From Hyphomicrobium facile (lineage in GTDB: Bacteria > Pseudomonadota > Alphaproteobacteria > Rhizobiales > Hyphomicrobiaceae): DNA of 64,000 bases. The stretch spans positions 744,001 to 808,000 of the forward strand of contig NZ_FPCH01000003.1 of the NCBI RefSeq assembly GCF_900116175.1, read 5' to 3'. Each line of letters opens with the position of its first letter. The stretch's first letter is position 1. The notes under the pieces were generated by a model, which worked only from the letters and a program-made list of their open reading frames with translations, had not been told where the DNA came from and made no database searches. Positions 1 through 64,000 of this stretch are shown here, piece after piece. The position numbers were made by a program, and so were the translations under genes.

Positions 1-802
1 GATCGGTCACAAGCAGCAGCTCTTGCAGCGTGAAATGCAAGGCACCGTTCTCGTCGAGCCGCGGCTTCAGAAACGAGCGCAGGTGCCCCGGGCCCGAGTC
101 CAAAATACGTTTCAGATCTGCAATGACCGCGGGCGTGCAGCGCATGCGTTCGACCCACGGTTCGAACGCCAATTCTTTTTCCATCTGCTCGTGCGCCACA
201 ATCTCGAAGCCGGCGGCACGAAGTAGATCACACCAGTGTTCGGGCGGCGGCGCGAAACCGTGGCTCGGATCACGCAATTTCTCGAAAGCATTGTAGGTGC
301 GGATCGTCTCGTCGATGTCGCTGACGCTCGCGCCGGGGAGTCGCTCCTGGTCGGGCGCGACGTTGTCGACGAGGGCGAAGCGGCCGCCCTTTTTCAAAAC
401 GCGGCGAACCTCGGCGACGAACTTTTCGAGATCCGGGAAGTGATGTGCCGCCAAGCGGCAGCAGACGAGATCGAAGCTTTCATTCGGGAATGGTAACGCG
501 CTGGCAGACGCCGTCGCCGTCGACATGTTGGCGAGCCCGCGCGCTGTCGCGAGTTTCGCTGCTTCTTTCAGCATCTCATCGGTGATGTCGCTCGCGATGA
601 CGGTCGCGACATGGGGCGCGAAGACGGCCGCCGTATGCCCCGCGCCCGTCGCAACATCGAGGGCTACCCAAGTTTTTTGCGGCGCCACAAGCTCGACGAT
701 GCGAGCGAGGCTTTCGCCTTTCGCATGCACCTCGGACGTCGCGTAGTCGGCCGCGGCGGGCCCAAACTTCGAGCGGACGACGGCATCCGAATCCTTGGTC
801 AC
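1..802 (-). CDS. SAM-dependent methyltransferase (C-terminus cut by window edge)
   Basis: Class I SAM-dependent methyltransferase of the Methyltransf_11 type; its substrate cannot be read from the sequence. The frame runs off the left edge, leaving about 267 codons. The SAM glycine motif reads LDVATGAGHTA (about residues 48-58), the acidic motif is ASDIT, and the family strand PFPNESFDLVCC and a LKKGGRFALVD strand follow. I chose the GTG at 802 because AGAGGTG precedes it at ribosome-binding distance; an in-frame ATG five codons upstream (817) has no such site. It diverges from the acyltransferase gene at 973. The family is clear; the role is unknown. Confidence 0.85.
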   Translation of the reverse strand, partial: MTKDSDAVVRSKFGPAAADYATSEVHAKGESLARIVELVAPQKTWVALDVATGAGHTAAVFAPHVATVIASDITDEMLKEAAKLATARGLANMSTATASASALPFPNESFDLVCCRLAAHHFPDLEKFVAEVRRVLKKGGRFALVDNVAPDQERLPGASVSDIDETIRTYNAFEKLRDPSHGFAPPPEHWCDLLRAAGFEIVAHEQMEKELAFEPWVERMRCTPAVIADLKRILDSGPGHLRSFLKPRLDENGALHFTLQELLLVTD

Positions 803-972
803 GTGGCACCTCTGCATCGGTGTCGAAAACGTTTTGTGTCCGCAGGGTAACTAGTAAATCTTAATGCAACAAAAGAACAAATGCCGCGTTGTCGTCGGCT
901 ACAAGACTACTATCTCTCCGCGAACTTTCTATTCGTATAGCTCACTGCCCGCCAATTCTGAGAATTCCATAC

Positions 973-1734
973 ATGTCGACACCGCTGTCGTTTCGTCCCC
1001 GGCAAGACACTCTGCCGCCCGATGAGGGATCTTGGCATGGCGACGCGCAAAGTTTCGAGCTCAGGGTGTTGTCGAAGGAAAGCGATGTCAGCGATGCGAC
1101 GGCGCTTCGGCTGCGCGCCTATCAGGCGATCGGCTACGATGTCTCGAGCGACAACGGGAAATATACCGACAGGTTCGATGCGCTTCCCACCACGGTACTG
1201 CTCGGCGCCTACGATCAGGGCCGCCTCGTCGGCAGCGTGAGGCTTTGCTTCAATCATCCGTGGCAGACGGTTTCATCGCTTCCGTGCGGGCCGTACTATC
1301 CCGCGCTGAAGGAAGTGAAGAGCAAGGTCGATGGCGCACTGGTCGAAGTCTCGCGCCTTTCGATCGAGCCGGGTGTCAGCAACACATCGTACCGGACGAC
1401 GCTCTATGCTTTCCTCGTGCGCGCGGCTCTGACGGCGGCGCAAGCAGCAGAGGTTTCGATGCTGCTGATTGCGACGCGGCCCGATTGGGTGAAGTTCTAC
1501 AAATATATGCTCGGCTTCCAGCCGATCGGCGAGCCCGCTCTCTATCCGCCGGGCGATTTCAAGATCACGCTGTTGGGCGGAAGCCTGAAGCAGGCTGAGA
1601 CACGCCAGAAGCTGCAGAACCGCTTCTTCAAGATCACGCCGGAAGAGGTCGCCAGCATGCGTGTTGCTATTCAACCCGCGCTTGCTGCTTCGGCCGTTCG
1701 GGACGACGACGACAAGGTCGCCGTTCCGGCGTAA
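973..1734 (+). CDS. FeeM-type N-acyl amino acid synthase / GNAT-fold acyltransferase
   Basis: Predicted 253-residue acyltransferase resembling the N-acyl amino acid synthase FeeM core, a GNAT-like fold that moves acyl chains from acyl-ACP to amino acids. What is seen: an N-terminal tail to about residue 30, then the fold with ATALRLRAYQAIGY, the strand VLLGAYDQGRLVGSVRLCF, VEVSRLSIEP, and ATRPDWVKFYKYMLGFQPIG, typical of this family. An ATG 84 bases upstream (889) is in frame, but the sequence between lacks conserved features. It stands alone, convergent with leuC, with a shared terminator between them. The product (N-acyl amino acid or ornithine-like lipid) is inference. Confidence 0.7.
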   Translation: MSTPLSFRPRQDTLPPDEGSWHGDAQSFELRVLSKESDVSDATALRLRAYQAIGYDVSSDNGKYTDRFDALPTTVLLGAYDQGRLVGSVRLCFNHPWQTVSSLPCGPYYPALKEVKSKVDGALVEVSRLSIEPGVSNTSYRTTLYAFLVRAALTAAQAAEVSMLLIATRPDWVKFYKYMLGFQPIGEPALYPPGDFKITLLGGSLKQAETRQKLQNRFFKITPEEVASMRVAIQPALAASAVRDDDDKVAVPA

Positions 1735-1767
1735 CGGTGCGGACTGAAATCGGATCGGCGTAAATGA

Positions 1768-1789
1768 TGGCAGGCCGTTTGGCCTGCCA
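1768..1789. terminator. bidirectional terminator hairpin between acyltransferase and leuC
   Basis: Perfect 9-bp stem TGGCAGGCC / GGCCTGCCA with a GTTT loop, followed on the plus strand by AATTTCTTT. It lies between the convergent stops at 1734 and 1796, so it can serve both transcripts. Confidence 0.8.
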
Positions 1790-1795
1790 ATTTCT

Positions 1796-3199
1796 TTACT
1801 GCCAGTTTCTCACGTCGACGAAGTGGCCTTCGAGCGCTGCAGCTGCCGCCATGATCGGTGAGACGAGGTGCGTGCGGCCCTTGTAGCCCTGGCGGCCTTC
1901 GAAGTTGCGGTTCGACGTCGAGGCGCAACGCTGGCCCGGCTTCAGCTGATCCGGGTTCATACCGAGGCACATCGAGCAGCCCGGTTCGCGCCACTCGAAT
2001 CCGGCATCCTTGAAGATCTTGTCGAGGCCTTCGGCTTCCGCCTGTTCTTTGACGAGACCCGAGCCCGGAACGATCATCGCGTAGGCAAGGCGCGACGAGA
2101 TCTTCTTGCCGTCGACGATCTTGGCCACGGCCCGCAAGTCTTCGATGCGGCCGTTCGTGCAGCTTCCGATCCACACGACATCGAGCGGGATGTCGGTCAT
2201 CTTCGTGCCGGGCGTCAGACCCATGTATTCGAGCGCGCGCTGCATCGAGTTGCGCTTGTTCTCATCCTGCACGTCGGCGGGATTGGGAACGGAGGAAGCG
2301 ACCGAGGTCACGTCCTCGGGACTCGTGCCCCAGGAAACGATCGGCGGCAGCTTGGCGGCGTCGAGGCGAACTTCGCGATCGAAGTGCGCGCCTTCATCCG
2401 TGCGCAGCGTTTCCCAGTATTTCATCGCCATGTCCCAGGCCGCGCCTTTGGGGGCCTTGGGACGATCCTTGAGGAAAGCGAAGGTTTTCTCGTCGGGCGC
2501 GATCATGCCGGCGCGGGCGCCGCCTTCGATCGACATGTTGCAGACCGTCATCCGGCCTTCCATCGAGAGCGCGCGAATGGCTTCGCCCGCGTACTCGATG
2601 ACGGAGCCGGTGCCGCCAGCGGTGCCGATCTCGCCGATGATCGCCAAGGTGATGTCCTTGGCGCCGACGCCGTGCGGGGCGACGCCGTCGACCGTCACCC
2701 GCATGTTCTTGGCCTTTTTCTGGATCAGCGTCTGGGTGGCGAGCACGTGCTCGACCTCGGACGTGCCGATGCCGTGGGCCAATGCGCCGAACGCGCCATG
2801 CGTCGAGGTGTGGCTGTCGCCGCAGACGATCGTGGTGCCGGGAAGGGTGAAGCCCTGCTCGGGGCCGACGACGTGAACGATGCCCTGACGCTTGTCGAGT
2901 TCGTTGAAGTACTGGATCCCGAAGTCGCGGGCGTTTGCCGCCAAGGTCTCGACCTGGACGCGGCTTTGCTCGTCGGCGATGCCTTTGGAGCGGTCAGTGG
3001 TCGGGACGTTGTGATCGACGACGGCGAGCGTCTTTTCCGGAGCGCGAACCTTGCGGCCGGCCATGCGGAGGCCCTCGAAGGCCTGCGGGCTCGTGACTTC
3101 GTGGACGAGGTGGCGGTCGATATAAAGGAGGCTCGTTCCGTCTGGCGACTGTTCAACTACGTGATCTTCGAAGATTTTATCGTACAGCGTTTTTGCCAT
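1796..3199 (-). CDS. leuC: 3-isopropylmalate dehydratase large subunit
   Basis: Isomerises 2-isopropylmalate to 3-isopropylmalate in leucine synthesis, with LeuD. The 467-residue length matches the family. The aconitase fold is complete: [14 protein letters not shown] near the N-terminus, [20 protein letters not shown] in the middle, and the three 4Fe-4S ligands as VWIGSCTNG (about residue 348) and EPGCSMCLG (about 408 and 411). The start [10 protein letters not shown] is the usual one. leuD and leuB are not in the window, so the leu genes are split here. A 157-base gap separates it from the LysR gene on the same strand. Confidence 0.97.
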
Positions 3200-3356
3200 G
3201 ACTTCGTTGAGCCTTTGGAGAACGGCGGATGAGGATGAGCCGGTTAAATAGCGTCTAGCGCCGGTTTCCGCAAATCAGTGCTCGTCGCAGGTGCGATAAG
3301 CTGAGAGGGGCTCCGTAGCGCCAGCCGGATCGCGAATTAGACCATCGCGATTAACG

Positions 3357-4250
3357 TCAGGTGTTCCTGTTTTTCGAGACTTTCGAGACCAGGAAGTCCC
3401 GCAAAAGCTGGACCTTTTTCGAGGATTTGAGCTCTTCCGGGTAGGCGAAGACCATATTCAGCGAGGGCTGCTCGATTTCGGTCAGCACCGGCACGAGGTC
3501 GGTCTGCTCCTCGGTCAGGTAATCGGGGATCATTCCGACGCCGATGCCAGCCCGGATCGCGTATTTGATCGCCACGACGCTGTTGACCCGGAGGGCGGCG
3601 TCCCGCGTGCCCGAGCCGTTGCGGCCCGCCGTCTCGATCCAGGACATTGCGTCGAGATGCTGGGCTGACGGCCCCGTGTAGCCGATGATGCGGTGCTGAT
3701 CGAGATCAGCCAGGCTTTTGGGGGCGCCGTGCTTGCGGATGTATTGCGCGGATGCGAAGGCGCGGACGCGGCTTTCGAACAGGGGCCGCCGGATGAGGTC
3801 GGCCTGCTCGGGTTCGCGGGTCCAGATCGCTGCATCGGCGGCACGCATGCCGATATCGACCTGATCGTCGTTGAGGATCAGTTCGACGCGGATTTCGGGA
3901 TAGAGTTCGCCGAACTCGCGAAGGCGCGGCGTCAACCAGATCGTGCCGAAGCCGATCGGCGCCGTGATCCGGAGGTCGCCGGACGGCTTCGTCGTGGAAT
4001 CGGACAGCAGCGTCTCGGCCGTCTGGAGCTTTGCAAAGACCTCTGCGACCGTCCGGTTCAGAAGCTCGCCCTGCTCGGTCAGCACGAGGCCGCGCGCATG
4101 GCGATGGAACAGCGTGACGCGAAGGTTCGCTTCGAGCGCGGAAATCTGCCGGCTGACGGCCGATTGGCTCATGTGGAGCTGTTCACCCGCATGGGTGAAA
4201 CTGCCAGCCTCAGCGGCCGCATGGAAGATGCGAAGCTTATCCCAATCCAT
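3357..4250 (-). CDS. LysR-family regulator of the LsrB/VtlR type
   Basis: Transcription regulator, 297 residues. The N-terminus MDWDKLRIFHAAAEAGSFT and the helix SQSAVSRQISALE form the LysR winged helix; FHRHARGLVLTEQGE follows, then a PBP-like effector domain ending AYPEEL..VQLLRDFLVSKV. The wording and the position downstream of trxB match LsrB of Sinorhizobium and VtlR of Brucella and Agrobacterium, which govern cell-envelope and oxidative-stress functions (from memory of those proteins). An in-frame ATG at 4283 would add 11 residues; 4250 matches the family start. The protein has no cysteine at all, whereas LsrB is reported to sense redox through cysteines. Confidence 0.88.
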   Translation of the reverse strand: MDWDKLRIFHAAAEAGSFTHAGEQLHMSQSAVSRQISALEANLRVTLFHRHARGLVLTEQGELLNRTVAEVFAKLQTAETLLSDSTTKPSGDLRITAPIGFGTIWLTPRLREFGELYPEIRVELILNDDQVDIGMRAADAAIWTREPEQADLIRRPLFESRVRAFASAQYIRKHGAPKSLADLDQHRIIGYTGPSAQHLDAMSWIETAGRNGSGTRDAALRVNSVVAIKYAIRAGIGVGMIPDYLTEEQTDLVPVLTEIEQPSLNMVFAYPEELKSSKKVQLLRDFLVSKVSKNRNT

Positions 4251-4399
4251 TCTGGAAGCCTGCGAATGCAGTTGATGGGCCATAGCATTTAGCTATGCAC
4301 TGGACGCAATGCAACCCGTGCATGGCAGAATAGCAACTGGACGTGTTGGCCGAGTGCCGTCTTGTCGCGCTTTTTGGCGTTTCAAACGGCGCCCGGAGC

Positions 4400-5368
4400 C
4401 TATTCGGCGGCGTCGGCCTGGTCTTCGACTTGCGCCAGATAGCGCTCAGCCTCGAGCGCGGCCATGCAACCCATACCGGCGGCAGTCACGGCCTGGCGGA
4501 AGACCTCGTCCTTGACGTCGCCCGCGGCGAACACGCCGGGAATTGCCGTCGCGGTCGAGTCCGGTGCTGTGATCAGGTAGCCCGAAGGGGTCATCTCAAG
4601 CTGCCCTTTAAACAGTTCGGTCGCAGGCGCGTGGCCGATCGCGGTGAAAACACCGTCGACCGGCAGTTCCGACGTCACGCCGGTCTTGAGATTTTTGAGG
4701 ACGATGCCCGTCACCGATTTCGGCGAATGCGTGCCGACGATTTCTTCGACGACGCTATCCCAGATGACATCGACCTTCGGGTTCTTGAACAGCCGCTCTT
4801 GCAGAATTTTTTCTGCGCGCAGGAAATCGCGGCGATGGACGAGCGTCACCTTGCTGGCGAAGTTTGTAAGAAAGATCGCTTCCTCGACGGCCGTGTTGCC
4901 GCCGCCGACAACCACGACTTCCTTGCCTTTGTAGAAGAAGCCATCGCACGTCGCGCAGGCCGATACGCCGTGGCCTTTGAAGTGCTCTTCGGAATGCAGC
5001 CCGAGCCAACGCGCCTGGGCGCCCGTCGCGATGATGAGCGCGTCGCACGTGTAGGTGTCGCCGCTATCGCCTTCGAGCCGGATGGGGCGCGTGCGAAGTT
5101 CGACCTTGTTGATGTGGTCCATCACGATGTTCGTGCCGACGTGCTCGGCCTGTGCCTGCATCTGCTCCATCAGCCACGGACCCTGGATCGGATCGGCGAA
5201 GCCCGGATAGTTCTCGACGTCGGTCGTGATGGTCAGCTGACCGCCGGGCTGCGAACCTTGGATGAGGGTCGGCGCGAGCATGGCGCGGGCGGCGTAAACT
5301 GCAGCCGTATATCCGGCGGGACCCGAGCCCAGGACTATCACCTTAGCGTGATGCGGTTTTTTCGTCAT
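4400..5368 (-). CDS. trxB: thioredoxin reductase
   Basis: FAD- and NADPH-dependent flavoenzyme that reduces thioredoxin in the cytoplasm. The 322 residues are family-normal. FAD-binding GSGPAG lies at residues 14-19, the redox pair CATC at 138-141 and NADPH-binding GGGNTA at 155-160; [20 protein letters not shown] near the C-terminus is the second FAD site. It is followed on the same strand, 149 bases on, by the LsrB/VtlR-type regulator, a pairing seen in other Hyphomicrobiales. The ATG at 5368 is preceded by GAGAG. Confidence 0.97.
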
Positions 5369-5535
5369 GCTCTCAAATCTCCGGCACGCTTGCCGTGCGG
5401 TCAGGGTTGCTAATTAGGGGGGCCATCTACCAATCGTCAATGTCGCTGGGGATGGCGTCCCCGTTACGAGCAGAACTGCGGCACTCAGGCGCGGCACGTG
5501 CTAGATTCGTCGAAAAATGCGGAGGGAAAAGGCGC

Positions 5536-6837
5536 GTGCAAGACATAAAGGCCACGCCGGCGCTGAGCATGCCTCAGCGGATAAAGGCCATTCTGATCGG
5601 TTCGTCGGGCAATCTGGTCGAGTGGTACGATTTCTACGTTTACACGGCTTTTTCGCTCTATTTCGCCAAAGCGTTCTTCCCCGAGGGCAATCAGACCGCG
5701 CAGCTTTTGAACACTGCGGCGATCTTCGCAGTCGGCTTTCTGATGCGCCCGATCGGGGCTTGGTTTTTCGGCCGCATGGCCGACCGGCATGGACGCCGTG
5801 TGGCTCTGACGACATCGGTGCTGCTGATGTGCTTCGGTTCGGCTCTCATCGCGGTGACGCCGGTCTATGCAACCATCGGTGTCGCGGCGCCGATCATTCT
5901 GCTTCTCTCGCGCATGATTCAGGGGCTCAGTCTCGGCGGGGAATACGGAACCAGCGCCACTTATCTTTCGGAAATGGCGACATCCGAGCGTCGCGGGTTC
6001 TATTCGAGCTTTCAGTATGTGACGCTGATCGGCGGGCAGCTGGCTGCCATGTCGGTGCTGATCGTGCTGCAAAGGTTTGTGCTGACGCCGGCTGAGCTCG
6101 AAGCGTGGGGCTGGCGCATTCCGTTCGCCATCGGAGCGCTTCTCGCCGTCATCGCGTTCGTGATGCGCCGCGATCTCGTCGAGACGGAATCCTTCCGGCG
6201 CGCGAAGTCGCATGAGGGCTCGATAGCGGCTCTGATGAGGCATCCGAAGGAAGTCGCGATCGTCGTCGGGCTGACGCTTGGCGGCACGCTGGCGTTCTAC
6301 ACTTTCACGACCTACATGCAGAAATTCCTCGTCAACACGTCCGGTTTCTCGAAGGACACGGCGACGATGATCTCCGCGTCGGCGCTGTTGATCTACATGC
6401 TGCTGCAGCCGATCGTCGGTGCGCTGTCGGATGTCATCGGCCGTCGTCCTGTGCTGATCACCTTCGGCGTGCTTGGATCGCTTTGCACCGTGCCGATCCT
6501 CACCACATTGCAATCGGTGAATGAGCCATTGCAGGCATTCGCTCTGGTGATGGCGGGGCTCGCGATCGTCTCGTGCTACACGGCCATCAACGCGGTCGTT
6601 AAAGCGGAGCTGTTTCCGACATCCGTTCGGGCGCTGGGCGTCGGCTTGCCCTACGCGATCACGGTTGCCGTTTTCGGCGGCACGGCGGAATGGGTTGCGC
6701 TATGGCTGAAGCAGTTGGGAAATGAGCACTACTTCTACTGGTATGTGTCGGGGTGCATCGCCGTCTCGCTCTGCGTCTATTGGACGATGCGAGATACGCG
6801 TTACGACAGTGCGATCGACAAAGCGGGTGGGGCTTGA
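5536..6837 (+). CDS. MFS transporter, metabolite:H+ symporter (KgtP/ProP-like)
   Basis: Inner-membrane major-facilitator transporter, 433 residues with about 12 hydrophobic segments. It has the metabolite:H+ symporter signatures GNLVEWYDFYVYT in helix 1, RPIGAWFFGRMADRHGRR in loop 2-3, and RMIQGLSLGGEYGTSATYL in helix 4; SDVIGRRPV is the second-half repeat. Relatives take up alpha-ketoglutarate, citrate or osmolytes; the substrate is not readable here. I favour the GTG at 5536, with GGAGGG and AAAAGG upstream, over longer in-frame starts from 5395 that encode unconserved sequence. It is convergent with a decayed radC 3' end 11 bases beyond its stop. Confidence 0.88.
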   Translation: MQDIKATPALSMPQRIKAILIGSSGNLVEWYDFYVYTAFSLYFAKAFFPEGNQTAQLLNTAAIFAVGFLMRPIGAWFFGRMADRHGRRVALTTSVLLMCFGSALIAVTPVYATIGVAAPIILLLSRMIQGLSLGGEYGTSATYLSEMATSERRGFYSSFQYVTLIGGQLAAMSVLIVLQRFVLTPAELEAWGWRIPFAIGALLAVIAFVMRRDLVETESFRRAKSHEGSIAALMRHPKEVAIVVGLTLGGTLAFYTFTTYMQKFLVNTSGFSKDTATMISASALLIYMLLQPIVGALSDVIGRRPVLITFGVLGSLCTVPILTTLQSVNEPLQAFALVMAGLAIVSCYTAINAVVKAELFPTSVRALGVGLPYAITVAVFGGTAEWVALWLKQLGNEHYFYWYVSGCIAVSLCVYWTMRDTRYDSAIDKAGGA

Positions 6838-6848
6838 GACGATCCAGC

Positions 6849-6942
6849 CTAGATCAGGCGCAGGACCTTAAGACTCGCGTAACCATTGCGGCCAACGACG
6901 ATATGATCATGAACGGCGCCGCTCGATAAACTGGCCGCAGTC
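6849..6942 (-). pseudogene. displaced 3' end of a second radC copy
   Basis: Read on the minus strand this encodes SSGAVHDHIVVGRNGYASLK then VLRLI and a TAG stop. It matches the last residues of the intact RadC ([22 protein letters not shown]) encoded 1.3 kb away in the same orientation. Over about 70 bases the two agree at roughly 83%, with most differences at third codon positions. The similarity fades upstream of about 6935. There is no start and no rest of the gene, so it is a remnant. It lies between the MFS gene and the acylase gene, where an uninterrupted genome would have the true radC end. Confidence 0.85.
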
Positions 6943-6973
6943 CCACGTTTTCCATATCCGATCAGGACATGTC

Positions 6974-8041
6974 ATGAAGAAAATCAAGACATCACTTGTC
7001 AACGCCTGCATGGCGGGCGGCCTTGCCGGAGCCATGACCTTTGCGTCAGCCGCAGACGCCTGCACCCGCCTTGTCTATCTTGGCGCCAACAATCTGAACA
7101 TGACGGCCCGGTCCATGGACTGGAGCGAAGAGATTGGCACCAACTTATGGATTCTGCCGCGCGGCATGGAACGTGACGGCGCTGCGGGCCCGAATTCGGT
7201 GAAGTGGACTGCGAAATACGGCAGCGTCATCGCAACCGCCTATGACATCTCGACGACCGATGGAATGAACGAGGCGGGCCTCGTCGCCAATGTGCTGTGG
7301 CTGGCAGAGTCGCAGTATCCGGAATACGATGGCAAAACGCCGGGGCTCGCGATTTCGGCCTGGGCGCAATATGTGCTCGACCAGTTCGGGACGGTTGATG
7401 AGGCGGTGAAGCATCTGCAGTCCGAACCCTTCACCCTGGTGACCGACAAGGTGCCGGGGCAGGACCGTCTGGCCACGCTGCATCTGTCGATCTCGGACGC
7501 AAGCGGCGACAGCGCCATCATCGAATACCTCGACGGCAAGCAGATTATTCACCACGGTCGCGAATTCCAAGTCATGACCAACTCGCCATCTTTCAGACAG
7601 CAGTTGGCGCTCAACGCATACTGGAAGGAAATCGGCGGCACGGTGATGCTGCCGGGAACGAACCGCGCGGCTGACCGCTTCGCCCGCGCGGCGTTCTATG
7701 TGAACGCCATTCCGAAGTCAGAGGATACACGCGAGGCGACCGCCAGCGTCTTCAGCGTTATCCGTAACGCTTCGGTGCCCTACGGCATCAGCACGCCAAA
7801 CCAACCCAACATTGCCTCCACGCGCTGGCGCACCGTGGCTGACCAGAAGAACCTGACCTATTTCTTCGACTCGGCCCTGACCCCGAATGTGTTCTGGGTG
7901 GATTTCAGCAAGGTCGATTTCTCGAAGGAAACCGGAAAGGTGCGCAAGCTGGATCTGGGGCCGGATCAGCGCAATACCTATTCCGGCGCGGCCAATGACA
8001 GCTTCGTCGAGACAAAGCCGTTCAAGTTCCTCGGGCTCTGA
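6974..8041 (+). CDS. secreted choloylglycine / penicillin V acylase family hydrolase
   Basis: Linear amide C-N hydrolase of the Ntn superfamily, 355 residues. A signal peptide (KKIK then a hydrophobic stretch, cleaved after ASAADA) leaves Cys30 as the new N-terminal nucleophile in CTRLVYLG, as required in this family. Further family marks are TARSMDWSEEIGTNLWI, MNEAGLVANVLWLAESQYP and DSAIIEYLDGK. Relatives cleave penicillin V, bile-salt amides or N-acyl homoserine lactones; the periplasmic location and the substrate are inference. It sits between a displaced radC tail and the intact radC, which suggests acquisition by recombination. A GC-rich hairpin repeat follows the gene. Confidence 0.88.
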   Translation: MKKIKTSLVNACMAGGLAGAMTFASAADACTRLVYLGANNLNMTARSMDWSEEIGTNLWILPRGMERDGAAGPNSVKWTAKYGSVIATAYDISTTDGMNEAGLVANVLWLAESQYPEYDGKTPGLAISAWAQYVLDQFGTVDEAVKHLQSEPFTLVTDKVPGQDRLATLHLSISDASGDSAIIEYLDGKQIIHHGREFQVMTNSPSFRQQLALNAYWKEIGGTVMLPGTNRAADRFARAAFYVNAIPKSEDTREATASVFSVIRNASVPYGISTPNQPNIASTRWRTVADQKNLTYFFDSALTPNVFWVDFSKVDFSKETGKVRKLDLGPDQRNTYSGAANDSFVETKPFKFLGL

Positions 8042-8096
8042 CGAGCTAGGGTTATTTGCCGAAATCGAAGGCGCATCGGGACACCCCCACCCCTAA

Positions 8097-8119
8097 CCCC
8101 TCCCCGCAAGGGGGAGGGG
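8097..8119. repeat. GC-rich hairpin, REP-like dispersed element / terminator
   Basis: CCCCTCCCC and GGGGAGGGG form a 9-bp stem around GCAAG, embedded in CACCCCTAACCCCTCC...GAACTCTTGTCCGGGTGAGG. This wording is familiar as a dispersed intergenic repeat of many Hyphomicrobiales genomes (from memory). Only one copy is seen here. It lies between the convergent acylase and radC genes and could terminate either. Confidence 0.6.
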
Positions 8120-8167
8120 AACTCTTGTCCGGGTGAGGAGCAGGCTTCGATCTAACCCACGTCCACT

Positions 8168-8953
8168 TCAAATCAGGCGCAGCGCCTTAAGGCTCGCGTG
8201 ACCGTTGCGGCCGACGATGATGTGATCGTGCACGGCGACGCCGAGCGGCCGCGACGCGTCGATGATCTGCTTGGTCATATCGATGTCGGCGCGCGACGGC
8301 GTCGGATCGCCCGAGGGATGATTGTGCACGAGGATGATGGCGCTCGCGGAGAGTTCGAGCGCGCGCTTCACGACCTCGCGCACGTAGACAGGCGTGTGAT
8401 CGACCGTGCCGTGTCCCTGTACTTCGTCGGCGATGAGCTGGTTCTTCTTGTCGAGAAAAAGGATGCGGAATTGCTCGCGGGTTTCGAAGCCCTGCACAAG
8501 GCGCAGATAATCGAGCACGCCGTCCCACGATGATAGCGCTGGCCGGGTGGCGATCTGACCTCGCGTCATGCGCTCGGCCGCGGCCTTGATCAGCTTCAGT
8601 TCTTCGACGGCGCGATCGCCGACGCCCTCGACTTCCTTCAACCGGTTGGCGGGCGCCGAAACCACATCGGCAAACGAGCCGAATTTCGCGATCAGCCGCT
8701 TGGCGATCGGCTTCGTGTCGATCCGCGGAAAGGCGCGGAACAGGATCATTTCGAGAAGCTCGTAGTCAGGTATGGCGTCGGCGCCGCCGTTCTCAAAGCG
8801 CTCGCGCAGGCGGCGGCGGTGGCCCACCTTGTCGTCGGCCACCTTTTGGCCGGGAGGCCGTTTCGCTTCGGCTTCGGGCGCGACGGAAAAAAAGGTCGAT
8901 TGCTCGGCAGCGCTTGTCTTGTCGCGAAATCCATCGGAGCGCGACATCGACAA
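8168..8953 (-). CDS. radC: RadC/YicR family JAB-domain protein
   Basis: 261 residues. A helix-hairpin-helix region ([20 protein letters not shown], about 105-125) is followed by the RadC JAB/MPN domain with the metal-binding signature [17 protein letters not shown]: His210, His212 and Asp223. Despite its name, a DNA-repair role for RadC is doubtful in the literature, and the activity is unknown. The gene ends [19 protein letters not shown], and a second, diverged copy of that tail lies at 6849-6942. The N-terminal 45 residues are low in conservation. It follows map on the same strand with an 8-base gap, so the two are probably co-transcribed. Confidence 0.93.
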
Positions 8954-8961
8954 TCACTCCA

Positions 8962-9795
8962 TCAAGCGGCGGCGCGAACGCCGTAGGGCGGGAAGTGATA
9001 TCCGGCGGGACTTTCGGTGAAAATCTCGCAGCCGGTTTCGGTTACGCCGACCGTGTGCTCGAACTGCGCGGAAAGCTCGCGGTCACGCGTTACGGCGGTC
9101 CAACCGTCCGCCAGAATTTTCACGTGCGGCTTGCCGAGGTTGATCATTGGTTCGATCGTGAAGAGCATCCCAGGCTCAAGCACGGTGCCTTCGCCCGGCT
9201 CGCCGTAATGCAGGATGTTCGGGCGATCATGGAAAACGCGGCCGAGGCCGTGTCCGCAGAAGTCGCGGACGACGCTGCAGCGTTCGCCTTCGGCGAACCG
9301 CTGAATTGCAGCGCCGATGTCTCCCGTGGTGTTGCCCGGCTTCACAACGGCGATGCCGCGCATCAGGGATTCATACGTCACATGCATCAGGCGCTCGGCG
9401 CGGCGCGAGACATCGCCGATGGCATACATGCGGCTCGTGTCGCCGTGCCAGCCGTCGACGATCAGCGTGACGTCGATGTTGACGATATCGCCCGCCTTCA
9501 GCGGCTTGTCATTGGGCATGCCGTGGCAGACGACGTGATTGATCGACGTGCACGTGGCGTAGCGATAGCCGCGATAATTGAGCGTCGCGGGGATGGCGCC
9601 GTGGTCGAGCGCGAAGGAGAGCACCAGCTCATCGATCGTCGCGGTCGTGACGCCCGGCTGGACGATGGGAACGAGCATATCGAGAGCTTCGGCTGCGAGC
9701 TTTCCAGCTTTGCGCATCGCGGCGAACGCGTCGGGGCCGTGCAGCGGAATCTTGCCGTCTCGGCTGGCCGTTTTCGATACTTCGATGTTGGACAT
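8962..9795 (-). CDS. map: methionine aminopeptidase, type I
   Basis: Removes the initiator methionine from nascent proteins; 277 residues. The dinuclear metal site is visible: Asp residues in NIDVTLIVDGWHGDTSRMY, His in GHGLGRVFHDRPNIL, Glu in FTIEPMIN and Glu in SAQFEHTVGVTE. The ATG at 9795 is chosen over the ATG at 9810 because GGAGT stands just upstream. It begins the map-radC pair. Confidence 0.96.
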   Translation of the reverse strand: MSNIEVSKTASRDGKIPLHGPDAFAAMRKAGKLAAEALDMLVPIVQPGVTTATIDELVLSFALDHGAIPATLNYRGYRYATCTSINHVVCHGMPNDKPLKAGDIVNIDVTLIVDGWHGDTSRMYAIGDVSRRAERLMHVTYESLMRGIAVVKPGNTTGDIGAAIQRFAEGERCSVVRDFCGHGLGRVFHDRPNILHYGEPGEGTVLEPGMLFTIEPMINLGKPHVKILADGWTAVTRDRELSAQFEHTVGVTETGCEIFTESPAGYHFPPYGVRAAA

Positions 9796-9899
9796 ATGAC
9801 TCCACGCCACGTCGGACGGTGCTTACGCTTCTATATTTAGTGCGAAATGTTCGCCGGCAAAATACCTTGTGACACCCGGCGGCAATTCTAATGCAAAAA

Positions 9900-9922
9900 G
9901 CGCCGGAGAAATTCCCCGGCGC
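9900..9922 (-). terminator. rho-independent terminator of rplS
   Basis: On the minus strand GCGCCGG pairs with CCGGCGC around a 9-base loop and is followed by TTTTTGCAT. It lies 38 bases past the rplS stop at 9960. Confidence 0.85.
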
Positions 9923-9959
9923 CTTATAATTCGATAGCCACCATCAGCCGAGGCTGGGG

Positions 9960-10655
9960 TTAAGCCTTGGCTTCTTCAGCGGGGACTTCAGCGGCCGTCA
10001 GCTCAGCGAGAAGACGCTGTGCCTGTCCAACCCAGTCCTGCTTCTCGATCGCGCCCTTGAGGTTCAAGGTCTCGTCGATGTTGGCGATATCTTCGTCCGA
10101 AAGGTTGGCGATCTGCTCCACCTTGTAGCAGTTGAGCTGCTTCAGGCGGTTCTGCAGGTCGATATCGATGCCCTTGATCTGCGTCAGATCCTCGGCCTCG
10201 CCCTTCGGCTTCTTGAAGCCCTTCCAGGCAGCGTTCAGGCGGCGAGCGCGTGCGTCCGTACGTTCGAAAATACGGGCGGCTTTGCCGCGGCGGCCGCGGA
10301 GGTAATAAAGCTTGGCGCGGCGGACCTTGCCACGGCGCACGACTTCGATCTCGCCGATGTAGGGCGAATAGACCGGGAATACGCGTTCAACGCCTTCGCC
10401 GTAGGAAATCTTGCGGACGGTGAAGTTCTCGTTGATGCCGGCGCCCGAACGCGCGATCACGACGCCTTCGTATGCCTGAAAACGGACCGTCGCTTCTTTG
10501 ACGGCGCCTTTCTTCTTCTTGTCCTTGGGGTCATCGACGGTCTCGACAACCTTGACCATCACCTTGACGGTATCACCAGGACCGAATTCCGGGACGCCAC
10601 GCTTCGCGAGGACGGCGTCCATCTGCTCGCGCTCGAGCTGTTGGATAATGTTCAT
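9960..10655 (-). CDS. rplS: 50S ribosomal protein L19 with C-terminal helical extension
   Basis: Ribosomal protein L19, 231 residues against a usual 115-130. The core is clear: [57 protein letters not shown] and [20 protein letters not shown]. Two additions stand out. Residues about 41-55 are a Lys/Asp-rich insert, and residues about 155-216 form a helical domain ([20 protein letters not shown] ... [13 protein letters not shown]) like the helix-hairpin-helix tails on L21 in alphaproteobacteria. The start is MNIIQQ; upstream in-frame codons to 10745 do not look coding. trmD, its usual operon partner, lies 3 kb upstream on the same strand with other genes between. Confidence 0.95.
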
Positions 10656-11073
10656 CTTATTGATTCCATTTCGTTTTTTGATGACGCAGAGGATCGACTT
10701 GGCGTCCATCAGGACCCGAGCCGGTCGTGCAGCCCTTAAGGGCAACCCGTTTGAGGGAATTGTTGTTGGCCGCGTGATAGCGGAAGAGGCTGGTTTTGTC
10801 GAGTGGGCCCAAGCCCATATCGCGGCCCTCAGCGCGGCTGCGTCAAAGGTTCAAGGCCTCCGCGTTCGGCCGGTGCGATTACGGAGATGGTAATCCAACT
10901 CATCTCAACGGTCGAGCGGCGTCCATGTCCATCTCAGAAATCACCTCCTCCTGCGTCAGCGCGACGCTGATTTTCGGGGTTCAAGCAGCGGAGCGGCCGA
11001 CTGCTTGGTTGGATTGCCACACTGCACCGAGCGTCGCTTCTGGGCAGCGGCCGAAAAGCGTCTGACTCTGTTA
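10656..11073. other. long intergenic/leader region upstream of rplS
   Basis: About 420 bases without a convincing gene. It holds the promoter and leader of rplS (minus strand) and the upstream region of the plus-strand gene at 11107. A perfect 12-base palindrome GCCCTTAAGGGC lies at 10732-10743. No known ribosomal leader motif was recognised. Confidence 0.5.
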
Positions 11074-11090
11074 TGATTCGCGTCGAATCA
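11074..11090. promoter_or_regulatory. inverted repeat overlapping a possible -10 box
   Basis: TGATTCG-CGT-CGAATCA is a perfect 7-bp inverted repeat with a 3-base spacer, 17 bases before the start at 11107. The adjoining TTATGAT (11071-11077) resembles a -10 hexamer, so the repeat would sit where a repressor blocks polymerase. No regulator is identified. Confidence 0.4.
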
Positions 11091-11106
11091 CACTCGGAGG
11101 CGCGGA

Positions 11107-11493
11107 ATGGCCGAATGTCCGCTCGTCATTATCAGGTGGCTCGACAGCAGGCAGCCGTGCGGCCAGTGGCGCTATCTCTCGACACTGCCCGATGTGCAGC
11201 CAGTGGAAGTCGCGAGCGTCGGTTGGCTCGTCAAGGATACGGCGGACGTCAAGGTCGTCTGCCAGAACGTCGGCGACCTCGAGCACCCTGAAAAAGCGCA
11301 AGCGAGCGGGATCATGACGATACCCACCCGCTGCGTCCTTTCGATCGAAAGGCTGACGGAAGACGAAAGCAGACCTAACGCTTCTGCTGACTTTGCGACT
11401 GTGGGTTCGACTGATTTTGTTGGTTCTGAGCGTTTTGCTGCGATTTCTGATGATCTGAAGATTGTGTCAGAACAGATGCGGCGAGCTCTTTAA
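11107..11493 (+). CDS. small conserved hypothetical protein
   Basis: 128 residues, function unknown. The first 85 residues (LVIIRWLDSRQPCGQWRYLS, VASVGWLVKD, IPTRCVLSIERL) resemble small hypothetical proteins of Hyphomicrobiales that I recall but cannot name. The start has GGAGG seven bases upstream. The last 40 codons overlap the minus-strand gene at 11375-11581 and look unlike the rest, so the original stop may have lain just after the ERL segment. A possible operator precedes it. Confidence 0.55.
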   Translation: MAECPLVIIRWLDSRQPCGQWRYLSTLPDVQPVEVASVGWLVKDTADVKVVCQNVGDLEHPEKAQASGIMTIPTRCVLSIERLTEDESRPNASADFATVGSTDFVGSERFAAISDDLKIVSEQMRRAL

Positions 11494-11581
11494 TTTCGTC
11501 GGCATTCAGCGACTGAGGGTTCTGCAGAGCCCTGGAGGCAATCGCACTCACGCGTGCAGATGTTTTCTCATTCTGTGCCAT
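11375..11581 (-). CDS. small hypothetical protein with Gln/Asn-rich tail
   Basis: 68 residues: MAQNEKTSARVSAIASRALQ, then SLNADEIKELAASVLTQ and a tail almost wholly of Q, N and S. The N-terminal half matches a small-protein type common in Hyphomicrobiales, often near phage-like or accessory genes; its function is unknown. An in-frame GTG four codons upstream (11593) is an alternative start. Its 3' end overlaps the convergent gene at 11107-11493 by 119 bases. Confidence 0.6.
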   Translation of the reverse strand: MAQNEKTSARVSAIASRALQNPQSLNADEIKELAASVLTQSSDHQKSQQNAQNQQNQSNPQSQSQQKR

Positions 11582-11799
11582 GTCGATACTCACTTTCTCT
11601 CAAATTGAGGAACGACTTTCTTGCACAGGCAACTGACCACGTCAGGTCTGGCGAGTCCCATTACGAGGGAAAGTTATCCACGGTTTAGTGCGTGTACGTC
11701 ATAAGTTCCCGGCCGCTGCCGACGCGCCATTTGCACAGCCCGGGCAATGGTTTGCTGGATCGATTGTGCGTGATCGGACGTTCGTTTCGCCAGACGGTC

Positions 11800-13485
11800 T
11801 TAGAAGCTGAGGCCCAAGGCGTTGCCGATCATGTCGCCGACGGTTGCGCTCTTCTTCGTCTTGGAAGTCGGGCCGTTCGGACCGTAATCGTTTTCGAGGT
11901 TCTGGCTACGAGCTGCGACGGCGGACGGGTCGAATGAAGGCTCCACGGGCGCCAAGTGATTGCGGCCCTTGTTGATCTTGTTCCATTGGCCATCGAGCGC
12001 TTGCGTAACGCGCTTCTCGTGACCGTAGACGTCGCGGAAGGTTTTCAGCTTGCCGTCTTCGCCAACCCACGCCGTGAAATAGACGAGGTGGATCGGTATT
12101 TCCTTCGTGATCGGGATCTCGTTGTTGAGCGGGCCCGACCGGTCGAGCTCAGCGATCTTGTCGGCGTCCCAGCCCTTGTCTTCATTGAGGATGAGCTCTG
12201 CCAACTGCATCGGCTTCCAGACCCGCAGACAGCCGTGGCTCAGCGTTCGCTGCGCCGGTTTGAACATCCACTTGTCGGGCGTGTCGTGCATGTAGATCGT
12301 GTGCTGACTTGGGAACGAGAACTTGACGCGGCCGAGCACGCTCTTCGGGCCGGGCGGCTGCACCACGTCATAGTTGCGGATGTCGGTCGTTGCCCAGTTG
12401 ATGCTGCGGTAGTCGACGGGGCGCTGGCCATCTTTGGTCACGATCTGCAGACCGTACTGGCGCATCATGCCGCCGCCGCGGATGAGGTTCGGCCAAAGCT
12501 CGTTGACCATGATGCTTTCGGGGACGCGCCACGCCGGGCGCAGTACGACGTATTTCAAGGGACGCGAGAATATCGTCGTCTGCTTGTCGAGGAGACCGAC
12601 GACGATCTTCTCCGAGCGGATGATTTCGCCGTCCTTGTAGACGTACTGCATGTACTCGGGGATGTTATTCAGGACGTAGAAATCGCCCATGTTGGTCCAC
12701 ATCCAGCGCCACATCTCCATGTTGGTGCGGATGCGCTTGGCGTCGGGGCTCAGCTTCCCGGGTTTGCCGTCCTTGGGCAGCATCGTCAGATAAACTTGGC
12801 GCAGTTTTTCGAATTGCGGCTGCTGCGGCTGAAGGCTGCGCAGGTAGGCGTCGGGCTCACGCGTCGCTGCGAGCGCTCCGATGACGATCTTGGGTTCGAT
12901 CCATTGCGGACGCCGGTCGAAGTTCGTCGTCAGCATTTCGGCGGGATCAGGAATGCGGCCGCCGCGCGCGTCGCGAGCATAGAGAAGCGCCGCTTTCGAA
13001 TATTCGATTTCGGCGTCGGCGAGCGAGTCCGTGTCGGTTGCGGACAGCGCACCTTCGTTGAGCGCCGGAAGCTTGAACCTCGCCGGATCGAGGCCGTACG
13101 CCCAGCCATTCTCGATTTCGGTCGCGAGCGTCTTGGCTTCAGGCTTCACGCCGGCCGCCGTTACCCAGAGCGCCTCTCCGTGGTGGGCCGCGTAGAAATC
13201 GATGAGCGCGGTTTGGTCCTTGCGGTCGCGGTCTTCCTCCGCTGCCGGGCCGCCGGCGAGTTTGCTGCGCACGGCCATCAGAACGGCGTCGTCGTGCACT
13301 TCCGGGGTCTGGACTTCGGACGCGGCGGCAGGCTCGGTAACAGCGGTCGACGGCGGTGCTGCGGCTGCGGGCGGTGAAACGTCTTCTGCAAATGCCGGAT
13401 ATGCAACCAGCGTTCCGGCGATCAGCATTCCGCCGAGAATCGTCCGGCGCGGCAGACTAAGCAGAAGGTTCTTGAAACTCTTCAT
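11800..13485 (-). CDS. L,D-transpeptidase (YcbB/LdtD-type)
   Basis: Periplasmic peptidoglycan cross-linking enzyme of 561 residues. An N-terminal signal or anchor (hydrophobic residues about 15-33, ending AYPAFA) is followed by a Pro/Ala-rich linker, a scaffold region with peptidoglycan-binding-like helices (GWAYGLDPARFKLPAL), and the YkuD catalytic domain. The active site reads SHGCLRVWKP, with nucleophile Cys419. The YcbB class makes 3-3 cross-links between diaminopimelate residues. It lies between trmD and rplS on the same strand, breaking a normally tight operon. A second, different YkuD protein lies 1.4 kb away. Confidence 0.92.
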   Translation of the reverse strand: MKSFKNLLLSLPRRTILGGMLIAGTLVAYPAFAEDVSPPAAAAPPSTAVTEPAAASEVQTPEVHDDAVLMAVRSKLAGGPAAEEDRDRKDQTALIDFYAAHHGEALWVTAAGVKPEAKTLATEIENGWAYGLDPARFKLPALNEGALSATDTDSLADAEIEYSKAALLYARDARGGRIPDPAEMLTTNFDRRPQWIEPKIVIGALAATREPDAYLRSLQPQQPQFEKLRQVYLTMLPKDGKPGKLSPDAKRIRTNMEMWRWMWTNMGDFYVLNNIPEYMQYVYKDGEIIRSEKIVVGLLDKQTTIFSRPLKYVVLRPAWRVPESIMVNELWPNLIRGGGMMRQYGLQIVTKDGQRPVDYRSINWATTDIRNYDVVQPPGPKSVLGRVKFSFPSQHTIYMHDTPDKWMFKPAQRTLSHGCLRVWKPMQLAELILNEDKGWDADKIAELDRSGPLNNEIPITKEIPIHLVYFTAWVGEDGKLKTFRDVYGHEKRVTQALDGQWNKINKGRNHLAPVEPSFDPSAVAARSQNLENDYGPNGPTSKTKKSATVGDMIGNALGLSF

Positions 13486-13619
13486 CCCCGTCTCTCAATT
13501 GGCAACGCGCACGTGGCCGGAAGCCCTATTCGCGATATGCCATGAGGCCGCCGCGAATCTTCTCCCCGCGTATTTGCCCAAGAAATCCTGGCCATGCAAA
13601 GGCGAAGCGCCTTGCGATG

Positions 13620-14348
13620 TCACTTTGAGGTTCGGGTGGTACGCAAGAGATCGGGGCGACGGCCGGCCGTCAGCTGCTCGCTCTGGCGCCGACGCCACTC
13701 CGCAACTTTCTTGTGGTCGCCCGAGAGGAGAATATCCGGGATGGAGAGGCCCTCCCAATCACGCGGTTTCGTGTATTGCGGGTATTCGAGGAGGCCCGTT
13801 TCGAAGCTTTCGCTCGCGAGGCTTTCGGCGGCGCCGAGGACGCCGGGCAGAAGCCGGACGCAGGCTTCGATGAGGACCATCGCGGCCAGCTCGCCGCCTG
13901 CGAGCACATAATCGCCGATCGAAATTTCCTTCAGGCCTCTGGCATCGATAACGCGTTGATCGATGCCTTCGAAGCGGCCGGCGAGCAAGGTCACGCCCGG
14001 TCCTTCGGAAAGATCTCGCGCCAAACTCTGCGTCAGTGGCGTGCCGCGCGGCGAGAGATAGATGAGCGGGGCATCTGGTGAGATGGATTTCGCATGATCG
14101 AGCGCGGGGCCGAGAACGTCGGCGCGCAGCACCATGCCCGCCCCGCCGCCTGCGGGCGTGTCGTCCACCTGGCGGTGACGGCCGAGGCCGAAGTCGCGGA
14201 TCTGCAATGTATCGAGGGACCAGATGTTCGCTGCACGGGCTTGGCCGAGGAGTGAGACATCAAGCGGTCCCGGAAACATCTCCGGGAACAATGTCAGGAC
14301 GAGTGCCTGCCATGCCGGCCGTCCATCATTGGCGGGAAAGTGAGGCAT
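13620..14348 (-). CDS. trmD: tRNA (guanine-N1-)-methyltransferase
   Basis: Methylates G37 of tRNAs using SAM; 242 residues, a normal length. The SPOUT trefoil-knot marks are present: LTLFPEMFPGPL at the start, RDFGLGRHRQVDDTPAGGGA, LSPRGTPLTQ, and the SAM loop SIGDYVLAGGELA. The ending VAEWRRRQSEQLTAGRRPDL is family-typical. The usual rpsP-rimM-trmD-rplS operon is not intact: no rpsP or rimM is found upstream, and rplS is 3 kb downstream. Confidence 0.97.
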   Translation of the reverse strand: MPHFPANDGRPAWQALVLTLFPEMFPGPLDVSLLGQARAANIWSLDTLQIRDFGLGRHRQVDDTPAGGGAGMVLRADVLGPALDHAKSISPDAPLIYLSPRGTPLTQSLARDLSEGPGVTLLAGRFEGIDQRVIDARGLKEISIGDYVLAGGELAAMVLIEACVRLLPGVLGAAESLASESFETGLLEYPQYTKPRDWEGLSIPDILLSGDHKKVAEWRRRQSEQLTAGRRPDLLRTTRTSK

Positions 14349-14370
14349 GGCGCGTTATCTCACGATTCAG

Positions 14371-14398
14371 GTCATCCCGGATGTTTCTCCGGGATGAC
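14371..14398. terminator. strong hairpin downstream of the DUF1330 gene
   Basis: Perfect 11-bp stem GTCATCCCGGA / TCCGGGATGAC with loop TGTTTC. It lies between the DUF1330 stop (14424) and the trmD start (14348), both minus strand, and probably separates the two transcripts. There is no clear U-tract. Confidence 0.6.
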
Positions 14399-14423
14399 AA
14401 GTGCAGCTGGTCGCGGACGGTAA

Positions 14424-14711
14424 TCAGACGCCTTCGACGATCGTCATGTCGAGCGTGCCCGCGCCCTGGCGAAGCACCTTCGCTTCCGCATATTCGGGCG
14501 ACGTCGCATAGCTGCGGGCGTGCTCGTAGCTCGGAAACTCGAGGATGACGTTGCGCGGCGTTCCGTTGCCTTCAACGATTTCGCTCTTGCCGCCGCGTGC
14601 GATCGGCTTGCCTTCATACTTTTCGAGCGCGATTTTCGATTTCGCCACGTACTCAGCCCATTTCTCGGGGTTCGTGATTGTGGCGTGGGCGATGACGTAT
14701 CCCTTCGGCAT
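14424..14711 (-). CDS. DUF1330 domain protein
   Basis: 95-residue ferredoxin-like-fold (dimeric alpha-beta barrel) protein of the DUF1330 family; no reaction is known. Family marks are GYVIAHATITNPEKWAEY near the start, ARGGKSEIVEGNGTPRNVIL and FPSYEHARSYATSPEYAEA. I start it at MPKGYVIAH (14711), preceded by AGGAAAGAGA; the frame continues 30 codons upstream without conserved sequence. Confidence 0.85.
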   Translation of the reverse strand: MPKGYVIAHATITNPEKWAEYVAKSKIALEKYEGKPIARGGKSEIVEGNGTPRNVILEFPSYEHARSYATSPEYAEAKVLRQGAGTLDMTIVEGV

Positions 14712-14857
14712 TGCAATCTCTTTCCTAGAAGTTTTGGGGCCTTGAAGTCGGGCGCTGTTGTCTGGCGAGGAGCCATAGCCGGAGCGGCACCGTTTCGGCA
14801 ACTGGACTCATGAATGGGGGGCCGGAGATCGGGAGCCGGGCGGCGAAGCCGAAGCCG

Positions 14858-15880
14858 TCAGCGCTTCACGATGGGCTGTAAGGCGCCGAGCGCCGCGTCG
14901 CTTTCGTTTTGGGAGGGTTTGCCGGGCCGCGTGCTCGGGGTGTTGCCGCCGGTACCCCACGCGAACATCGCGCCCGAGATCGGTGATGTCCAGCCGAAGC
15001 TTGCCTCGGCCGACTTCAGTTTGGGGCCTTGGGCTTCGAGGCGCGGATCGGCTTTGACGAGACGCTTTGACGACCGCGGCGACAGCGGCGCAATGCGCTT
15101 CCCAATGACAGCCGGGCAGTCGGCATAGGGATCGTTGCCGACGGGCGTCAGGGCATTGACGACGTAGCGCTTGCCGCACATTCCAATCTTTGGCGGTTCA
15201 CGGGTTCGCGCGAAATCGTCGAAGGCTTCCCGTAGAGGCTTCCAAGTGTCCCGCGCCTCGTTTCCGGCATGGCGCTTCATGTTTTCGGCCGTCATGCGGA
15301 ACGGGAAAACATGGATCGGAATGCTGGGTTCGCCCGCGTTCAACGCATCGCGCACGAACGCATAGATTTCTTCGATGTATTTGTCGGACATCGCGAAGCA
15401 GCCGACGCTTCGGCAATCGCCGTGCACCATGATGTAGTTGCCGGTGCGGCCGAGCGCGCGATCGAGGGCGTTCGGATAGCCGATGTTGAAAGCGAGATGG
15501 TATTTGCTGTCCGGCTTCAGCCCTTCAGGCGTTACGCGGTAGAAGCCTTCGGGCGACATGCTATCGCCCATCACGCGTTTGGGTCCGAGCGTGCCGCCCC
15601 AGTTGCAGACGGGGAATGTTTTGACGAGGGCATAGCGGCCGTTCGGGCGGGCCTTCCACACCTCGAGTTCCGATTCCTCCTTGAAGACGCGGATATAGAC
15701 CGGCGCTTCCGGCACGATCTCTTTCATGATGAGGGCGGCTTCAATTGCCGAGGGCAGCGGCTTCTCGGCTGCAACTTCATCGGCGCGCGCATGGCTCTGC
15801 ATCGCGGCCGATCCGGCGACAACGACCATTGCGGCAAGCAACAGGGCTTGCTTGGTCAAATGCCAACGCCAACGCATCAC
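14858..15880 (-). CDS. L,D-transpeptidase of the YafK/LdtF type
   Basis: Periplasmic YkuD-fold protein, 340 residues. A signal peptide (about residues 10-33, ending SHARA) precedes the domain. Catalytic residues lie in MVHGDCRSVGCFAM: His153 and Cys161, and KRVMGDSMSPEGFY is typical of the YafK group. In E. coli, the YafK group (LdtF/DpaA) acts on the lipoprotein-peptidoglycan link or stimulates other transpeptidases. The C-terminal 90 residues are longer than in E. coli and low in complexity. The role here is inference. Confidence 0.88.
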   Translation of the reverse strand: MMRWRWHLTKQALLLAAMVVVAGSAAMQSHARADEVAAEKPLPSAIEAALIMKEIVPEAPVYIRVFKEESELEVWKARPNGRYALVKTFPVCNWGGTLGPKRVMGDSMSPEGFYRVTPEGLKPDSKYHLAFNIGYPNALDRALGRTGNYIMVHGDCRSVGCFAMSDKYIEEIYAFVRDALNAGEPSIPIHVFPFRMTAENMKRHAGNEARDTWKPLREAFDDFARTREPPKIGMCGKRYVVNALTPVGNDPYADCPAVIGKRIAPLSPRSSKRLVKADPRLEAQGPKLKSAEASFGWTSPISGAMFAWGTGGNTPSTRPGKPSQNESDAALGALQPIVKR

Positions 15881-16036
15881 GCTTTAAAAAACCCCGCCTA
15901 CTCTTACCCGTGGGCCGCCTCAGCTAATCCCCTGGACGGTTAAGGCTGGGTAAACCCGGAGTATGGGCTCGGCGTGGTCAGAGATGGGCGATGCTGTGGC
16001 AAGGCCATGATAGGCCAGAAGAATTAGGCGAGATGC

Positions 16037-16738
16037 TTAAGCCCCGGCGATATGCGCGAGGAACGTGTCGGCAGCCGCCTTCGGGTCGCGCGCGGCGTTG
16101 ATCGGACGGCCGACGACGAGGTGGTTGGCGCCAAAACGAAGCGCTTCTTCGGGCGTGGTGATACGGCTCTGATCGCCGGTCTCGGCGCCCGGCAGCCGAA
16201 TGCCCGGGGTGACGATCAGGAACTTCGGACCAGTTTCGGCGCGGACGGCGGCGGCTTCCTGCCCTGAGGCGATCACACCGTCGAAGCCCGCGTTCTCCGC
16301 CATGCGTGCACGTCCGACGACCAAGCCGCCCGGCGTTGCCGCGATGCCCTGCTCGTCGAGGTCGGATTGATCGAGGTTCGTCAGCACGGTGACGGCGAGC
16401 AGCTTCAGATCCGAGGCCCCACGTCCGCGGACGGCCGCCGTCATCGTCTTCGTATCGTGTCCGTGCACCGTGATGAAATCGACGCCGAGCTTCGCCGCGG
16501 CGGCGACGGCGTGCTCGACCGTATTGCCGATGTCGAGAAACTTCAGGTCGAGAAAGACGCGCTTGCCTTCACGCTTCAATTCCTGAGCCAGCGCCAGTCC
16601 GTCGGCGAACAGAAGCTCAAGCCCGATCTTGTAGAAACTGACGGTGTCACCGAGGCGATCGACCAGGGCGCGCGCCTCGTCATAGGTCGGCAGGTCGAGA
16701 GCGACGATAAGTTTGTCCCGGGTGGCGCGATCGATCAT
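16037..16738 (-). CDS. pyrF: orotidine-5'-phosphate decarboxylase
   Basis: Final step of UMP synthesis, decarboxylating OMP; 233 residues, a TIM barrel of normal length. The catalytic D-x-K-x-x-D array is visible as FLDLKFLDIGNT with Asp64, Lys66 and Asp69. The substrate strand IVALDLPTYDEARALV opens the protein, and FLIVTPGIRLPGAETGDQSR and HLVVGRPINAARDP close the phosphate site. It follows the FMN reductase gene by 8 bases on the same strand, so the two are probably co-transcribed. Confidence 0.97.
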   Translation of the reverse strand: MIDRATRDKLIVALDLPTYDEARALVDRLGDTVSFYKIGLELLFADGLALAQELKREGKRVFLDLKFLDIGNTVEHAVAAAAKLGVDFITVHGHDTKTMTAAVRGRGASDLKLLAVTVLTNLDQSDLDEQGIAATPGGLVVGRARMAENAGFDGVIASGQEAAAVRAETGPKFLIVTPGIRLPGAETGDQSRITTPEEALRFGANHLVVGRPINAARDPKAAADTFLAHIAGA

Positions 16739-16746
16739 TTTTCTGC

Positions 16747-17346
16747 TCAGCCGTGAAGCACGCGGGCGGCGCGTGCGAGTTTCTGGATGACCGACTTCAG
16801 CTGTTCGGTCTGGTCCTTGTTCTTCAAGTGGCCGTTGTCGTCGAAGGCTTCGCGCGCCCGGGGCAGGGCGAACTGTTCAGGGAGCACCAGGGCTCCGGTC
16901 CCGAGTTCGAGCACGGCGCGGATTTGGATGAGACCGCGAAGGCCGCCGAGACCGCCTCCCGAAGCCGACGCAAGCGCGAAGACGCGTGTCCGGAAGACTT
17001 CGAGCGGCGCTTCTCCGTCGTCGCGGATGTGGCTGATCCAGTCGATGGTGTTCTTGAGGAGCGGCGAGAACGAGGCGTTGTACTCGGGGCTGACGATGAA
17101 AATGCCGGTATGGGCCTTCATCAAATTCTTGAGCTTGTGAGCGTTCTCGGGCTGGCCTTCTTCCGCTTCAAGATCGCCGTGATAGATCGGCATCGGATAG
17201 TCGGCGAGGTCGGCGAACGTCGAGGGGATGCTGTTGGCATCGGCAATCATGGCGCCGAGCTTCGCCAACCGCTTGTTGAACGAGCCCTGACGGGCGCTGC
17301 CCGCGAAGAAAAGCAGACGCGGATCAGATGAGTTGGCGGCTGTCAT
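16747..17346 (-). CDS. NADPH-dependent FMN reductase family protein
   Basis: Flavodoxin-fold oxidoreductase of 199 residues. FMN-binding GSARQGSFNKRLA lies near the N-terminus (about 16-29), and SPEYNASFSPLLKNTIDWIS marks the NADPH_FMN_red family. Relatives reduce FMN, quinones or chromate; the physiological substrate is unknown. It is probably co-transcribed with pyrF, 8 bases downstream. Confidence 0.88.
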   Translation of the reverse strand: MTAANSSDPRLLFFAGSARQGSFNKRLAKLGAMIADANSIPSTFADLADYPMPIYHGDLEAEEGQPENAHKLKNLMKAHTGIFIVSPEYNASFSPLLKNTIDWISHIRDDGEAPLEVFRTRVFALASASGGGLGGLRGLIQIRAVLELGTGALVLPEQFALPRAREAFDDNGHLKNKDQTEQLKSVIQKLARAARVLHG

Positions 17347-17458
17347 GGGATTCGCGCGTCAGGGGTCACAAGAGAGGTTTCTGAGGCTGGACCCTAGCGG
17401 CTTTCAAACCTTTGGCAAGGATCGGCCGGCGGCCTCGCCGGCGCTTCCGGACAATCGA

Positions 17459-18613
17459 TCAGCCACTCTTGCCTTCGAAGAATTCCTTAACCCGCGAGAA
17501 GAAGCCCGCGCTCTCGGGGCTCGTTTCCTTGTGACTCGCGCGCTCGAATTCCTCGAGTAGTTCGCGCTGTTTGCGCGTGAGGTTCTTCGGCGTCTCGACA
17601 TCGACCTCGATGTACATGTCGCCGGAGACCTTCGAGCGGAGCACGGGCATGCCCTTGCCGCGCAGGCGGAACTGCTTGCGGCTTTCGGTACCTTCCGGGA
17701 TCTTGACGCGCGTCGTGGTGCCTTCGAGCGTCGGCACATCGATCTGGCCTCCGAGCGCGGCGGTTGTCATCGCGATCGGCACCTTGCAGAAAATGTCGGC
17801 GCCATCGCGCTGGAAGAACTCGTGGGGCTTGATCGACAGGAAGATATAAAGATCGCCTGGCGCGCCGCCTCTGAGGCCGGCTTCGCCTTCACCCGCGAGG
17901 CGGATGCGCGTGCCATCCTCGACGCCTGCCGGAATGTTCACCGATAGCGTGCGTTCTTTCTGAACGCGGCCCGATCCGCCGCAATCGGCGCAGGGGTCGT
18001 CGATCATCTCGCCGCGGCCCTGACAGTGGGGGCAGGTGCGCTCGATCGTGAAGAAGCCCTGGCTGGCGCGGACTTTACCCATGCCGCCGCAGGTCGTGCA
18101 GGTTTTGGCTTTCGTTCCGGGCTTAGCGCCCGCGCCTGAGCACGTTTCGCATTTGACGCTTGCTGGGACGCGGATTTGCGCGGTCTTGCCGGCGTAGGCT
18201 TCTGCGAGGGTGATTTCGAGGTTGTAGCGAAGGTCGGCGCCGGCTTCCCGGCCTGTTCGCGACCGGCCGCCGCCGCCCTGGCCTCGCCGGCCGCCCATGA
18301 ACTCGCCGAACAGATCGTCGAAGATGTCTGACATCGAGGAAGCGAAGTCGGGACCAAAGCCCGGGCCTCCGCGGCCTCCCATGCCTCCTTCGAACGCCGC
18401 ATGGCCGAATTGGTCGTAGGCGGCGCGTTTCTGAGGATCCTTCAGGGCTTCGTAAGCCTCATTCAGCTCCTTGAAACGGCGCTCCGCTTCCTTGTCGCCC
18501 GCGTTCCGGTCGGGGTGACATTCCTTTGCGAGGGTACGATAGGAGGATTTAAGCTCAATATCGGTGGCGCTCCGCTTGACGCCGAGAATTTCATAATAAT
18601 CGCGCTTAGCCAT
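17459..18613 (-). CDS. dnaJ: chaperone DnaJ (Hsp40)
   Basis: Co-chaperone that delivers substrates to DnaK and stimulates its ATPase; 384 residues. The domains are in order: J domain with HPD at 33-35, a Gly/Phe-rich linker ([15 protein letters not shown]), the four CxxCxGxG zinc repeats (from [12 protein letters not shown] to [10 protein letters not shown]), and the C-terminal substrate-binding domain. It lies 157 bases downstream of dnaK, with a hairpin between, on the same strand. Confidence 0.97.
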
Positions 18614-18714
18614 GATGCGCTGTTCTATGACCTGTTAGGTGAAATGTTGCTGGTCGGCGAATGGTCGCAACGATTACTAGCGTCTTTATCTCAATTTTTC
18701 GCCCTCAGGCCAGC

Positions 18715-18740
18715 CCGGCCCTCCATTCGGGAGGGGCCGG
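18715..18740. terminator. hairpin between dnaK and dnaJ
   Basis: CCGGCCCTCC pairs with GGAGGGGCCGG around ATTCG, with one bulged base. It lies 31 bases past the dnaK stop. It may attenuate read-through into dnaJ, lowering DnaJ relative to DnaK. Confidence 0.5.
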
Positions 18741-18770
18741 GGGGTCCGAGGGCGATTTCGCGTTCGACTC

Positions 18771-20699
<1,929 letters not shown>

Positions 20700-20816
20700 T
20701 CTAGTCAATCCTTCTTAGTTGCGGCAGACCGGGTGGACCCTGTTTGGCATCCGTCGTGCTCCCTAACGAGAGGTTAGAAGCACCGGTCCCCAGGATTTCA
20801 ATTGCGTAACCGACGG

Positions 20817-20846
20817 TTATATAGGGGCCTGTTTTGGGGGTGCAAC
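20817..20846 (-). promoter_or_regulatory. possible heat-shock (RpoH) promoter of dnaK
   Basis: The minus strand carries GTTGCA (20846-20841), then CCCTATATAA (20826-20817) after a 14-base spacer, about 120 bases before the dnaK start. The alphaproteobacterial RpoH consensus is CTTG..CYTATNT, so the -10 fits well and the -35 only roughly. Match by eye only. Confidence 0.4.
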
Positions 20847-20971
20847 GCTTCTTCCACCCGCTACAGATCACTTTCTAGCCTTTTCGATTACACGACTGCG
20901 GTCAGCACGGGTCTAGTAAAAAGCATCTATTTTCAGGGCTTTCGGCGGCGGGATAGCCGCCGGGCCGATGT

Positions 20972-21049
20972 GAGCCCCCCTTTATGGGAGGCTCGTATTT
21001 TAAAATCCCTAAGGTCTGTCTCCAGACCATCTGTCGCCAAACCTTAGGG
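20972..21049. terminator. two hairpins between grpE and dnaK
   Basis: The first (20972-20994) pairs GAGCC..CCC with GGG..GGCTC around TTTAT. The second (21007-21049) has CCCTAAGGT pairing with ACCTTAGGG, and an inner stem GGTCTG / CAGACC. They lie directly downstream of grpE on its strand, and suggest that dnaK is transcribed separately. The region 20847-20971 shows nothing else. Confidence 0.55.
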
Positions 21050-21070
21050 GGGTGAGCCGTCAGCTGCGAC

Positions 21071-21724
21071 TCAAGCATCGGACTGGGGTTTATCCTGCGG
21101 AGCCTCCTGTGGCGCATCGCCGGGCTTTCCGGCTTTCGGGCCGCCTCGGGAAACAACGACCATGGCGGGGCGCAAGCAACGGTCATCCAGAAGATAACCG
21201 ACCTGATAGACCTGCAGCACGGTGCCGGCCGGGACGCCGGTATCTTCTTGTTCCATCACGGCTTGATGGTGGTGCGGGTTGAACGGCTGGCCTACCGGAT
21301 CGATGACGCGGACGCCATGCCGCTCAAGAGCCGACTTATAGTCGCGCTCCGCCAGAACGACGCCATCGAGCAGCGCTTTCAACGCCGGGTCGGATTCGAC
21401 CGCATCCATAGGCACCGCGGCTATGGCGCGCTGGAAATTGTCGCCCACGGACAAAATGTCTTTCGCGAACTTGGCGATCGCGTACTTCGCCGTGTCTTCC
21501 TTTTCGCGCTCGAGACGTCGCCGGACGTTTTCGGTTTCGGCGACCGCGCGAAGGTATTGATCCTGCTTGCCGGCCAAGTCATCGATCCTCTTGTCGAGAT
21601 CGCTCTGGAGGGCGCTGATCATGGCCTTGAGCTGCTCAACGCCGACGCCGTCCGGCGGGGAGGTCGCTGCCGCCTCGGTGGGCGATTGAACAGTGTCGTC
21701 GACCGGCTTCTTTTCGTCGCTCAT
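21071..21724 (-). CDS. grpE: nucleotide exchange factor GrpE
   Basis: Releases ADP from DnaK; 217 residues. An acidic disordered N-terminus (MSDEKKPVDDTVQ) is followed by a long coiled coil (LKAMISALQSDLDKRIDDLA ... ENVRRRLEREKEDTAKYAI) and the beta domain with NPHHHQAVMEQEDTGVPAGT and VLQVYQVGYLLDDRCLRPAMV, the family signature. I start it at 21724; the upstream frame to 21799 is not conserved. It follows hrcA on the same strand after 125 bases. Confidence 0.96.
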   Translation of the reverse strand: MSDEKKPVDDTVQSPTEAAATSPPDGVGVEQLKAMISALQSDLDKRIDDLAGKQDQYLRAVAETENVRRRLEREKEDTAKYAIAKFAKDILSVGDNFQRAIAAVPMDAVESDPALKALLDGVVLAERDYKSALERHGVRVIDPVGQPFNPHHHQAVMEQEDTGVPAGTVLQVYQVGYLLDDRCLRPAMVVVSRGGPKAGKPGDAPQEAPQDKPQSDA

Positions 21725-21849
21725 TTTTCTCTTCGCTGAAATGCCAATGGTGAATTCCGAAGGGTGCCGGGATATCGGCCGCGGAACGGGAAAAATCAAG
21801 GCGGTTCAAAATGCGCGCGCCCAGCGGATGCATGGGGCAGGCAAAAATC

Positions 21850-22923
21850 TCAACCGATGAGGCGGCTTACAAGCTTCGCCGTATAATCCACCATCGGGAT
21901 GATCCGGGCGTAGTTGAGACGCGTCGGCCCTATGACACCCAGCACGCCAACCACGTGGCGCGTCTGGTCCCGGAACGGCGCTACGATCAATGATGAGCCC
22001 GAAAGTGAGAACAACTTGTTCTCCGAGCCGATAAAAATGCGCACGCCTTCGGCGGTTTCCGAAGCGCCCAGCAGCTCCACAATATCTTGCTTCGACTCGA
22101 AAGCATCGAAGAGCTGACGGATGCGATCGAGATCTTCAGCCGCGGTCACGTCTTTCAGGAGATTGCTTTGGCCGCGAACGATGAGGCTTTTGCGGTCGTC
22201 GGAGACGCCGGACCACTCGGCAAGCCCGGCCTTGATGACCTTCTGAGTCAGCTGGTCGAGTTCGGCTTTGGCCGCATTCAACGACTTTTCGATCTCGGTC
22301 TTGGCTTCCGCCAGTGTCATGCCGCGAAGATGGGTGTTCAGATAATTCGACGCTTCCTGGAGCGCGGAGGGCGGCAAGCCTTCGGGCAAATTGATGATGC
22401 GGTTCTCGACGTTCTGATCCTCGTCGACCAGGATCACCAAGCCGCGCCGCGGTTCCAGCGGTACGAACTCGATATGGCGCAGGCGTGCTACCTGCTTTTC
22501 GGCGAGCACCACGCCGGCACAATGGGATAGGCCGGAGATCAGTTCGCCGGCTTCGCTCAAAAGCTGATCGACCGACTTATCGCGCCGATAGGCGATCTGC
22601 GCCTCGATCTGGCGGCGCTCTTCCATCGAGACGTCGCCGACTTCGAGCAAGCCATCGACGAAGAGTCTCAGCCCCAGCTGAGTCGGCAGGCGGCCGGCGG
22701 AGGTGTGAGGCGAAATGATGAGGCCTAGCTGCTCCAGATCCGACATGACGTTGCGGATAGACGCCGGCGACAGCGCCATCGGCAGGGCGCGAGACAGGTT
22801 GCGCGAGCCGACCGGCTCGCCCGTGGCGAGGTAACTTTCGACAATCCTTCGAAGAATAGTCCGGGACCGCTCGTCTAGCCTCTGGAGCTGGGTTTTGCCG
22901 TCGAGCAGCGTCGCACTCACCAT
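21850..22923 (-). CDS. hrcA: heat-inducible transcription repressor HrcA
   Basis: Represses class I heat-shock genes by binding CIRCE operators, with GroEL as corepressor; 357 residues. The N-terminal winged helix contains [20 protein letters not shown] and [19 protein letters not shown], followed by [20 protein letters not shown], diagnostic for HrcA. The ATG at 22923 has AGAGGA upstream; ATGs at 22941 and 22977 are alternatives. It diverges from rph. No CIRCE element was found before hrcA, grpE or dnaK, so its targets (probably groESL) lie elsewhere. Confidence 0.96.
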
Positions 22924-23079
22924 ATGTTCCTCTAATCTCATGGCTTTGAATCTATGAACCGCGGGGCCCGGCGTCAAATGCCGCGCGCGTCATGAGGTAA
23001 AGTTAGCCTTGTTTCCGGTTGATGGACCCCAGGGCCTTCATTAGGGTCGCGGCCGCAACGTTAACATTTCAGGGAAATC

Positions 23080-23793
23080 ATGCGACCTTCTAAACGCAAG
23101 CCGGACGAGCTGCGCCGCGTTTCAATTGAACGCGCCGTTTCTAAACACGCCGAGGGCTCCTGCCTGATCAAGTTCGGCGATACGCATGTCCTGTGCACCG
23201 CCAGCTTGGAAGAGCGTCTGCCGCAGTGGCTCAAGGGTCAGGGCCGCGGCTGGGTTACCGCCGAATACGCGATGCTGCCGCGCGCCACGCATGAGCGCAC
23301 GCGCCGCGAAGTTACGAGCGGTCACCCGTCGGGACGTACGCAGGAAATTCAGCGGCTTGTCGGCCGGGCGCTCAGGGCGGTCGTCGATCTGACGAAGCTC
23401 GGTGAACGCCAGATCACGGTCGACTGCGATGTCATCCAGGCAGACGGGGGCACGCGTACGGCTTCGATCACCGGCGCCTGGGTTGCTCTTCATGATTGCA
23501 TCCAATGGATGAAAATGCGCGACATGGTGAAGGAAAACGTCTTGCGCGACCATGTGGCGGCGGTTTCCTGCGGACTTTACAAGGGCGAACCGGTGCTCGA
23601 CCTCGATTATGCCGAGGACAGCAACGCGGACGCGGACGCGAATTTCGTCATGACCGGGACAGGCGGAATCGTCGAAATTCAGGGTACGGCAGAGACGACG
23701 CCCTTCAGCGAGGAGCGTTTTACCGACCTTATGCAACTCGCGAAGAAGGGTATCGGGGAGCTGGTTCAACTTCAGAAGCTGACGGTCGCTTAA
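23080..23793 (+). CDS. rph: ribonuclease PH
   Basis: Phosphate-dependent 3'-5' exoribonuclease that trims tRNA 3' ends; 237 residues, a normal length. Family marks are [74 protein letters not shown] and [20 protein letters not shown]. It is divergent from hrcA, an arrangement common in Hyphomicrobiales. It leads a tightly packed plus-strand run through hemW. Confidence 0.97.
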
Positions 23794-23814
23794 CGCCTTG
23801 CGGAGGTGAGAGCC

Positions 23815-24240
23815 ATGTTCGGGGACTTTGCCCTTGTCGTCGCCGCGCTCTTTACGGGCGCGGCCATCTACGTCAGTTGGGCGGAACAGCCGGCGCGGCT
23901 CGAACTCGATAACCAGGCGATGCTTGCCGAATGGAAGCCGAGCTATGCGCGAGGCCTGATGATGCAGGCCTCGCTCGCCTCGATTGGGTTCGTTCTCGGC
24001 ACGCTCGAAGCCATCGTCACGGGACAGTGGATCTGGTTCGCCGGCGCGCTGGCGCTCGTCGCCAATTGGCCGTTTACGCTTTTTGTGATCATGCCCGTTA
24101 ATAAGAAGCTTGAAGCGACGGCCCTCGAGAGCGCAGACGAAACGACACGCGCGCTCGTCGAGAGGTGGGGGACGCTGCACGGTGTTCGAAGCGCGCTTGG
24201 CGCGCTCAGCGTTGGATTGTTCCTATGGGCGTCGATCTGA
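23815..24240 (+). CDS. DUF1772 membrane protein
   Basis: 141-residue inner-membrane protein with four hydrophobic helices and the DUF1772 pattern (AAIYVSWAEQPARL, LVANWPFTLFVIMPVNKKL, RWGTLHGVRSALGALS). Some family members are called anthrone-oxygenase-like, but no reaction is established for bacterial ones. The ATG at 23815 has GGAGGTGA upstream; the in-frame GTG at 23806 is inside that site. It overlaps the next gene by 16 bases. Confidence 0.85.
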   Translation: MFGDFALVVAALFTGAAIYVSWAEQPARLELDNQAMLAEWKPSYARGLMMQASLASIGFVLGTLEAIVTGQWIWFAGALALVANWPFTLFVIMPVNKKLEATALESADETTRALVERWGTLHGVRSALGALSVGLFLWASI

Positions 24241-24659
24241 ACTCATCCCCCGCGCCACTGAGAATTCTTGAAACGGTTCTTTACGCTCCCGATCTTACGC
24301 GGATCGAGGATTTCTATCGACGCGCACTTGGATTGGAGCCGTTCGCGGCGGAACCAGGGCGCCATATATTTTATCGCTGCGGAGACCAGATGCTGCTGAT
24401 TTTCAATCCTGACGTGACGCAATTCCCAACGGCCGGTGCGTCGCTTCCCGTGCCGCCGCATGGCGCGGAAGGGGAAGGCCACGTTTGCTTTGGCGCGTCG
24501 GGCGGAGACATCGAGCAGTGGCTGACGAAACTTGAAAGCCTCGGCGTGCCTATCGAGGCGGACTTTGAATGGCCGCGCGGGGGAAGGTCGATTTACTTCC
24601 GTGATCCGGCGGGCAACTGCCTCGAGATCGCCGAGCCGCGTATCTGGGGTATCGCGTGA
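24225..24659 (+). CDS. VOC-family (glyoxalase/bleomycin-resistance) protein
   Basis: 144-residue vicinal-oxygen-chelate protein with the paired beta-alpha-beta-beta-beta units: [20 protein letters not shown] and [20 protein letters not shown], ending [17 protein letters not shown]. The metal-ligand Glu in CLEIAEP and the His in EGHVCF are visible. Substrate unknown. It overlaps the preceding gene by 16 bases and shares TGATG with rdgB, so translational coupling is likely. Confidence 0.88.
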
Positions 24660-25540
24660 TGCGGCTTTCGAAAGGTACGCGCCTCGTCGTTGCGAGCCAC
24701 AATCCGGGCAAGGTGTGGGAAATCAACCAGCTCATTCATCCCTATGGGCTCGATGCCGTATCGGCGGGAGAGCTTGGTCTCGCGGAGCCCGACGAGACCG
24801 AGACGACGTTCGAAGGCAATGCGCGGCTCAAGGCAGTCGCGGCGGCACAGGGATCGGGATTGCCGGCGCTCGCGGATGATTCTGGTCTCGAGGTTGATTG
24901 CCTCGACGGTGCTCCGGGCATCTATTCGGCGCGCTGGGCGGGACCCGGCAAGGACTTCGGCGTTGCCATGCAGAAGGTCGCCGACGAGATCACGCGTCGC
25001 GACGGCTGGAACGGCAGCGGTCCGCGTGCCAACTTCATCTCCGTCCTTTGTCTGGCTTGGCCGAACGGCGACGTCAAAACATTCGAGGGCAAGGTCTTCG
25101 GAAATCTTGTTTGGCCGCCGCGCGGCGGGAACGGCTTCGGCTACGATCCGATGTTCGTCCCGAATGGCGACACGCGGACTTTCGGCGAGATGAAGCCGGA
25201 CGAGAAATATGCGATTTCGCACCGGACCCGCGCATTCACGGCGTTCAAGGCCGCGATGCTCGATGAAATAACGCGGGGAGCGGGGAACGCCGAAGCCGAC
25301 ACACGGGACATCGCTGCATTTTCGGCTGCCGCCGCCAGTCTTTCGACGCGCGTCGAGGCGGCAGCGTTTATCGAGCGCTTGAAGGACGATCTTGCTACGC
25401 ATCAGCAGGAATGGAAGAACGCGACGCTTGAATCCTATCTCGATGCTTTGGCGCGCGCCCTCGGGAGGATGCCGGCAAGCGAGGAACCTGCGTGGCGGCA
25501 GTTGTCCAAGGCCATGTTGGCCGCGAGCTGTCATGACTGA
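24659..25540 (+). CDS. rdgB: dITP/XTP pyrophosphatase RdgB fused to a DUF7660-like tail
   Basis: House-cleaning NTPase hydrolysing dITP and XTP; 293 residues against a usual 195-215. The Ham1 core occupies about 1-205: [48 protein letters not shown] and SHRTRAF. About 80 extra residues follow. From about 232 they read [20 protein letters not shown], then [15 protein letters not shown] and [10 protein letters not shown], a pattern I recognise from small stand-alone DUF7660-type proteins. The ATG at 24659 overlaps the VOC stop; a GTG one codon earlier is possible. It overlaps hemW by 8 bases. Confidence 0.93.
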
Positions 25541-26852
25541 TGTGGATCAGACATTCGGCGTCTATGTGCACTGGCCGTTCTGCGCCCAGAAGTGCCCCTA
25601 TTGCGATTTCAATAGTCACGTGCGTTTCGGCGGCTGGGACGAGGCGCGCTTTCTCGCAGCGTATAAGCGCGAGATCGATTGGGTCGCCGAACGCATAGGG
25701 CCGCGCACCGTCACGAGCATCTTCTTCGGCGGCGGAACGCCGTCGCTGATGCAGGCGCATACGGTTGCGTCGATCATCGAGCATATCGCGAAGCGCTGGG
25801 GCGTTGCGCCGGACGCTGAGATTACGCTCGAGGCTAATCCGGGCAGCGTCGAAGCCGGTCGTTTTCGCGGGTTTCGGGAAGCGGGCGTCAATCGCGTTTC
25901 AATCGGCGTGCAGTCGCTCAGAGATCAGGAGCTGCGCAAGCTCGGGCGTATTCATAGCGTCGCGGAAGCCAAGGCTGCTCTCGAGATTGCGCGCGGAACA
26001 TTCGAGCGCTTCTCGTTCGATCTCATTTACGCGCGTCCCGGTCAGACGGCCGAGGCTTGGCGCGCGGAGCTTGCCGAAGCTCTCGATCTCGCGGGCGATC
26101 ACCTGTCGCTCTATCAACTGACGATCGAGCCTGACACGCCATACGCTGCGCTTCATGCCGCGGGCAAGCTGATCATTCCGGACGATCACGACGCGAGTGC
26201 GCTCTATGAGATTACGGAAGAGATGACGGGCGAGCGTGGTCTCGCGGCATACGAGGTTTCAAACTACGCGCGGCCCGGTTCGGAGAGCCGGCACAACCTT
26301 CTTTACTGGCGCTACGGCGAATACGCGGGGGTGGGCCCCGGCGCGCACGGCCGCATTCTCATCGGCAATACCCGCACGGCGACGGTCGCCGAACGCAATC
26401 CGGAAGCCTGGGCCGCCCGGGTCGAGGAGGCGGGTCACGGCTTTACCGAAATGACGACGCTTGCGCGCGAGGAGCAGGCGGATGAAATGCTCTTGATGGG
26501 TCTACGTCTCAGCGAGGGTATCGATCTCGGCCGGCTCGCGGTGCTTGGCGGCGCCCGCCCTTCCCGGCCGGTCATCACAGAACTCGAAGATCTCGGCCTG
26601 CTTCAGTCTGCAGTTGACCGGGCGCCAGATACTTCGGGAAAGTCGGGCAACTCGGGAAACTGGCGGCGAAACGAGCTGGACGAGATCGTCGCCTGCGCGG
26701 GCCCAGGATTGCGGCCTGAAACGGGTGCGCCCGGTCCCGACCGAATTCGCGTGACCCCCCAGGGCCGTCTCGTGCTTAACGCGGTTGTCGCAAAGCTTTC
26801 AAAAAGTTTTCAGTCGCCGGAACGCGTAGACAACCTTCGAAGCGCCGGTTAA
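25533..26852 (+). CDS. hemW: heme chaperone HemW (radical SAM)
   Basis: Radical SAM protein of the HemN-like group, 439 residues. The 4Fe-4S cluster ligands are Cys17, Cys21 and Cys24 in [19 protein letters not shown] and [12 protein letters not shown] follow. The Cys-x3-Cys-x2-Cys motif without the extra HemN cysteine, and the short N-terminus, fit HemW (heme delivery to respiratory enzymes) rather than coproporphyrinogen dehydrogenase. Residues about 362-405 are a low-complexity insert before the final [11 protein letters not shown]-like strand (here [11 protein letters not shown]). It starts inside rdgB. The cyo oxidase, a heme enzyme, is encoded 15 kb away. Confidence 0.93.
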
Positions 26853-26861
26853 TCAGCGAAG

Positions 26862-27443
26862 ATGCTTCGGGGAATTTACGATTGGACGATGCGGATGGCG
26901 GCCAGCGCCCGGGCGCCGTGGGCGCTTGCCGGCGTCTCGTTCGCGGAAAGTTCGTTCTTTCCCATTCCTCCCGACATCATGCTCATTCCGATGGTGCTCA
27001 GCCAGCCGCGGAAGGCGTGGTGGTACGCGACGATCGCAACCGTCGCCTCCGTTATCGGCGGATTGCTCGGATACGCGATCGGCTACTATCTCTACGACGC
27101 TATCGGCGAACCCATTCTGAAGTTCTACGGACGCGAGCACGCGCTCGACGCCTTCCAGACGTTCGTTCAGGAGTACGGTGTCACCGCCGTCATCGTCAAA
27201 GGCATGACGCCGATCCCTTACAAGGTCGTGACCATCGCGGCGGGTGTCGGCAAGATGGATATCCTAGCGTTCGTCGGCGCAAGCATCGTCGCCCGAGCCA
27301 TGCGCTTCTATCTCGTCGCCAGTCTCTTATATTTCTTCGGTGAGCCTATCCGGTCCTTTATCGAGGGCCGGCTTGCGCTCGTGACCACGGCATTTCTCGT
27401 GCTGCTCATCGGTGGGTTCGTGGCGGTACGGTACATCTTCTAG
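26862..27443 (+). CDS. YqaA/DedA-type membrane protein
   Basis: 193-residue inner-membrane protein of the SNARE-associated/DedA superfamily, YqaA branch. What is seen: FAESSFFPIPPDIMLIPMVL (helical entry with the conserved Glu and Pro), IGGLLGYAIGYYLYDAIG, and VIVKGMTPIPYKVVTIAAGV with the family's Pro-rich re-entrant motif. DedA proteins handle lipid carrier or proton-coupled flux; the exact role is unknown. It lies 9 bases after hemW. Confidence 0.88.
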   Translation: MLRGIYDWTMRMAASARAPWALAGVSFAESSFFPIPPDIMLIPMVLSQPRKAWWYATIATVASVIGGLLGYAIGYYLYDAIGEPILKFYGREHALDAFQTFVQEYGVTAVIVKGMTPIPYKVVTIAAGVGKMDILAFVGASIVARAMRFYLVASLLYFFGEPIRSFIEGRLALVTTAFLVLLIGGFVAVRYIF

Positions 27444-27457
27444 CTCGGATCTCGATC

Positions 27458-28000
27458 ATGGCGTTTGGCGAGCGAATGGCGCGAGGGACGGATTACCAGC
27501 TTGGCGCGCTCGCGCTTTTCCTGTCGATCGCGACAATCGCGGCTGCGCTCGGATTTCAATACATCGGCGGCTATGTGCCGTGCATGCTCTGCCTGATCGA
27601 GCGCTACGCCTACTATGCGGCCATCCCGGTGCTGTTCATTGCGCTGGTGCTGACGGCGGGCGGCCATCGCCGGTTTGCCGCCGCGCTCTTTCTGATCGTC
27701 GGGCTCGCGTTTTTGGCGAACACCGTCCTCGGCATCTACCACGCCGGTGCCGAGTGGAAATTCTGGCCGGGTCCGGCGGCGTGCGGCGGCGGACAATCTT
27801 TGACGACGTCGGCCGGCAATCTCTTAAGCGAGATTGAGAACATCCACGTCATCAAGTGCGATGAAGCATCTTTGCGCTTTCTCGGCATATCCTTCGCCGG
27901 GTGGAATGCCGTCGCGTCGTTTTTCCTGATGATGATCTCTTTCGCCGCCGCTTTGGCCGCTCGCGAGCAGAGCTACGAGACGACCGCCACCGATCTCTGA
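27458..28000 (+). CDS. dsbB: disulfide bond formation protein DsbB
   Basis: Quinone-linked inner-membrane oxidase that reoxidises DsbA; 180 residues, four transmembrane helices. The first redox pair is Cys42-x-x-Cys45 in YVPCMLCLIERYAYY, including the quinone-site Arg49. The second pair is Cys109 in PAACGGG and Cys134 in HVIKCDEASLRFLGISFAGW, matching the alphaproteobacterial DsbB/DsbI layout. It follows the YqaA-type gene by 14 bases. Confidence 0.92.
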   Translation: MAFGERMARGTDYQLGALALFLSIATIAAALGFQYIGGYVPCMLCLIERYAYYAAIPVLFIALVLTAGGHRRFAAALFLIVGLAFLANTVLGIYHAGAEWKFWPGPAACGGGQSLTTSAGNLLSEIENIHVIKCDEASLRFLGISFAGWNAVASFFLMMISFAAALAAREQSYETTATDL

Positions 28001-28856
28001 CTCTTGTCCACAAATGTCGTGGCGCGGAAAAACGTTGATTTCGTTGCCTCATCGATACTGTCAAGCAAACAAAGTCTGAATTTCATCTCAGAGACAGAAT
28101 CGCGCCTTCCCGTTGCCCGAATGTGACGGCTATTCTTGCTTCGTTCGCGGGACACGGACGAGTTGGATTGTGTGGATATCAGTCAAGCGTAGGGAGCCTT
28201 CCCAGTGGCGTATGCGTTGCGTTTTTCGAGTGGGTTGCTCGGAACAGATATCACTCGTTCAACCGAGCCCGTCCCCGCCCCGGATTTGAGTAAGCGTGGC
28301 GTTGTTGCGTTTCGTAAGCGTTCGTTGCGTAGCGTTGAGTTCGAGTGCGGCCAGACCCCGAAAGAGGTTCTGTCCGGTGCGTTCAAAAATCTCAGGCGAG
28401 CCGCCTCGACAACTTCGTCGATGCGTATGTCTCGGCGGTTCGCCCGCACTTCCGACGATGGTCGTCATGCCTATCAGGAGGCCGATCCGTGGGTGAGTGC
28501 GAAGACAGAAGATTGGGCTTGGCGTCCGATTGGAGATGTTGCGCTGACCGTCATGCGGAGCGCCGCTCTTTCAGCCGCCGTCGCGAAGTTGCGATTGCCC
28601 CAGTAGCCTGACCGTGGCGTTCGCGTGCGTGTCGAATTGTAAGGCGTTGGACAAAAGGATTTCGGAGAGCAGCTGGCTTTCCAACGAGCTGGCAGACGCA
28701 CGGAGCGTGATCGAGTTAGCCCTCAATCGAGACATCATGTGACAAGGTCTCGCGTAGTGATGTCAGGGCGCTCTGTGTGTCTGCCGCCATCGTTTGGAAC
28801 GGCCAAGCCTCGGGAATCGTTCCTCGAAGAACGTTTTTTTTGCGGAGTTCGCCCAG
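28001..28856. other. 856-base stretch without a confident gene
   Basis: Both strands contain open frames (plus 28205-28606; minus 28183-28449 and 28474-28701), but none has recognisable residues, a convincing ribosome site or codon use like its neighbours. Runs of short direct words (GCGTTGAG, TTGCGTT) and mixed base composition suggest decayed sequence. Confidence 0.5.
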
Positions 28857-29075
28857 ATGACCCCGTCTGTTCCAGATTATCTCAGTCCCATTCAGTGGCA
28901 TCAGGCCGTGGCTGTCAGCCGCGAGCAGTGCGCACGAATTTTCCGGGATGGTGGCGCGCCGACCGATGCGCTTCTCGCGTTCGGGCTTCATTCTGAGACT
29001 GGCGCCAATTGGGAACGCGTCGTCGATCTGATCGCCGCAGAGCTTTGCGCGCATCCGATAAAGCACGCCGCTTAG
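28857..29075 (+). CDS. small hypothetical protein
   Basis: 72 residues beginning MTPSVPDYLSPIQWHQAVAV. It looks soluble and helical (SREQCARIFRDGGAPTDALL, NWERVVDLIAAELC), with amino-acid use like a real protein. GGAG stands 12 bases upstream of the start. Function unknown. It is convergent with the HNH gene, 35 bases apart. Confidence 0.5.
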   Translation: MTPSVPDYLSPIQWHQAVAVSREQCARIFRDGGAPTDALLAFGLHSETGANWERVVDLIAAELCAHPIKHAA

Positions 29076-29110
29076 TATGGGCTTGTAGGCGGCCAAACGA
29101 CTGTCCGGGC

Positions 29111-29671
29111 CTACGGTTCGAGTTCGGTATCCCAGTAGAGATAGTCGAGCCAGCTTTCGTGCAGATAGTTTGGCGGGAATAGCCGACCGTTGCGATGCAG
29201 TTCGAAGACGGTCGGCCGATAGGGTTCGTGAGCGGGGAACATGCCCGCCGCCCTCGGCATCAAACCACCCTTCCTAAGATTACATGGTGCGCACGCGGTG
29301 ACGACGTTGTCCCATCGCGTTTGTCCGCCGCGCGAGCGCGGGATCAAGTGATCGAACGTCAGATCGCTCTTGTCGCCGCAATACTGGCAGCTGAAGCGGT
29401 CGCGCAAGAAAACATTGAACCGTGTGAAAGCGGGATACAGCGCGGGCTTCACGTACGTCTTCAGCGACACGACACTCGGAAGCTTCAGTTCGAACGAGGG
29501 GCTTCGGACGTATCTCTCATATTCGGAGACGATGTTCACGCGGTCGAGGAAGACAGCTTTTACCGTATCCTGCCAACTCCAGAGCGACAGGGGATAGTAG
29601 CTGAGCGGCCGGAAGTCGGCGTTCAGTACAAGAGCCGGACAATTGTCCGGTAATGTCACGTGAGCATTCAC
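29111..29671 (-). CDS. HNH endonuclease family protein
   Basis: 186-residue HNH protein of the stand-alone type found throughout alphaproteobacteria. The segment ALVLNADFRPLSYYPLSLWS precedes the HNH core: FSCQYCGDKSDLTFDHLIPR, then GGQTRWDNVVTACAPCNLRK, with the zinc CxxC pairs and the catalytic His of DHLIPRSRGG. Its DNA substrate is unknown. I chose the GTG at 29671 from family length; the frame stays open to a TTG at 29755. Confidence 0.85.
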   Translation of the reverse strand: MNAHVTLPDNCPALVLNADFRPLSYYPLSLWSWQDTVKAVFLDRVNIVSEYERYVRSPSFELKLPSVVSLKTYVKPALYPAFTRFNVFLRDRFSCQYCGDKSDLTFDHLIPRSRGGQTRWDNVVTACAPCNLRKGGLMPRAAGMFPAHEPYRPTVFELHRNGRLFPPNYLHESWLDYLYWDTELEP

Positions 29672-29803
29672 GTCGCGCAAACCTCGCGGTTTAGATCCGC
29701 CGAATCGCGTTTTTGGCCCCACTTGAACGCGAGGGATACTAGCCGCGCATATCAATTCTGTGAAGCATTCGGTCGGATGTGTCGCGGCGGCTAATTTCGA
29801 GCT

Positions 29804-30475
29804 TTATTTCAATATCTTGTACGTTTTTGTGACAATCGGCTTTGCGGGTTTCCCCAGAAGAGCGCGGCGGGCAAACGCGTAATCGGCCCACAGGAGGCGC
29901 GCGGCAACGGCGCGTGCGGGGCGCCAGCGCTCAGCGATTTCCTCGAGTTCATCGGGCGTCGGGCGCTCTCTAAGCTTGAAGTGGTGTTGAACCGCGAGCT
30001 GAAGAGCGAGGTCGCCAGGCGCGAAGGCATCGCGCCGTGCCAATGCGAAGAGCAGATAGATGTCGGCGGTCCACGGACCAATGCCGTGAATGGACGTGAG
30101 CCGTTCGACGATGATGTGCTCGCCCGCAGTATTCAGCGTTTGGAAATCGAGACCGTCTTCGAGGACGGCGCGCGAAAGCGCTTTAAGCGTCCGTATCTTG
30201 GCGTTCGAAAGGCCGAGAATTTTTAGATCGTCGTCGCTTTGCGCAAACATTACTTCCGGCGTGAAGGGCGACAATGCCGCCTCTACGCGAGACCAGATCG
30301 CGGCGGCGCTTTGTGCCGAAAGCTGTTGGCCGACGACGATTTTTGCGAGACCTGCAAAACCGGCCGGAAAGTCTCGCATCGGCGGCGTTCCCGTGCGCTT
30401 GAATATGAGCGACATGACTTTGCATTGCTGCGCGAGTTTCGCTGCAGCAGCTTTCAGCTGGCGCTCGGTCGTCAC
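29804..30475 (-). CDS. DNA-3-methyladenine glycosylase II-type protein
   Basis: HhH-GPD superfamily base-excision glycosylase of the AlkA/MPG2 type, about 223 residues. The helix-hairpin-helix reads VERLTSIHGIGPWTADIYLL and the catalytic Asp is in FAPGDLALQ. FAGLAKIVVGQQLSAQSAAAI is the family N-terminal helix. The start is uncertain: the GTG at 30475 gives the family-like opening VTTERQLKAA, while the frame remains open to 30589 and would overlap the divergent gene at 30556. Confidence 0.87.
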   Translation of the reverse strand: MTTERQLKAAAAKLAQQCKVMSLIFKRTGTPPMRDFPAGFAGLAKIVVGQQLSAQSAAAIWSRVEAALSPFTPEVMFAQSDDDLKILGLSNAKIRTLKALSRAVLEDGLDFQTLNTAGEHIIVERLTSIHGIGPWTADIYLLFALARRDAFAPGDLALQLAVQHHFKLRERPTPDELEEIAERWRPARAVAARLLWADYAFARRALLGKPAKPIVTKTYKILK

Positions 30476-30555
30476 GGTCGGATATCGTTGCGCGGCCAAA
30501 CCTTTGCTCCAGAGTTGCGTTTTAATGAGCGTCTCGCCTGTGGGAGAGAGTAAAA

Positions 30556-31080
30556 ATGGCAAGGATAGCTCTAATCCTATTTGCCGCAATTTTATACGTA
30601 AGCGGCGTTTCGCAAGCCGACGCGCGATCCTGGCAGAGCAGCTGGGTGACCGTCATAAATGAGCGTCACGGTTTTGCCATTGCCTACCCCGACAATATTT
30701 TCACGCAGAAGAGCGATCAACCAAAGACCGATGAGGGCGGTGTCTACCTATCGAAGGACGGCAAGGCGAAGTTACTTGTCGGGGCATTCGAAAATGCAGA
30801 TCGTCAGTCTTTGGAGGACTATCGCCAATTCCTGATTTCCGACCAATATGCGACGGCGAAGATCGACTACGCGCCGGTGAAGGCGCGCTGGTTCGTGTTA
30901 TCGGGCGATCGCAACGGCGAAACGTTTTATCAACGCGTCAGCTTTACGTGCGGCGGCAAACTCATAAATAGTTGGGCCATGCTTTATCCGACCAGTGAAC
31001 GAAAAACATACGACCGCGTCGTCGAGGCGGTTGCGCGGACATATACGCCGGGAGCGGGCCGAACCGGCTCTTGCGACTGA
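30556..31080 (+). CDS. secreted hypothetical protein
   Basis: 174 residues with a signal peptide (ARIALILFAAILYVSGVSQA, cleavage near ADA-RS). The mature part resembles small exported proteins that carry YPDNIFTQKS..., and has a possible disulfide between the Cys of FTCGGK and the Cys of GSCD. No function is assigned. The start has GGGAGAG upstream. Its stop overlaps the gluQ ATG (TGATG). Confidence 0.7.
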   Translation: MARIALILFAAILYVSGVSQADARSWQSSWVTVINERHGFAIAYPDNIFTQKSDQPKTDEGGVYLSKDGKAKLLVGAFENADRQSLEDYRQFLISDQYATAKIDYAPVKARWFVLSGDRNGETFYQRVSFTCGGKLINSWAMLYPTSERKTYDRVVEAVARTYTPGAGRTGSCD

Positions 31081-31940
31081 TGTCTTCCGTCACTCGTTTT
31101 GCGCCCTCACCCAACGGGCTCTTGCACGTTGGCCATGCGCTCTCCGCGATTATCGCCCACGACGTCGCGCGCAAGAACGGCGGCCGCTTCCTGCTCCGGA
31201 TCGAGGACATCGATATCGAGCGGCGGCGTCCGGAGTTCGTGACCGCGATCTTCGAAGATCTGAATTGGCTGGGCCTTACTTGGGAAGAGCCCGTCCTCGT
31301 GCAGTCGGAGCATTTTTCCGAATATCTCGCGGCTGCGGACCGGCTGATTCAAATGGGGCTTCTCTATCCCTGCTTTGCGACGCGCAGCGAAATCGCAGCC
31401 GCGGCAGATCAGGAAAAGACCGATCCCGACGGAGCGCCGCGTTATCCCGGGCTCTGGCGCGGAGCGTCAGCGGAGACCGTCGGAGCACGGATGGCGGCGG
31501 GGGAGGCGCCCGCGTTGCGTCTCAACATGGACGGAGCGCTCAAAGCATTGAAGGAGAAACGCGGAGACGCGCCGCTGACGTTCGTCGAGGTCGCGGAGGA
31601 CGGCACGCAGCAAACAATGACTGCCGACCCGGAGCGTTGGGGCGACGCGGTTATCGTTCGCAAAGACGTACCGGCAAGCTACCATCTTTCCGTCGTCGTC
31701 GATGATGCGCGGCAGGGCGTGACGCACGTGACGCGCGGACAAGACCTGTTAGCTGCAACCGATCTGCAGCGGCTTCTACAGGAGCTCTTGGATTTGCCGC
31801 AGCCCGTCTATTCGCATCATCGGCTCATCAAGTGGTCGGACGGGCGCAAGCTCTCAAAGTCAAATCAGGATATGGGCTTGCGAATGCTTCGCGAAGAAGG
31901 CGCGTCGGCGGACGATATTCGTCGCGTCATATTCAGCTGA
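31080..31940 (+). CDS. gluQ: glutamyl-Q tRNA(Asp) synthetase
   Basis: Shortened GluRS paralog that glutamylates queuosine in the anticodon of tRNA-Asp; 286 residues. What is seen: RFAPSPNGLLHVGHALSAI (HIGH motif as HVGH), LLRIEDIDIERRRP, and the KMSKS motif as RKLSKSN. There is no anticodon-binding domain, which separates it from GltX. ATG 31080 overlaps the previous stop. The gene end lies inside an 18-base tandem repeat. Confidence 0.94.
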   Translation: MSSVTRFAPSPNGLLHVGHALSAIIAHDVARKNGGRFLLRIEDIDIERRRPEFVTAIFEDLNWLGLTWEEPVLVQSEHFSEYLAAADRLIQMGLLYPCFATRSEIAAAADQEKTDPDGAPRYPGLWRGASAETVGARMAAGEAPALRLNMDGALKALKEKRGDAPLTFVEVAEDGTQQTMTADPERWGDAVIVRKDVPASYHLSVVVDDARQGVTHVTRGQDLLAATDLQRLLQELLDLPQPVYSHHRLIKWSDGRKLSKSNQDMGLRMLREEGASADDIRRVIFS

Positions 31941-31967
31941 TTCAGTGTGTTCAGCTGATTCAGCGTG
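31932..31967 (+). repeat. 18-bp tandem repeat spanning the gluQ stop codon
   Basis: TTCAGCTGATTCAGTGTG (31932-31949) is followed directly by TTCAGCTGATTCAGCGTG (31950-31967), with one difference. The first unit contains the last codons and TGA of gluQ. After it, to 32221, the DNA is AT-rich with no gene seen. Confidence 0.85.
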
Positions 31968-32221
31968 CGGCTGGTCCATCGACGCTTTGCGGCCGTCAAT
32001 TGAGAGGCATCCGGAAAAGCGGGTTCGATAGCGGGCGAAGTTAAGATTGATTCGTATTTCGCCCGTCGCAATTCGCGGCCGCACAATTGGACATGCATTT
32101 CGATATTTATTCTCCCAATCGTAAAAATAAATACATATTTACCGAGACTAATACTTGTAACTTTCCCCAAATCATCCCAGCTTTAATTATTCTCTAATCA
32201 GTTATCCGGATTCTGTTATCT

Positions 32222-32629
32222 ATGGCAGATACACCGAAAATCAGGGTTGCCAGTTATTGGGCCGCTATTTCCATGGCGGCGGCGCCGATTTTCAATTTCG
32301 TTTGCTCGCACCTCGCGCGTTCGCCGGCGAGGGAGACGCCGCGGCAGGTTGGGTCACGGCAGATCGAACCCCGGCGGCTGACGATCTCGGAGCAGTGGGG
32401 CCACATCAGCGGCATTATCACCGGGGCTGCGTCCCGGGCCGAAGAGGCAACGCGTTGCCATGCTTCAGCAACTCTGCAGCTCGATCTTGCCCAGTATGCT
32501 TTGACGTCTTTGGTCGATGAGCTTTCGGCCGTCATGGATGTTGGCGGCCGGCGCCGCCGAGCGACGGTCCATGTGCTCGGAATTGCGCCTCCGTCGCGGC
32601 CGGCAATGGGCAGCGCGATCGCCGCCTAG
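32222..32629 (+). CDS. hypothetical protein with predicted helical core
   Basis: 135 residues, no known domain. The middle (SEQWGHISGIITGAASRAEE, ATLQLDLAQYALTSLVDELS) looks like amphipathic helices. The N-terminus has one moderately hydrophobic stretch (YWAAISMAAAPIFNFVC). The region upstream is AT-rich, whereas the gene is GC-rich. Real-gene status is probable rather than certain. Confidence 0.5.
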   Translation: MADTPKIRVASYWAAISMAAAPIFNFVCSHLARSPARETPRQVGSRQIEPRRLTISEQWGHISGIITGAASRAEEATRCHASATLQLDLAQYALTSLVDELSAVMDVGGRRRRATVHVLGIAPPSRPAMGSAIAA

Positions 32630-32800
32630 CGCGTCGCGTCCGCCGCAATTATTCTCGTTCTCATTTCCGGTATTCCGTTAAGCCTTTGGCGCTTAAGCGT
32701 GAGGCTGAAGATCCTTTGCATTCCCATGTGAGGTCTTTTGACGGCTCGCCTCAATTGGTATTGATGGTTATCCGGGTCGCCGGGATGTAGGACGACATTG

Positions 32801-33730
32801 GTGTCTGACGATCAACGATCTTTGCAGTCTGAGTTAGAGGCCGTTCCCGGTTCGCGTCCGGCTGCCCGTGCCCAGGATGCGATTGCCCGCCTTTTGTCCG
32901 AGCCGCTGGCGCCGGGGCTCTATCTGGTTGCGACGCCGATCGGCAATCTTGGTGACATCACACTCAGGGCGCTCGGCGTTCTTGCGCGTGCGGATGTTAT
33001 TTACTGCGAGGACACGCGGCATTCCGCGAAGCTGCTCCAGCATTATTCGATCACGGCGCGCACGCGGCCCTTTCACGACCATAACGAAGACCGCGAAATA
33101 GATCGGGCGATCGCGGATCTCGAATCCGGCAAGCGAATTGCCGTCATTTCGGATGCCGGAACGCCGCTTCTTTCCGATCCCGGATTCAAGCTCGTTCGCG
33201 CGGCTGCGGCGGCGGGTGTCGCCGTTGTTCCGGTTCCCGGCCCCTCGGCTCTGTTGGCGGCTTTGACCGCGAGCGGCTTGCCGACGGATGCTTTCTTTTT
33301 TGCGGGTTTTCTACCGGCGAAGCAGGCGGCGCGGCGGACCCGATTATCGGAGCTTTCGCCGATACCCGGGAGCCTCGTTTTCTATGAAGCGCCTCACCGG
33401 GTCGCGGAAACACTCGCGGATATGGCGGGGTTGCTCGGCGACCGCCAAGCGGTGGTTGCTCGGGAATTGACGAAGATGCACGAAGAGATCGGGCGCGGAA
33501 GCTTGGCGGAGCTCGCGGACGCTGCAACCGAGGATCTCAAGGGCGAGGTCGTCATTGTCGTCGGTCCTCAGCAGGCCCAGGCGGTCAGCGACGAGACGCT
33601 CGGCGCTCGCCTCGCCGATGCGCTCGCGGTCATGAGTTTGAAAGACGCCGCCCGGGCGCTGGCGGATGAATTCGGAGTCCCCAAGGCGCGGGTCTACGGG
33701 CTCGGCATCAAGGCGAAGGGGGGCCGGTGA
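32801..33730 (+). CDS. rsmI: 16S rRNA (cytidine1402-2'-O)-methyltransferase
   Basis: SAM-dependent methyltransferase of the tetrapyrrole-methylase fold acting on C1402 of 16S rRNA; 309 residues. Family marks are GLYLVATPIGNLGDITLRAL, YCEDTRHSAKLL, VISDAGTPLLSDPGFKLVRA and PVPGPSALLAALTASGLPTD. The start is GTG 32801 (or the TTG just before it); the first 35 residues vary in the family. Its stop overlaps the yraN ATG (TGATG), indicating coupled translation. Confidence 0.96.
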   Translation: MSDDQRSLQSELEAVPGSRPAARAQDAIARLLSEPLAPGLYLVATPIGNLGDITLRALGVLARADVIYCEDTRHSAKLLQHYSITARTRPFHDHNEDREIDRAIADLESGKRIAVISDAGTPLLSDPGFKLVRAAAAAGVAVVPVPGPSALLAALTASGLPTDAFFFAGFLPAKQAARRTRLSELSPIPGSLVFYEAPHRVAETLADMAGLLGDRQAVVARELTKMHEEIGRGSLAELADAATEDLKGEVVIVVGPQQAQAVSDETLGARLADALAVMSLKDAARALADEFGVPKARVYGLGIKAKGGR

Positions 33731-34113
33731 TGAATTCGAACGTCAACGACGAATTCCGGCAAAGGTGGGAGCGGCGCAGGCGGCACCACAGCGGGCTCAG
33801 GGCGGAAACGATCGTTGCGGCCGTCTATCTGGCGACGGGACACCGCATTCTCGGGCGGCGGTTCAAAACGCCCGTTGGCGAGATCGACCTTATTGCGATC
33901 CGGAAAAACCGGGTGGCGTTCATCGAGGTCAAGCGGCGTCCGAGCGTGGCGGATGCAGAGGATGCGATTACGCTGACGATGCGCCGGCGGGTGCGGCGGG
34001 CGGCCGATCTATGGCTTGCGCGCAATCCCCAGTATCAGGCCCACGATGTTGGTTTCGATTTGGTTTTTGTCGTGCCGTGGCGCTTCCCAATCATCATGCG
34101 CGACGCGCTATAA
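33730..34113 (+). CDS. yraN: UPF0102 family protein YraN
   Basis: 127-residue protein with the PD-(D/E)xK nuclease core GEIDLIAIRKNRVAFIEVKR (Asp, Glu and Lys seen) and the family opening GLRAETIVAAVYLATGHRIL. Its biological role is unknown, although the rsmI-yraN pairing is conserved. It is followed at once by a strong terminator. Confidence 0.9.
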   Translation: MNSNVNDEFRQRWERRRRHHSGLRAETIVAAVYLATGHRILGRRFKTPVGEIDLIAIRKNRVAFIEVKRRPSVADAEDAITLTMRRRVRRAADLWLARNPQYQAHDVGFDLVFVVPWRFPIIMRDAL

Positions 34114-34117
34114 AAAA

Positions 34118-34137
34118 GGGCCCGCCGTAGCGGGCCC
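34118..34137. terminator. terminator after rsmI-yraN
   Basis: GGGCCCGC / GCGGGCCC, a perfect 8-bp stem with loop CGTA, flanked by AAAAAA on the left and TAAAGTCTTT on the right. It ends the rsmI-yraN unit and isolates the atp operon. The left A-run would also make it efficient for minus-strand transcripts, though no minus gene is seen to its right. Confidence 0.85.
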
Positions 34138-34550
34138 TAAAGTCTTTGGGACGTCTGACGTATGACGCAAACATGCAGGCGCGGGCCGCTTAGGCGCGCG
34201 GCACACTCCTATTCATAATCCGCCCAGCCTGAACGCAGTTTGAACGAGATACACGGCCTCTGTTCAGCATTCGCCGAGTTCGCGGGCCGGGCTTCCACGA
34301 GCCGTTGCAGCCAAACGCCGGATTTTTGGCTTGCCCAAGCCTTGTTATGCGGCAACGCGCCCTCTTGGCGCATGGTTGAAGCGTTTGGGAGTGCATGTTA
34401 AGGACACCCCGGCTTTGAAAGGGGGCGGCTGGCAATGTACCGGCTACGTACGCTCTTCTTTTGTCAAAGGCCTTTCCTTGGAGCGGGCGGAATTCCGGGC
34501 TTTTTCATGCCCAGCCCTCTATGCGCCTTAGGCGCGACGGTGAGAGCGAC
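34138..34550 (+). promoter_or_regulatory. upstream region of the F1 ATP synthase operon
   Basis: About 410 bases with no convincing gene, presumably the promoter and leader of atpH. A small hairpin GCGCC-TTA-GGCGC (34523-34535) lies 15 bases before the GTG start and could affect initiation. No clear -35/-10 pair could be fixed by eye. Confidence 0.4.
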
Positions 34551-35114
34551 GTGGCAACGAACGATACGATCGTTGAAGGGGTGGCCGGGCGCTACGCGTC
34601 GGCTTTGTTCGATCTTGCGAATGAAAGTTCCAAGACCGCTGAAATCGAGAGCGATCTCGTAAAATTTCAAGGGCTTCTGGACGAAAGCGCTGATCTCGTG
34701 CGCCTCGTTCGCAGCCCCGTCATCGCGGCGGACGATCAGAGCCGGGCGGTGAGTGCAATTCTGGAGAGGGCCGGCATCGGCGGCCTCACAGCAAACTTCT
34801 TGAAGCTCGTGACGGCCAATCGCCGTCTGTTCGTCATTCAGGACATCATCAAGGCCTATCGCGCGCTCGCAGCGAAAGCTCGCGGCGAAATCGGCGCTGA
34901 GGTGACGAGCGCGTTCGCTCTCAATGATTCGCAGATCGCCTCCTTGAAGGAGACGCTCAAGGCTTCGGTCGGTAAGGACGTGACGCTTCAGACGCGCGTC
35001 GATCCGAGCATCCTTGGCGGTCTCATCGTCAAGGTCGGCAGCCGCATGATCGATTCATCGCTCAAGACCAAGCTTCAGAACCTGAAGGTGGCGTTGAACG
35101 GAGCCGGCGCGTAA
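34551..35114 (+). CDS. atpH: F1F0 ATP synthase delta subunit
   Basis: Peripheral-stalk subunit joining F1 to the b subunits; 187 residues. Marks: [18 protein letters not shown] at the N-terminus and [20 protein letters not shown] at the C-terminus. I use the GTG at 34551 (GGTGAGAG upstream); the frame is open to 34461 but that part is not conserved. It heads the F1 operon. The F0 genes are not in this window, as is usual for alphaproteobacteria, where F1 and F0 operons are separate. Confidence 0.95.
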
Positions 35115-35226
35115 GCGAGACGGCCGACTAGCGCTGGGCGGCGCGTCGCGCCGGTCGGGGCTTAAGAAATTTGAACAAGGGGCCGCACCAGGCTCCGTAA
35201 TGGAAACGACCAGGGAAGAGGTTTCA

Positions 35227-36756
35227 ATGGAAATCCGGGCCGCAGAAATTTCGTCGATCCTCAAGGATCAGATCAAAAACTTCGGCAAGGACGCCGAGGT
35301 CTCGGAGATCGGCACCGTGCTGTCGGTCGGCGACGGCATCGCGCGCGTCTATGGCCTCGACAACGTTCAGGCCGGCGAAATGGTCGAGTTCCCCGGCGGC
35401 ATCCGCGGCATGGCGCTGAACCTCGAAGCCGATAACGTCGGCGTCGTTATTTTCGGCGACGACCGTACGATCAAGGAAGGCGACACCGTAAAGCGGACTG
35501 GCGCCATCGTCGAAGTTCCTGTCGGCAAGGGCCTTCTCGGCCGCGTCGTCGACGGTCTCGGCAACCCGATCGACGGCAAGGGTCCGATCAAGTCGGACAA
35601 GAAGATGCGCGTCGACGTCAAGGCGCCGGGCATCCTGCCGCGCAAGTCGGTGCACGAGCCGATGGCGACGGGCCTCAAGGCGATCGACTCGCTCATCCCG
35701 ATCGGCCGCGGCCAGCGCGAGCTCGTCATCGGCGACCGCCAGACCGGCAAGACCGCCGTCATTCTCGATACCTTCCTCAACCAGAAGCCCTTGAACGCCG
35801 GCAAGGACGAAAGCGCGAAGCTCTATTGCGTCTACGTCGCCGTCGGACAGAAGCGGTCGACCGTTGCGCAGTTCGTCAAGACGCTCGAAGAGCGCGGCGC
35901 ACTGGAATACTCGATCGTGGTCGCTGCGACCGCGTCGGATCCGGCACCCATGCAGTATCTGGCTCCGTTCACGGGCTGCACGATGGGCGAATACTTCCGT
36001 GACAACGGCATGCACGCCGTTATCGCCTATGACGATCTTTCGAAGCAGGCTGTCGCCTATCGTCAGATGTCGCTTCTTCTTCGCCGTCCGCCGGGCCGCG
36101 AAGCTTATCCGGGCGACGTTTTCTATCTCCACTCTCGTCTTCTGGAACGCGCCGCTAAGCTCGGCGATGCAGCCGGCAACGGCTCGCTGACGGCTCTTCC
36201 GGTTATCGAAACGCAGGCGAACGACGTGTCGGCCTACATTCCGACGAACGTCATCTCGATCACCGACGGCCAGATCTTCCTCGAGTCCGATCTCTTCTAT
36301 CAGGGCATCCGTCCGGCCGTGAACGTCGGTCTTTCGGTGTCACGCGTCGGCTCGTCGGCACAGACGAAGGCGATGAAGCAGGTTGCCGGCAAGATCAAAG
36401 GCGAGCTCGCGCAGTACCGCGAAATGGCGGCCTTCGCACAGTTCGGTTCGGATCTCGATGCCGCGACGCAGCGTTTGCTCGCACGTGGTGCTCGTCTGAC
36501 CGAGCTTCTGAAGCAGCCGCAGTTCTCGCCGCTCAAGATGGAAGAACAGGTTGCGGTTATCTTCGCCGGTACGCGCGGTTACCTGGACAACATTCCGGTT
36601 TCGGCTGTCGGCAAGTTCGAGCAGGGCGTTCTCGCCGGACTTCGGTCTGAGAAGACGATCCTCGACACGGTTGCCAAAGAGAAGGCGCTGTCGGCTGACA
36701 CCGAGAAGAAACTCGTCGAGTTCCTCGACAAGTTTGCCAAGGGTTTTGCAGCTTAA
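35227..36756 (+). CDS. atpA: F1F0 ATP synthase alpha subunit
   Basis: Regulatory nucleotide-binding subunit of F1; 509 residues. Walker A is [26 protein letters not shown], the [20 protein letters not shown] strand, and the signature [17 protein letters not shown] are present. ATG 35227 is preceded by AGAGG. 112 bases separate it from atpH. Confidence 0.98.
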
Positions 36757-36781
36757 TCGGGTTCCTTGAGGAGAACGCCCG

Positions 36782-37675
36782 ATGGCGAGCTTAAAAGATA
36801 TGCGCAACCGCATCGCCTCGGTGAAGGCGACGCGGAAGATCACGAAGGCGATGCAGATGGTCGCCGCGGCGAAGCTGCGCCGCGCGCAAGAAGCAGCGAC
36901 TGCCGCCCGTCCTTACGCAGAGCGGATGGCCGAGGTTCTCGGCAGCCTCGCGTCGAAGGTTGCCGACAAGACGGGTGCTTCGCCCCTGCTCGTGGGTACG
37001 GGCAAGGACCAGGTTCACCTTCTCATCGTCATGACGGCCGAACGCGGTCTTTGCGGTGGCTTCAACTCGAACATTGCGAAGCTTGCGCGTGCCGACGCCA
37101 ATCGCCTCATCGCGAACGGCAAGACGGTCAAGATTCTGACGGTCGGCCGCAAGGGCGCGGACAACCTGCGTCGCGATCTCGGCCGGAACATCGTCGAACG
37201 CAAAGACTTCCAGGGCGTTCGGCAATTGACGTTCTCGCACGCCGAGGGACTCGGAAAACGCGTCCTCGAGATGTTCGAGGCGGGCGAATTCGACGTCGCG
37301 ACGCTCTACTTCTCGGAATTCAAATCGGTCATCGCGCAGAAGCCGACGGCTTTGCAGCTTATCCCGGCAACGGTCTCAGAGGCGCCGGGCGCAGCAGCAG
37401 CAACCAAGGGCGGCGCAGCGGCGGTTCATGAATACGAGCCGAGCGAGGAAGAGGTTCTGGGCTTCCTGCTTTCGCGGAACATCTCAACGCAGATCTTCCG
37501 CGGGCTTCTTGAGAATTCGGCATCGTTCTATGGTTCGCAGATGACGGCCATGGACAATGCGACCCGTAACGCCGGCGACATGATCAACAAGCTTACGATC
37601 AAGTACAACCGCCAGCGTCAGGCGAATATCACGAAGGAACTGATCGAGATCATTTCTGGCGCAGAAGCAGTCTGA
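36782..37675 (+). CDS. atpG: F1F0 ATP synthase gamma subunit
   Basis: Central rotor shaft of F1; 297 residues. The N-terminal coiled coil opens [20 protein letters not shown] with [16 protein letters not shown], and the C-terminal helix contains [20 protein letters not shown] and [19 protein letters not shown]. The start has GGAG upstream. An Ohr gene follows after 15 bases, where atpD would be expected. Confidence 0.97.
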
Positions 37676-37690
37676 TCCGGAGGCTGAGCG

Positions 37691-39551
<1,861 letters not shown>

Positions 39552-39609
39552 CACAGGTCGAGCGGTTTCGCGCGGGCCAAGTCCGCGCGAACGCGCCGCC
39601 AGGAGAGAT

Positions 39610-39888
39610 ATGTTCATGGCGGAAGCCGGAAAGACGTTCGGAAGCTGCTGCGAGGAGCTGAAAGAAGCTCTCGAAGGCGGCGATTTCGAGCCACTGATCA
39701 CCGTCGGCGACGACGGGGTCATCTACATGACCGTCGGGTTGGTGGACCTCGAGGAAGACGAGCCGGGTCTCGTCGACCATCCGTTGTTCTTCTGTCCGTT
39801 TTGCGGCACCAAGCTGCAAACGCCGGAAGAAGTCAGGGCTAAGGCCGGCGCCGAGGGCGACGGCGAAGATGAACCGCCTCAGGGTTGA
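39610..39888 (+). CDS. small four-cysteine protein between atpD and atpC
   Basis: 92 residues, no family recognised. Cys13-Cys14 (SCCEELKEAL) and Cys62-x-x-Cys65 (FFCPFCGTKLQ) could form a zinc or redox centre; the CPFCG knuckle is zinc-ribbon-like. The middle (LITVGDDGVIYMTVGLVDLE) looks like a beta hairpin, and the C-terminus is acidic and disordered. AGGAGAG five bases upstream supports ATG 39610, and the gene lies 58 bases after atpD and 29 before atpC on the same strand. Function unknown; a role in assembly or regulation of F1 is inference from position. Confidence 0.8.
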   Translation: MFMAEAGKTFGSCCEELKEALEGGDFEPLITVGDDGVIYMTVGLVDLEEDEPGLVDHPLFFCPFCGTKLQTPEEVRAKAGAEGDGEDEPPQG

Positions 39889-39917
39889 GCGAAGCGTTCG
39901 AAGGGTGACGAACTAAA

Positions 39918-40316
39918 ATGGCAGGCACATTCAGGTTTGAACTCGTCTCGCCCGAGCGGGTGTTGCTTTCGGTCGATGCCGATCAGGTTGTCGTGCCGGG
40001 TGACGACGGCGATTTCGCAGTTCTCGCCGGCCACGCGCCGGTGATCTCGACGCTGCGTCCGGGCGTGCTCGACGTAACGGCGGGCAGCGTGCACAAGCGT
40101 CTGTTCGTCAAGTCGGGCTTCGTGGAAGTCGATCCGTCGCGGCTGACGGTTCTCGCCGAGACGGCTTACGACCTTGACGACATTTCGGCCGCCACGATGG
40201 CTGAAGAGCTCAAGACGGCGGAAGCGGAACTGGCTGCGGCGAAGGACGACTCTGCGAAGCGCAGGGCCGACACGCTCGTCAGCGAGCTGCGCCGGTTGTC
40301 GACGCGGGCGGCATAA
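39918..40316 (+). CDS. atpC: F1F0 ATP synthase epsilon subunit
   Basis: Inhibitory/stalk subunit of F1; 132 residues. The N-terminal beta sandwich is clear (FELVSPERVLLSVDADQVVV, PGDDGDFAVLAGHAPVISTL, VKSGFVEVDPSRLTVLAETA), followed by a two-helix C-terminal domain with alanine-rich helices. It closes the operon, with a terminator-like hairpin 48 bases past its stop. Confidence 0.95.
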   Translation: MAGTFRFELVSPERVLLSVDADQVVVPGDDGDFAVLAGHAPVISTLRPGVLDVTAGSVHKRLFVKSGFVEVDPSRLTVLAETAYDLDDISAATMAEELKTAEAELAAAKDDSAKRRADTLVSELRRLSTRAA

Positions 40317-40364
40317 GCGGACTTTCGCCCTCACACCGTTCCCGGTTTTTCCCGTTCTATTCAG

Positions 40365-40397
40365 CGGCGTTCGACCTTCACGGTAGGTCGGACGCCG
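40365..40397 (+). terminator. terminator-like hairpin after atpC
   Basis: CGGCGTTCGACCT pairs with AGGTCGGACGCCG (one G-U pair) around a 7-base loop. It lacks a long U-tract but marks the end of the F1 operon. Confidence 0.65.
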
Positions 40398-40592
40398 TTG
40401 TCACATTCAGGCTTTCGGGCAGGCTTCCGGGCAGCTTCCTGCGGCGCGCAACCGATCGGGAGCATTCCCGTGCCTGCGTGGGTGGGCGGCCCCCGCCTCC
40501 AATGACGTACCCTTCAGACATTGTTGCGCGCTGCAACGCGAATGCAACCCGCGGCTTCTTCGGCGGTTGAATCGACTGAGGAGTATCCTCCC

Positions 40593-40853
40593 ATGTCTGA
40601 AATCGACAATAAGCTGGCCGAGTCCGTCAAGCACATCGCCGAGACGGAGCGCCAGGCCAACGCTCTGAAACATGCCGCGCAATATCGTCCGTCGGCTGTC
40701 AGCGACGAAGACGTCGTCCTCGCCGAGCAACTGGCTGCTGGATGGAAGACGCTTCGTGCGTCGCTTGCGAAGCATCCCGAGTTTCAGGAGCGTGCTCGCG
40801 AACTCGAGTTGAAGCAAGCTACCGGCCGGACGGGCGCGAAGAACGAAAAGTAG
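40593..40853 (+). CDS. small hypothetical protein
   Basis: 86 residues beginning MSEIDNKLAESVKHIAETER; highly charged, probably all helical, with no cysteine and no membrane segment. GAGGAG lies 10 bases upstream of the ATG. Function unknown; it stands alone between the atp and cyo operons. Confidence 0.55.
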   Translation: MSEIDNKLAESVKHIAETERQANALKHAAQYRPSAVSDEDVVLAEQLAAGWKTLRASLAKHPEFQERARELELKQATGRTGAKNEK

Positions 40854-41169
40854 TTTCGCGGCCTTGCTGCACATCGGATGTCAGAGCCTGACAGGGCTGC
40901 CTGACCTCAGTCCGTGTTACTTGCTTCAAGCACAAAAACTACGCAGTGTAAGAACCAAGTACGCGAACGTGATCGTCGCGGTTTTGAACCGAGAGTTCCA
41001 GGTGACGAAAGCATCGTTCGGCTGGGCAAAAATTTCCCATCCTCGGCGATTTTGAGCAGCATTTAATCCTGCGGCCAACTGGCGTTGGGCAAATTGTCCA
41101 ATGTCACTCAAAGCTCTGCAAGTTTAGCGGAGAGGCTGAGGAAGCTCTGTCGATGGGACGCGGACCGCC
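40854..41169 (+). promoter_or_regulatory. upstream region of the cyo operon
   Basis: 316 bases with no gene seen, presumably the cyoABCD promoter. RegA or oxygen-responsive sites may lie here, but no FNR-type palindrome (TTGAT-N4-ATCAA) was recognised by eye. Confidence 0.35.
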
Positions 41170-42315
41170 TTGAAGCTATTTCGGAATATTGCCCTTCTAC
41201 CGCTCCTCGCTTTGCTGGGCGGCTGCAACGCAATCGTATTGAACCCCGCCGGCGACGTCGCCATCCAACAGCGCGATCTTGTGATCATCTCCACCGTGCT
41301 GATGTTGTTCATCATCATTCCGGTGATGGCGTTGACGGTGTTTTTCGCTTGGCGGTATCGCCAGTCGAACAAGTCGGCGCCTTACGATCCCGACTGGGAT
41401 CACTCCACCCATCTCGAGCTCGTGATCTGGGCGGCTCCGCTGCTCATCATCATCTGCCTTGGCGCCATCACGTGGATGGCGACGCACTTGCTCGATCCGT
41501 TCCGCCCGTTGGGGCGCACAGCCCCCGGCCAAGCCGTGACGCGCGAGGTGAAGCCTCTCAAGGTTGAGGTCGTCGCGCTCGATTGGAAGTGGCTCTTCAT
41601 CTATCCGGATTACGGCATCGCAACCGTCAACCAGATGGCGGCCCCTGTCGACCAGCCCATCCATTTCCGCATCTCGGCGTCGTCGGTGATGAACGCCTTC
41701 TACGTACCGGCGCTTGCCGGCATGATCTACGCGATGCCGGGAATGCAGACGCAGCTTCATGCCGTCATCAACAAGCCCGGCGACTTCAAAGGCTTTTCGG
41801 CGAACTACAGCGGCGACGGTTTCTCGAAGATGCGCTTCGATTTCCTTGCCAGAGATGACGCCGATTTCGCGAAGTGGGTTTCGGACATCAAGGCGAACGG
41901 CGGCAATCTCGGACGCACCGAATACCTCGAACTCGAAAAGCCGAGCGAAGGGGTGGCCGTCAGGAAGTATGCAAGCGTCGATCCGCAACTCTTCCACCGG
42001 GTCGTCAATCTCTGCGTCCAGCCCGGCAAAATGTGCATGCACGAAATGGCGGCCATAGACGCCAAGGGCGGCCTCGGTCTCGCGGGCGTCAATCTGGTTC
42101 AGAGCATTGAATACGATAAATCCGCTCGACGGGGTTCCGCGCCGATCCTGGCGAAGGCCTACGTGGCGAGCGTCTGCACCACAGATGCTCCGATGGGCGC
42201 CGATATGGCGGACGTGCAAGTGACGCCGGTGAGCTCTACGCCCCTTCTGGGTGCGGGTCTGCCGCGTCCGGCCGCGACGTTCCAATCCTTCGCACCGCGA
42301 CCGTCAAACTCCTGA
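41170..42315 (+). CDS. cyoA: cytochrome bo3 ubiquinol oxidase subunit II
   Basis: Quinol oxidase subunit II, 381 residues. A lipoprotein signal ends LLALLGGC with Cys19 as the lipid site. Two transmembrane helices (VIISTVLMLFIIIPVMALTV and VIWAAPLLIIICLGAITWM) precede the cupredoxin domain VVALDWKWLFIYPDYGIATV. The CuA ligand set of cytochrome c oxidases is absent, so this is a quinol oxidase. The start appears to be TTG 41170, since no in-frame ATG fits. The C-terminal 70 residues are a proline-rich extension. It heads cyoABCD-SURF1-regBA. Confidence 0.95.
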   Translation: MKLFRNIALLPLLALLGGCNAIVLNPAGDVAIQQRDLVIISTVLMLFIIIPVMALTVFFAWRYRQSNKSAPYDPDWDHSTHLELVIWAAPLLIIICLGAITWMATHLLDPFRPLGRTAPGQAVTREVKPLKVEVVALDWKWLFIYPDYGIATVNQMAAPVDQPIHFRISASSVMNAFYVPALAGMIYAMPGMQTQLHAVINKPGDFKGFSANYSGDGFSKMRFDFLARDDADFAKWVSDIKANGGNLGRTEYLELEKPSEGVAVRKYASVDPQLFHRVVNLCVQPGKMCMHEMAAIDAKGGLGLAGVNLVQSIEYDKSARRGSAPILAKAYVASVCTTDAPMGADMADVQVTPVSSTPLLGAGLPRPAATFQSFAPRPSNS

Positions 42316-42333
42316 CCGGGAACGAATACAACT

Positions 42334-44340
42334 ATGTTTGATAACCCAGAACTCATGAAGGCCATCTTCGGACGGCTGTCGCTAGAAGCGTTGCCGCTTC
42401 ATGAGCCGATCCTCGTCGCGACATTCATCGCTGTCGCCATCGGCGGCGTCGCCATGGTCGGCGCGCTCACCTACTTCAAGCTCTGGGGCTATCTCTGGAA
42501 AGAGTGGTTCACGAGCATCGATCACAAGCGCATCGGCATCATGTACATCGTGCTCGGCCTTGTGATGCTGCTTCGCGGCTTCGCCGATGCCATCATGATG
42601 CGCGCGCAGCAGGTGATGGCCTTCAACGGCTCGGAAGGCTACCTGAACGCCCACCATTACGATCAGATCTTCACCGCTCACGGCGTGATCATGATCTTCT
42701 TCGTGGCGATGCCGCTCGTGACGGGTTTGATGAACTACGTCGTGCCTCTGCAGATCGGCGCGCGCGACGTCGCCTTCCCGTTCCTCAACAACTTCAGCTT
42801 CTGGATGACCACGGCCGGCGCTGCCCTGGTGATGGCTTCGCTGTTCATCGGCGAGTTCGCGCGCACAGGCTGGCTTGCGTATCCGCCACTCTCGAACATC
42901 GCCTATAGTCCGGATGTCGGTGTCGATTATTACATATGGTCGCTACAGGTGGCGGGCGTCGGGACGCTGCTATCCGGCGTGAACCTGATCGCGACCATCG
43001 TAAAGATGCGCGCCCCAGGCATGACCCTGATGAAGATGCCGGTCTTCACGTGGACGGCGCTCTGCACCAACGTTCTCATCGTCGCCGCGTTCCCCGTGCT
43101 GACGGGCGTCCTCGCGCTGCTGTCGCTCGACCGCTACGCCGGAACGAACTTCTTCACGAGCGACTTCGGCGGCAACGCCATGATGTACGTGAACCTCATC
43201 TGGATCTGGGGCCATCCCGAGGTTTACATCCTCATCCTTCCGGCATTCGGCATTTTCTCGGAAGTGGTCTCGACGTTCTGCGGCAAGCGGCTCTTCGGCT
43301 ATACGTCGATGGTCTATGCGACGGTCGTCATCACTATCCTGTCGTATCTCGTCTGGCTGCATCACTTCTTCACGATGGGCTCCGGCGCCAGCGTCAACTC
43401 GTTCTTCGGCATCACGACGATGATTATCTCGATCCCGACGGGCGCGAAGATGTTCAACTGGCTGTTCACGATGTACCGGGGCCGGATCCGCTTCGAAGTG
43501 CCGATGATGTGGACGGTCGCGTTCATGCTGACGTTCGTCGTCGGCGGCATGACCGGCGTGCTTCTCGCCGTTCCGCCTGCAGACTTCGTGCTCCACAACA
43601 GCCTCTTCCTGATCGCGCACTTCCATAACGTGATCATCGGCGGCGTGGTGTTCGGCATGTTCGCCGGTATCACCTACTGGTTCCCGAAGGCGTTCGGCTT
43701 CAAGCTCGATCCGTTCTGGGGCAAGATGTCATTCTGGTTCTGGGTCATCGGCTTCTGGTTCGCCTTCATGCCGCTCTACGTCCTCGGCTTGATGGGCGTC
43801 ACCCGCCGCCTGCGCGTGTTCGACGATCCGTCGCTGCAGATCTGGTTCATCATCGCGGCGCTCGGCGCGGTCATGATCGCCGTCGGCATCGCCTGCTTCC
43901 TGATCCAGATCGCGGTCAGCATCAAGAACCGCGAGAAGCTGCGCGATTGGACGGGCGATCCGTGGAACGGGCGTACGCTCGAGTGGTCGACGTCGTCGCC
44001 GCCGCCTGTCTACAACTTCGCCTTCACTCCGGTGATCCACGACAACGATGCGTGGTGGGATATGAAGAAGCGCGGTTACGAGCGTCCGGCCGACGGCTTC
44101 AAGGCGATCCACATGCCGAGCAACACGAGTGCAGGCATCATCCTCGCCGGTATCAGTGCGCTCGTGGCCTTCGCTTTGATCTGGCAGATCTGGTGGCTGG
44201 CGATCGTCGGGTTCGTGGGGCTTATCGGAACTGCGATCGGCCACACGTTCAACTACCATCGCAGCTTCGATATTCCGCGAGAGCAAGTCGTTGAAACCGA
44301 GCGTGCGCGTACGCAGCTCCTTCAGACCGCACGGGCATAA
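42334..44340 (+). CDS. cyoB: cytochrome bo3 ubiquinol oxidase subunit I
   Basis: Heme-copper oxidase catalytic subunit, 668 residues. The CuB site and cross-linked Tyr are in [20 protein letters not shown]; further ligands are in WLHHFFTMG, and the heme ligands in [20 protein letters not shown]. About 15 hydrophobic helices are present, with the long CyoB-type N- and C-terminal helices. It lies 18 bases after cyoA. Confidence 0.98.
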
Positions 44341-44343
44341 TCG

Positions 44344-44988
44344 ATGACGACGACAACAGCGGCGAGCGCAGCTCTTGCCGAGACGAAAGAGGCTCCGGTC
44401 TTCTACGTCGCCGACGAGCATGACCATCCGGAAGGTTCGAGCACCATGCTCGGCTTCTGGCTCTATCTGATGAGCGACTGCCTCGTGTTCGCGGTGCTGT
44501 TCGCGACTTACGGCGTTCTCGGCGCCAACTATGCGGCCGGGCCTTCGCCGAAAGAGCTTTTCGACCTGCCGCTCGTCGCGTTGAACACGTCGATGCTGCT
44601 GCTGTCGTCGATCACCTACGGCTTCGCCGTGCTCGAGATGCAGAAGAAGAACCAGAATGCGATGCTGTTCTGGCTCGTGGTGACGGGGCTTTTCGGCGCC
44701 GCCTTCCTCGGCATCGAGCTCTACGAGTTCGCTCATATGATTCACGAGGGTGCGACGCCGCAGCGTAGCGCGTTCCTCTCGTCGTTCTTCACGCTTGTCG
44801 GTACGCACGGCCTGCACGTCACCTTCGGCATCATCTGGATGATCACGCTGATCGTGCAGGTGTGGAAGTTCGGCCTGATCGAAGCCAACAAGCGGCGCCT
44901 TCTGTGCCTCAGCATGTTCTGGCACTTCCTCGACGTCGTGTGGATCGGCGTCTTCACCTTCGTCTATTTGATGGGAGTGCTCCGATGA
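44344..44988 (+). CDS. cyoC: cytochrome bo3 ubiquinol oxidase subunit III
   Basis: Non-catalytic membrane subunit, 214 residues with five helices. Marks: STMLGFWLYLMSDCLVFAVL at the start, FTLVGTHGLHVTFGIIWMIT, and CLSMFWHFLDVVWIGVFTFV at the end. It lies three bases after cyoB and overlaps cyoD by ATGA. Confidence 0.96.
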   Translation: MTTTTAASAALAETKEAPVFYVADEHDHPEGSSTMLGFWLYLMSDCLVFAVLFATYGVLGANYAAGPSPKELFDLPLVALNTSMLLLSSITYGFAVLEMQKKNQNAMLFWLVVTGLFGAAFLGIELYEFAHMIHEGATPQRSAFLSSFFTLVGTHGLHVTFGIIWMITLIVQVWKFGLIEANKRRLLCLSMFWHFLDVVWIGVFTFVYLMGVLR

Positions 44989-45377
44989 GCACGGGTTCGC
45001 ACAGCGCGCACGGCCACGGCGGCCACGATTCGCACGGTCACGACAGCGGGCATCCCGAGTCGACCTTCAAAGGGTATATGATCGGCTTCGTGCTCTCTGT
45101 CATCCTGACGGCCATTCCGTTTTGGCTCGTGATGTCCGGCACGCTCGGCAACAAGGACGTGACGACGGTCGCGATCCTGGTGCTTGGCGCGATCCAGATT
45201 GTCGTGCACATGATCTACTTCCTGCACATGACGCCGAGCTCCGAGAACGGCTGGACCATGATGGCCTTGATCTTCACCGTCGTCATGGTGGTGATCACGC
45301 TCGCCGGTTCACTGTGGGTCATGTATCACATGAATACGAACATGATGCCGGGCATGGATCCGAGCCAGCTGCCGTGA
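44985..45377 (+). CDS. cyoD: cytochrome bo3 ubiquinol oxidase subunit IV
   Basis: Small membrane subunit, 130 residues, three helices. After a His/Gly-rich N-terminus (HGHGGHDSHGHDSGH, possibly metal-binding), FKGYMIGFVLSVILTAIPFW and the signature QIVVHMIYFLHM are seen. It is coupled to cyoC by ATGA overlap and to the SURF1 gene by a GTGA overlap. Confidence 0.95.
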   Translation: MSTGSHSAHGHGGHDSHGHDSGHPESTFKGYMIGFVLSVILTAIPFWLVMSGTLGNKDVTTVAILVLGAIQIVVHMIYFLHMTPSSENGWTMMALIFTVVMVVITLAGSLWVMYHMNTNMMPGMDPSQLP

Positions 45378-46246
45378 ATGCCGACGCCAAGGGGCGCGGG
45401 GGATTAGAGGACGAAGGACAGGACGGCGGGCGCGCGAAGCGTCCGCGTTCGGCGTTTTCTCTTGCCGTACTCGGTATCATAGGACTTCTCGGCATCGCCG
45501 GTTTGTTGTCGCTCGGGGTCTGGCAGGTCGAGCGCCGTGCGTGGAAGCTCGATCTTATCGAGCGTGTCGAGAAGCGGGTTCACTCTCAGCCGGCGGCCGC
45601 GCCTGGTCCTTCCGACTGGACGTCGATCGACGCCAAGACCGACGAATATCGCCGCGTCACCACCACCGGTCATTTCCGCAACGATCGCGAAACGCTCGTC
45701 ACCGCCGTGACGAACAACGGCGCGGGCTATTGGGTCGTGACGCCGCTCGAGACCAAGGACGGCTTCACCGTTCTCGTCAATCGCGGGTTCGTGCCGCCGG
45801 ATCGCCGGGACCCGGCGTCGCGCGGTGCTGGTGAGCCGGACGGCGACCTGACGGTGACGGGGCTACTTCGTCTGACCGAGCCCAAGGGCGCCTTTCTGCG
45901 GAGCAACAATCCGGCTCAGAACCGATGGTTTTCCCGCGATGTGGCAGCGATCGCGTCCGCGCGGGGCCTAACCAACGTCGCGCCCTATTTCATCGATGCG
46001 GATGCAACGCCAAACCCCAGCGGATTCCCTGTCGGCGGCTTGACCGTGGTCACCTTCCATAACAATCACCTCGTCTACGCGTTGACTTGGTTCACGCTGG
46101 CGTTGATGCTCGCGGTGGCGGTAGTCCGGGTTGCGCGCGAGGAAATTCGCATTCGCCGGACGGCTCAGATATCTGAGGCCATGGGTAAGACCGAAAATTC
46201 CATGGCGGATGGGTCTGTTCCGCCGCCGGAGCGACATAGGACTTAG
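45374..46246 (+). CDS. SURF1 family oxidase assembly protein
   Basis: Assembly factor for heme-copper oxidases, handling heme insertion; 290 residues. Two membrane helices flank a periplasmic domain: LGIIGLLGIAGLLSLGVWQV near the N-terminus and HLVYALTWFTLALMLAVAVV at the end, with VNRGFVPPDRRDP and NNHLVYALTWF as family marks. The GTG at 45374 overlaps the cyoD stop. The last 40 residues form a charged tail. It is placed last in the cyo operon, just before regB. Confidence 0.93.
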   Translation: MNADAKGRGGLEDEGQDGGRAKRPRSAFSLAVLGIIGLLGIAGLLSLGVWQVERRAWKLDLIERVEKRVHSQPAAAPGPSDWTSIDAKTDEYRRVTTTGHFRNDRETLVTAVTNNGAGYWVVTPLETKDGFTVLVNRGFVPPDRRDPASRGAGEPDGDLTVTGLLRLTEPKGAFLRSNNPAQNRWFSRDVAAIASARGLTNVAPYFIDADATPNPSGFPVGGLTVVTFHNNHLVYALTWFTLALMLAVAVVRVAREEIRIRRTAQISEAMGKTENSMADGSVPPPERHRT

Positions 46247-46252
46247 CGCGAC

Positions 46253-47644
46253 ATGCTGGGCCGCACTGAGACAGTCTCCGGCTCCGGAAACGAAGACAGA
46301 ACGGGTGTTTCAGATGGCGTTGCGGGCGGCGTTGCCCGGAATGTTTCTGGCGCTCCACCAGCCGGTGATCCTGCCGCCACACAGAACATGCTGCTGCTGA
46401 TCCAGCTTCGCTGGATCGCTGTCGCGGGGCAGATCGCAACGATTGTTTTCGTCGAGTTCGTCCTCGGCATCGGCCTGCCGCTTTTGCCGATGGCCGTGAT
46501 CATCGCGGCCCTGATCGCACTCAATCTCGCAAGCCTTGCCTGGCTCAGAAACGGCCGTGAAGCCGGAGACGCCGGTCTACTCGGCGCGCTTTTGTTCGAC
46601 GTCGCGGCCCTGACCGCGCAACTCTACTTCAGCGGCGGTGCGACGAACCCGTTCACATTCCTCTATCTCTTGCAGGTGACGCTCGCCGCCGTGCTGCTCG
46701 ACAGGCGTTCGACGTGGGCCGTCGTTGCTGCGACATGCGCAAGCTTCGGGCTGCTCACCGTCGATTACAGGCCGCTCGCCGTGCCGGAAGGCTTCGGCGA
46801 TCTCTTCAGGCTTCATATCATTGGAATGCTCGTCTGCTTTGCGCTCGACGCAGCTTTGCTTGTTGTGTTCGTGACGCGCATCACGCGCAATCTTCGAGAG
46901 CGCGATGCGCGGCTCGCGGCGTTGAAGCAGCACGCTGTCGAGGAAGATCACATAGTTCGCATGGGCCTTTTAGCCTCGGGCGCGGCGCATGAACTCGGTA
47001 CGCCGCTCTCATCGCTCTCGGTCATTCTCGGGGACTGGCGGCGCGTGCCCGCAATCGCATCAAGTCCTGAGTTGCTGGAAGAGGTCGAGGAGATGCAGGC
47101 AGCGGTGAAGCGCTGCAAATCGATCCTGACCGGCGTCTTGTTGTCGGCCGGCGAAGCACGCGGAGAAGCGCCGCGCGTGACGACGGTCAACACCTTCGTC
47201 AACGAACTCGTGGAAGAATGGCGCGCCGCGCGATCGCCGGCATCGCTCGACTACACCAATGCGTTCGGGGCGGATCTCCCGATCGTGTCGGACTCGACGC
47301 TGAAACAGGTCGTCTTCAACGTGATCGACAACGCCTACGATTCGTCGCCCGCATGGATCGGCGTTTTCGTCGAACGCATTGGGGACGCGCTCGCCATACG
47401 CGTTTCGGATCGCGGGCCGGGGTTCGCGCCGCAGATGCTCGCCCAGTTCGGCAAGCCCTATCAATCAAGCAAGGGACGTCCGGGCGGCGGCCTCGGGCTG
47501 TTCCTCGTTGTGAATGTGGTACGCAAGCTCGGGGGCAGCGTCTCGGCAGCCAATCGCCCCCAAGAACATGGAGGCGGCGCAACCGTGACGCTGAAGCTGC
47601 CGCTTGCTGCCTTGGCCCTCGGAGCGCGATCGCATGGAAACTAA
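46253..47644 (+). CDS. regB: redox sensor histidine kinase RegB/PrrB/ActS
   Basis: Membrane kinase of 463 residues with about six helices (46-210). The quinone-binding heptad GGATNPF (128-134) is the RegB signature. His246 in GAAHELGTPLSSLSV is the phosphorylation site. Cys288 in VKRCKSIL lies 42 residues on and corresponds to the redox-active cysteine of Rhodobacter RegB (by position and context). The HATPase has NVIDNAYDSSP and DRGPGFAP. It follows SURF1 by 6 bases and overlaps regA by 11. RegB monitors the quinone pool and oxygen, and here it is beside a quinol oxidase operon. Confidence 0.93.
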   Translation: MLGRTETVSGSGNEDRTGVSDGVAGGVARNVSGAPPAGDPAATQNMLLLIQLRWIAVAGQIATIVFVEFVLGIGLPLLPMAVIIAALIALNLASLAWLRNGREAGDAGLLGALLFDVAALTAQLYFSGGATNPFTFLYLLQVTLAAVLLDRRSTWAVVAATCASFGLLTVDYRPLAVPEGFGDLFRLHIIGMLVCFALDAALLVVFVTRITRNLRERDARLAALKQHAVEEDHIVRMGLLASGAAHELGTPLSSLSVILGDWRRVPAIASSPELLEEVEEMQAAVKRCKSILTGVLLSAGEARGEAPRVTTVNTFVNELVEEWRAARSPASLDYTNAFGADLPIVSDSTLKQVVFNVIDNAYDSSPAWIGVFVERIGDALAIRVSDRGPGFAPQMLAQFGKPYQSSKGRPGGGLGLFLVVNVVRKLGGSVSAANRPQEHGGGATVTLKLPLAALALGARSHGN

Positions 47645-48167
47645 TCGCACGCTCGTGATCGTCGAAGACGATGCCGCCTTCGCGAACACGTTGAAGCGAT
47701 CGTTCGAGCGGCGCGAATACGTGGTCGATGTCGCATCGGGGCGCGAGGCCTTGGAGGCGATTTTGGATGTGCGGACGCCGGGCTACGCGGTCGTCGATCT
47801 GAAGCTCAACGGCGAATCCGGGCTCGCGTGCGTCGAGGCTTTACACGAGCACGATCCCTCGACGGTGATCGTCGTACTGACGGGGTTTGCGAGCATCGCG
47901 ACGGCGGTTGAAGCGATCAAGCTCGGCGCGCGGCATTACCTCGTAAAGCCGTCGAGCTCGGACGATATCGAGGAAGCGTTCGGCAGGGCCGAGGGCGACA
48001 GCGCCGTCGCGCTGACCGAGCGGCCGACGTCGATCAAGACGCTCGAATGGGAGCACATTCACCAGACGCTGGTGGACACCGGCTTCAATATCTCCGAAGC
48101 CGCAAGAAGGCTTGGAATGCATCGGCGGACGCTGGCGCGGAAGCTGGAAAAGCGGCAGGTGAAGTGA
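47634..48167 (+). CDS. regA: response regulator RegA/PrrA/ActR
   Basis: DNA-binding response regulator, 177 residues. The receiver has Asp55 in YAVVDLKLNGESGL and Lys in LVKPSS; after a linker, the Fis-type helix-turn-helix reads GFNISEAARRLGMHRRTLAR and ends KLEKRQVK. RegA controls respiration, carbon and nitrogen fixation genes in relatives. The 3' third of this gene exists in two further decayed copies, at 49200-49275 and 50804-51019. It overlaps regB, so the two are translationally coupled. Confidence 0.95.
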   Translation: METNRTLVIVEDDAAFANTLKRSFERREYVVDVASGREALEAILDVRTPGYAVVDLKLNGESGLACVEALHEHDPSTVIVVLTGFASIATAVEAIKLGARHYLVKPSSSDDIEEAFGRAEGDSAVALTERPTSIKTLEWEHIHQTLVDTGFNISEAARRLGMHRRTLARKLEKRQVK

Positions 48168-48183
48168 GGGGGTGAGCGCTCCA

Positions 48184-49116
48184 TCACCGGTTCGACCGCA
48201 ATAGATTTCCAATTCGGGCGAATAGCCCGCCGGAATTTCTAGGTTTCGCCTTATCGCTTATTATTTTCGACAGCTGCCGTGCCAGCATATCGCAATCGAT
48301 GGGTCCGTGACTTTCACCCTGCGTCAGCAGATGATAGCGCTGGCCGAGATGGCCCGCCAAAGCACTGAAGTGGTCGGATTTTTGGGTGCGGTCGCGGGGC
48401 ATGATTTCGAGGACATCCAGGTTATCACTGGCCCACAGCAAATTCGTAAGGGCCGCCCCGTGCTGAGCTATAACGATATCGGCCGTTTCGAATAGGGCCA
48501 TCTGAAACGCGAGCGACTTTCCTTCCAACGTGCATGGTAGCAAATTCAGATTTTGCGATAATAGAAAGTGGGCACATTCCGGAAAGTTTTTGATCGATCG
48601 CCTGTCACGGCCTGCGCATGTGATCTCGGAGTCGCCTGTCGAATACAGGAGCGTGGGGTCGCCTCTATCGATGAAGACTATTCGTGGTCCGGCGGCCGGA
48701 AACGCATCACGCAACGCACGCTTCTCGTGTTCCACACTGTCGAATAATTTCGCTTCCAGTTCTCGTTTCAACGACCTGAAAGCGGTCGAGTCATAATAGC
48801 GGCGGTTGTCGAAGCCATAGATTGTTTCAACGCGCAGTTTTGAATTGTTGGTTGCCCGCGCATTCTCCAGAAGCAGGGCATGCTCCAGCTTCGGGAGTAT
48901 CCTTACGCCGTGGGGCAGGACCTCGCGGATGAGTCCGTCCATCGGCCCACAGCTTCTCACGCAAATCGTTTCGGCTCTATCACCGAGCGTTGTGATCCAC
49001 AGAATGAGAGGCGCAAGAAAGCCGAGCAAGAAATGGTAGTAGTGCTCAACCGAGCCCTTGCGATTTATGATATCGACGACCAATGCCTCACTGAGACCGG
49101 TCGAAATTTCGATCAC
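48184..49116 (-). CDS. family 61 glycosyltransferase (DUF563), possibly 5'-truncated
   Basis: 310 residues with the GT61/DUF563 core: SVEHYYHFLLGFLAPLILWI, RIVFIDRGDP, and the hallmark DIVIAQHGAALTNLLWASDN, followed by VLEIMPRD. It transfers a sugar to an unknown acceptor, likely surface polysaccharide. It opens with a GTG, and an in-frame stop lies a short way upstream, so the core starts only about 24 residues in, where relatives usually have many more residues. A 5' truncation is possible. Its stop lies 16 bases from the regA stop, convergent. It is part of the regA-tail island. Confidence 0.8.
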   Translation of the reverse strand: MIEISTGLSEALVVDIINRKGSVEHYYHFLLGFLAPLILWITTLGDRAETICVRSCGPMDGLIREVLPHGVRILPKLEHALLLENARATNNSKLRVETIYGFDNRRYYDSTAFRSLKRELEAKLFDSVEHEKRALRDAFPAAGPRIVFIDRGDPTLLYSTGDSEITCAGRDRRSIKNFPECAHFLLSQNLNLLPCTLEGKSLAFQMALFETADIVIAQHGAALTNLLWASDNLDVLEIMPRDRTQKSDHFSALAGHLGQRYHLLTQGESHGPIDCDMLARQLSKIISDKAKPRNSGGLFARIGNLLRSNR

Positions 49117-49199
49117 GCGCGACCCCCATCCCCCAGTTGGCCGGATATTACGTTAGCGGATTTATTGGGGAGGAGTAGAACATTTCGATGCTGCGTTGC

Positions 49200-49275
49200 G
49201 GCTCGGGATGCATCGACGGAGCTGGAAAAGTGGCAGGTGAAGTGAGGCGTTCGCGCTCCATCACCAATTCGATCG
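49200..49275 (+). pseudogene. decayed copy B of the regA 3' end
   Basis: Matches 48109-48198, the last 19 codons of regA plus about 30 bases beyond its stop: ATGCATCG..CGG, a gap of about 14 bases, AGCTGGAAAAG, GGCAGGTGAAGTGAGG and GCGCTCCATCACC. The match past the stop also covers the last codons of the convergent glycosyltransferase gene (SN then W or R, and stop). It lies between the glycosyltransferase and sulfotransferase genes. Confidence 0.9.
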
Positions 49276-49381
49276 GGCGTGAGAAACGTCTGACGCGGAA
49301 ACTTGGGGATCATAGACCCCTGGCCATTCGGGATACGCCAAATTGCCTATAGCTTCTCCTTGGGGTGACTGGAGGAGCGCG

Positions 49382-50515
49382 ATGAGCAAGCAAGTATTTT
49401 TGCACATCGGTGGCGAAAAGACTGGCACAAGTACTCTGCAGAGTTTCCTAACTCGGAATGCATCGCGTTTGAAGAGATCTGGTTTCTACTACCCCTGCGA
49501 AGCAAGCAACATTTGCTTCGCCAGCATGGCCCATCTCCCTGTTGCTGCCTGTTTGATCGACGAAAAAGTCGAGTTCGTGAGTGAAAAAAGTCAGCGCACG
49601 CTTCCGTTCGTTCTCAGGGTGCTAACGCGGGTGGTCGCGGCGACCGAGGGAGCGGTCGTTCTATCCTGTGAGCACTTCTCATCGAGATTAATGCAGAAGC
49701 GGCAGCTCGTGGCGTTACGGAACGCCTTACCGGCGGACGAGATCAAGGTCGTCTACTACATTCGGGAACCTTCAGAACTCGCTTTGGCTGCCTGGTCGAC
49801 TGGCATCCGATACGGTGGAAGACACTCGTTCAACGTCAATGATGTCACGCCCGAAAGTCGATATTATAATCACCTGGAAACTCTAAAATTGTGGGGCTCG
49901 GTTTTCGGTGAGCCGAATTTAATCGTACGAGAGTACAATCGTGCGCTTCTTAAGAACGGTGACATACGAAAGGATTTTTGCGCGCTACTCGGAATTAAGT
50001 CCGAAGATATGCGGTTTGACGAAGATGAAAATCAGTCGTTCGACGTGCAACGCCTGGAAGCCCTCAGATACATCAACGGCGCTTTGCCCGCATTTCATGA
50101 AGGGGAAGCTGAATGGCGCCGGGCCCAAAATATAAGGCGGCTCGTTTCCACGTACATTCCTGAAAGTGGGACGTTGAAAGCCTTGATGAGCGAGGGGGAG
50201 CGCACTCTCATCAAATCGCGGTTCAGCGATATCAATCAGGAGATAAGCGAGCGATATTTTGCTGGTCAACTCTCGCGCGACTGGTTTCCCGATTGCTCGG
50301 AGCGGGAAGAAAGAACTGATCTTCAGCATCGCTCCCAAGTGGACTTAGCTTCCGTTCTCCGGGAAACCGTCATTCGATTAGCTGAAGCGAATGGCGATTA
50401 CGCCCGTCCGAAGGTGAAGACGAAGCTCAGAAAGCTTTTGAAGCAGATCAGACAGAGTCTCTTCGAGAGTGTTTTTAGACCCATGCCATCGGCAATTCGC
50501 CGACGAAGTCCTTAG
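49382..50515 (+). CDS. sulfotransferase-like protein
   Basis: 377 residues. The 5'-phosphosulfate loop FLHIGGEKTGTSTLQSFL (about 6-23) and the 3'-phosphate segment KVVYYIREPSELALAAW fit PAPS-dependent sulfotransferases of the bacterial surface-glycan kind; the acceptor is unknown. The C-terminal 60 residues are basic. GGAGG stands before ATG 49382; an ATG at 49343 is less likely. Base composition is visibly lower in GC than the flanks, suggesting transfer. It lies between two regA-tail copies next to a glycosyltransferase, consistent with decoration of a surface polysaccharide (inference). Confidence 0.75.
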   Translation: MSKQVFLHIGGEKTGTSTLQSFLTRNASRLKRSGFYYPCEASNICFASMAHLPVAACLIDEKVEFVSEKSQRTLPFVLRVLTRVVAATEGAVVLSCEHFSSRLMQKRQLVALRNALPADEIKVVYYIREPSELALAAWSTGIRYGGRHSFNVNDVTPESRYYNHLETLKLWGSVFGEPNLIVREYNRALLKNGDIRKDFCALLGIKSEDMRFDEDENQSFDVQRLEALRYINGALPAFHEGEAEWRRAQNIRRLVSTYIPESGTLKALMSEGERTLIKSRFSDINQEISERYFAGQLSRDWFPDCSEREERTDLQHRSQVDLASVLRETVIRLAEANGDYARPKVKTKLRKLLKQIRQSLFESVFRPMPSAIRRRSP

Positions 50516-50518
50516 CGC

Positions 50519-50761
50519 GTGGTGAGGTGTCTGGTCTCTTCTGCTTTTTCGATGACCTTACAATTCCGTATCTCTTGCGCCGCGGTTGGATCATCCTCTG
50601 CACTCAGCGTACAGCCCAAAAAGGGGCGGCTCGCAGTGCATCTTGCTTTTTTGATTACGTTCCTCGCTCTCCTTGGCAAAGTCGGCGCGACCGCCATTGC
50701 AGTGTTCATCACTCTTTTCGGCCTTATCCCGTGGCTCATCGCGAAAATCTTGAGGTGGTGA
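50519..50761 (+). CDS. possible small membrane protein
   Basis: 80 codons from GTG 50519. The second half is strongly hydrophobic (LAVHLAFLITFLALLGKVGA, TAIAVFITLFGLIPWLIAKI), giving two likely membrane helices. There is no clear ribosome site and no family. It may be a genuine small membrane protein or a fragment within the decayed island. Confidence 0.3.
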   Translation: MVRCLVSSAFSMTLQFRISCAAVGSSSALSVQPKKGRLAVHLAFLITFLALLGKVGATAIAVFITLFGLIPWLIAKILRW

Positions 50762-50803
50762 ACCGTACATTCTTCAGAGCGCCTTGTTCGTGCGCCTCCC
50801 TGA

Positions 50804-51019
50804 AGCTTGGACGATATCGAGGAAGCGTTCGGCAGGGCCGAGGGCGATAGCCGTCGCGCTGATCGAGCGGCCGACGTCGATCAAGACGCTCGAATGGGGG
50901 CACGTTCACCAGACGCGTGTGTGGATACCGGTTTCAATATCTCCGAAGCCGCAAGAAGGCTTGGGATGCACCGGCGGACGTTGGGCGTGGAAGCTGGAGA
51001 AGCGGCAGGGGTAGTGAGG
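50804..51019 (+). pseudogene. decayed copy C of the regA 3' end
   Basis: About 91% identical to 47955-48169 (codons about 108-177 and the stop of regA). It has a 2-base loss after GAGGGCGATAGC, compensated by a 2-base gain near GACGCGTGTGTGG, a 1-base gain in TTGGGCGTGG, and an altered end (GGGGTAGTGAGG). There is no start and no receiver domain, so it is not functional. It forms the right edge of the accessory island. Confidence 0.92.
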
Positions 51020-51028
51020 CTTGGGTCC

Positions 51029-51775
51029 TCAGTTCGTGACCTGCGAAACCAAGAATTCGTGTTGTTCTCCGGCGAAATCGACTGTGATCGCGTAGGATTT
51101 TGGCGCGCTGCCAGAGTACGCCGGTTGGTCAAGCACAATAGTGCCGCCGATCCACTCGCCCGGCATCACGGTGTTGTCCTTCAGAATGGTGTTCTGGAGC
51201 TGAGATAAATTCTGCTCGCCCTGCGCCTGAAGGGCAGCGATTTCTTCGCGCGTTTCGTAATTCGCGTTTTGCTGCGCGATTTGCGCTCTGAGCGGGTCAT
51301 AAGTCGTTGCTGTGTAAGTTCCATAGTTGCCATTCGCGCGGACGGTTCCCGTCGTGTTGACGTAACCGGCATTGGCTGCGTTGATTCCACGTGCGGTGGC
51401 CGAGAGGACCGCGCCGACGGCTTGAATAGTTTGGCGTGTTTGTTCTTCACGTACCAATTCGTCGTATCGATAGATGCGCAGCGCAGCTTGTCTGCCATCA
51501 ACCGTCTGGTGCGCGTTGATATTCGCTTCCATTAAGGTCTGCGGTTTATTTTCGAGATTCCGCACGGCTACGGTGAACGCCGGTCGCGCATTGCCTTTCA
51601 GAAGCTGATTATTTGGCCGTAGCATCACCAAGTTCTTTTTCTTCGATATCAAAGATGGGATGCCATCGCGCACGATCGCTTCCTGGCCCGGCGCCGCGGA
51701 AAGCTGAATTTTTTGCGAAGCGCATGCAAAGAGAAGTGGCGATATCAAAATTGTGAAAAACGGAATTGCACGCAT
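51029..51775 (-). CDS. hypothetical lipoprotein
   Basis: 248 residues with a lipoprotein signal ending LLFAC (Cys18). The N-terminal domain (FTVAVRNLENKPQTLMEANI) and the C-terminal one (PGEWIGGTIVLDQPAY, ITVDFAGEQHEFLVSQV) look like beta sandwiches joined by an alanine/glutamine-rich helical stretch. Function unknown. Its stop is 10 bases from regA copy C, convergent with it. Confidence 0.7.
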   Translation of the reverse strand: MRAIPFFTILISPLLFACASQKIQLSAAPGQEAIVRDGIPSLISKKKNLVMLRPNNQLLKGNARPAFTVAVRNLENKPQTLMEANINAHQTVDGRQAALRIYRYDELVREEQTRQTIQAVGAVLSATARGINAANAGYVNTTGTVRANGNYGTYTATTYDPLRAQIAQQNANYETREEIAALQAQGEQNLSQLQNTILKDNTVMPGEWIGGTIVLDQPAYSGSAPKSYAITVDFAGEQHEFLVSQVTN

Positions 51776-51979
51776 GTTGCCCCCCGGCGTCTGCGCTTCA
51801 CTATCAGTAGTCTGAATATCCTATTGCGTCGCTAGAGTCTCGCAACGAGCATTTTCTGCATGGGATTCGATTTTGCTGTGCAACGTTGAATGTTGATCAT
51901 CGACACGACTGGTGGAGTGGTGGCGTCCGTGTCCTAATCCAGGACAAGATCAATATTGCTCGGAGAGTATCGGATGGAA

Positions 51980-52056
51980 TGGTACCGCCTCCCAGATTTG
52001 AACCGGGGACCTCTAGATCCACAATCTAGCGCTCTAACCAACTGAGCTAAGGCGGC
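51980..52056 (-). tRNA. tRNA-His (GTG), alphaproteobacterial type without G-1
   Basis: 77-nt cloverleaf including encoded CCA. Acceptor GCCGCCT pairs with AGGCGGT, the D arm has TAGCTCAGTTGGTTAGAGC, the anticodon arm is CTAGA-TTGTGGA-TCTAG with anticodon GTG, and the T arm is CCCGG-TTCAAAT-CTGGG. The base before G1 is T rather than G, position 72 is U (G1:U72) and the discriminator is A73, instead of the near-universal G-1:C73. Confidence 0.97.
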
Positions 52057-52346
52057 ATGCCAAATGGCCTGGGATGATTTTAGGGCGATCGGGCGGGGCG
52101 TTGCACGTGCAAATCACCGCGTCGTCGCGCTTTAATGAATCCCGGCTGCAGCGCGATCCCGATGGGAGCGCACGCCGCGTGTTTCCAACACAGCGGGAGC
52201 CAGGGGTCAAGGGCGACTTATGGCTCTCGCCTTGAGTTTACCTGTTTTTGGGTGCCCTTACAGATCGTAGCGGCAACGCGGGGAACCCGAGCGGTCCCGT
52301 TGCGTTCGTACGCCAACTGGTTCATCACGACGCTGTTTCCGGGGGG

Positions 52347-52553
52347 ATGCAGAACATCATGACGCTTTGCCCTTATAGTTCCGACGAGCTGAAGGACCTC
52401 CATCGCCTGCTCAAGAGCATCATCGAGGAGGCTCACGAGCGGTCGCTCAACATTCCCGACGACGACATCATTGAGATGGTGTTCGATCTGGCCGACCACG
52501 GCGAGCGAGATCCAGAGAAACTGCGCGCCGCCGTCCTCGATAAGGCCGCCTGA
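52347..52553 (+). CDS. small hypothetical protein
   Basis: 68 residues, acidic and helical: MTLCPYSSDELKDLHRLLKS, IIEEAHERSLNIPDDDIIEM and VFDLADHGERDPEKLRAAVL. No family is recognised, but the composition looks coding. The start may be ATG 52347 or ATG 52359. The 290 bases between the tRNA and this gene show nothing else. Confidence 0.55.
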   Translation: MQNIMTLCPYSSDELKDLHRLLKSIIEEAHERSLNIPDDDIIEMVFDLADHGERDPEKLRAAVLDKAA

Positions 52554-52745
52554 GTCGCGGCCTGAACTAAATTTCTACCCGAGATTGTAGTTCGATATGC
52601 TTGAGTGGGTTGTGCTCGGCGAGCGCCCCCTCTCTTGCCGCGGAAGACAGTGGAAAATCACGCGTTTGCCGTTCTGGCCGCCCGCAAATCACGTAGATGA
52701 TCGTGGTGCGTTGCGCATGAGCCTTTTGAACGGGCGATTTTCCCT

Positions 52746-53987
52746 ATGGCGGTCTCCGCTAAACCCGCAATGCCGGCGATGCCGATCCGGCGCGATGACC
52801 CTGCGCCGCTCGATGCCGCACCCGCGACGCAGGCCGTCATCACGATCGACCCGGAGGCGGCCGAAATTCTCGGTGCGACCCCATCAGGGGCTGCCGCGCT
52901 CGGGCTTTTCCCCTACGCGTCGTTTCCCATCGCGCTCGATCCCGCGACGCCCGCCCTCGCGAAGCTGCGTCAGATCGCGCCCCAGGTCGCACTTCAGGGC
53001 GATTACCGAAAAGGCGATGTCGAGACGCTGGTGTTCTGGAACAGCGGCCTCCTGAAGCGCTTGAAATGCCGGGTCACGAGGCAGGGCAAGAAGGGCTCGA
53101 AAGTTCTTCTCCTTCACGTTGCCGACGAAGCCGAGACGCCTGATCCCGAGCAGAAAATTCCAGCGGTCGCGTCCTCCGGCAGTCGCAATCTGGCTCCGCT
53201 GTATGCGGCGGTCACCGCGGAAATCGATGCGTTGCGAGCGGCGGAAGCAGCGGATGCGGCGGCGGTTGAGGCCGCGCCTCAGCCGCTCATCGTGATGGAT
53301 GCCGATCATCTCGCGAAGCTCGCGCATGAGCTCAAAACCCCGCTGACGGCCATCGCCGCGGCTTCGGAGATCATGCGCGACGAACGGCTCGGCGAGATGA
53401 AGAACGAGCGATATCTGAGTTATGCGGCGGACATCCACGAAAGCGCGACGCATGCGCTCGACGTCATTACGTCGTTGCTTTTGAACCGGGACCGGTCGTC
53501 GAGCGTGCCGGTTGCGCGGCTCATCGCGCTCGATCTCAATGCGATCGTCGAACGGACGGTGTCGAGCGTGCAGGCTCTCGCGCAATCGTGCGGATTGACC
53601 CTCGACTTCAAGAGCGACGGAAGCCGCCCGCACGTCGTCGCCAATCCGACCGCGCTTCGCCAGATCCTGCTGAACCTGTTGACGAACGCGATCAAGTTCA
53701 CGCCGCGCGGCGGAGATGTTCGCGTGGAGACGGGCCATATCGGCGACGGGCGTGTGTTCCTCGTCGTCAGCGACACCGGCCGCGGTATGAATGGCACGCG
53801 TTCCCCTGCCTACAGAGCCGCGGCCGCAGAGTTGCAGCCGCCGTGGGCTGCCAGCACGGGTATCGGCCTGCCGCTCGTCGCACGTCTCGTTCGCGAGATG
53901 GGCGCCGAGTTCGAGATCGAAAGCATTCCTGAAGGCGGGACTGCCGCACTGATCGTTTTCGGCGACTTCTCGCGGCGGATGGAGTAG
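52746..53987 (+). CDS. soluble sensor histidine kinase
   Basis: 413 residues with no membrane segment. The N-terminal 130 residues resemble a divergent PAS-like sensor (AAEILGATPSGAAALGLFPY, VETLVFWNSGLLKRLKCRVT). The kinase core has His194 in LAKLAHELKTPLTAIAAASE, the N box LLNLLTNAIKFTPRGGDV, G1 VVSDTGRGM and G2 STGIGLPLV. No response regulator gene adjoins it. It resembles PleC/DivJ-type or cytoplasmic PAS kinases of alphaproteobacteria only in general form. Signal and partner are unknown. Confidence 0.87.
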   Translation: MAVSAKPAMPAMPIRRDDPAPLDAAPATQAVITIDPEAAEILGATPSGAAALGLFPYASFPIALDPATPALAKLRQIAPQVALQGDYRKGDVETLVFWNSGLLKRLKCRVTRQGKKGSKVLLLHVADEAETPDPEQKIPAVASSGSRNLAPLYAAVTAEIDALRAAEAADAAAVEAAPQPLIVMDADHLAKLAHELKTPLTAIAAASEIMRDERLGEMKNERYLSYAADIHESATHALDVITSLLLNRDRSSSVPVARLIALDLNAIVERTVSSVQALAQSCGLTLDFKSDGSRPHVVANPTALRQILLNLLTNAIKFTPRGGDVRVETGHIGDGRVFLVVSDTGRGMNGTRSPAYRAAAAELQPPWAASTGIGLPLVARLVREMGAEFEIESIPEGGTAALIVFGDFSRRME

Positions 53988-54044
53988 CCGGTCCGGCTGT
54001 TGAACGCGCCCAGTTACCCAGTTGAAAATTATAAAAATTCTAAT

Positions 54045-54062
54045 GTAAGCGCGGCCGCTTAC
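54045..54062. repeat. 18-base inverted repeat in the gap after the kinase gene
   Basis: GTAAGCG-CGGC-CGCTTAC is a perfect 7-bp stem with a 4-base loop, preceded by AT-rich DNA (AAAATTATAAAAATTCTAAT). It may be a terminator for the kinase gene or a protein site. The rest of 53988-54287 shows nothing recognisable. Confidence 0.5.
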
Positions 54063-54287
54063 AAATGGTTGACCGGGCCATCTTCCTCGCGCTAGCTCAA
54101 TGCAAGGCGTCATCGCGATGCCCGCGCCATCGTTGGCGCTAACCGATACCGGGGCCTTGAACCCTGATTATTGGAGTCGAAATGACAGCTGCTCTGTGGG
54201 CGCTCGATAGCGCCATCAATTCCGACGCCCGTTGCCGCTCCAGCTCTTGCGCATCGTTCGCGCGCTTCTCGGCGGAGATTTGCAACA

Positions 54288-54812
54288 ATGGCTAATTCGG
54301 CATCGAACACCTCCGTTCAACATGTGCGGCGCTCGGCCAAGGTCGTGCCGCTTCCCGCGCGCGCGCCGGAACGGCTCGTTGGCGTCGGTTTCCGCTGCTG
54401 GCTTGCCGGCCTATCGACCGGCGACATCAAATGCTGGGAAGATGCGTGGAACACGTTCTCGGGCATGCTCGGCCCCGATAATGCCAAGACGTTGCTTCTC
54501 GATCTTTCGAAGTTCGTGCGCGCGGTGAAAGCCAGTGCTCAGCGCGACATCGAAATCTCGCCGGCCGGTTGCCGCAGTTTCTGCCGTGACGAGTGTCTCG
54601 CGATCTCGATCATTGCTGCCTGTCAGCATAACGAGCGGCAGGCTCTGACGGCGTCAGTCGCGGCACTGATCGGCACCGAGGACATCGGCGACACCTTGAA
54701 TGGTGCGCTGGCGCTCGCGGCGGCTCTTCGCAGCGCCAATCAGCTGCTTTGCGCTGAATCGGTATGCCCCGCGACGTGCGCTCTTCGCGCTCAACGCCGC
54801 CGCTTGATGTAA
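54288..54812 (+). CDS. hypothetical protein
   Basis: 174 residues with no named domain. Conserved-looking segments are VGVGFRCWLAGLSTGDIKCW, WNTFSGMLGPDNAKTLLLDL, SPAGCRSFCRDECLAISIIA, and a cysteine-rich end (LLCAESVCPATCALRAQRRR). Nine cysteines in a predicted helical cytoplasmic protein suggest metal or redox binding (inference). It is convergent with glpD, 4 bases apart. Confidence 0.65.
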   Translation: MANSASNTSVQHVRRSAKVVPLPARAPERLVGVGFRCWLAGLSTGDIKCWEDAWNTFSGMLGPDNAKTLLLDLSKFVRAVKASAQRDIEISPAGCRSFCRDECLAISIIAACQHNERQALTASVAALIGTEDIGDTLNGALALAAALRSANQLLCAESVCPATCALRAQRRRLM

Positions 54813-54816
54813 GCGC

Positions 54817-56313
54817 TCAAGATTTCTCGAGACAGGCTTGGATGCGACCGGCGACGCGTGCGCTATCGCCTTTGAGGTGCAGGCCTGTCTTTGTTCGCCG
54901 CCAGAGAACGTCGGTTGCGGTCTCCGCCCATTCTTCTGATTTCAGATAAGCGACTTCGCGCGCGGTGAGGCCGCCGCCGAAATCTTCGCCAAGGCCCTTT
55001 TCGGACGTGGCGCCGGCGATGATCTTCGACGTTCGCGCGCCGTGCCGCCGGGCAAGCTTGCGAAGGGAGCTCTGCTCGAACCCGCGGTTCTCGCGTGCGA
55101 AGTCCTTAAACCAATGATCGAAGGTTCGGCCGCCGAGATCGCCACCCGGCAGCGGCGTCGTTCGTGTCCGGCTCGCCTGCATTTGCGGAAAACACGGGCG
55201 CAGTAATTTCAGCGCCGCTTCTGCGAGCTTGCGATAGGTGGTGATCTTGCCGCCGACGACGTGAAGAATGGGCGGCTGATCGCTCACGCTGAGATCGAGC
55301 CGGTAATCGCGGCTTACGGCGGACGCGCTTTCGCTGCCGTCGTCCTCGAGCGGGCGCACGCCTGCAAAACTCCAGACGATGTCGTGGCGCGTGACGGGCT
55401 CGCGGAAAAAGCGATTGGCGGCGTCGAGCAGGTAATCTTCTTCTTCGCGCGATGCGCTGGCATTTCGCGGATCGCCTGCGAATGTTTCCTCGGTCGTTCC
55501 GATCAACGTGAAGGCGTCTTCGAATGGCAACGCGAAGACGATGCGGCCATCGCGGTTTTGAAAGGTGTATGCGTCGTCGGCGCCGGCAATCCGCCGCACG
55601 GTGATGTGGCTGCCTTTGACCAATCTGACGGTTGGCGGTGTCGCGTTCCGCTGGCCGGTCGCGAGGGCCGCTACTTTCGCAACCCACGGTCCTGCCGCAT
55701 TGACGACGGCGCGGGCTGCAATGCGCCGTCCTGAATTTCCGAGAGTTGCGCTCCAGACGCCGCCTTCGGCCTTCAATTCGGTGACGGGCGTTCTCGTTGC
55801 GATGCGTGCTCCCGCGTCGCGCGCGGCGATTGCGTTCAGAACGACGAGACGGGAATCGTCGACCGCGCAATCCCAGTACGTGAAGCCGCGAAGCAATTCG
55901 GAAACGAGAGGTGCACCGGCTGGATCTCGCCGCAGGTCGATGGCGTGCGACGCGCCGAGGGACTCCCGGGAGGCCAGATGATCATAAAGAAAAAGTCCCG
56001 CGCGCATCATCAGCTCGTGCCGCATACCGGCGACCTGCGGAAGGATGAAGCGCATCGGGCGGATGATGTGCGGCGCTTTCGCGAGAAGTACTTCGCGCTC
56101 GGCCAATGCTTCGCGAACGAGCCGGAATTCAAAATGTTCGAGGTACCGGAGGCCGCCGTGGATGAGTTTGGAGCTTGCCGATGACGTTGCGCCCGCAAGG
56201 TCGTCCGCTTCGGCAAGGAAAACCGAAAGGCCACGCATCGCCGCATCGGCCGCAATTCCAGCGCCGTTGATGCCGCCGCCAATCACGAGGAGATCGTAAA
56301 TCTCGTCAGCCAT
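54817..56313 (-). CDS. glpD: aerobic glycerol-3-phosphate dehydrogenase
   Basis: FAD-dependent membrane-associated enzyme oxidising glycerol-3-phosphate to dihydroxyacetone phosphate and passing electrons to quinone; 498 residues. FAD-binding VIGGGINGAGIAADAAMRG lies at about 9-27, then LIHGGLRYLEHFEFRLVREA and VVNAAGPWVAKVA; FAGVRPLEDDG is near the end of the FAD domain. I start at MADEIYDLL (56313); the frame upstream to 56487 is not conserved. Confidence 0.96.
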   Translation of the reverse strand: MADEIYDLLVIGGGINGAGIAADAAMRGLSVFLAEADDLAGATSSASSKLIHGGLRYLEHFEFRLVREALAEREVLLAKAPHIIRPMRFILPQVAGMRHELMMRAGLFLYDHLASRESLGASHAIDLRRDPAGAPLVSELLRGFTYWDCAVDDSRLVVLNAIAARDAGARIATRTPVTELKAEGGVWSATLGNSGRRIAARAVVNAAGPWVAKVAALATGQRNATPPTVRLVKGSHITVRRIAGADDAYTFQNRDGRIVFALPFEDAFTLIGTTEETFAGDPRNASASREEEDYLLDAANRFFREPVTRHDIVWSFAGVRPLEDDGSESASAVSRDYRLDLSVSDQPPILHVVGGKITTYRKLAEAALKLLRPCFPQMQASRTRTTPLPGGDLGGRTFDHWFKDFARENRGFEQSSLRKLARRHGARTSKIIAGATSEKGLGEDFGGGLTAREVAYLKSEEWAETATDVLWRRTKTGLHLKGDSARVAGRIQACLEKS

Positions 56314-56401
56314 TGCGTTGGTGCCGCCGTGCGTTGCGCCGCTTATCGGACGCGTGGTCACGCGCCCAACTCTAGGCGACTCGTTCGCGTGCGCGAAGGT
56401 T

Positions 56402-58339
56402 TCAAGCGGGCGCTTCGGGCGTCTTTTTTCGCGGCCGCAGCAGCAGGCTGACCAAAAGTCCTGCAATGAAGCCCGCAGGGACAGCAACGAGCGTAATGGC
56501 TGCCGGTTTCAGACCGCCCCAGTTCGCGATCGTCGTGACATGTTTGACGAGAGCCGCGTGCGCGAGCGCTACGGCGTCGGGTGTCGTCGCTGCGGCTAGA
56601 GCGGCCTGCAACTCCACGAAGCGCTTTGCGGCCATTGGCGGGGCATCCGAAAGGGCGCCTGAAATACTGAACAGTTCAACCGGCCAGATGTGGACACCGA
56701 GCAGGTAGGCAGCGGTGATCAGCGATCCTACGAGCATCGCTGCAATCGCGCCGGCGGCGTTCATATGGCGCCAGTGCAGCCCAAGAACGAGGGACGGGAA
56801 GATACCAGCAGCCAGCAACGCAAAGCCTTCGGCGGCGAGCAGTCCCGTTCCGATGGCGGCAAAGAGCGCTACCAGCGCGGCGACGACGAGAAGAGTTCCG
56901 CCGACCGACACCGAACGAAAATCCAGATCGGGCGAGCGCTCATCACGCGTCGTCCTGATCTCCCGATCGGCGACGACGATGGAGGAGAGGAGCGCGTTTC
57001 CGACGAGCACGGACGCGAGCACGACGGCGAGCAGCAGCGGATATTCCAACATGGGGCTGAGGCCCGAGATCATCGGGGCAGCGACGACGAAGCCGTCCGT
57101 CGTGAATGCCAGATCCTGAAGTCTCAGGAAGCCGCGCTGTCCGGAAGCCTTGGCGCAGGCGGCGGCGAGATCGGTCGATGCGAGGGAGGTCTGGTCGCAG
57201 ACTTTCACCCAGCCGTGCGCACTCGCCTCGGCGAACGACTGCGGAATTGCTGCGATTTCGATGCCTTTGGACATCACTTCTTCGAAGCCGATGCGACTGT
57301 AGATCGCGAGCGGGGGAAGACTGGCAATGAGAATGGCAACGGCGACGAGGGCCACCGCTGTCCGCTTCACGGCGCCGCCTGGAGCGACAGCCGATTGGGA
57401 TACGTGACGCCCGAGCAGATGGGGAGCGGCGACTACACCCAGTGCGACTGCGAGCAGGAGGCCCGCGAAATTCCGCATCGAAAGGAGCAGGAACGGCGAC
57501 GCCATCGGCGTCAAGGATTTCACGTCCGACAATCGATTGACGACGAGCGCCTGATTGAGATTGGCGTGGCTTTCGAGGGCAGAGCCGAGCGTGAAGTGGG
57601 GCAGCAGCGAGCCGCTTGCGAAGACTGCGAGTGCAACGAGTGTTGCGAGCAGTCCGGCGGCGACGGCGACGAAGCCCAATCCGCCGCTCATTTTTGCCGG
57701 CGCGAAGAAAGTGCCTGCAAGCCAAGTCGCAGCGATCGCCACCGTGATACCGAGGATCGCCTGGTGCATCGGGATGTTGATGAGGCTCTGCAACGCGAGC
57801 GAACCTGCTCTGATGTCGGCGGCCAGTAGCAGGCCGGTTGCAGCCGACGCGATGAGAAACGCCAAGCGACGCGTCAGGCTTCCGCCGTAGCGGATCGCGA
57901 AGAAGCCGCTGATCGATTGCACGGGATAAAGAACGAAGCGCGGCGCTACGAGGATTGCGAGCAAGGCAACGCCGGCGACGAGGCCGAGTGGCAGCGCCAA
58001 GCCGTCGTAGCCCATTGCCGCGATGTAGCCTGTGAAACCTAGAAGCGCGACTGCGCCGACGATCTCGCCTGCGAATATGAGAGCAGGGCGGATGCCTTCG
58101 CGTACCGGCACGCCGCCGGCTCTCCAGGCATAGAAAGCGACTAACGCAACGAGACCGATGATTGCGCCCTGTGCCGCAATCCAGAAGCCAAGCGGGAATC
58201 CGCCGATGCGAATGACATTGAGCGTCAAAGCCGACAACGGCAATGCAATCGCCAAGATCAGCCAAATCAGCAGGCTCGCCAGCAGCAGGCGACCAGAAGG
58301 CCGACTCGCGCCGGCAATATCCCCCAGACCCATCTTCAC
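56402..58339 (-). CDS. sodium:solute symporter with fused DUF4212 small subunit
   Basis: 645 residues with about 14-15 hydrophobic helices. The first 75 residues match the small subunit DUF4212 (LLLASLLIWLILAIALPLSA, RIGGFPLGFWIAAQGAII), a two-helix protein normally encoded separately beside the VC_2705-type symporter. From about residue 80 the SSF domain follows (SISGFFAIRYGGSLTRRLAF, LTPMASPFLLLSMRNFAGLL, FPSLVLGLHWRHMNAAGAIA). Relatives carry acetate or other monocarboxylates; the substrate is unknown. Residues about 560-600 contain an Ala-rich insert. Confidence 0.87.
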   Translation of the reverse strand: MKMGLGDIAGASRPSGRLLLASLLIWLILAIALPLSALTLNVIRIGGFPLGFWIAAQGAIIGLVALVAFYAWRAGGVPVREGIRPALIFAGEIVGAVALLGFTGYIAAMGYDGLALPLGLVAGVALLAILVAPRFVLYPVQSISGFFAIRYGGSLTRRLAFLIASAATGLLLAADIRAGSLALQSLINIPMHQAILGITVAIAATWLAGTFFAPAKMSGGLGFVAVAAGLLATLVALAVFASGSLLPHFTLGSALESHANLNQALVVNRLSDVKSLTPMASPFLLLSMRNFAGLLLAVALGVVAAPHLLGRHVSQSAVAPGGAVKRTAVALVAVAILIASLPPLAIYSRIGFEEVMSKGIEIAAIPQSFAEASAHGWVKVCDQTSLASTDLAAACAKASGQRGFLRLQDLAFTTDGFVVAAPMISGLSPMLEYPLLLAVVLASVLVGNALLSSIVVADREIRTTRDERSPDLDFRSVSVGGTLLVVAALVALFAAIGTGLLAAEGFALLAAGIFPSLVLGLHWRHMNAAGAIAAMLVGSLITAAYLLGVHIWPVELFSISGALSDAPPMAAKRFVELQAALAAATTPDAVALAHAALVKHVTTIANWGGLKPAAITLVAVPAGFIAGLLVSLLLRPRKKTPEAPA

Positions 58340-58754
58340 CCTCTCTGCGTCCCCGGCACAGCACCCGAAGCGCGCTATTGGCGTCAGAAAGGCGTTACGA
58401 TCAAGGCAGCGGACACAATCGGCCCCGGTGGCCTGCCCGTCGGCGCGGCGCAGGATATCAAGATACAGGTCCGTTGGGCTCGTGCCGCCGGCCCGCGTGT
58501 TTGAAATTTGAGGGGTATTAGAACGGCAATGGGGTGGTCCGCGTTACCGAACCACCCCAATAGTTTCGTCCCTAGACTTGGACCTTTATTCGTTTTTTAG
58601 CCCTGCGACCGGTCCCGGCCATCGCAAGTGGCGGCAACATGTACCAAACGATCTTCTGCGTCAAGTCACCGCGCGACATAAATAATTTTCGATTTTTCGG
58701 TGCCCGAAAGATGATCAGTTGCCGATGGCACGACGGTGGATTTCCGCCGTTGTT
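58340..58754 (-). terminator. intergenic stretch with a strong hairpin (58530-58559)
   Basis: TGGGGTGGT pairs with ACCACCCCA around a 12-base loop at 58530-58559, between the PCu(A)C gene end and the symporter start, both minus strand; it may terminate the former. The remainder (58560-58754) is partly AT-rich, and no gene is supported in it. Confidence 0.55.
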
Positions 58755-59288
58755 TTACTCATGTGTCATATCGTGGTGCATTGAGCCCATCGAATCATCA
58801 TCGGGCTGCTTGGCAAGGCCGTGAGGGCCCATGGCGCCTGGCGCTTCGACCGTGCCTTCGACTTCGATGGGTCCTGCCTTTTCGAAAGTCAGCTTGAGCT
58901 TGACGAGGTCGCCCTCCTTAAGCGGCTCCTTCAAACCCATCAGCATGATGTGATCGGCCATCGGCTTCAGCACGACGGATTGGCCGGGCTTCAGGTCAAT
59001 GCCGTCGAGGCGGCGCATCTTCATGACATCGCCCTCCATCGTCATCGAGTGGACTTCGCCGTTGGCGGCGACGGGCGATGAAACGCCGATCAGCCGGTCG
59101 GAGGTATCCTTGTCGGTCTTGATCTCGGCGAACGCCGCGCCGACTTTCTGGCCTTCAGGGGTGGCCCGCGCCCAGGGATGCGCAACCGTTACGCCTTTGA
59201 CGGTCACCTCATGGGCCGCAGCCAGGGTTGGCGCCAAAGCCGCTGCAAGGCCAGCCACGACGGCAAGGGCCGGGATTTTGAAACGCAT
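58755..59288 (-). CDS. PCu(A)C copper chaperone
   Basis: Periplasmic copper carrier, 177 residues. A signal peptide ends TLAAA-HE. The copper motif H-x10-M-x21-H-x-M is exact: His80, Met91, His113 and Met115 (EVHSMTMEGDVMKM and ADHIMLMGL). A Met/His/Asp-rich C-terminal tail (DDDSMGSMHHDMTHE) could bind extra copper. Relatives load the CuA or CuB sites of heme-copper oxidases. GGAGGAATTTACCC precedes the ATG. It stands alone and is divergent from coaBC. Confidence 0.94.
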   Translation of the reverse strand: MRFKIPALAVVAGLAAALAPTLAAAHEVTVKGVTVAHPWARATPEGQKVGAAFAEIKTDKDTSDRLIGVSSPVAANGEVHSMTMEGDVMKMRRLDGIDLKPGQSVVLKPMADHIMLMGLKEPLKEGDLVKLKLTFEKAGPIEVEGTVEAPGAMGPHGLAKQPDDDSMGSMHHDMTHE

Positions 59289-59408
59289 GGGTAAATTCCT
59301 CCAGAGCGCGTGTTCCGGCGGATATAGGTCAAAACCGGATAAATGGCACGGGGGCGGCCGTGAAATTTGCCGTCTTGGCGAATGGCTTAACCTCACGCTT
59401 CGGGGAAT

Positions 59409-60689
59409 GTGCTAAATTGCGCTTCCTATCGAGCGGTAACGGGACTTAACGATTTGTCGTCGGCCAAGCGTATCCTACTGATCATCGGTGGCGGAATTGC
59501 TGCCTATAAGTGCCTGGACTTGATCCGGCGGCTGCGAGAGCGCGGCCATAGCGTCCGTGCCGTGATGACGAAGGCCGCCCATCATTTCGTGACGCCGCTT
59601 TCCGTTGGCGCATTGACGAACGAGCGGGTGCTGACCGACCTCTTCGATCTCGACGAGGAACGGGAGATCGGACACATCCGGCTGGCGCGTGACAGTGATT
59701 TGATCGTCGTCGCACCGGCGACGGCCGATCTCATCGCGCGGATGGCCGGCGGCCACGCCGACGATCTCGCGACGGCCGTTCTGCTTGCGACCGAGAAGCC
59801 CGTCGTTCTCGCACCCGCCATGAACCCTGCGATGTGGCGCAACCCGGCGACGCGCCGGAATGTTGCGCAGCTCAAGGCCGACGGCGTCCGGATCATCGGG
59901 CCGGCTGTCGGCGAGATGGCGGAGCGCGGTGAAGCTGGGCCTGGCCGTCTCGTCGAGGTTCCAGAACTCATCGCTGCCATAGAAGGCGCATTCGAAGCGG
60001 GTGCGTCCCGCGGCGGCGTGCTTGAAGGACGCCACGTCATCATCACGAGCGGGCCGACGCACGAACCCATCGATCCGATCCGCTATCTCGCGAACCGCTC
60101 ATCGGGCAAACAGGGCTTCGAACTCGCGACCGCGGCGGCCGAACTCGGCGCGCGGGTAACGCTGATCACCGGCCCCGTTTCGCTCAGCGAACCGGCCGGC
60201 GTCGAAATCGTCCGCATCAAGACGGCTGCAGAAATGCTGGAAGCGGTGAAGGCCGCATTGCCCGCCGATATCGCCGTTTTCGCGGCGGCCGTTGCCGACT
60301 GGCGCGTCGAGACCATCCAGACCGAAAAGATCAAGAAGTCCGAGAAGACGGGTGCGCCCACGCTTTCGCTCACGGAAAATCCGGACATCCTGAAGATGAT
60401 CGCACGACCGGGGCCTGAGCGGCCGCGGCTTGTCATCGGTTTCGCGGCTGAAACACAGAATGTGTTGACCCACGCCCAGGCGAAGCTCAAATCCAAGCGC
60501 GCGGACTGGATCGTCGCCAATGACGTTTCGCCGTCGTCGGGTGTGATGGGCGGCGAAAACAATACCGTACATTTGATCACCGCAAGCGGTGTGGAGAGCT
60601 GGCCTGAGATGAGCAAGGCGAAGGTTGCGAGAAAACTCATGGAGCGCGCCGCGGAGCAGCTTCACGCCAAGCGTACGGCTGCTGAATGA
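59409..60689 (+). CDS. coaBC: bifunctional phosphopantothenoylcysteine decarboxylase / synthase
   Basis: Two successive steps of coenzyme A synthesis, joining cysteine to phosphopantothenate and then decarboxylating it; 426 residues. The CoaC flavin domain has [40 protein letters not shown] and the PAMNPAMW motif; the CoaB half has [20 protein letters not shown] and [12 protein letters not shown] 59409 is possible, but a TTG at 59454 (LSSAKRILL) may be the real start. It overlaps dut by ATGA. Confidence 0.96.
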
Positions 60690-61216
60690 AGGTCAAAGTC
60701 AGGCGTCTCGAGCACGCAGAGGGTCTTCCGCTTCCTGATTATCAGACAGAACACGCTGCGGGGTTCGATCTCGTGGCGGCTGTTCCGGACGATGTTTCCG
60801 TCACCATCGCGCCGGGAGCACGCGCGCTCATCCCAACAGGCTTGATCTTCGAACTCCCTCGCGGAATGGAAGCGCAGGTGCGTCCGCGATCGGGGCTTGC
60901 CGTGAAGCACGGCGTGACAGTTCTCAATAGCCCCGGCACGATCGACGCCGATTATCGTGGCGAAGTCGCTGTCATTTTGATCAATCACGGGACTGACCCG
61001 TTTGTCGTGGCGCGTGGTGAACGGGTCGCGCAAATGATTGTTGCTCCGGTTGCGCGCGTAAAACTCCGCGAGGCTAAAAGGCTGACAGCAACGAAACGGG
61101 GTGCGGGCGGTTTCGGGTCTACGGGTATTAGCGAGGCCCCATCCCATGACGGGACCGGGCGGCGGAAAGCCGTTGCCAAACGATCGGGCAAGGCGCAAAA
61201 AAAATCCAAATCGTGA
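60686..61216 (+). CDS. dut: dUTP pyrophosphatase with basic C-terminal extension
   Basis: Hydrolyses dUTP to dUMP; 176 residues against about 150. All five motifs are present: [47 protein letters not shown] and the P-loop-like [10 protein letters not shown]. The last 27 residues are Lys/Arg-rich ([18 protein letters not shown]), an addition of unknown use. It is translationally coupled to coaBC, a pairing common in Hyphomicrobiales. Confidence 0.96.
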
Positions 61217-61369
61217 GATCGCGCGCAGGCGCGTTAAGCACAAAAAGTGCAATGCTTATGGGCCTCTATGCGCCTTCCTCACCTCTTGAGGGCGACACTC
61301 GAACCTGCGAGAACCGTTCCCATATTGCGCACTGTGAGCGCGTCAATCCGAGGGCGAATCGAGATAACC

Positions 61370-62371
61370 ATGACAGACACGATTGAAATCAAAACACTCG
61401 AAGCCACGAAGAGCTGGGGACGCGGTCGCGTCTACGAGAGCATCACTGAAACGATCGGTCATACGCCGCTCGTGCGACTCTCGAAGATCAAGGCAGCAGC
61501 GAAACTCAATGCCGACATTTTGCTGAAGCTCGAATTCTTCAATCCGCTGTCATCGGTCAAGGATCGTATCGGCGTCGCTATGGTCGACGCACTGGAAGCG
61601 GAAGGCCGCATCAAGCCGGGTAAGACGGTGCTCATCGAGCCGACGTCCGGAAATACGGGTATCGGTCTCGCATTCGTCGCTGCGGCGCGCGGCTACCGAC
61701 TTATTCTCGTCATGCCCGAGACGATGTCGATCGAGCGCAGAAAAATTCTGTCCCACCTCGGCGCGGAACTGGAATTGACGCCGGGCGCTGGCGGTATGCC
61801 GGCAGCAGTTGCGCGCGCCGAAGAGATTGCGAAGACGCTTCCTGATGCTGTCATCCCCGGGCAGTTCGACAATCCGGCGAACCCGCTCGTTCATGCAAAG
61901 ACGACGGCGGAAGAAATCTACAACGACACGAAGGGCAAAGTTGATGCGCTCGTGATCGGTGTCGGCACGGGCGGCACGCTGACGGGTGTCGGCCAGGTCC
62001 TGAAGAAGCGCATTCCGGGTCTCAAGGTGATTGCGGTGGAGCCGACGACCAGCGCGATCCTGTCCGGTCAGCCGCGTGGCCCGCATAAGATCCAGGGCAT
62101 CGGCGCCGGGTTCATTCCGGGCAACCTCGACCAAAGCCTGATCGATGAGGTCGTCACCGTTTCGAGCGATACCGCATTCGAAGTTTCGCGCACTGTTGCA
62201 AAGGTCGAAGGTATTCCCGGCGGCATCTCGACGGGCGCCAATGTCGCCGCGGCGATTGCCGTCGCCGAAAGGCCGGAATTCGCAGGCAAGACGATCGTCA
62301 CGTTTGCGCCGTCGTCTGCGGAGCGCTATTTCTCCAGCGAGCTCTTCGTCGATCCGCAGCCGAAGACCTAA
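61370..62371 (+). CDS. cysK: cysteine synthase A
   Basis: PLP enzyme making cysteine from O-acetylserine and sulfide; 333 residues. PLP-lysine Lys64 is in NPLSSVKDRIG; the substrate loop is PTSGNTGIGLAFVAA; the phosphate loop is GVGTGGTLTGVGQVL. About 20 extra residues precede the usual start (YESITETIGHTPLVRLSK). ATG 61370 is chosen; the frame upstream to 61247 is not conserved. It is followed by a MoeB/ThiF-type gene 36 bases on, which suggests a sulfur-transfer operon. Confidence 0.97.
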   Translation: MTDTIEIKTLEATKSWGRGRVYESITETIGHTPLVRLSKIKAAAKLNADILLKLEFFNPLSSVKDRIGVAMVDALEAEGRIKPGKTVLIEPTSGNTGIGLAFVAAARGYRLILVMPETMSIERRKILSHLGAELELTPGAGGMPAAVARAEEIAKTLPDAVIPGQFDNPANPLVHAKTTAEEIYNDTKGKVDALVIGVGTGGTLTGVGQVLKKRIPGLKVIAVEPTTSAILSGQPRGPHKIQGIGAGFIPGNLDQSLIDEVVTVSSDTAFEVSRTVAKVEGIPGGISTGANVAAAIAVAERPEFAGKTIVTFAPSSAERYFSSELFVDPQPKT

Positions 62372-62407
62372 GCCACTCGCTACCCGCGCGAAAGATTATT
62401 GGGACTC

Positions 62408-63244
62408 ATGGCACAGCTCACGTCAGACGAAGTGCAGCGCTACAAACGCCACCTCGTTCTGCGTGACGTGGGTGCTCCGGGGCAGCAAAAACTCAAGGCG
62501 GCGCGCGTACTCGTTATCGGCGCCGGCGGACTTGGTTCGCCGGTCGTCACGTACCTTGCGGCGGCAGGCGTCGGAACGATCGGCATCATCGACGACGACA
62601 CCGTCTCAATCGACAACCTTCAGCGCCAGATCGCGCATCGCACGGAGGATGCGGGCAGGCTGAAGGTCGACAGTGCTCGTGACGCGATCCTTCGCATCAA
62701 TCCGCACGTCACTGTCGAGACTTATGCGGAGCGCATCGACGCATCGAACGCGCTCGCGATCATCTCGCGCTACGACATCGTTGCTGACGGTTCGGATAAT
62801 TTCGCGACGCGTTATCTGGTTTCGGACGCGTGCTATTTCGCGAAGCGGCCGCTTGCCTATGCGGCGCTGGGATCGTTCGACGGCTACGTCTCCCTGTTCA
62901 AGCCGCACGAGAACGACGCGCAAGGGAACCCTTATCCGTCGCTCCGCTGCGTTTTTCCGGAAGCGCCTCCGGCAGGGCTTGTCGCCAATTGCGAAGAGGT
63001 CGGCGTTCTCGGGCCGGTCGCGGGAGTCGTCGGGACGTTGCAGGCAACGGAAGTCGTGAAAGAGCTATTGGGTCTCGGCGAGAGCCTTGCCGGACGCCTG
63101 CTCATCTACGATGCGCTCGCCACGCGGTTCGAGGTCGTCACAATCGCCTGGGATCCGGACAATCCTCTGACGGGACGAGATCCGACGATTACCGATCTTG
63201 CATCGGGGCAGGTTGCCGCCAATCCGGCGTGCGCCGCAGAATAA
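62408..63244 (+). CDS. HesA/MoeB/ThiF-family adenylyltransferase
   Basis: Activates the C-terminus of a ubiquitin-like sulfur carrier (MoaD or ThiS) by adenylation; 278 residues. The ATP loop is VLVIGAGGLGSPV, then IIDDDTVSIDNLQRQIAH and VADGSDNFATRYLVSDAC. The usual zinc ligands are not complete: the first C-x-x-C is SLRC (only one cysteine), and the C-terminal pair is absent, with a single Cys at the end. The ATG at 62408 is used. Whether it serves molybdopterin or thiamine is undecided. It follows cysK. Confidence 0.9.
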   Translation: MAQLTSDEVQRYKRHLVLRDVGAPGQQKLKAARVLVIGAGGLGSPVVTYLAAAGVGTIGIIDDDTVSIDNLQRQIAHRTEDAGRLKVDSARDAILRINPHVTVETYAERIDASNALAIISRYDIVADGSDNFATRYLVSDACYFAKRPLAYAALGSFDGYVSLFKPHENDAQGNPYPSLRCVFPEAPPAGLVANCEEVGVLGPVAGVVGTLQATEVVKELLGLGESLAGRLLIYDALATRFEVVTIAWDPDNPLTGRDPTITDLASGQVAANPACAAE

Positions 63245-63277
63245 TTTTCAGAAAAATTCGAGACTGAAATTTTGAGA

Positions 63278-63303
63278 CCGGCGGCGACGACAAGCGCCGC
63301 CGG
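63278..63303. terminator. convergent-gene terminator hairpin
   Basis: CCGGCGGCG / CGCCGCCGG, a perfect 9-bp stem with an 8-base loop, between the convergent stops at 63244 and 63315. Confidence 0.75.
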
Positions 63304-63314
63304 GAATACTCAGC

Positions 63315-64000
63315 TCAGAGCATCGCGGGGTGAACGCGGTCGGGTGGTGCGTGCCCGTCGGCGAACGCCTTGATGTTGATGATCACCTTCTCGCCCATGT
63401 CGACGCGGCCTTCGATCGTCGCGGAGCTCATGTGCGGCAAGGCGATGACGCGGTCGGACGCCAAGAGCCGCGGATTGACGGCTGGCTCGTGCTCGAACAC
63501 GTCGAGGCCCGCGCCCGCGATCGCGCCCGCTTCGAGAAGGCGAGCCAACTCGTTCTCGTCGACGACCTCGCCGCGCGCCGTGTTGACGATGTAAGCCGAC
63601 GGTTTCAGCAGCTTGAGCCGCCGTGCCGACAGCAGGTGATAGGTGCCGGGCGTATGCGGGCAGTTGATCGACACGATGTCGACGCGCGTCAGCATCTGGT
63701 CGAGGCTTTCCCAGAACGTCGCCTCGAGCTCCGCCTCGACCTCTTCGATGACGCGACGGCGATTGTGATAGTGGATCTGCAAGCCGAACGCTTTGGCGCG
63801 GCGCGCAACCGCCTGGCCGATGCGGCCCATGCCGACGATGCCGAGCCGCTTGCCGTAGATGCGGTGTCCGAGCATCCATGTCGGCGACCAGCCGGACCAT
63901 TTTGTCGCGGGGTCGCGCATGTACGCTGCGCCTTCGGCGAGGCGCCGGGGCACCGCGAGGATGAGCGCCATCGTCATGTCGGCAGTGTCTTCGGTCAGCA
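63315..64000 (-). CDS. D-2-hydroxyacid dehydrogenase (glyoxylate/hydroxypyruvate reductase type), N-terminus cut
   Basis: NAD(P)-dependent dehydrogenase; the N-terminal substrate domain lies outside the right edge, with about 228 codons present. The cofactor loop is LGIVGMGRIGQAVARRAKAF; the catalytic Arg is in VNTARGEVVDE, the Glu in FEHEPAVNPRL and the His in LPHMSSATIEGRVDMG. This is closest to glyoxylate reductase, relevant to serine-cycle methylotrophs if the host is one (inference). Confidence 0.92.
   Translation of the reverse strand, partial: LTEDTADMTMALILAVPRRLAEGAAYMRDPATKWSGWSPTWMLGHRIYGKRLGIVGMGRIGQAVARRAKAFGLQIHYHNRRRVIEEVEAELEATFWESLDQMLTRVDIVSINCPHTPGTYHLLSARRLKLLKPSAYIVNTARGEVVDENELARLLEAGAIAGAGLDVFEHEPAVNPRLLASDRVIALPHMSSATIEGRVDMGEKVIINIKAFADGHAPPDRVHPAML

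Follow-up and report, generated by a model that had tools for sequence, protein, structure and literature searches.

The window analyzed here, a 64-kb stretch of the genome of Hyphomicrobium facile, carries a gene for a RegB/ActS/PrrB-like histidine kinase (positions 46253-47644, + strand; NF033792, E 2.8e-67, under the curated cut-off), followed on the same strand by an intact gene for a RegA-like response regulator (47634-48167; PF00072 and PF02954; NF033791, E 2.8e-47, under the cut-off), the product of which matches those of its closest relatives at 98%. The name regA, under which the gene had been described, is right insofar as it encodes an intact RegA-like regulator, but the gene is a paralogue, as a second RegA with 43% identity to that of the window is encoded on contig C5. 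This regA was found in 11 of the 22 genomes of the genus, and in all 11 loci a tRNA-His gene (51980-52056 in the window, - strand) lies to its right, with a cargo between the two that varies. The regA–tRNA-His stretch is an insertion hotspot, anchored by regA and bordered on the right by tRNA-His. In the window, regA is followed, as had been claimed, by a glycosyltransferase gene (48184-49116, - strand), which belongs to family GT61 (PF04577, E 1.2e-13). This gene was present in only 2 of 103 genomes of the family, our own (G000) and G020, in which its right edge looks the same, and a search of viral contigs returned no match to its protein. The next cargo gene (49382-50515, + strand), identified as an open reading frame, has no family assignment and has homologues in 5 of the 103 genomes, our own included. 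Its description as sulfotransferase-like goes back to an N-terminal motif; no significant Pfam, NCBIfam or PADLOC match stands behind it. Both cargo genes have a GC content of 0.50-0.55, compared with about 0.61-0.66 in the flanks. Further right there is an 80-residue open frame without known family (50519-50761, + strand), which may not be a gene, and a lipoprotein-like gene (51029-51775, - strand), probably an older cargo, which G005 and G007 also carry at this position and which is itself patchy (5 of the 103 genomes, in 3 of them at the regA locus). A Pfam scan of the island genes of the window and of selected frames of G016, G014, G004, G005 and G013 detected no recombinase, and the sole integrase seen was in G008, where a duplicated end of tRNA-His adjoins it. 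The genome itself encodes Ku, a GTA protein and ComEC, the last of which is common.

The existence of two decayed copies of the regA 3′ end downstream of the intact gene, on which the original prediction rested, was confirmed by repeat search, own-genome search and profile. The distal copy, c3 (50804-51019, + strand), corresponds to the last ~213 bases of regA and is, as described, frameshifted, 216 bases long and 91% identical to the gene (E 1.5e-80 in the repeat and own-genome searches). The proximal copy, c2 (49177-49275, + strand), is made up of the regA 3′ end, from which internal stretches have been deleted, the stop codon, and about 30 bases that match the 3′ end of the GT61 gene; of this copy, the own-genome search picked up 28 bases at 49220-49247 (96% identity, E 5.5e-6). 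It had been described as 76 bases of the last regA codons at 49200-49275: it is a copy of that end, but it starts at about 49177 and is interrupted by deletions, and its last ~30 bases lie past the regA stop and are not regA codons. Elsewhere in the genome the search gave a single weak match, on contig C4 (about 62 bases at 74%, E 8e-4). A profile of the tail, made from the 11 intact regA genes, scored 183 bits at 50803-51015 (c3) and 26.7 bits at 49179-49244 (c2). In a background of 1.58 Mb (780 kb of the own genome and 400 kb each of G004 and G136) a single score of the size of c2 was obtained, 27.0 bits at L202, and it fell on the receiver-domain half of the profile (model positions 32-125); among the best eight matches per sample none started past model position 165. 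Judged by these scores against the background, c3 is beyond doubt and c2 is clear of the background for its tail part.

Tail copies were present in 3 of the 11 regA-bearing genomes of the genus (our own, G007 and G014), and all four copies lie on the regA strand, downstream of regA. Since the copies are decayed, the positions of their left edges, counted from the gene end, are approximate: about -213 for c3, about -150 for the G007 copy, and between -65 and -90 for c2 as well as for the G014 copy, the last two being inseparable, so that they might coincide. The edges as a whole do not fall at one fixed crossover point. In a tree of the tails, where support was weak for most copies, c3 fell into one group with the intact regA of the window (support 83, branch 0.07), and c2 stood much further apart (branch 0.30, based on just 69 positions), with nearest sequences one or two positions apart (G007 56, G016 55 and G000 54 of 69). 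The tree alignment misplaces the G007 copy because its length was fixed, and the argument on G007 therefore rests on a separate comparison of the tails and on the stop codons.

The G007 copy ends in a TAG stop, which is common to G014 and the outgroups G012, G004, G013 and G019, and continues into ~340 bases that are colinear with the sequence downstream of regA in G014 (93%); related sequence likewise follows regA in G012. In G012 and G014, hence, regA is joined to the sequence found to the right of the copy in G007, which represents the uninserted site. The intact regA of G007 shares sites with G014 to about -43, and its last 42 bases, with a TGA stop, are those of the window's regA, which places an allele switch at -43 to -31, ~110 bases away from the left edge of the copy. 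An intact end of donor type together with a displaced end of recipient type was found in G007 only. G007, which provides the best evidence for displacement, shows by its alleles and ancestral neighbour sequence an insertion that renewed the regA end and displaced the old tail, with an allele switch. In the regA-regB region upstream of the switch, G005 is nearer to G007 than G014 is in 4 of 12 hundred-base windows, and equally near in one, and therefore alleles were exchanged there more widely than a single event would explain. Relatives with other sequence between regA and a tail copy, which had been predicted, were thus found in G007, where it is the lipoprotein gene, and in G014. The other arrangement named as support, regA continuous with the lipoprotein gene, is absent from all relatives examined; about 360 bases separate the two genes in G005 and G007. 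In G016, G020 and G005 cargo was present and no tail copy was detected.

The same anatomy was observed at a second, unrelated gene of the window. A decayed copy of the radC 3′ end (6853-6922, - strand; 84% over 70 bases) lies beside an MFS transporter gene (5395-6837, + strand; PF00083/PF07690), which adjoins radC in convergent orientation in cargo-free relatives, and a gene of the choloylglycine-hydrolase family (6974-8041, + strand; PF02275, E 7.3e-45) separates it from the intact radC (8168-8953, - strand; PF04002, E 6.7e-42). The cargo and the radC tail copy occur in 3 of the 19 genomes in which both genes were visible, and in 10 of the 16 genomes without cargo no more than about 35 bases separate radC from the MFS gene, which is the uninserted site. 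The comparison shows at radC an insertion with a displaced tail like that at regA. At both G007 regA and radC the copy is downstream, in the same orientation as the intact gene, and has a different sequence to its right; in c2, the first ~30 bases to the right are the same as those to the right of the intact gene, i.e., the GT61 3′ end.

When intact genes were scanned automatically for copies of their own tails further downstream, the window yielded two such genes, and the samples of the own genome (780 kb), G004 and G136 (400 kb each) yielded none. Opposite arrangements occur a few times in those samples (e.g., L196, L210, L219 and L225), and the predicted arrangement is therefore not in excess there. 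A separate locus, L154 (G000:C4), resembles a displaced 5′ part of a gene named by eye as CusB-like, its main repeat being classed as mid-gene. Weak matches aside, no regA tail copy was counted in 39 of the 40 order- and family-level loci, L096 being out of the count with merely 16 bases downstream. The uncounted weak matches were one of 73.6% over 72 bases, 7.3 kb off, in L114, a 32-base match in L126, and others on the minus strand in L097, L101 and L126; a recurring 20-base match in this set was an artefact of query overlap. Among the public loci, 79 of 80 were scanned (L278 was too short), 7 of the genus and 72 from outside it, some of the latter from the same genomes as in the order- and family-level set; again, none was counted in the 72, weak matches aside, and those in L283 and L315 did not, on inspection, look like regA tails. 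In these loci regA tail copies thus showed no wide spread.

We consider it rather probable that genes enter the regA–tRNA-His hotspot by a RecA-dependent, one-sided capture anchored in the regA 3′ end, with no integrase involved. Incoming DNA from a relative would bring a donor regA end together with the adjoining gene, and a homologous crossover within regA would exchange the recipient end for the donor end, so that the protein would stay whole. Closure of the other side would follow from a single crossover if the donor was a circle, or else from illegitimate joining within regA, and with either closure the old regA tail and the old neighbours of the recipient would be shifted downstream, where the tail would then decay. 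A single crossover would require donor-type left parts in the displaced copies. The need for RecA, the form of the donor (circular or linear), the way in which its DNA arrived and the succession of events in the genome of the window are matters of inference. The single strand and side of all copies, the alleles of G007, the unequal left edges, the absence of a recombinase from the scanned proteins and the anatomy at radC speak for this reading. According to excerpts of PMC3240628, 56 of 60 E. coli recombinants obtained with a donor of one-sided homology gave the PCR product diagnostic of a partial target duplication, and the duplications in 14 sequenced recombinants spanned 109-950 bp and were ascribed to single crossing-over. 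Several points count on the other side: regA does not carry tail copies in general; the G000 copy nearest regA is the more diverged one, against a simple stacking; the GT61 right edge, which looks the same in G000 and G020, could mean a defined cargo end; the sequence of G007 upstream of its switch is not nearer to G014 throughout; G016, G020 and G005 have cargo and no detected tail copy; and downstream tail copies are not in excess in the genome samples outside the window.

Such an edge would suit a site-specific integration, in which elements with a tyrosine integrase attach at the regA 3′ end, bring a replacement end, and later lose the integrase. Phage 21 and e14 bring a replacement 3′ end at icd in this manner. 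The order gene, cargo, displaced tail, the single orientation, the long tail homology, the possible common left edge of c2 and the G014 copy, and the integrase island at the neighbouring tRNA-His in G008 are all consistent with it, but no integrase was recognised among the scanned island proteins, the left edges spread over ~150 bases, and the switch in G007 lies ~110 bases from the left edge of the copy, when one crossover should put both together. Because the edges do not all coincide, no integrase was recognised and radC has the same anatomy, a regA-specific attachment site was ranked below one-sided capture, and we regard it as unlikely. The run of c2 past the regA stop into a match with the GT61 3′ end is what a local tandem duplication of the regA tail and its neighbour would leave if one neighbour copy decayed, with no horizontal transfer. 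This reading seems unlikely, given that the copies in G007 and at radC have another, ancestral neighbour to their right compared with the intact gene, that the two tails of G007 are different alleles, and that the cargo is patchy and lower in GC. The alleles of G007 also argue against an insertion with long target duplication (Nobusato et al. 2000), by which some mobility process of the cargo's own would copy recipient sequence: since its intact and displaced tails differ, the new tail, at least in G007, arrived either together with the cargo or in a later exchange. Single genes between direct repeats of the target, and the placement of c3 and the intact regA of G000 in one allele group, fit such an insertion, which we nevertheless hold to be quite improbable. 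Lastly, and in our estimate quite unlikely, the regA 3′ end could be an integrase-free landing and shuttling site, from which tail-bracketed cargo would be excised by homologous recombination as a circle with one tail and inserted additively, in one orientation and with regA unharmed, into any related regA; if so, the hotspot would behave as an array of cassettes driven by RecA, in which regA always stays the first gene.

Of the two successive insertions originally predicted, insertion with a renewed end and a displaced tail is upheld by the alleles and ancestral neighbour in G007 and by the patchy, lower-GC cargo; the order of events is not. A simple order with the newest insertion nearest to regA was not borne out, because the regA-proximal c2 is more decayed and contains the GT61 gene end. 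The c2 copy may be older or may have decayed faster, and its divergence and GT61 end would fit an allele replacement of GT61, a local tandem duplication, an import of GT61 together with an old scar, or a fresh second displacement.

The regA locus, where single genes were inserted repeatedly behind a regulator gene and old copies of its end persist as decaying scars, clearly exemplifies a route of gene gain, known but little studied, that can do without a dedicated mobile element. Gene-end scars make an anonymous variable region partly readable, in that the direction and the donor allele can be read from them, as can, if care is taken, the order of gains, and they point to a way for single genes to enter the chromosome without a mobile element and with the anchor gene unharmed. 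That a single 64-kb window holds such scars at two genes unrelated to each other suggests that a straightforward scan for displaced gene ends could tell how often the route was taken in many genomes, although the own-genome sample gave no further tail scar.

Known systems share parts of this anatomy. The minimal mobile elements of Neisseria, like the regA hotspot, hold different genes in each strain between two conserved genes, but the swaps there are not known to leave gene-tail scars. In the long target duplications described by Nobusato (2000, via PMC4978471 and PMC1643837), genes were inserted, as at regA, with a duplicated stretch of the target; in the passages cited these are often restriction-modification genes, in H. 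pylori, whereas at regA the cargo is varied, the events are serial and the tails of G007 differ in allele. The E. coli recombinants (excerpts of PMC3240628) share one-sided homology and partial target duplications with the route proposed here, although they come from laboratory plasmids and the regA case from genomes; homology-facilitated illegitimate recombination proper, by the same excerpts, generally gives deletions. At rhs loci (Jackson 2009, PMC2935791, as cited in PMC5361080) displaced old 3′ ends also persist, as strings of orphan 3′ regions, but those 3′ regions are variable, in contrast to the invariant gene end at regA. The T6SS effector genes, in which sequential displacement leaves arrays of immunity genes (Kirchberger 2017, PMC5361080, in part), likewise have a conserved upstream anchor, with DNA inserted downstream and old 3′ parts shifted back, and the process proposed for them resembles homology-facilitated illegitimate recombination; the parts displaced in those arrays belong to the variable effector-immunity module, whereas at the regA locus a preserved regulator anchors unrelated cargo.

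Downstream of the RegB-like kinase (46253-47644) and RegA-like regulator (47634-48167) genes, which lie, by eye, downstream of apparent cytochrome oxidase genes, the window carries two decayed copies of the regA tail, c2 (about 49177-49275) and c3 (50804-51019). A GT61 glycosyltransferase gene (48184-49116, minus strand) lies between regA and c2, and a gene of unassigned family (49382-50515) between c2 and c3; to the right of c3 are a lipoprotein-like gene (51029-51775, minus strand) and tRNA-His (51980-52056, minus strand). The tail copies recognized in the original prediction were found to be real: c3 is 91% identical to regA over 216 bases, and c2 scored 26.7 bits with a regA tail profile, the one comparable score in 1.58 Mb of background being located in the receiver-domain half of the profile. 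Across the accessory genes (the cargo), GC drops from about 0.61-0.66 to 0.50-0.55, and rises again to 0.57-0.59 around c3.

Displacement of a regA end was best seen in the related genome G007. In G005 and G007, regA is separated from the lipoprotein gene by some other sequence of ~360 bases, in which G005 has a 92-residue frame; G007 has, past the lipoprotein gene, both a tail copy and an older segment, called D. The stop of this tail copy is TAG, which is also the regA stop of G014 and of the outgroups G012, G004, G013 and G019, and the ~340 bases to the right of the copy are 93% identical to the sequence that follows intact regA in G014 and in part follow intact regA in G012. The intact G007 regA shares the informative sites of G014 up to about -43 (counted back from the regA end), and from there on is identical to the regA of the window, with a TGA stop. 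Taken together, the copy, its flank and the allele switch show that a new regA end now precedes the lipoprotein gene, the old end and its old neighbour having been displaced to a position beyond that gene. In the sequence upstream of the switch, 4 of 12 windows of 100 bases place G007 closer to G005 than to G014 and 1 places it equally close to both, so the region has undergone more than one exchange.

In the window, c3 clusters with the resident regA (tree support 83), which argues for its displacement within this lineage. The original prediction of two successive insertions was partly supported; simple stacking with the newest insertion nearest to regA was not borne out, because the regA-proximal copy, c2, is the more decayed one (far more diverged than c3; 69 comparable positions). 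Past the regA stop, c2 continues into a GT61 gene end, which has GCGTTCGCGCT in common with G020. The GT61 right edge, which adjoins c2 in H. facile and the right flank in G020, looks alike in the two genomes. Each of the following would explain the order of the copies: a GT61 allele replacement, the import of GT61 along with an old scar, a local duplication, or faster decay.

The regA-tRNA-His interval is a hotspot in the genus. A regA of this type was found in 11 of 22 genomes, with tRNA-His to its right in all 11 loci, and the interval holds GT61 in G020 and a DUF2806 gene in G016. D is present in G014, together with a tail copy and an Abi_alpha gene, and in G012, together with a small open frame; this small frame is also present in G013, in G019 and in G004, where further frames accompany it. 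Of the window's cargo, GT61 is found in 2 of 103 family genomes, and the gene of unassigned family and the lipoprotein gene in 5 each. The DUF2806 and Abi_alpha genes are possibly involved in phage defence; the G016 and G014 cargo gave no PADLOC match. The 9-kb interval of G008 (within G008:C17:191000-205500) is a classic tRNA island at the same hotspot, with a tyrosine integrase between tRNA-His and its duplicated 3′ end.

The same anatomy was observed at a second anchor gene in the window, where intact radC, a choloylglycine-hydrolase gene, a radC-end copy (70 bases, 84% identity) and an MFS gene follow one another (5395-8953). Among 24 loci examined, radC and the MFS gene were both visible in 19 genomes; cargo and the copy were present in 3 (H. 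facile, G016 and G020), and in the other 16 the radC-MFS gap was about 35 bases or less (10 genomes), 100-200 bases (3) or about 1 kb (3). The ancestral radC-MFS junction is kept at the copy, and the structure is an insertion rather than a tandem duplication. About 1 kb of other sequence at this junction in G006, G015 and G017 is perhaps a further insertion. Between radC and its cargo, a short repeat (8082-8122) matches many places in genus genomes.

One-sided homologous capture fits these structures better than site-specific integration. Among the island proteins scanned, the G008 integrase was the only recombinase recognised, the left edges of the copies are not all alike (about -213 for c3, about -150 for the G007 copy, and -65 to -90 for both c2 and the copy in G014), and in G007 the allele switch lies about 110 bases away from the left edge of the copy. 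With a donor homologous at one end, 56 of 60 E. coli recombinants are reported to give a PCR product indicative of a partially duplicated target; in the 14 that were sequenced the duplication measured 109-950 bp, and single crossing-over was given as the cause. The same report describes deletions as a general outcome of homology-facilitated illegitimate recombination (PMC3240628). Such recombination, or loss of tails, could account for G016, G020 and G005, whose cargo has no tail copy beside it. Since H. facile encodes Ku, a gene-transfer-agent protein and ComEC (a common protein), delivery and end joining are possible.

A scan for a gene with its own tail downstream detected two such genes in the window, whereas 780 kb of the same genome and 400 kb each of G004 and G136 gave none. 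Outside the genus, weak matches aside, the 39 usable order- or family-level loci yielded no accepted regA tail copy, and neither did the 72 non-genus loci in a scan of 79; the two sets overlap. Elsewhere in the H. facile genome (G000:C4:1100001-1120000), pieces of a CusB-like gene (5′ half and upstream region; 9090-9272, 12562-12744, 10276-10402, 12732-13104) occur a second time some 3 kb upstream, where they surround a hydrolase-like gene; this is possibly a displaced 5′ part. At the level of titles, the literature search found none with regA or radC as anchor. Close models are the sequential displacement described for Vibrio T6SS loci (PMC5361080), the displacement of rhs C-termini (PMC2935791) and, as described in citing papers, insertion with long target duplication. 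The process belongs to a known kind, of which it is a variant on account of the serial scars beside a preserved regulator together with the allele evidence in one relative.
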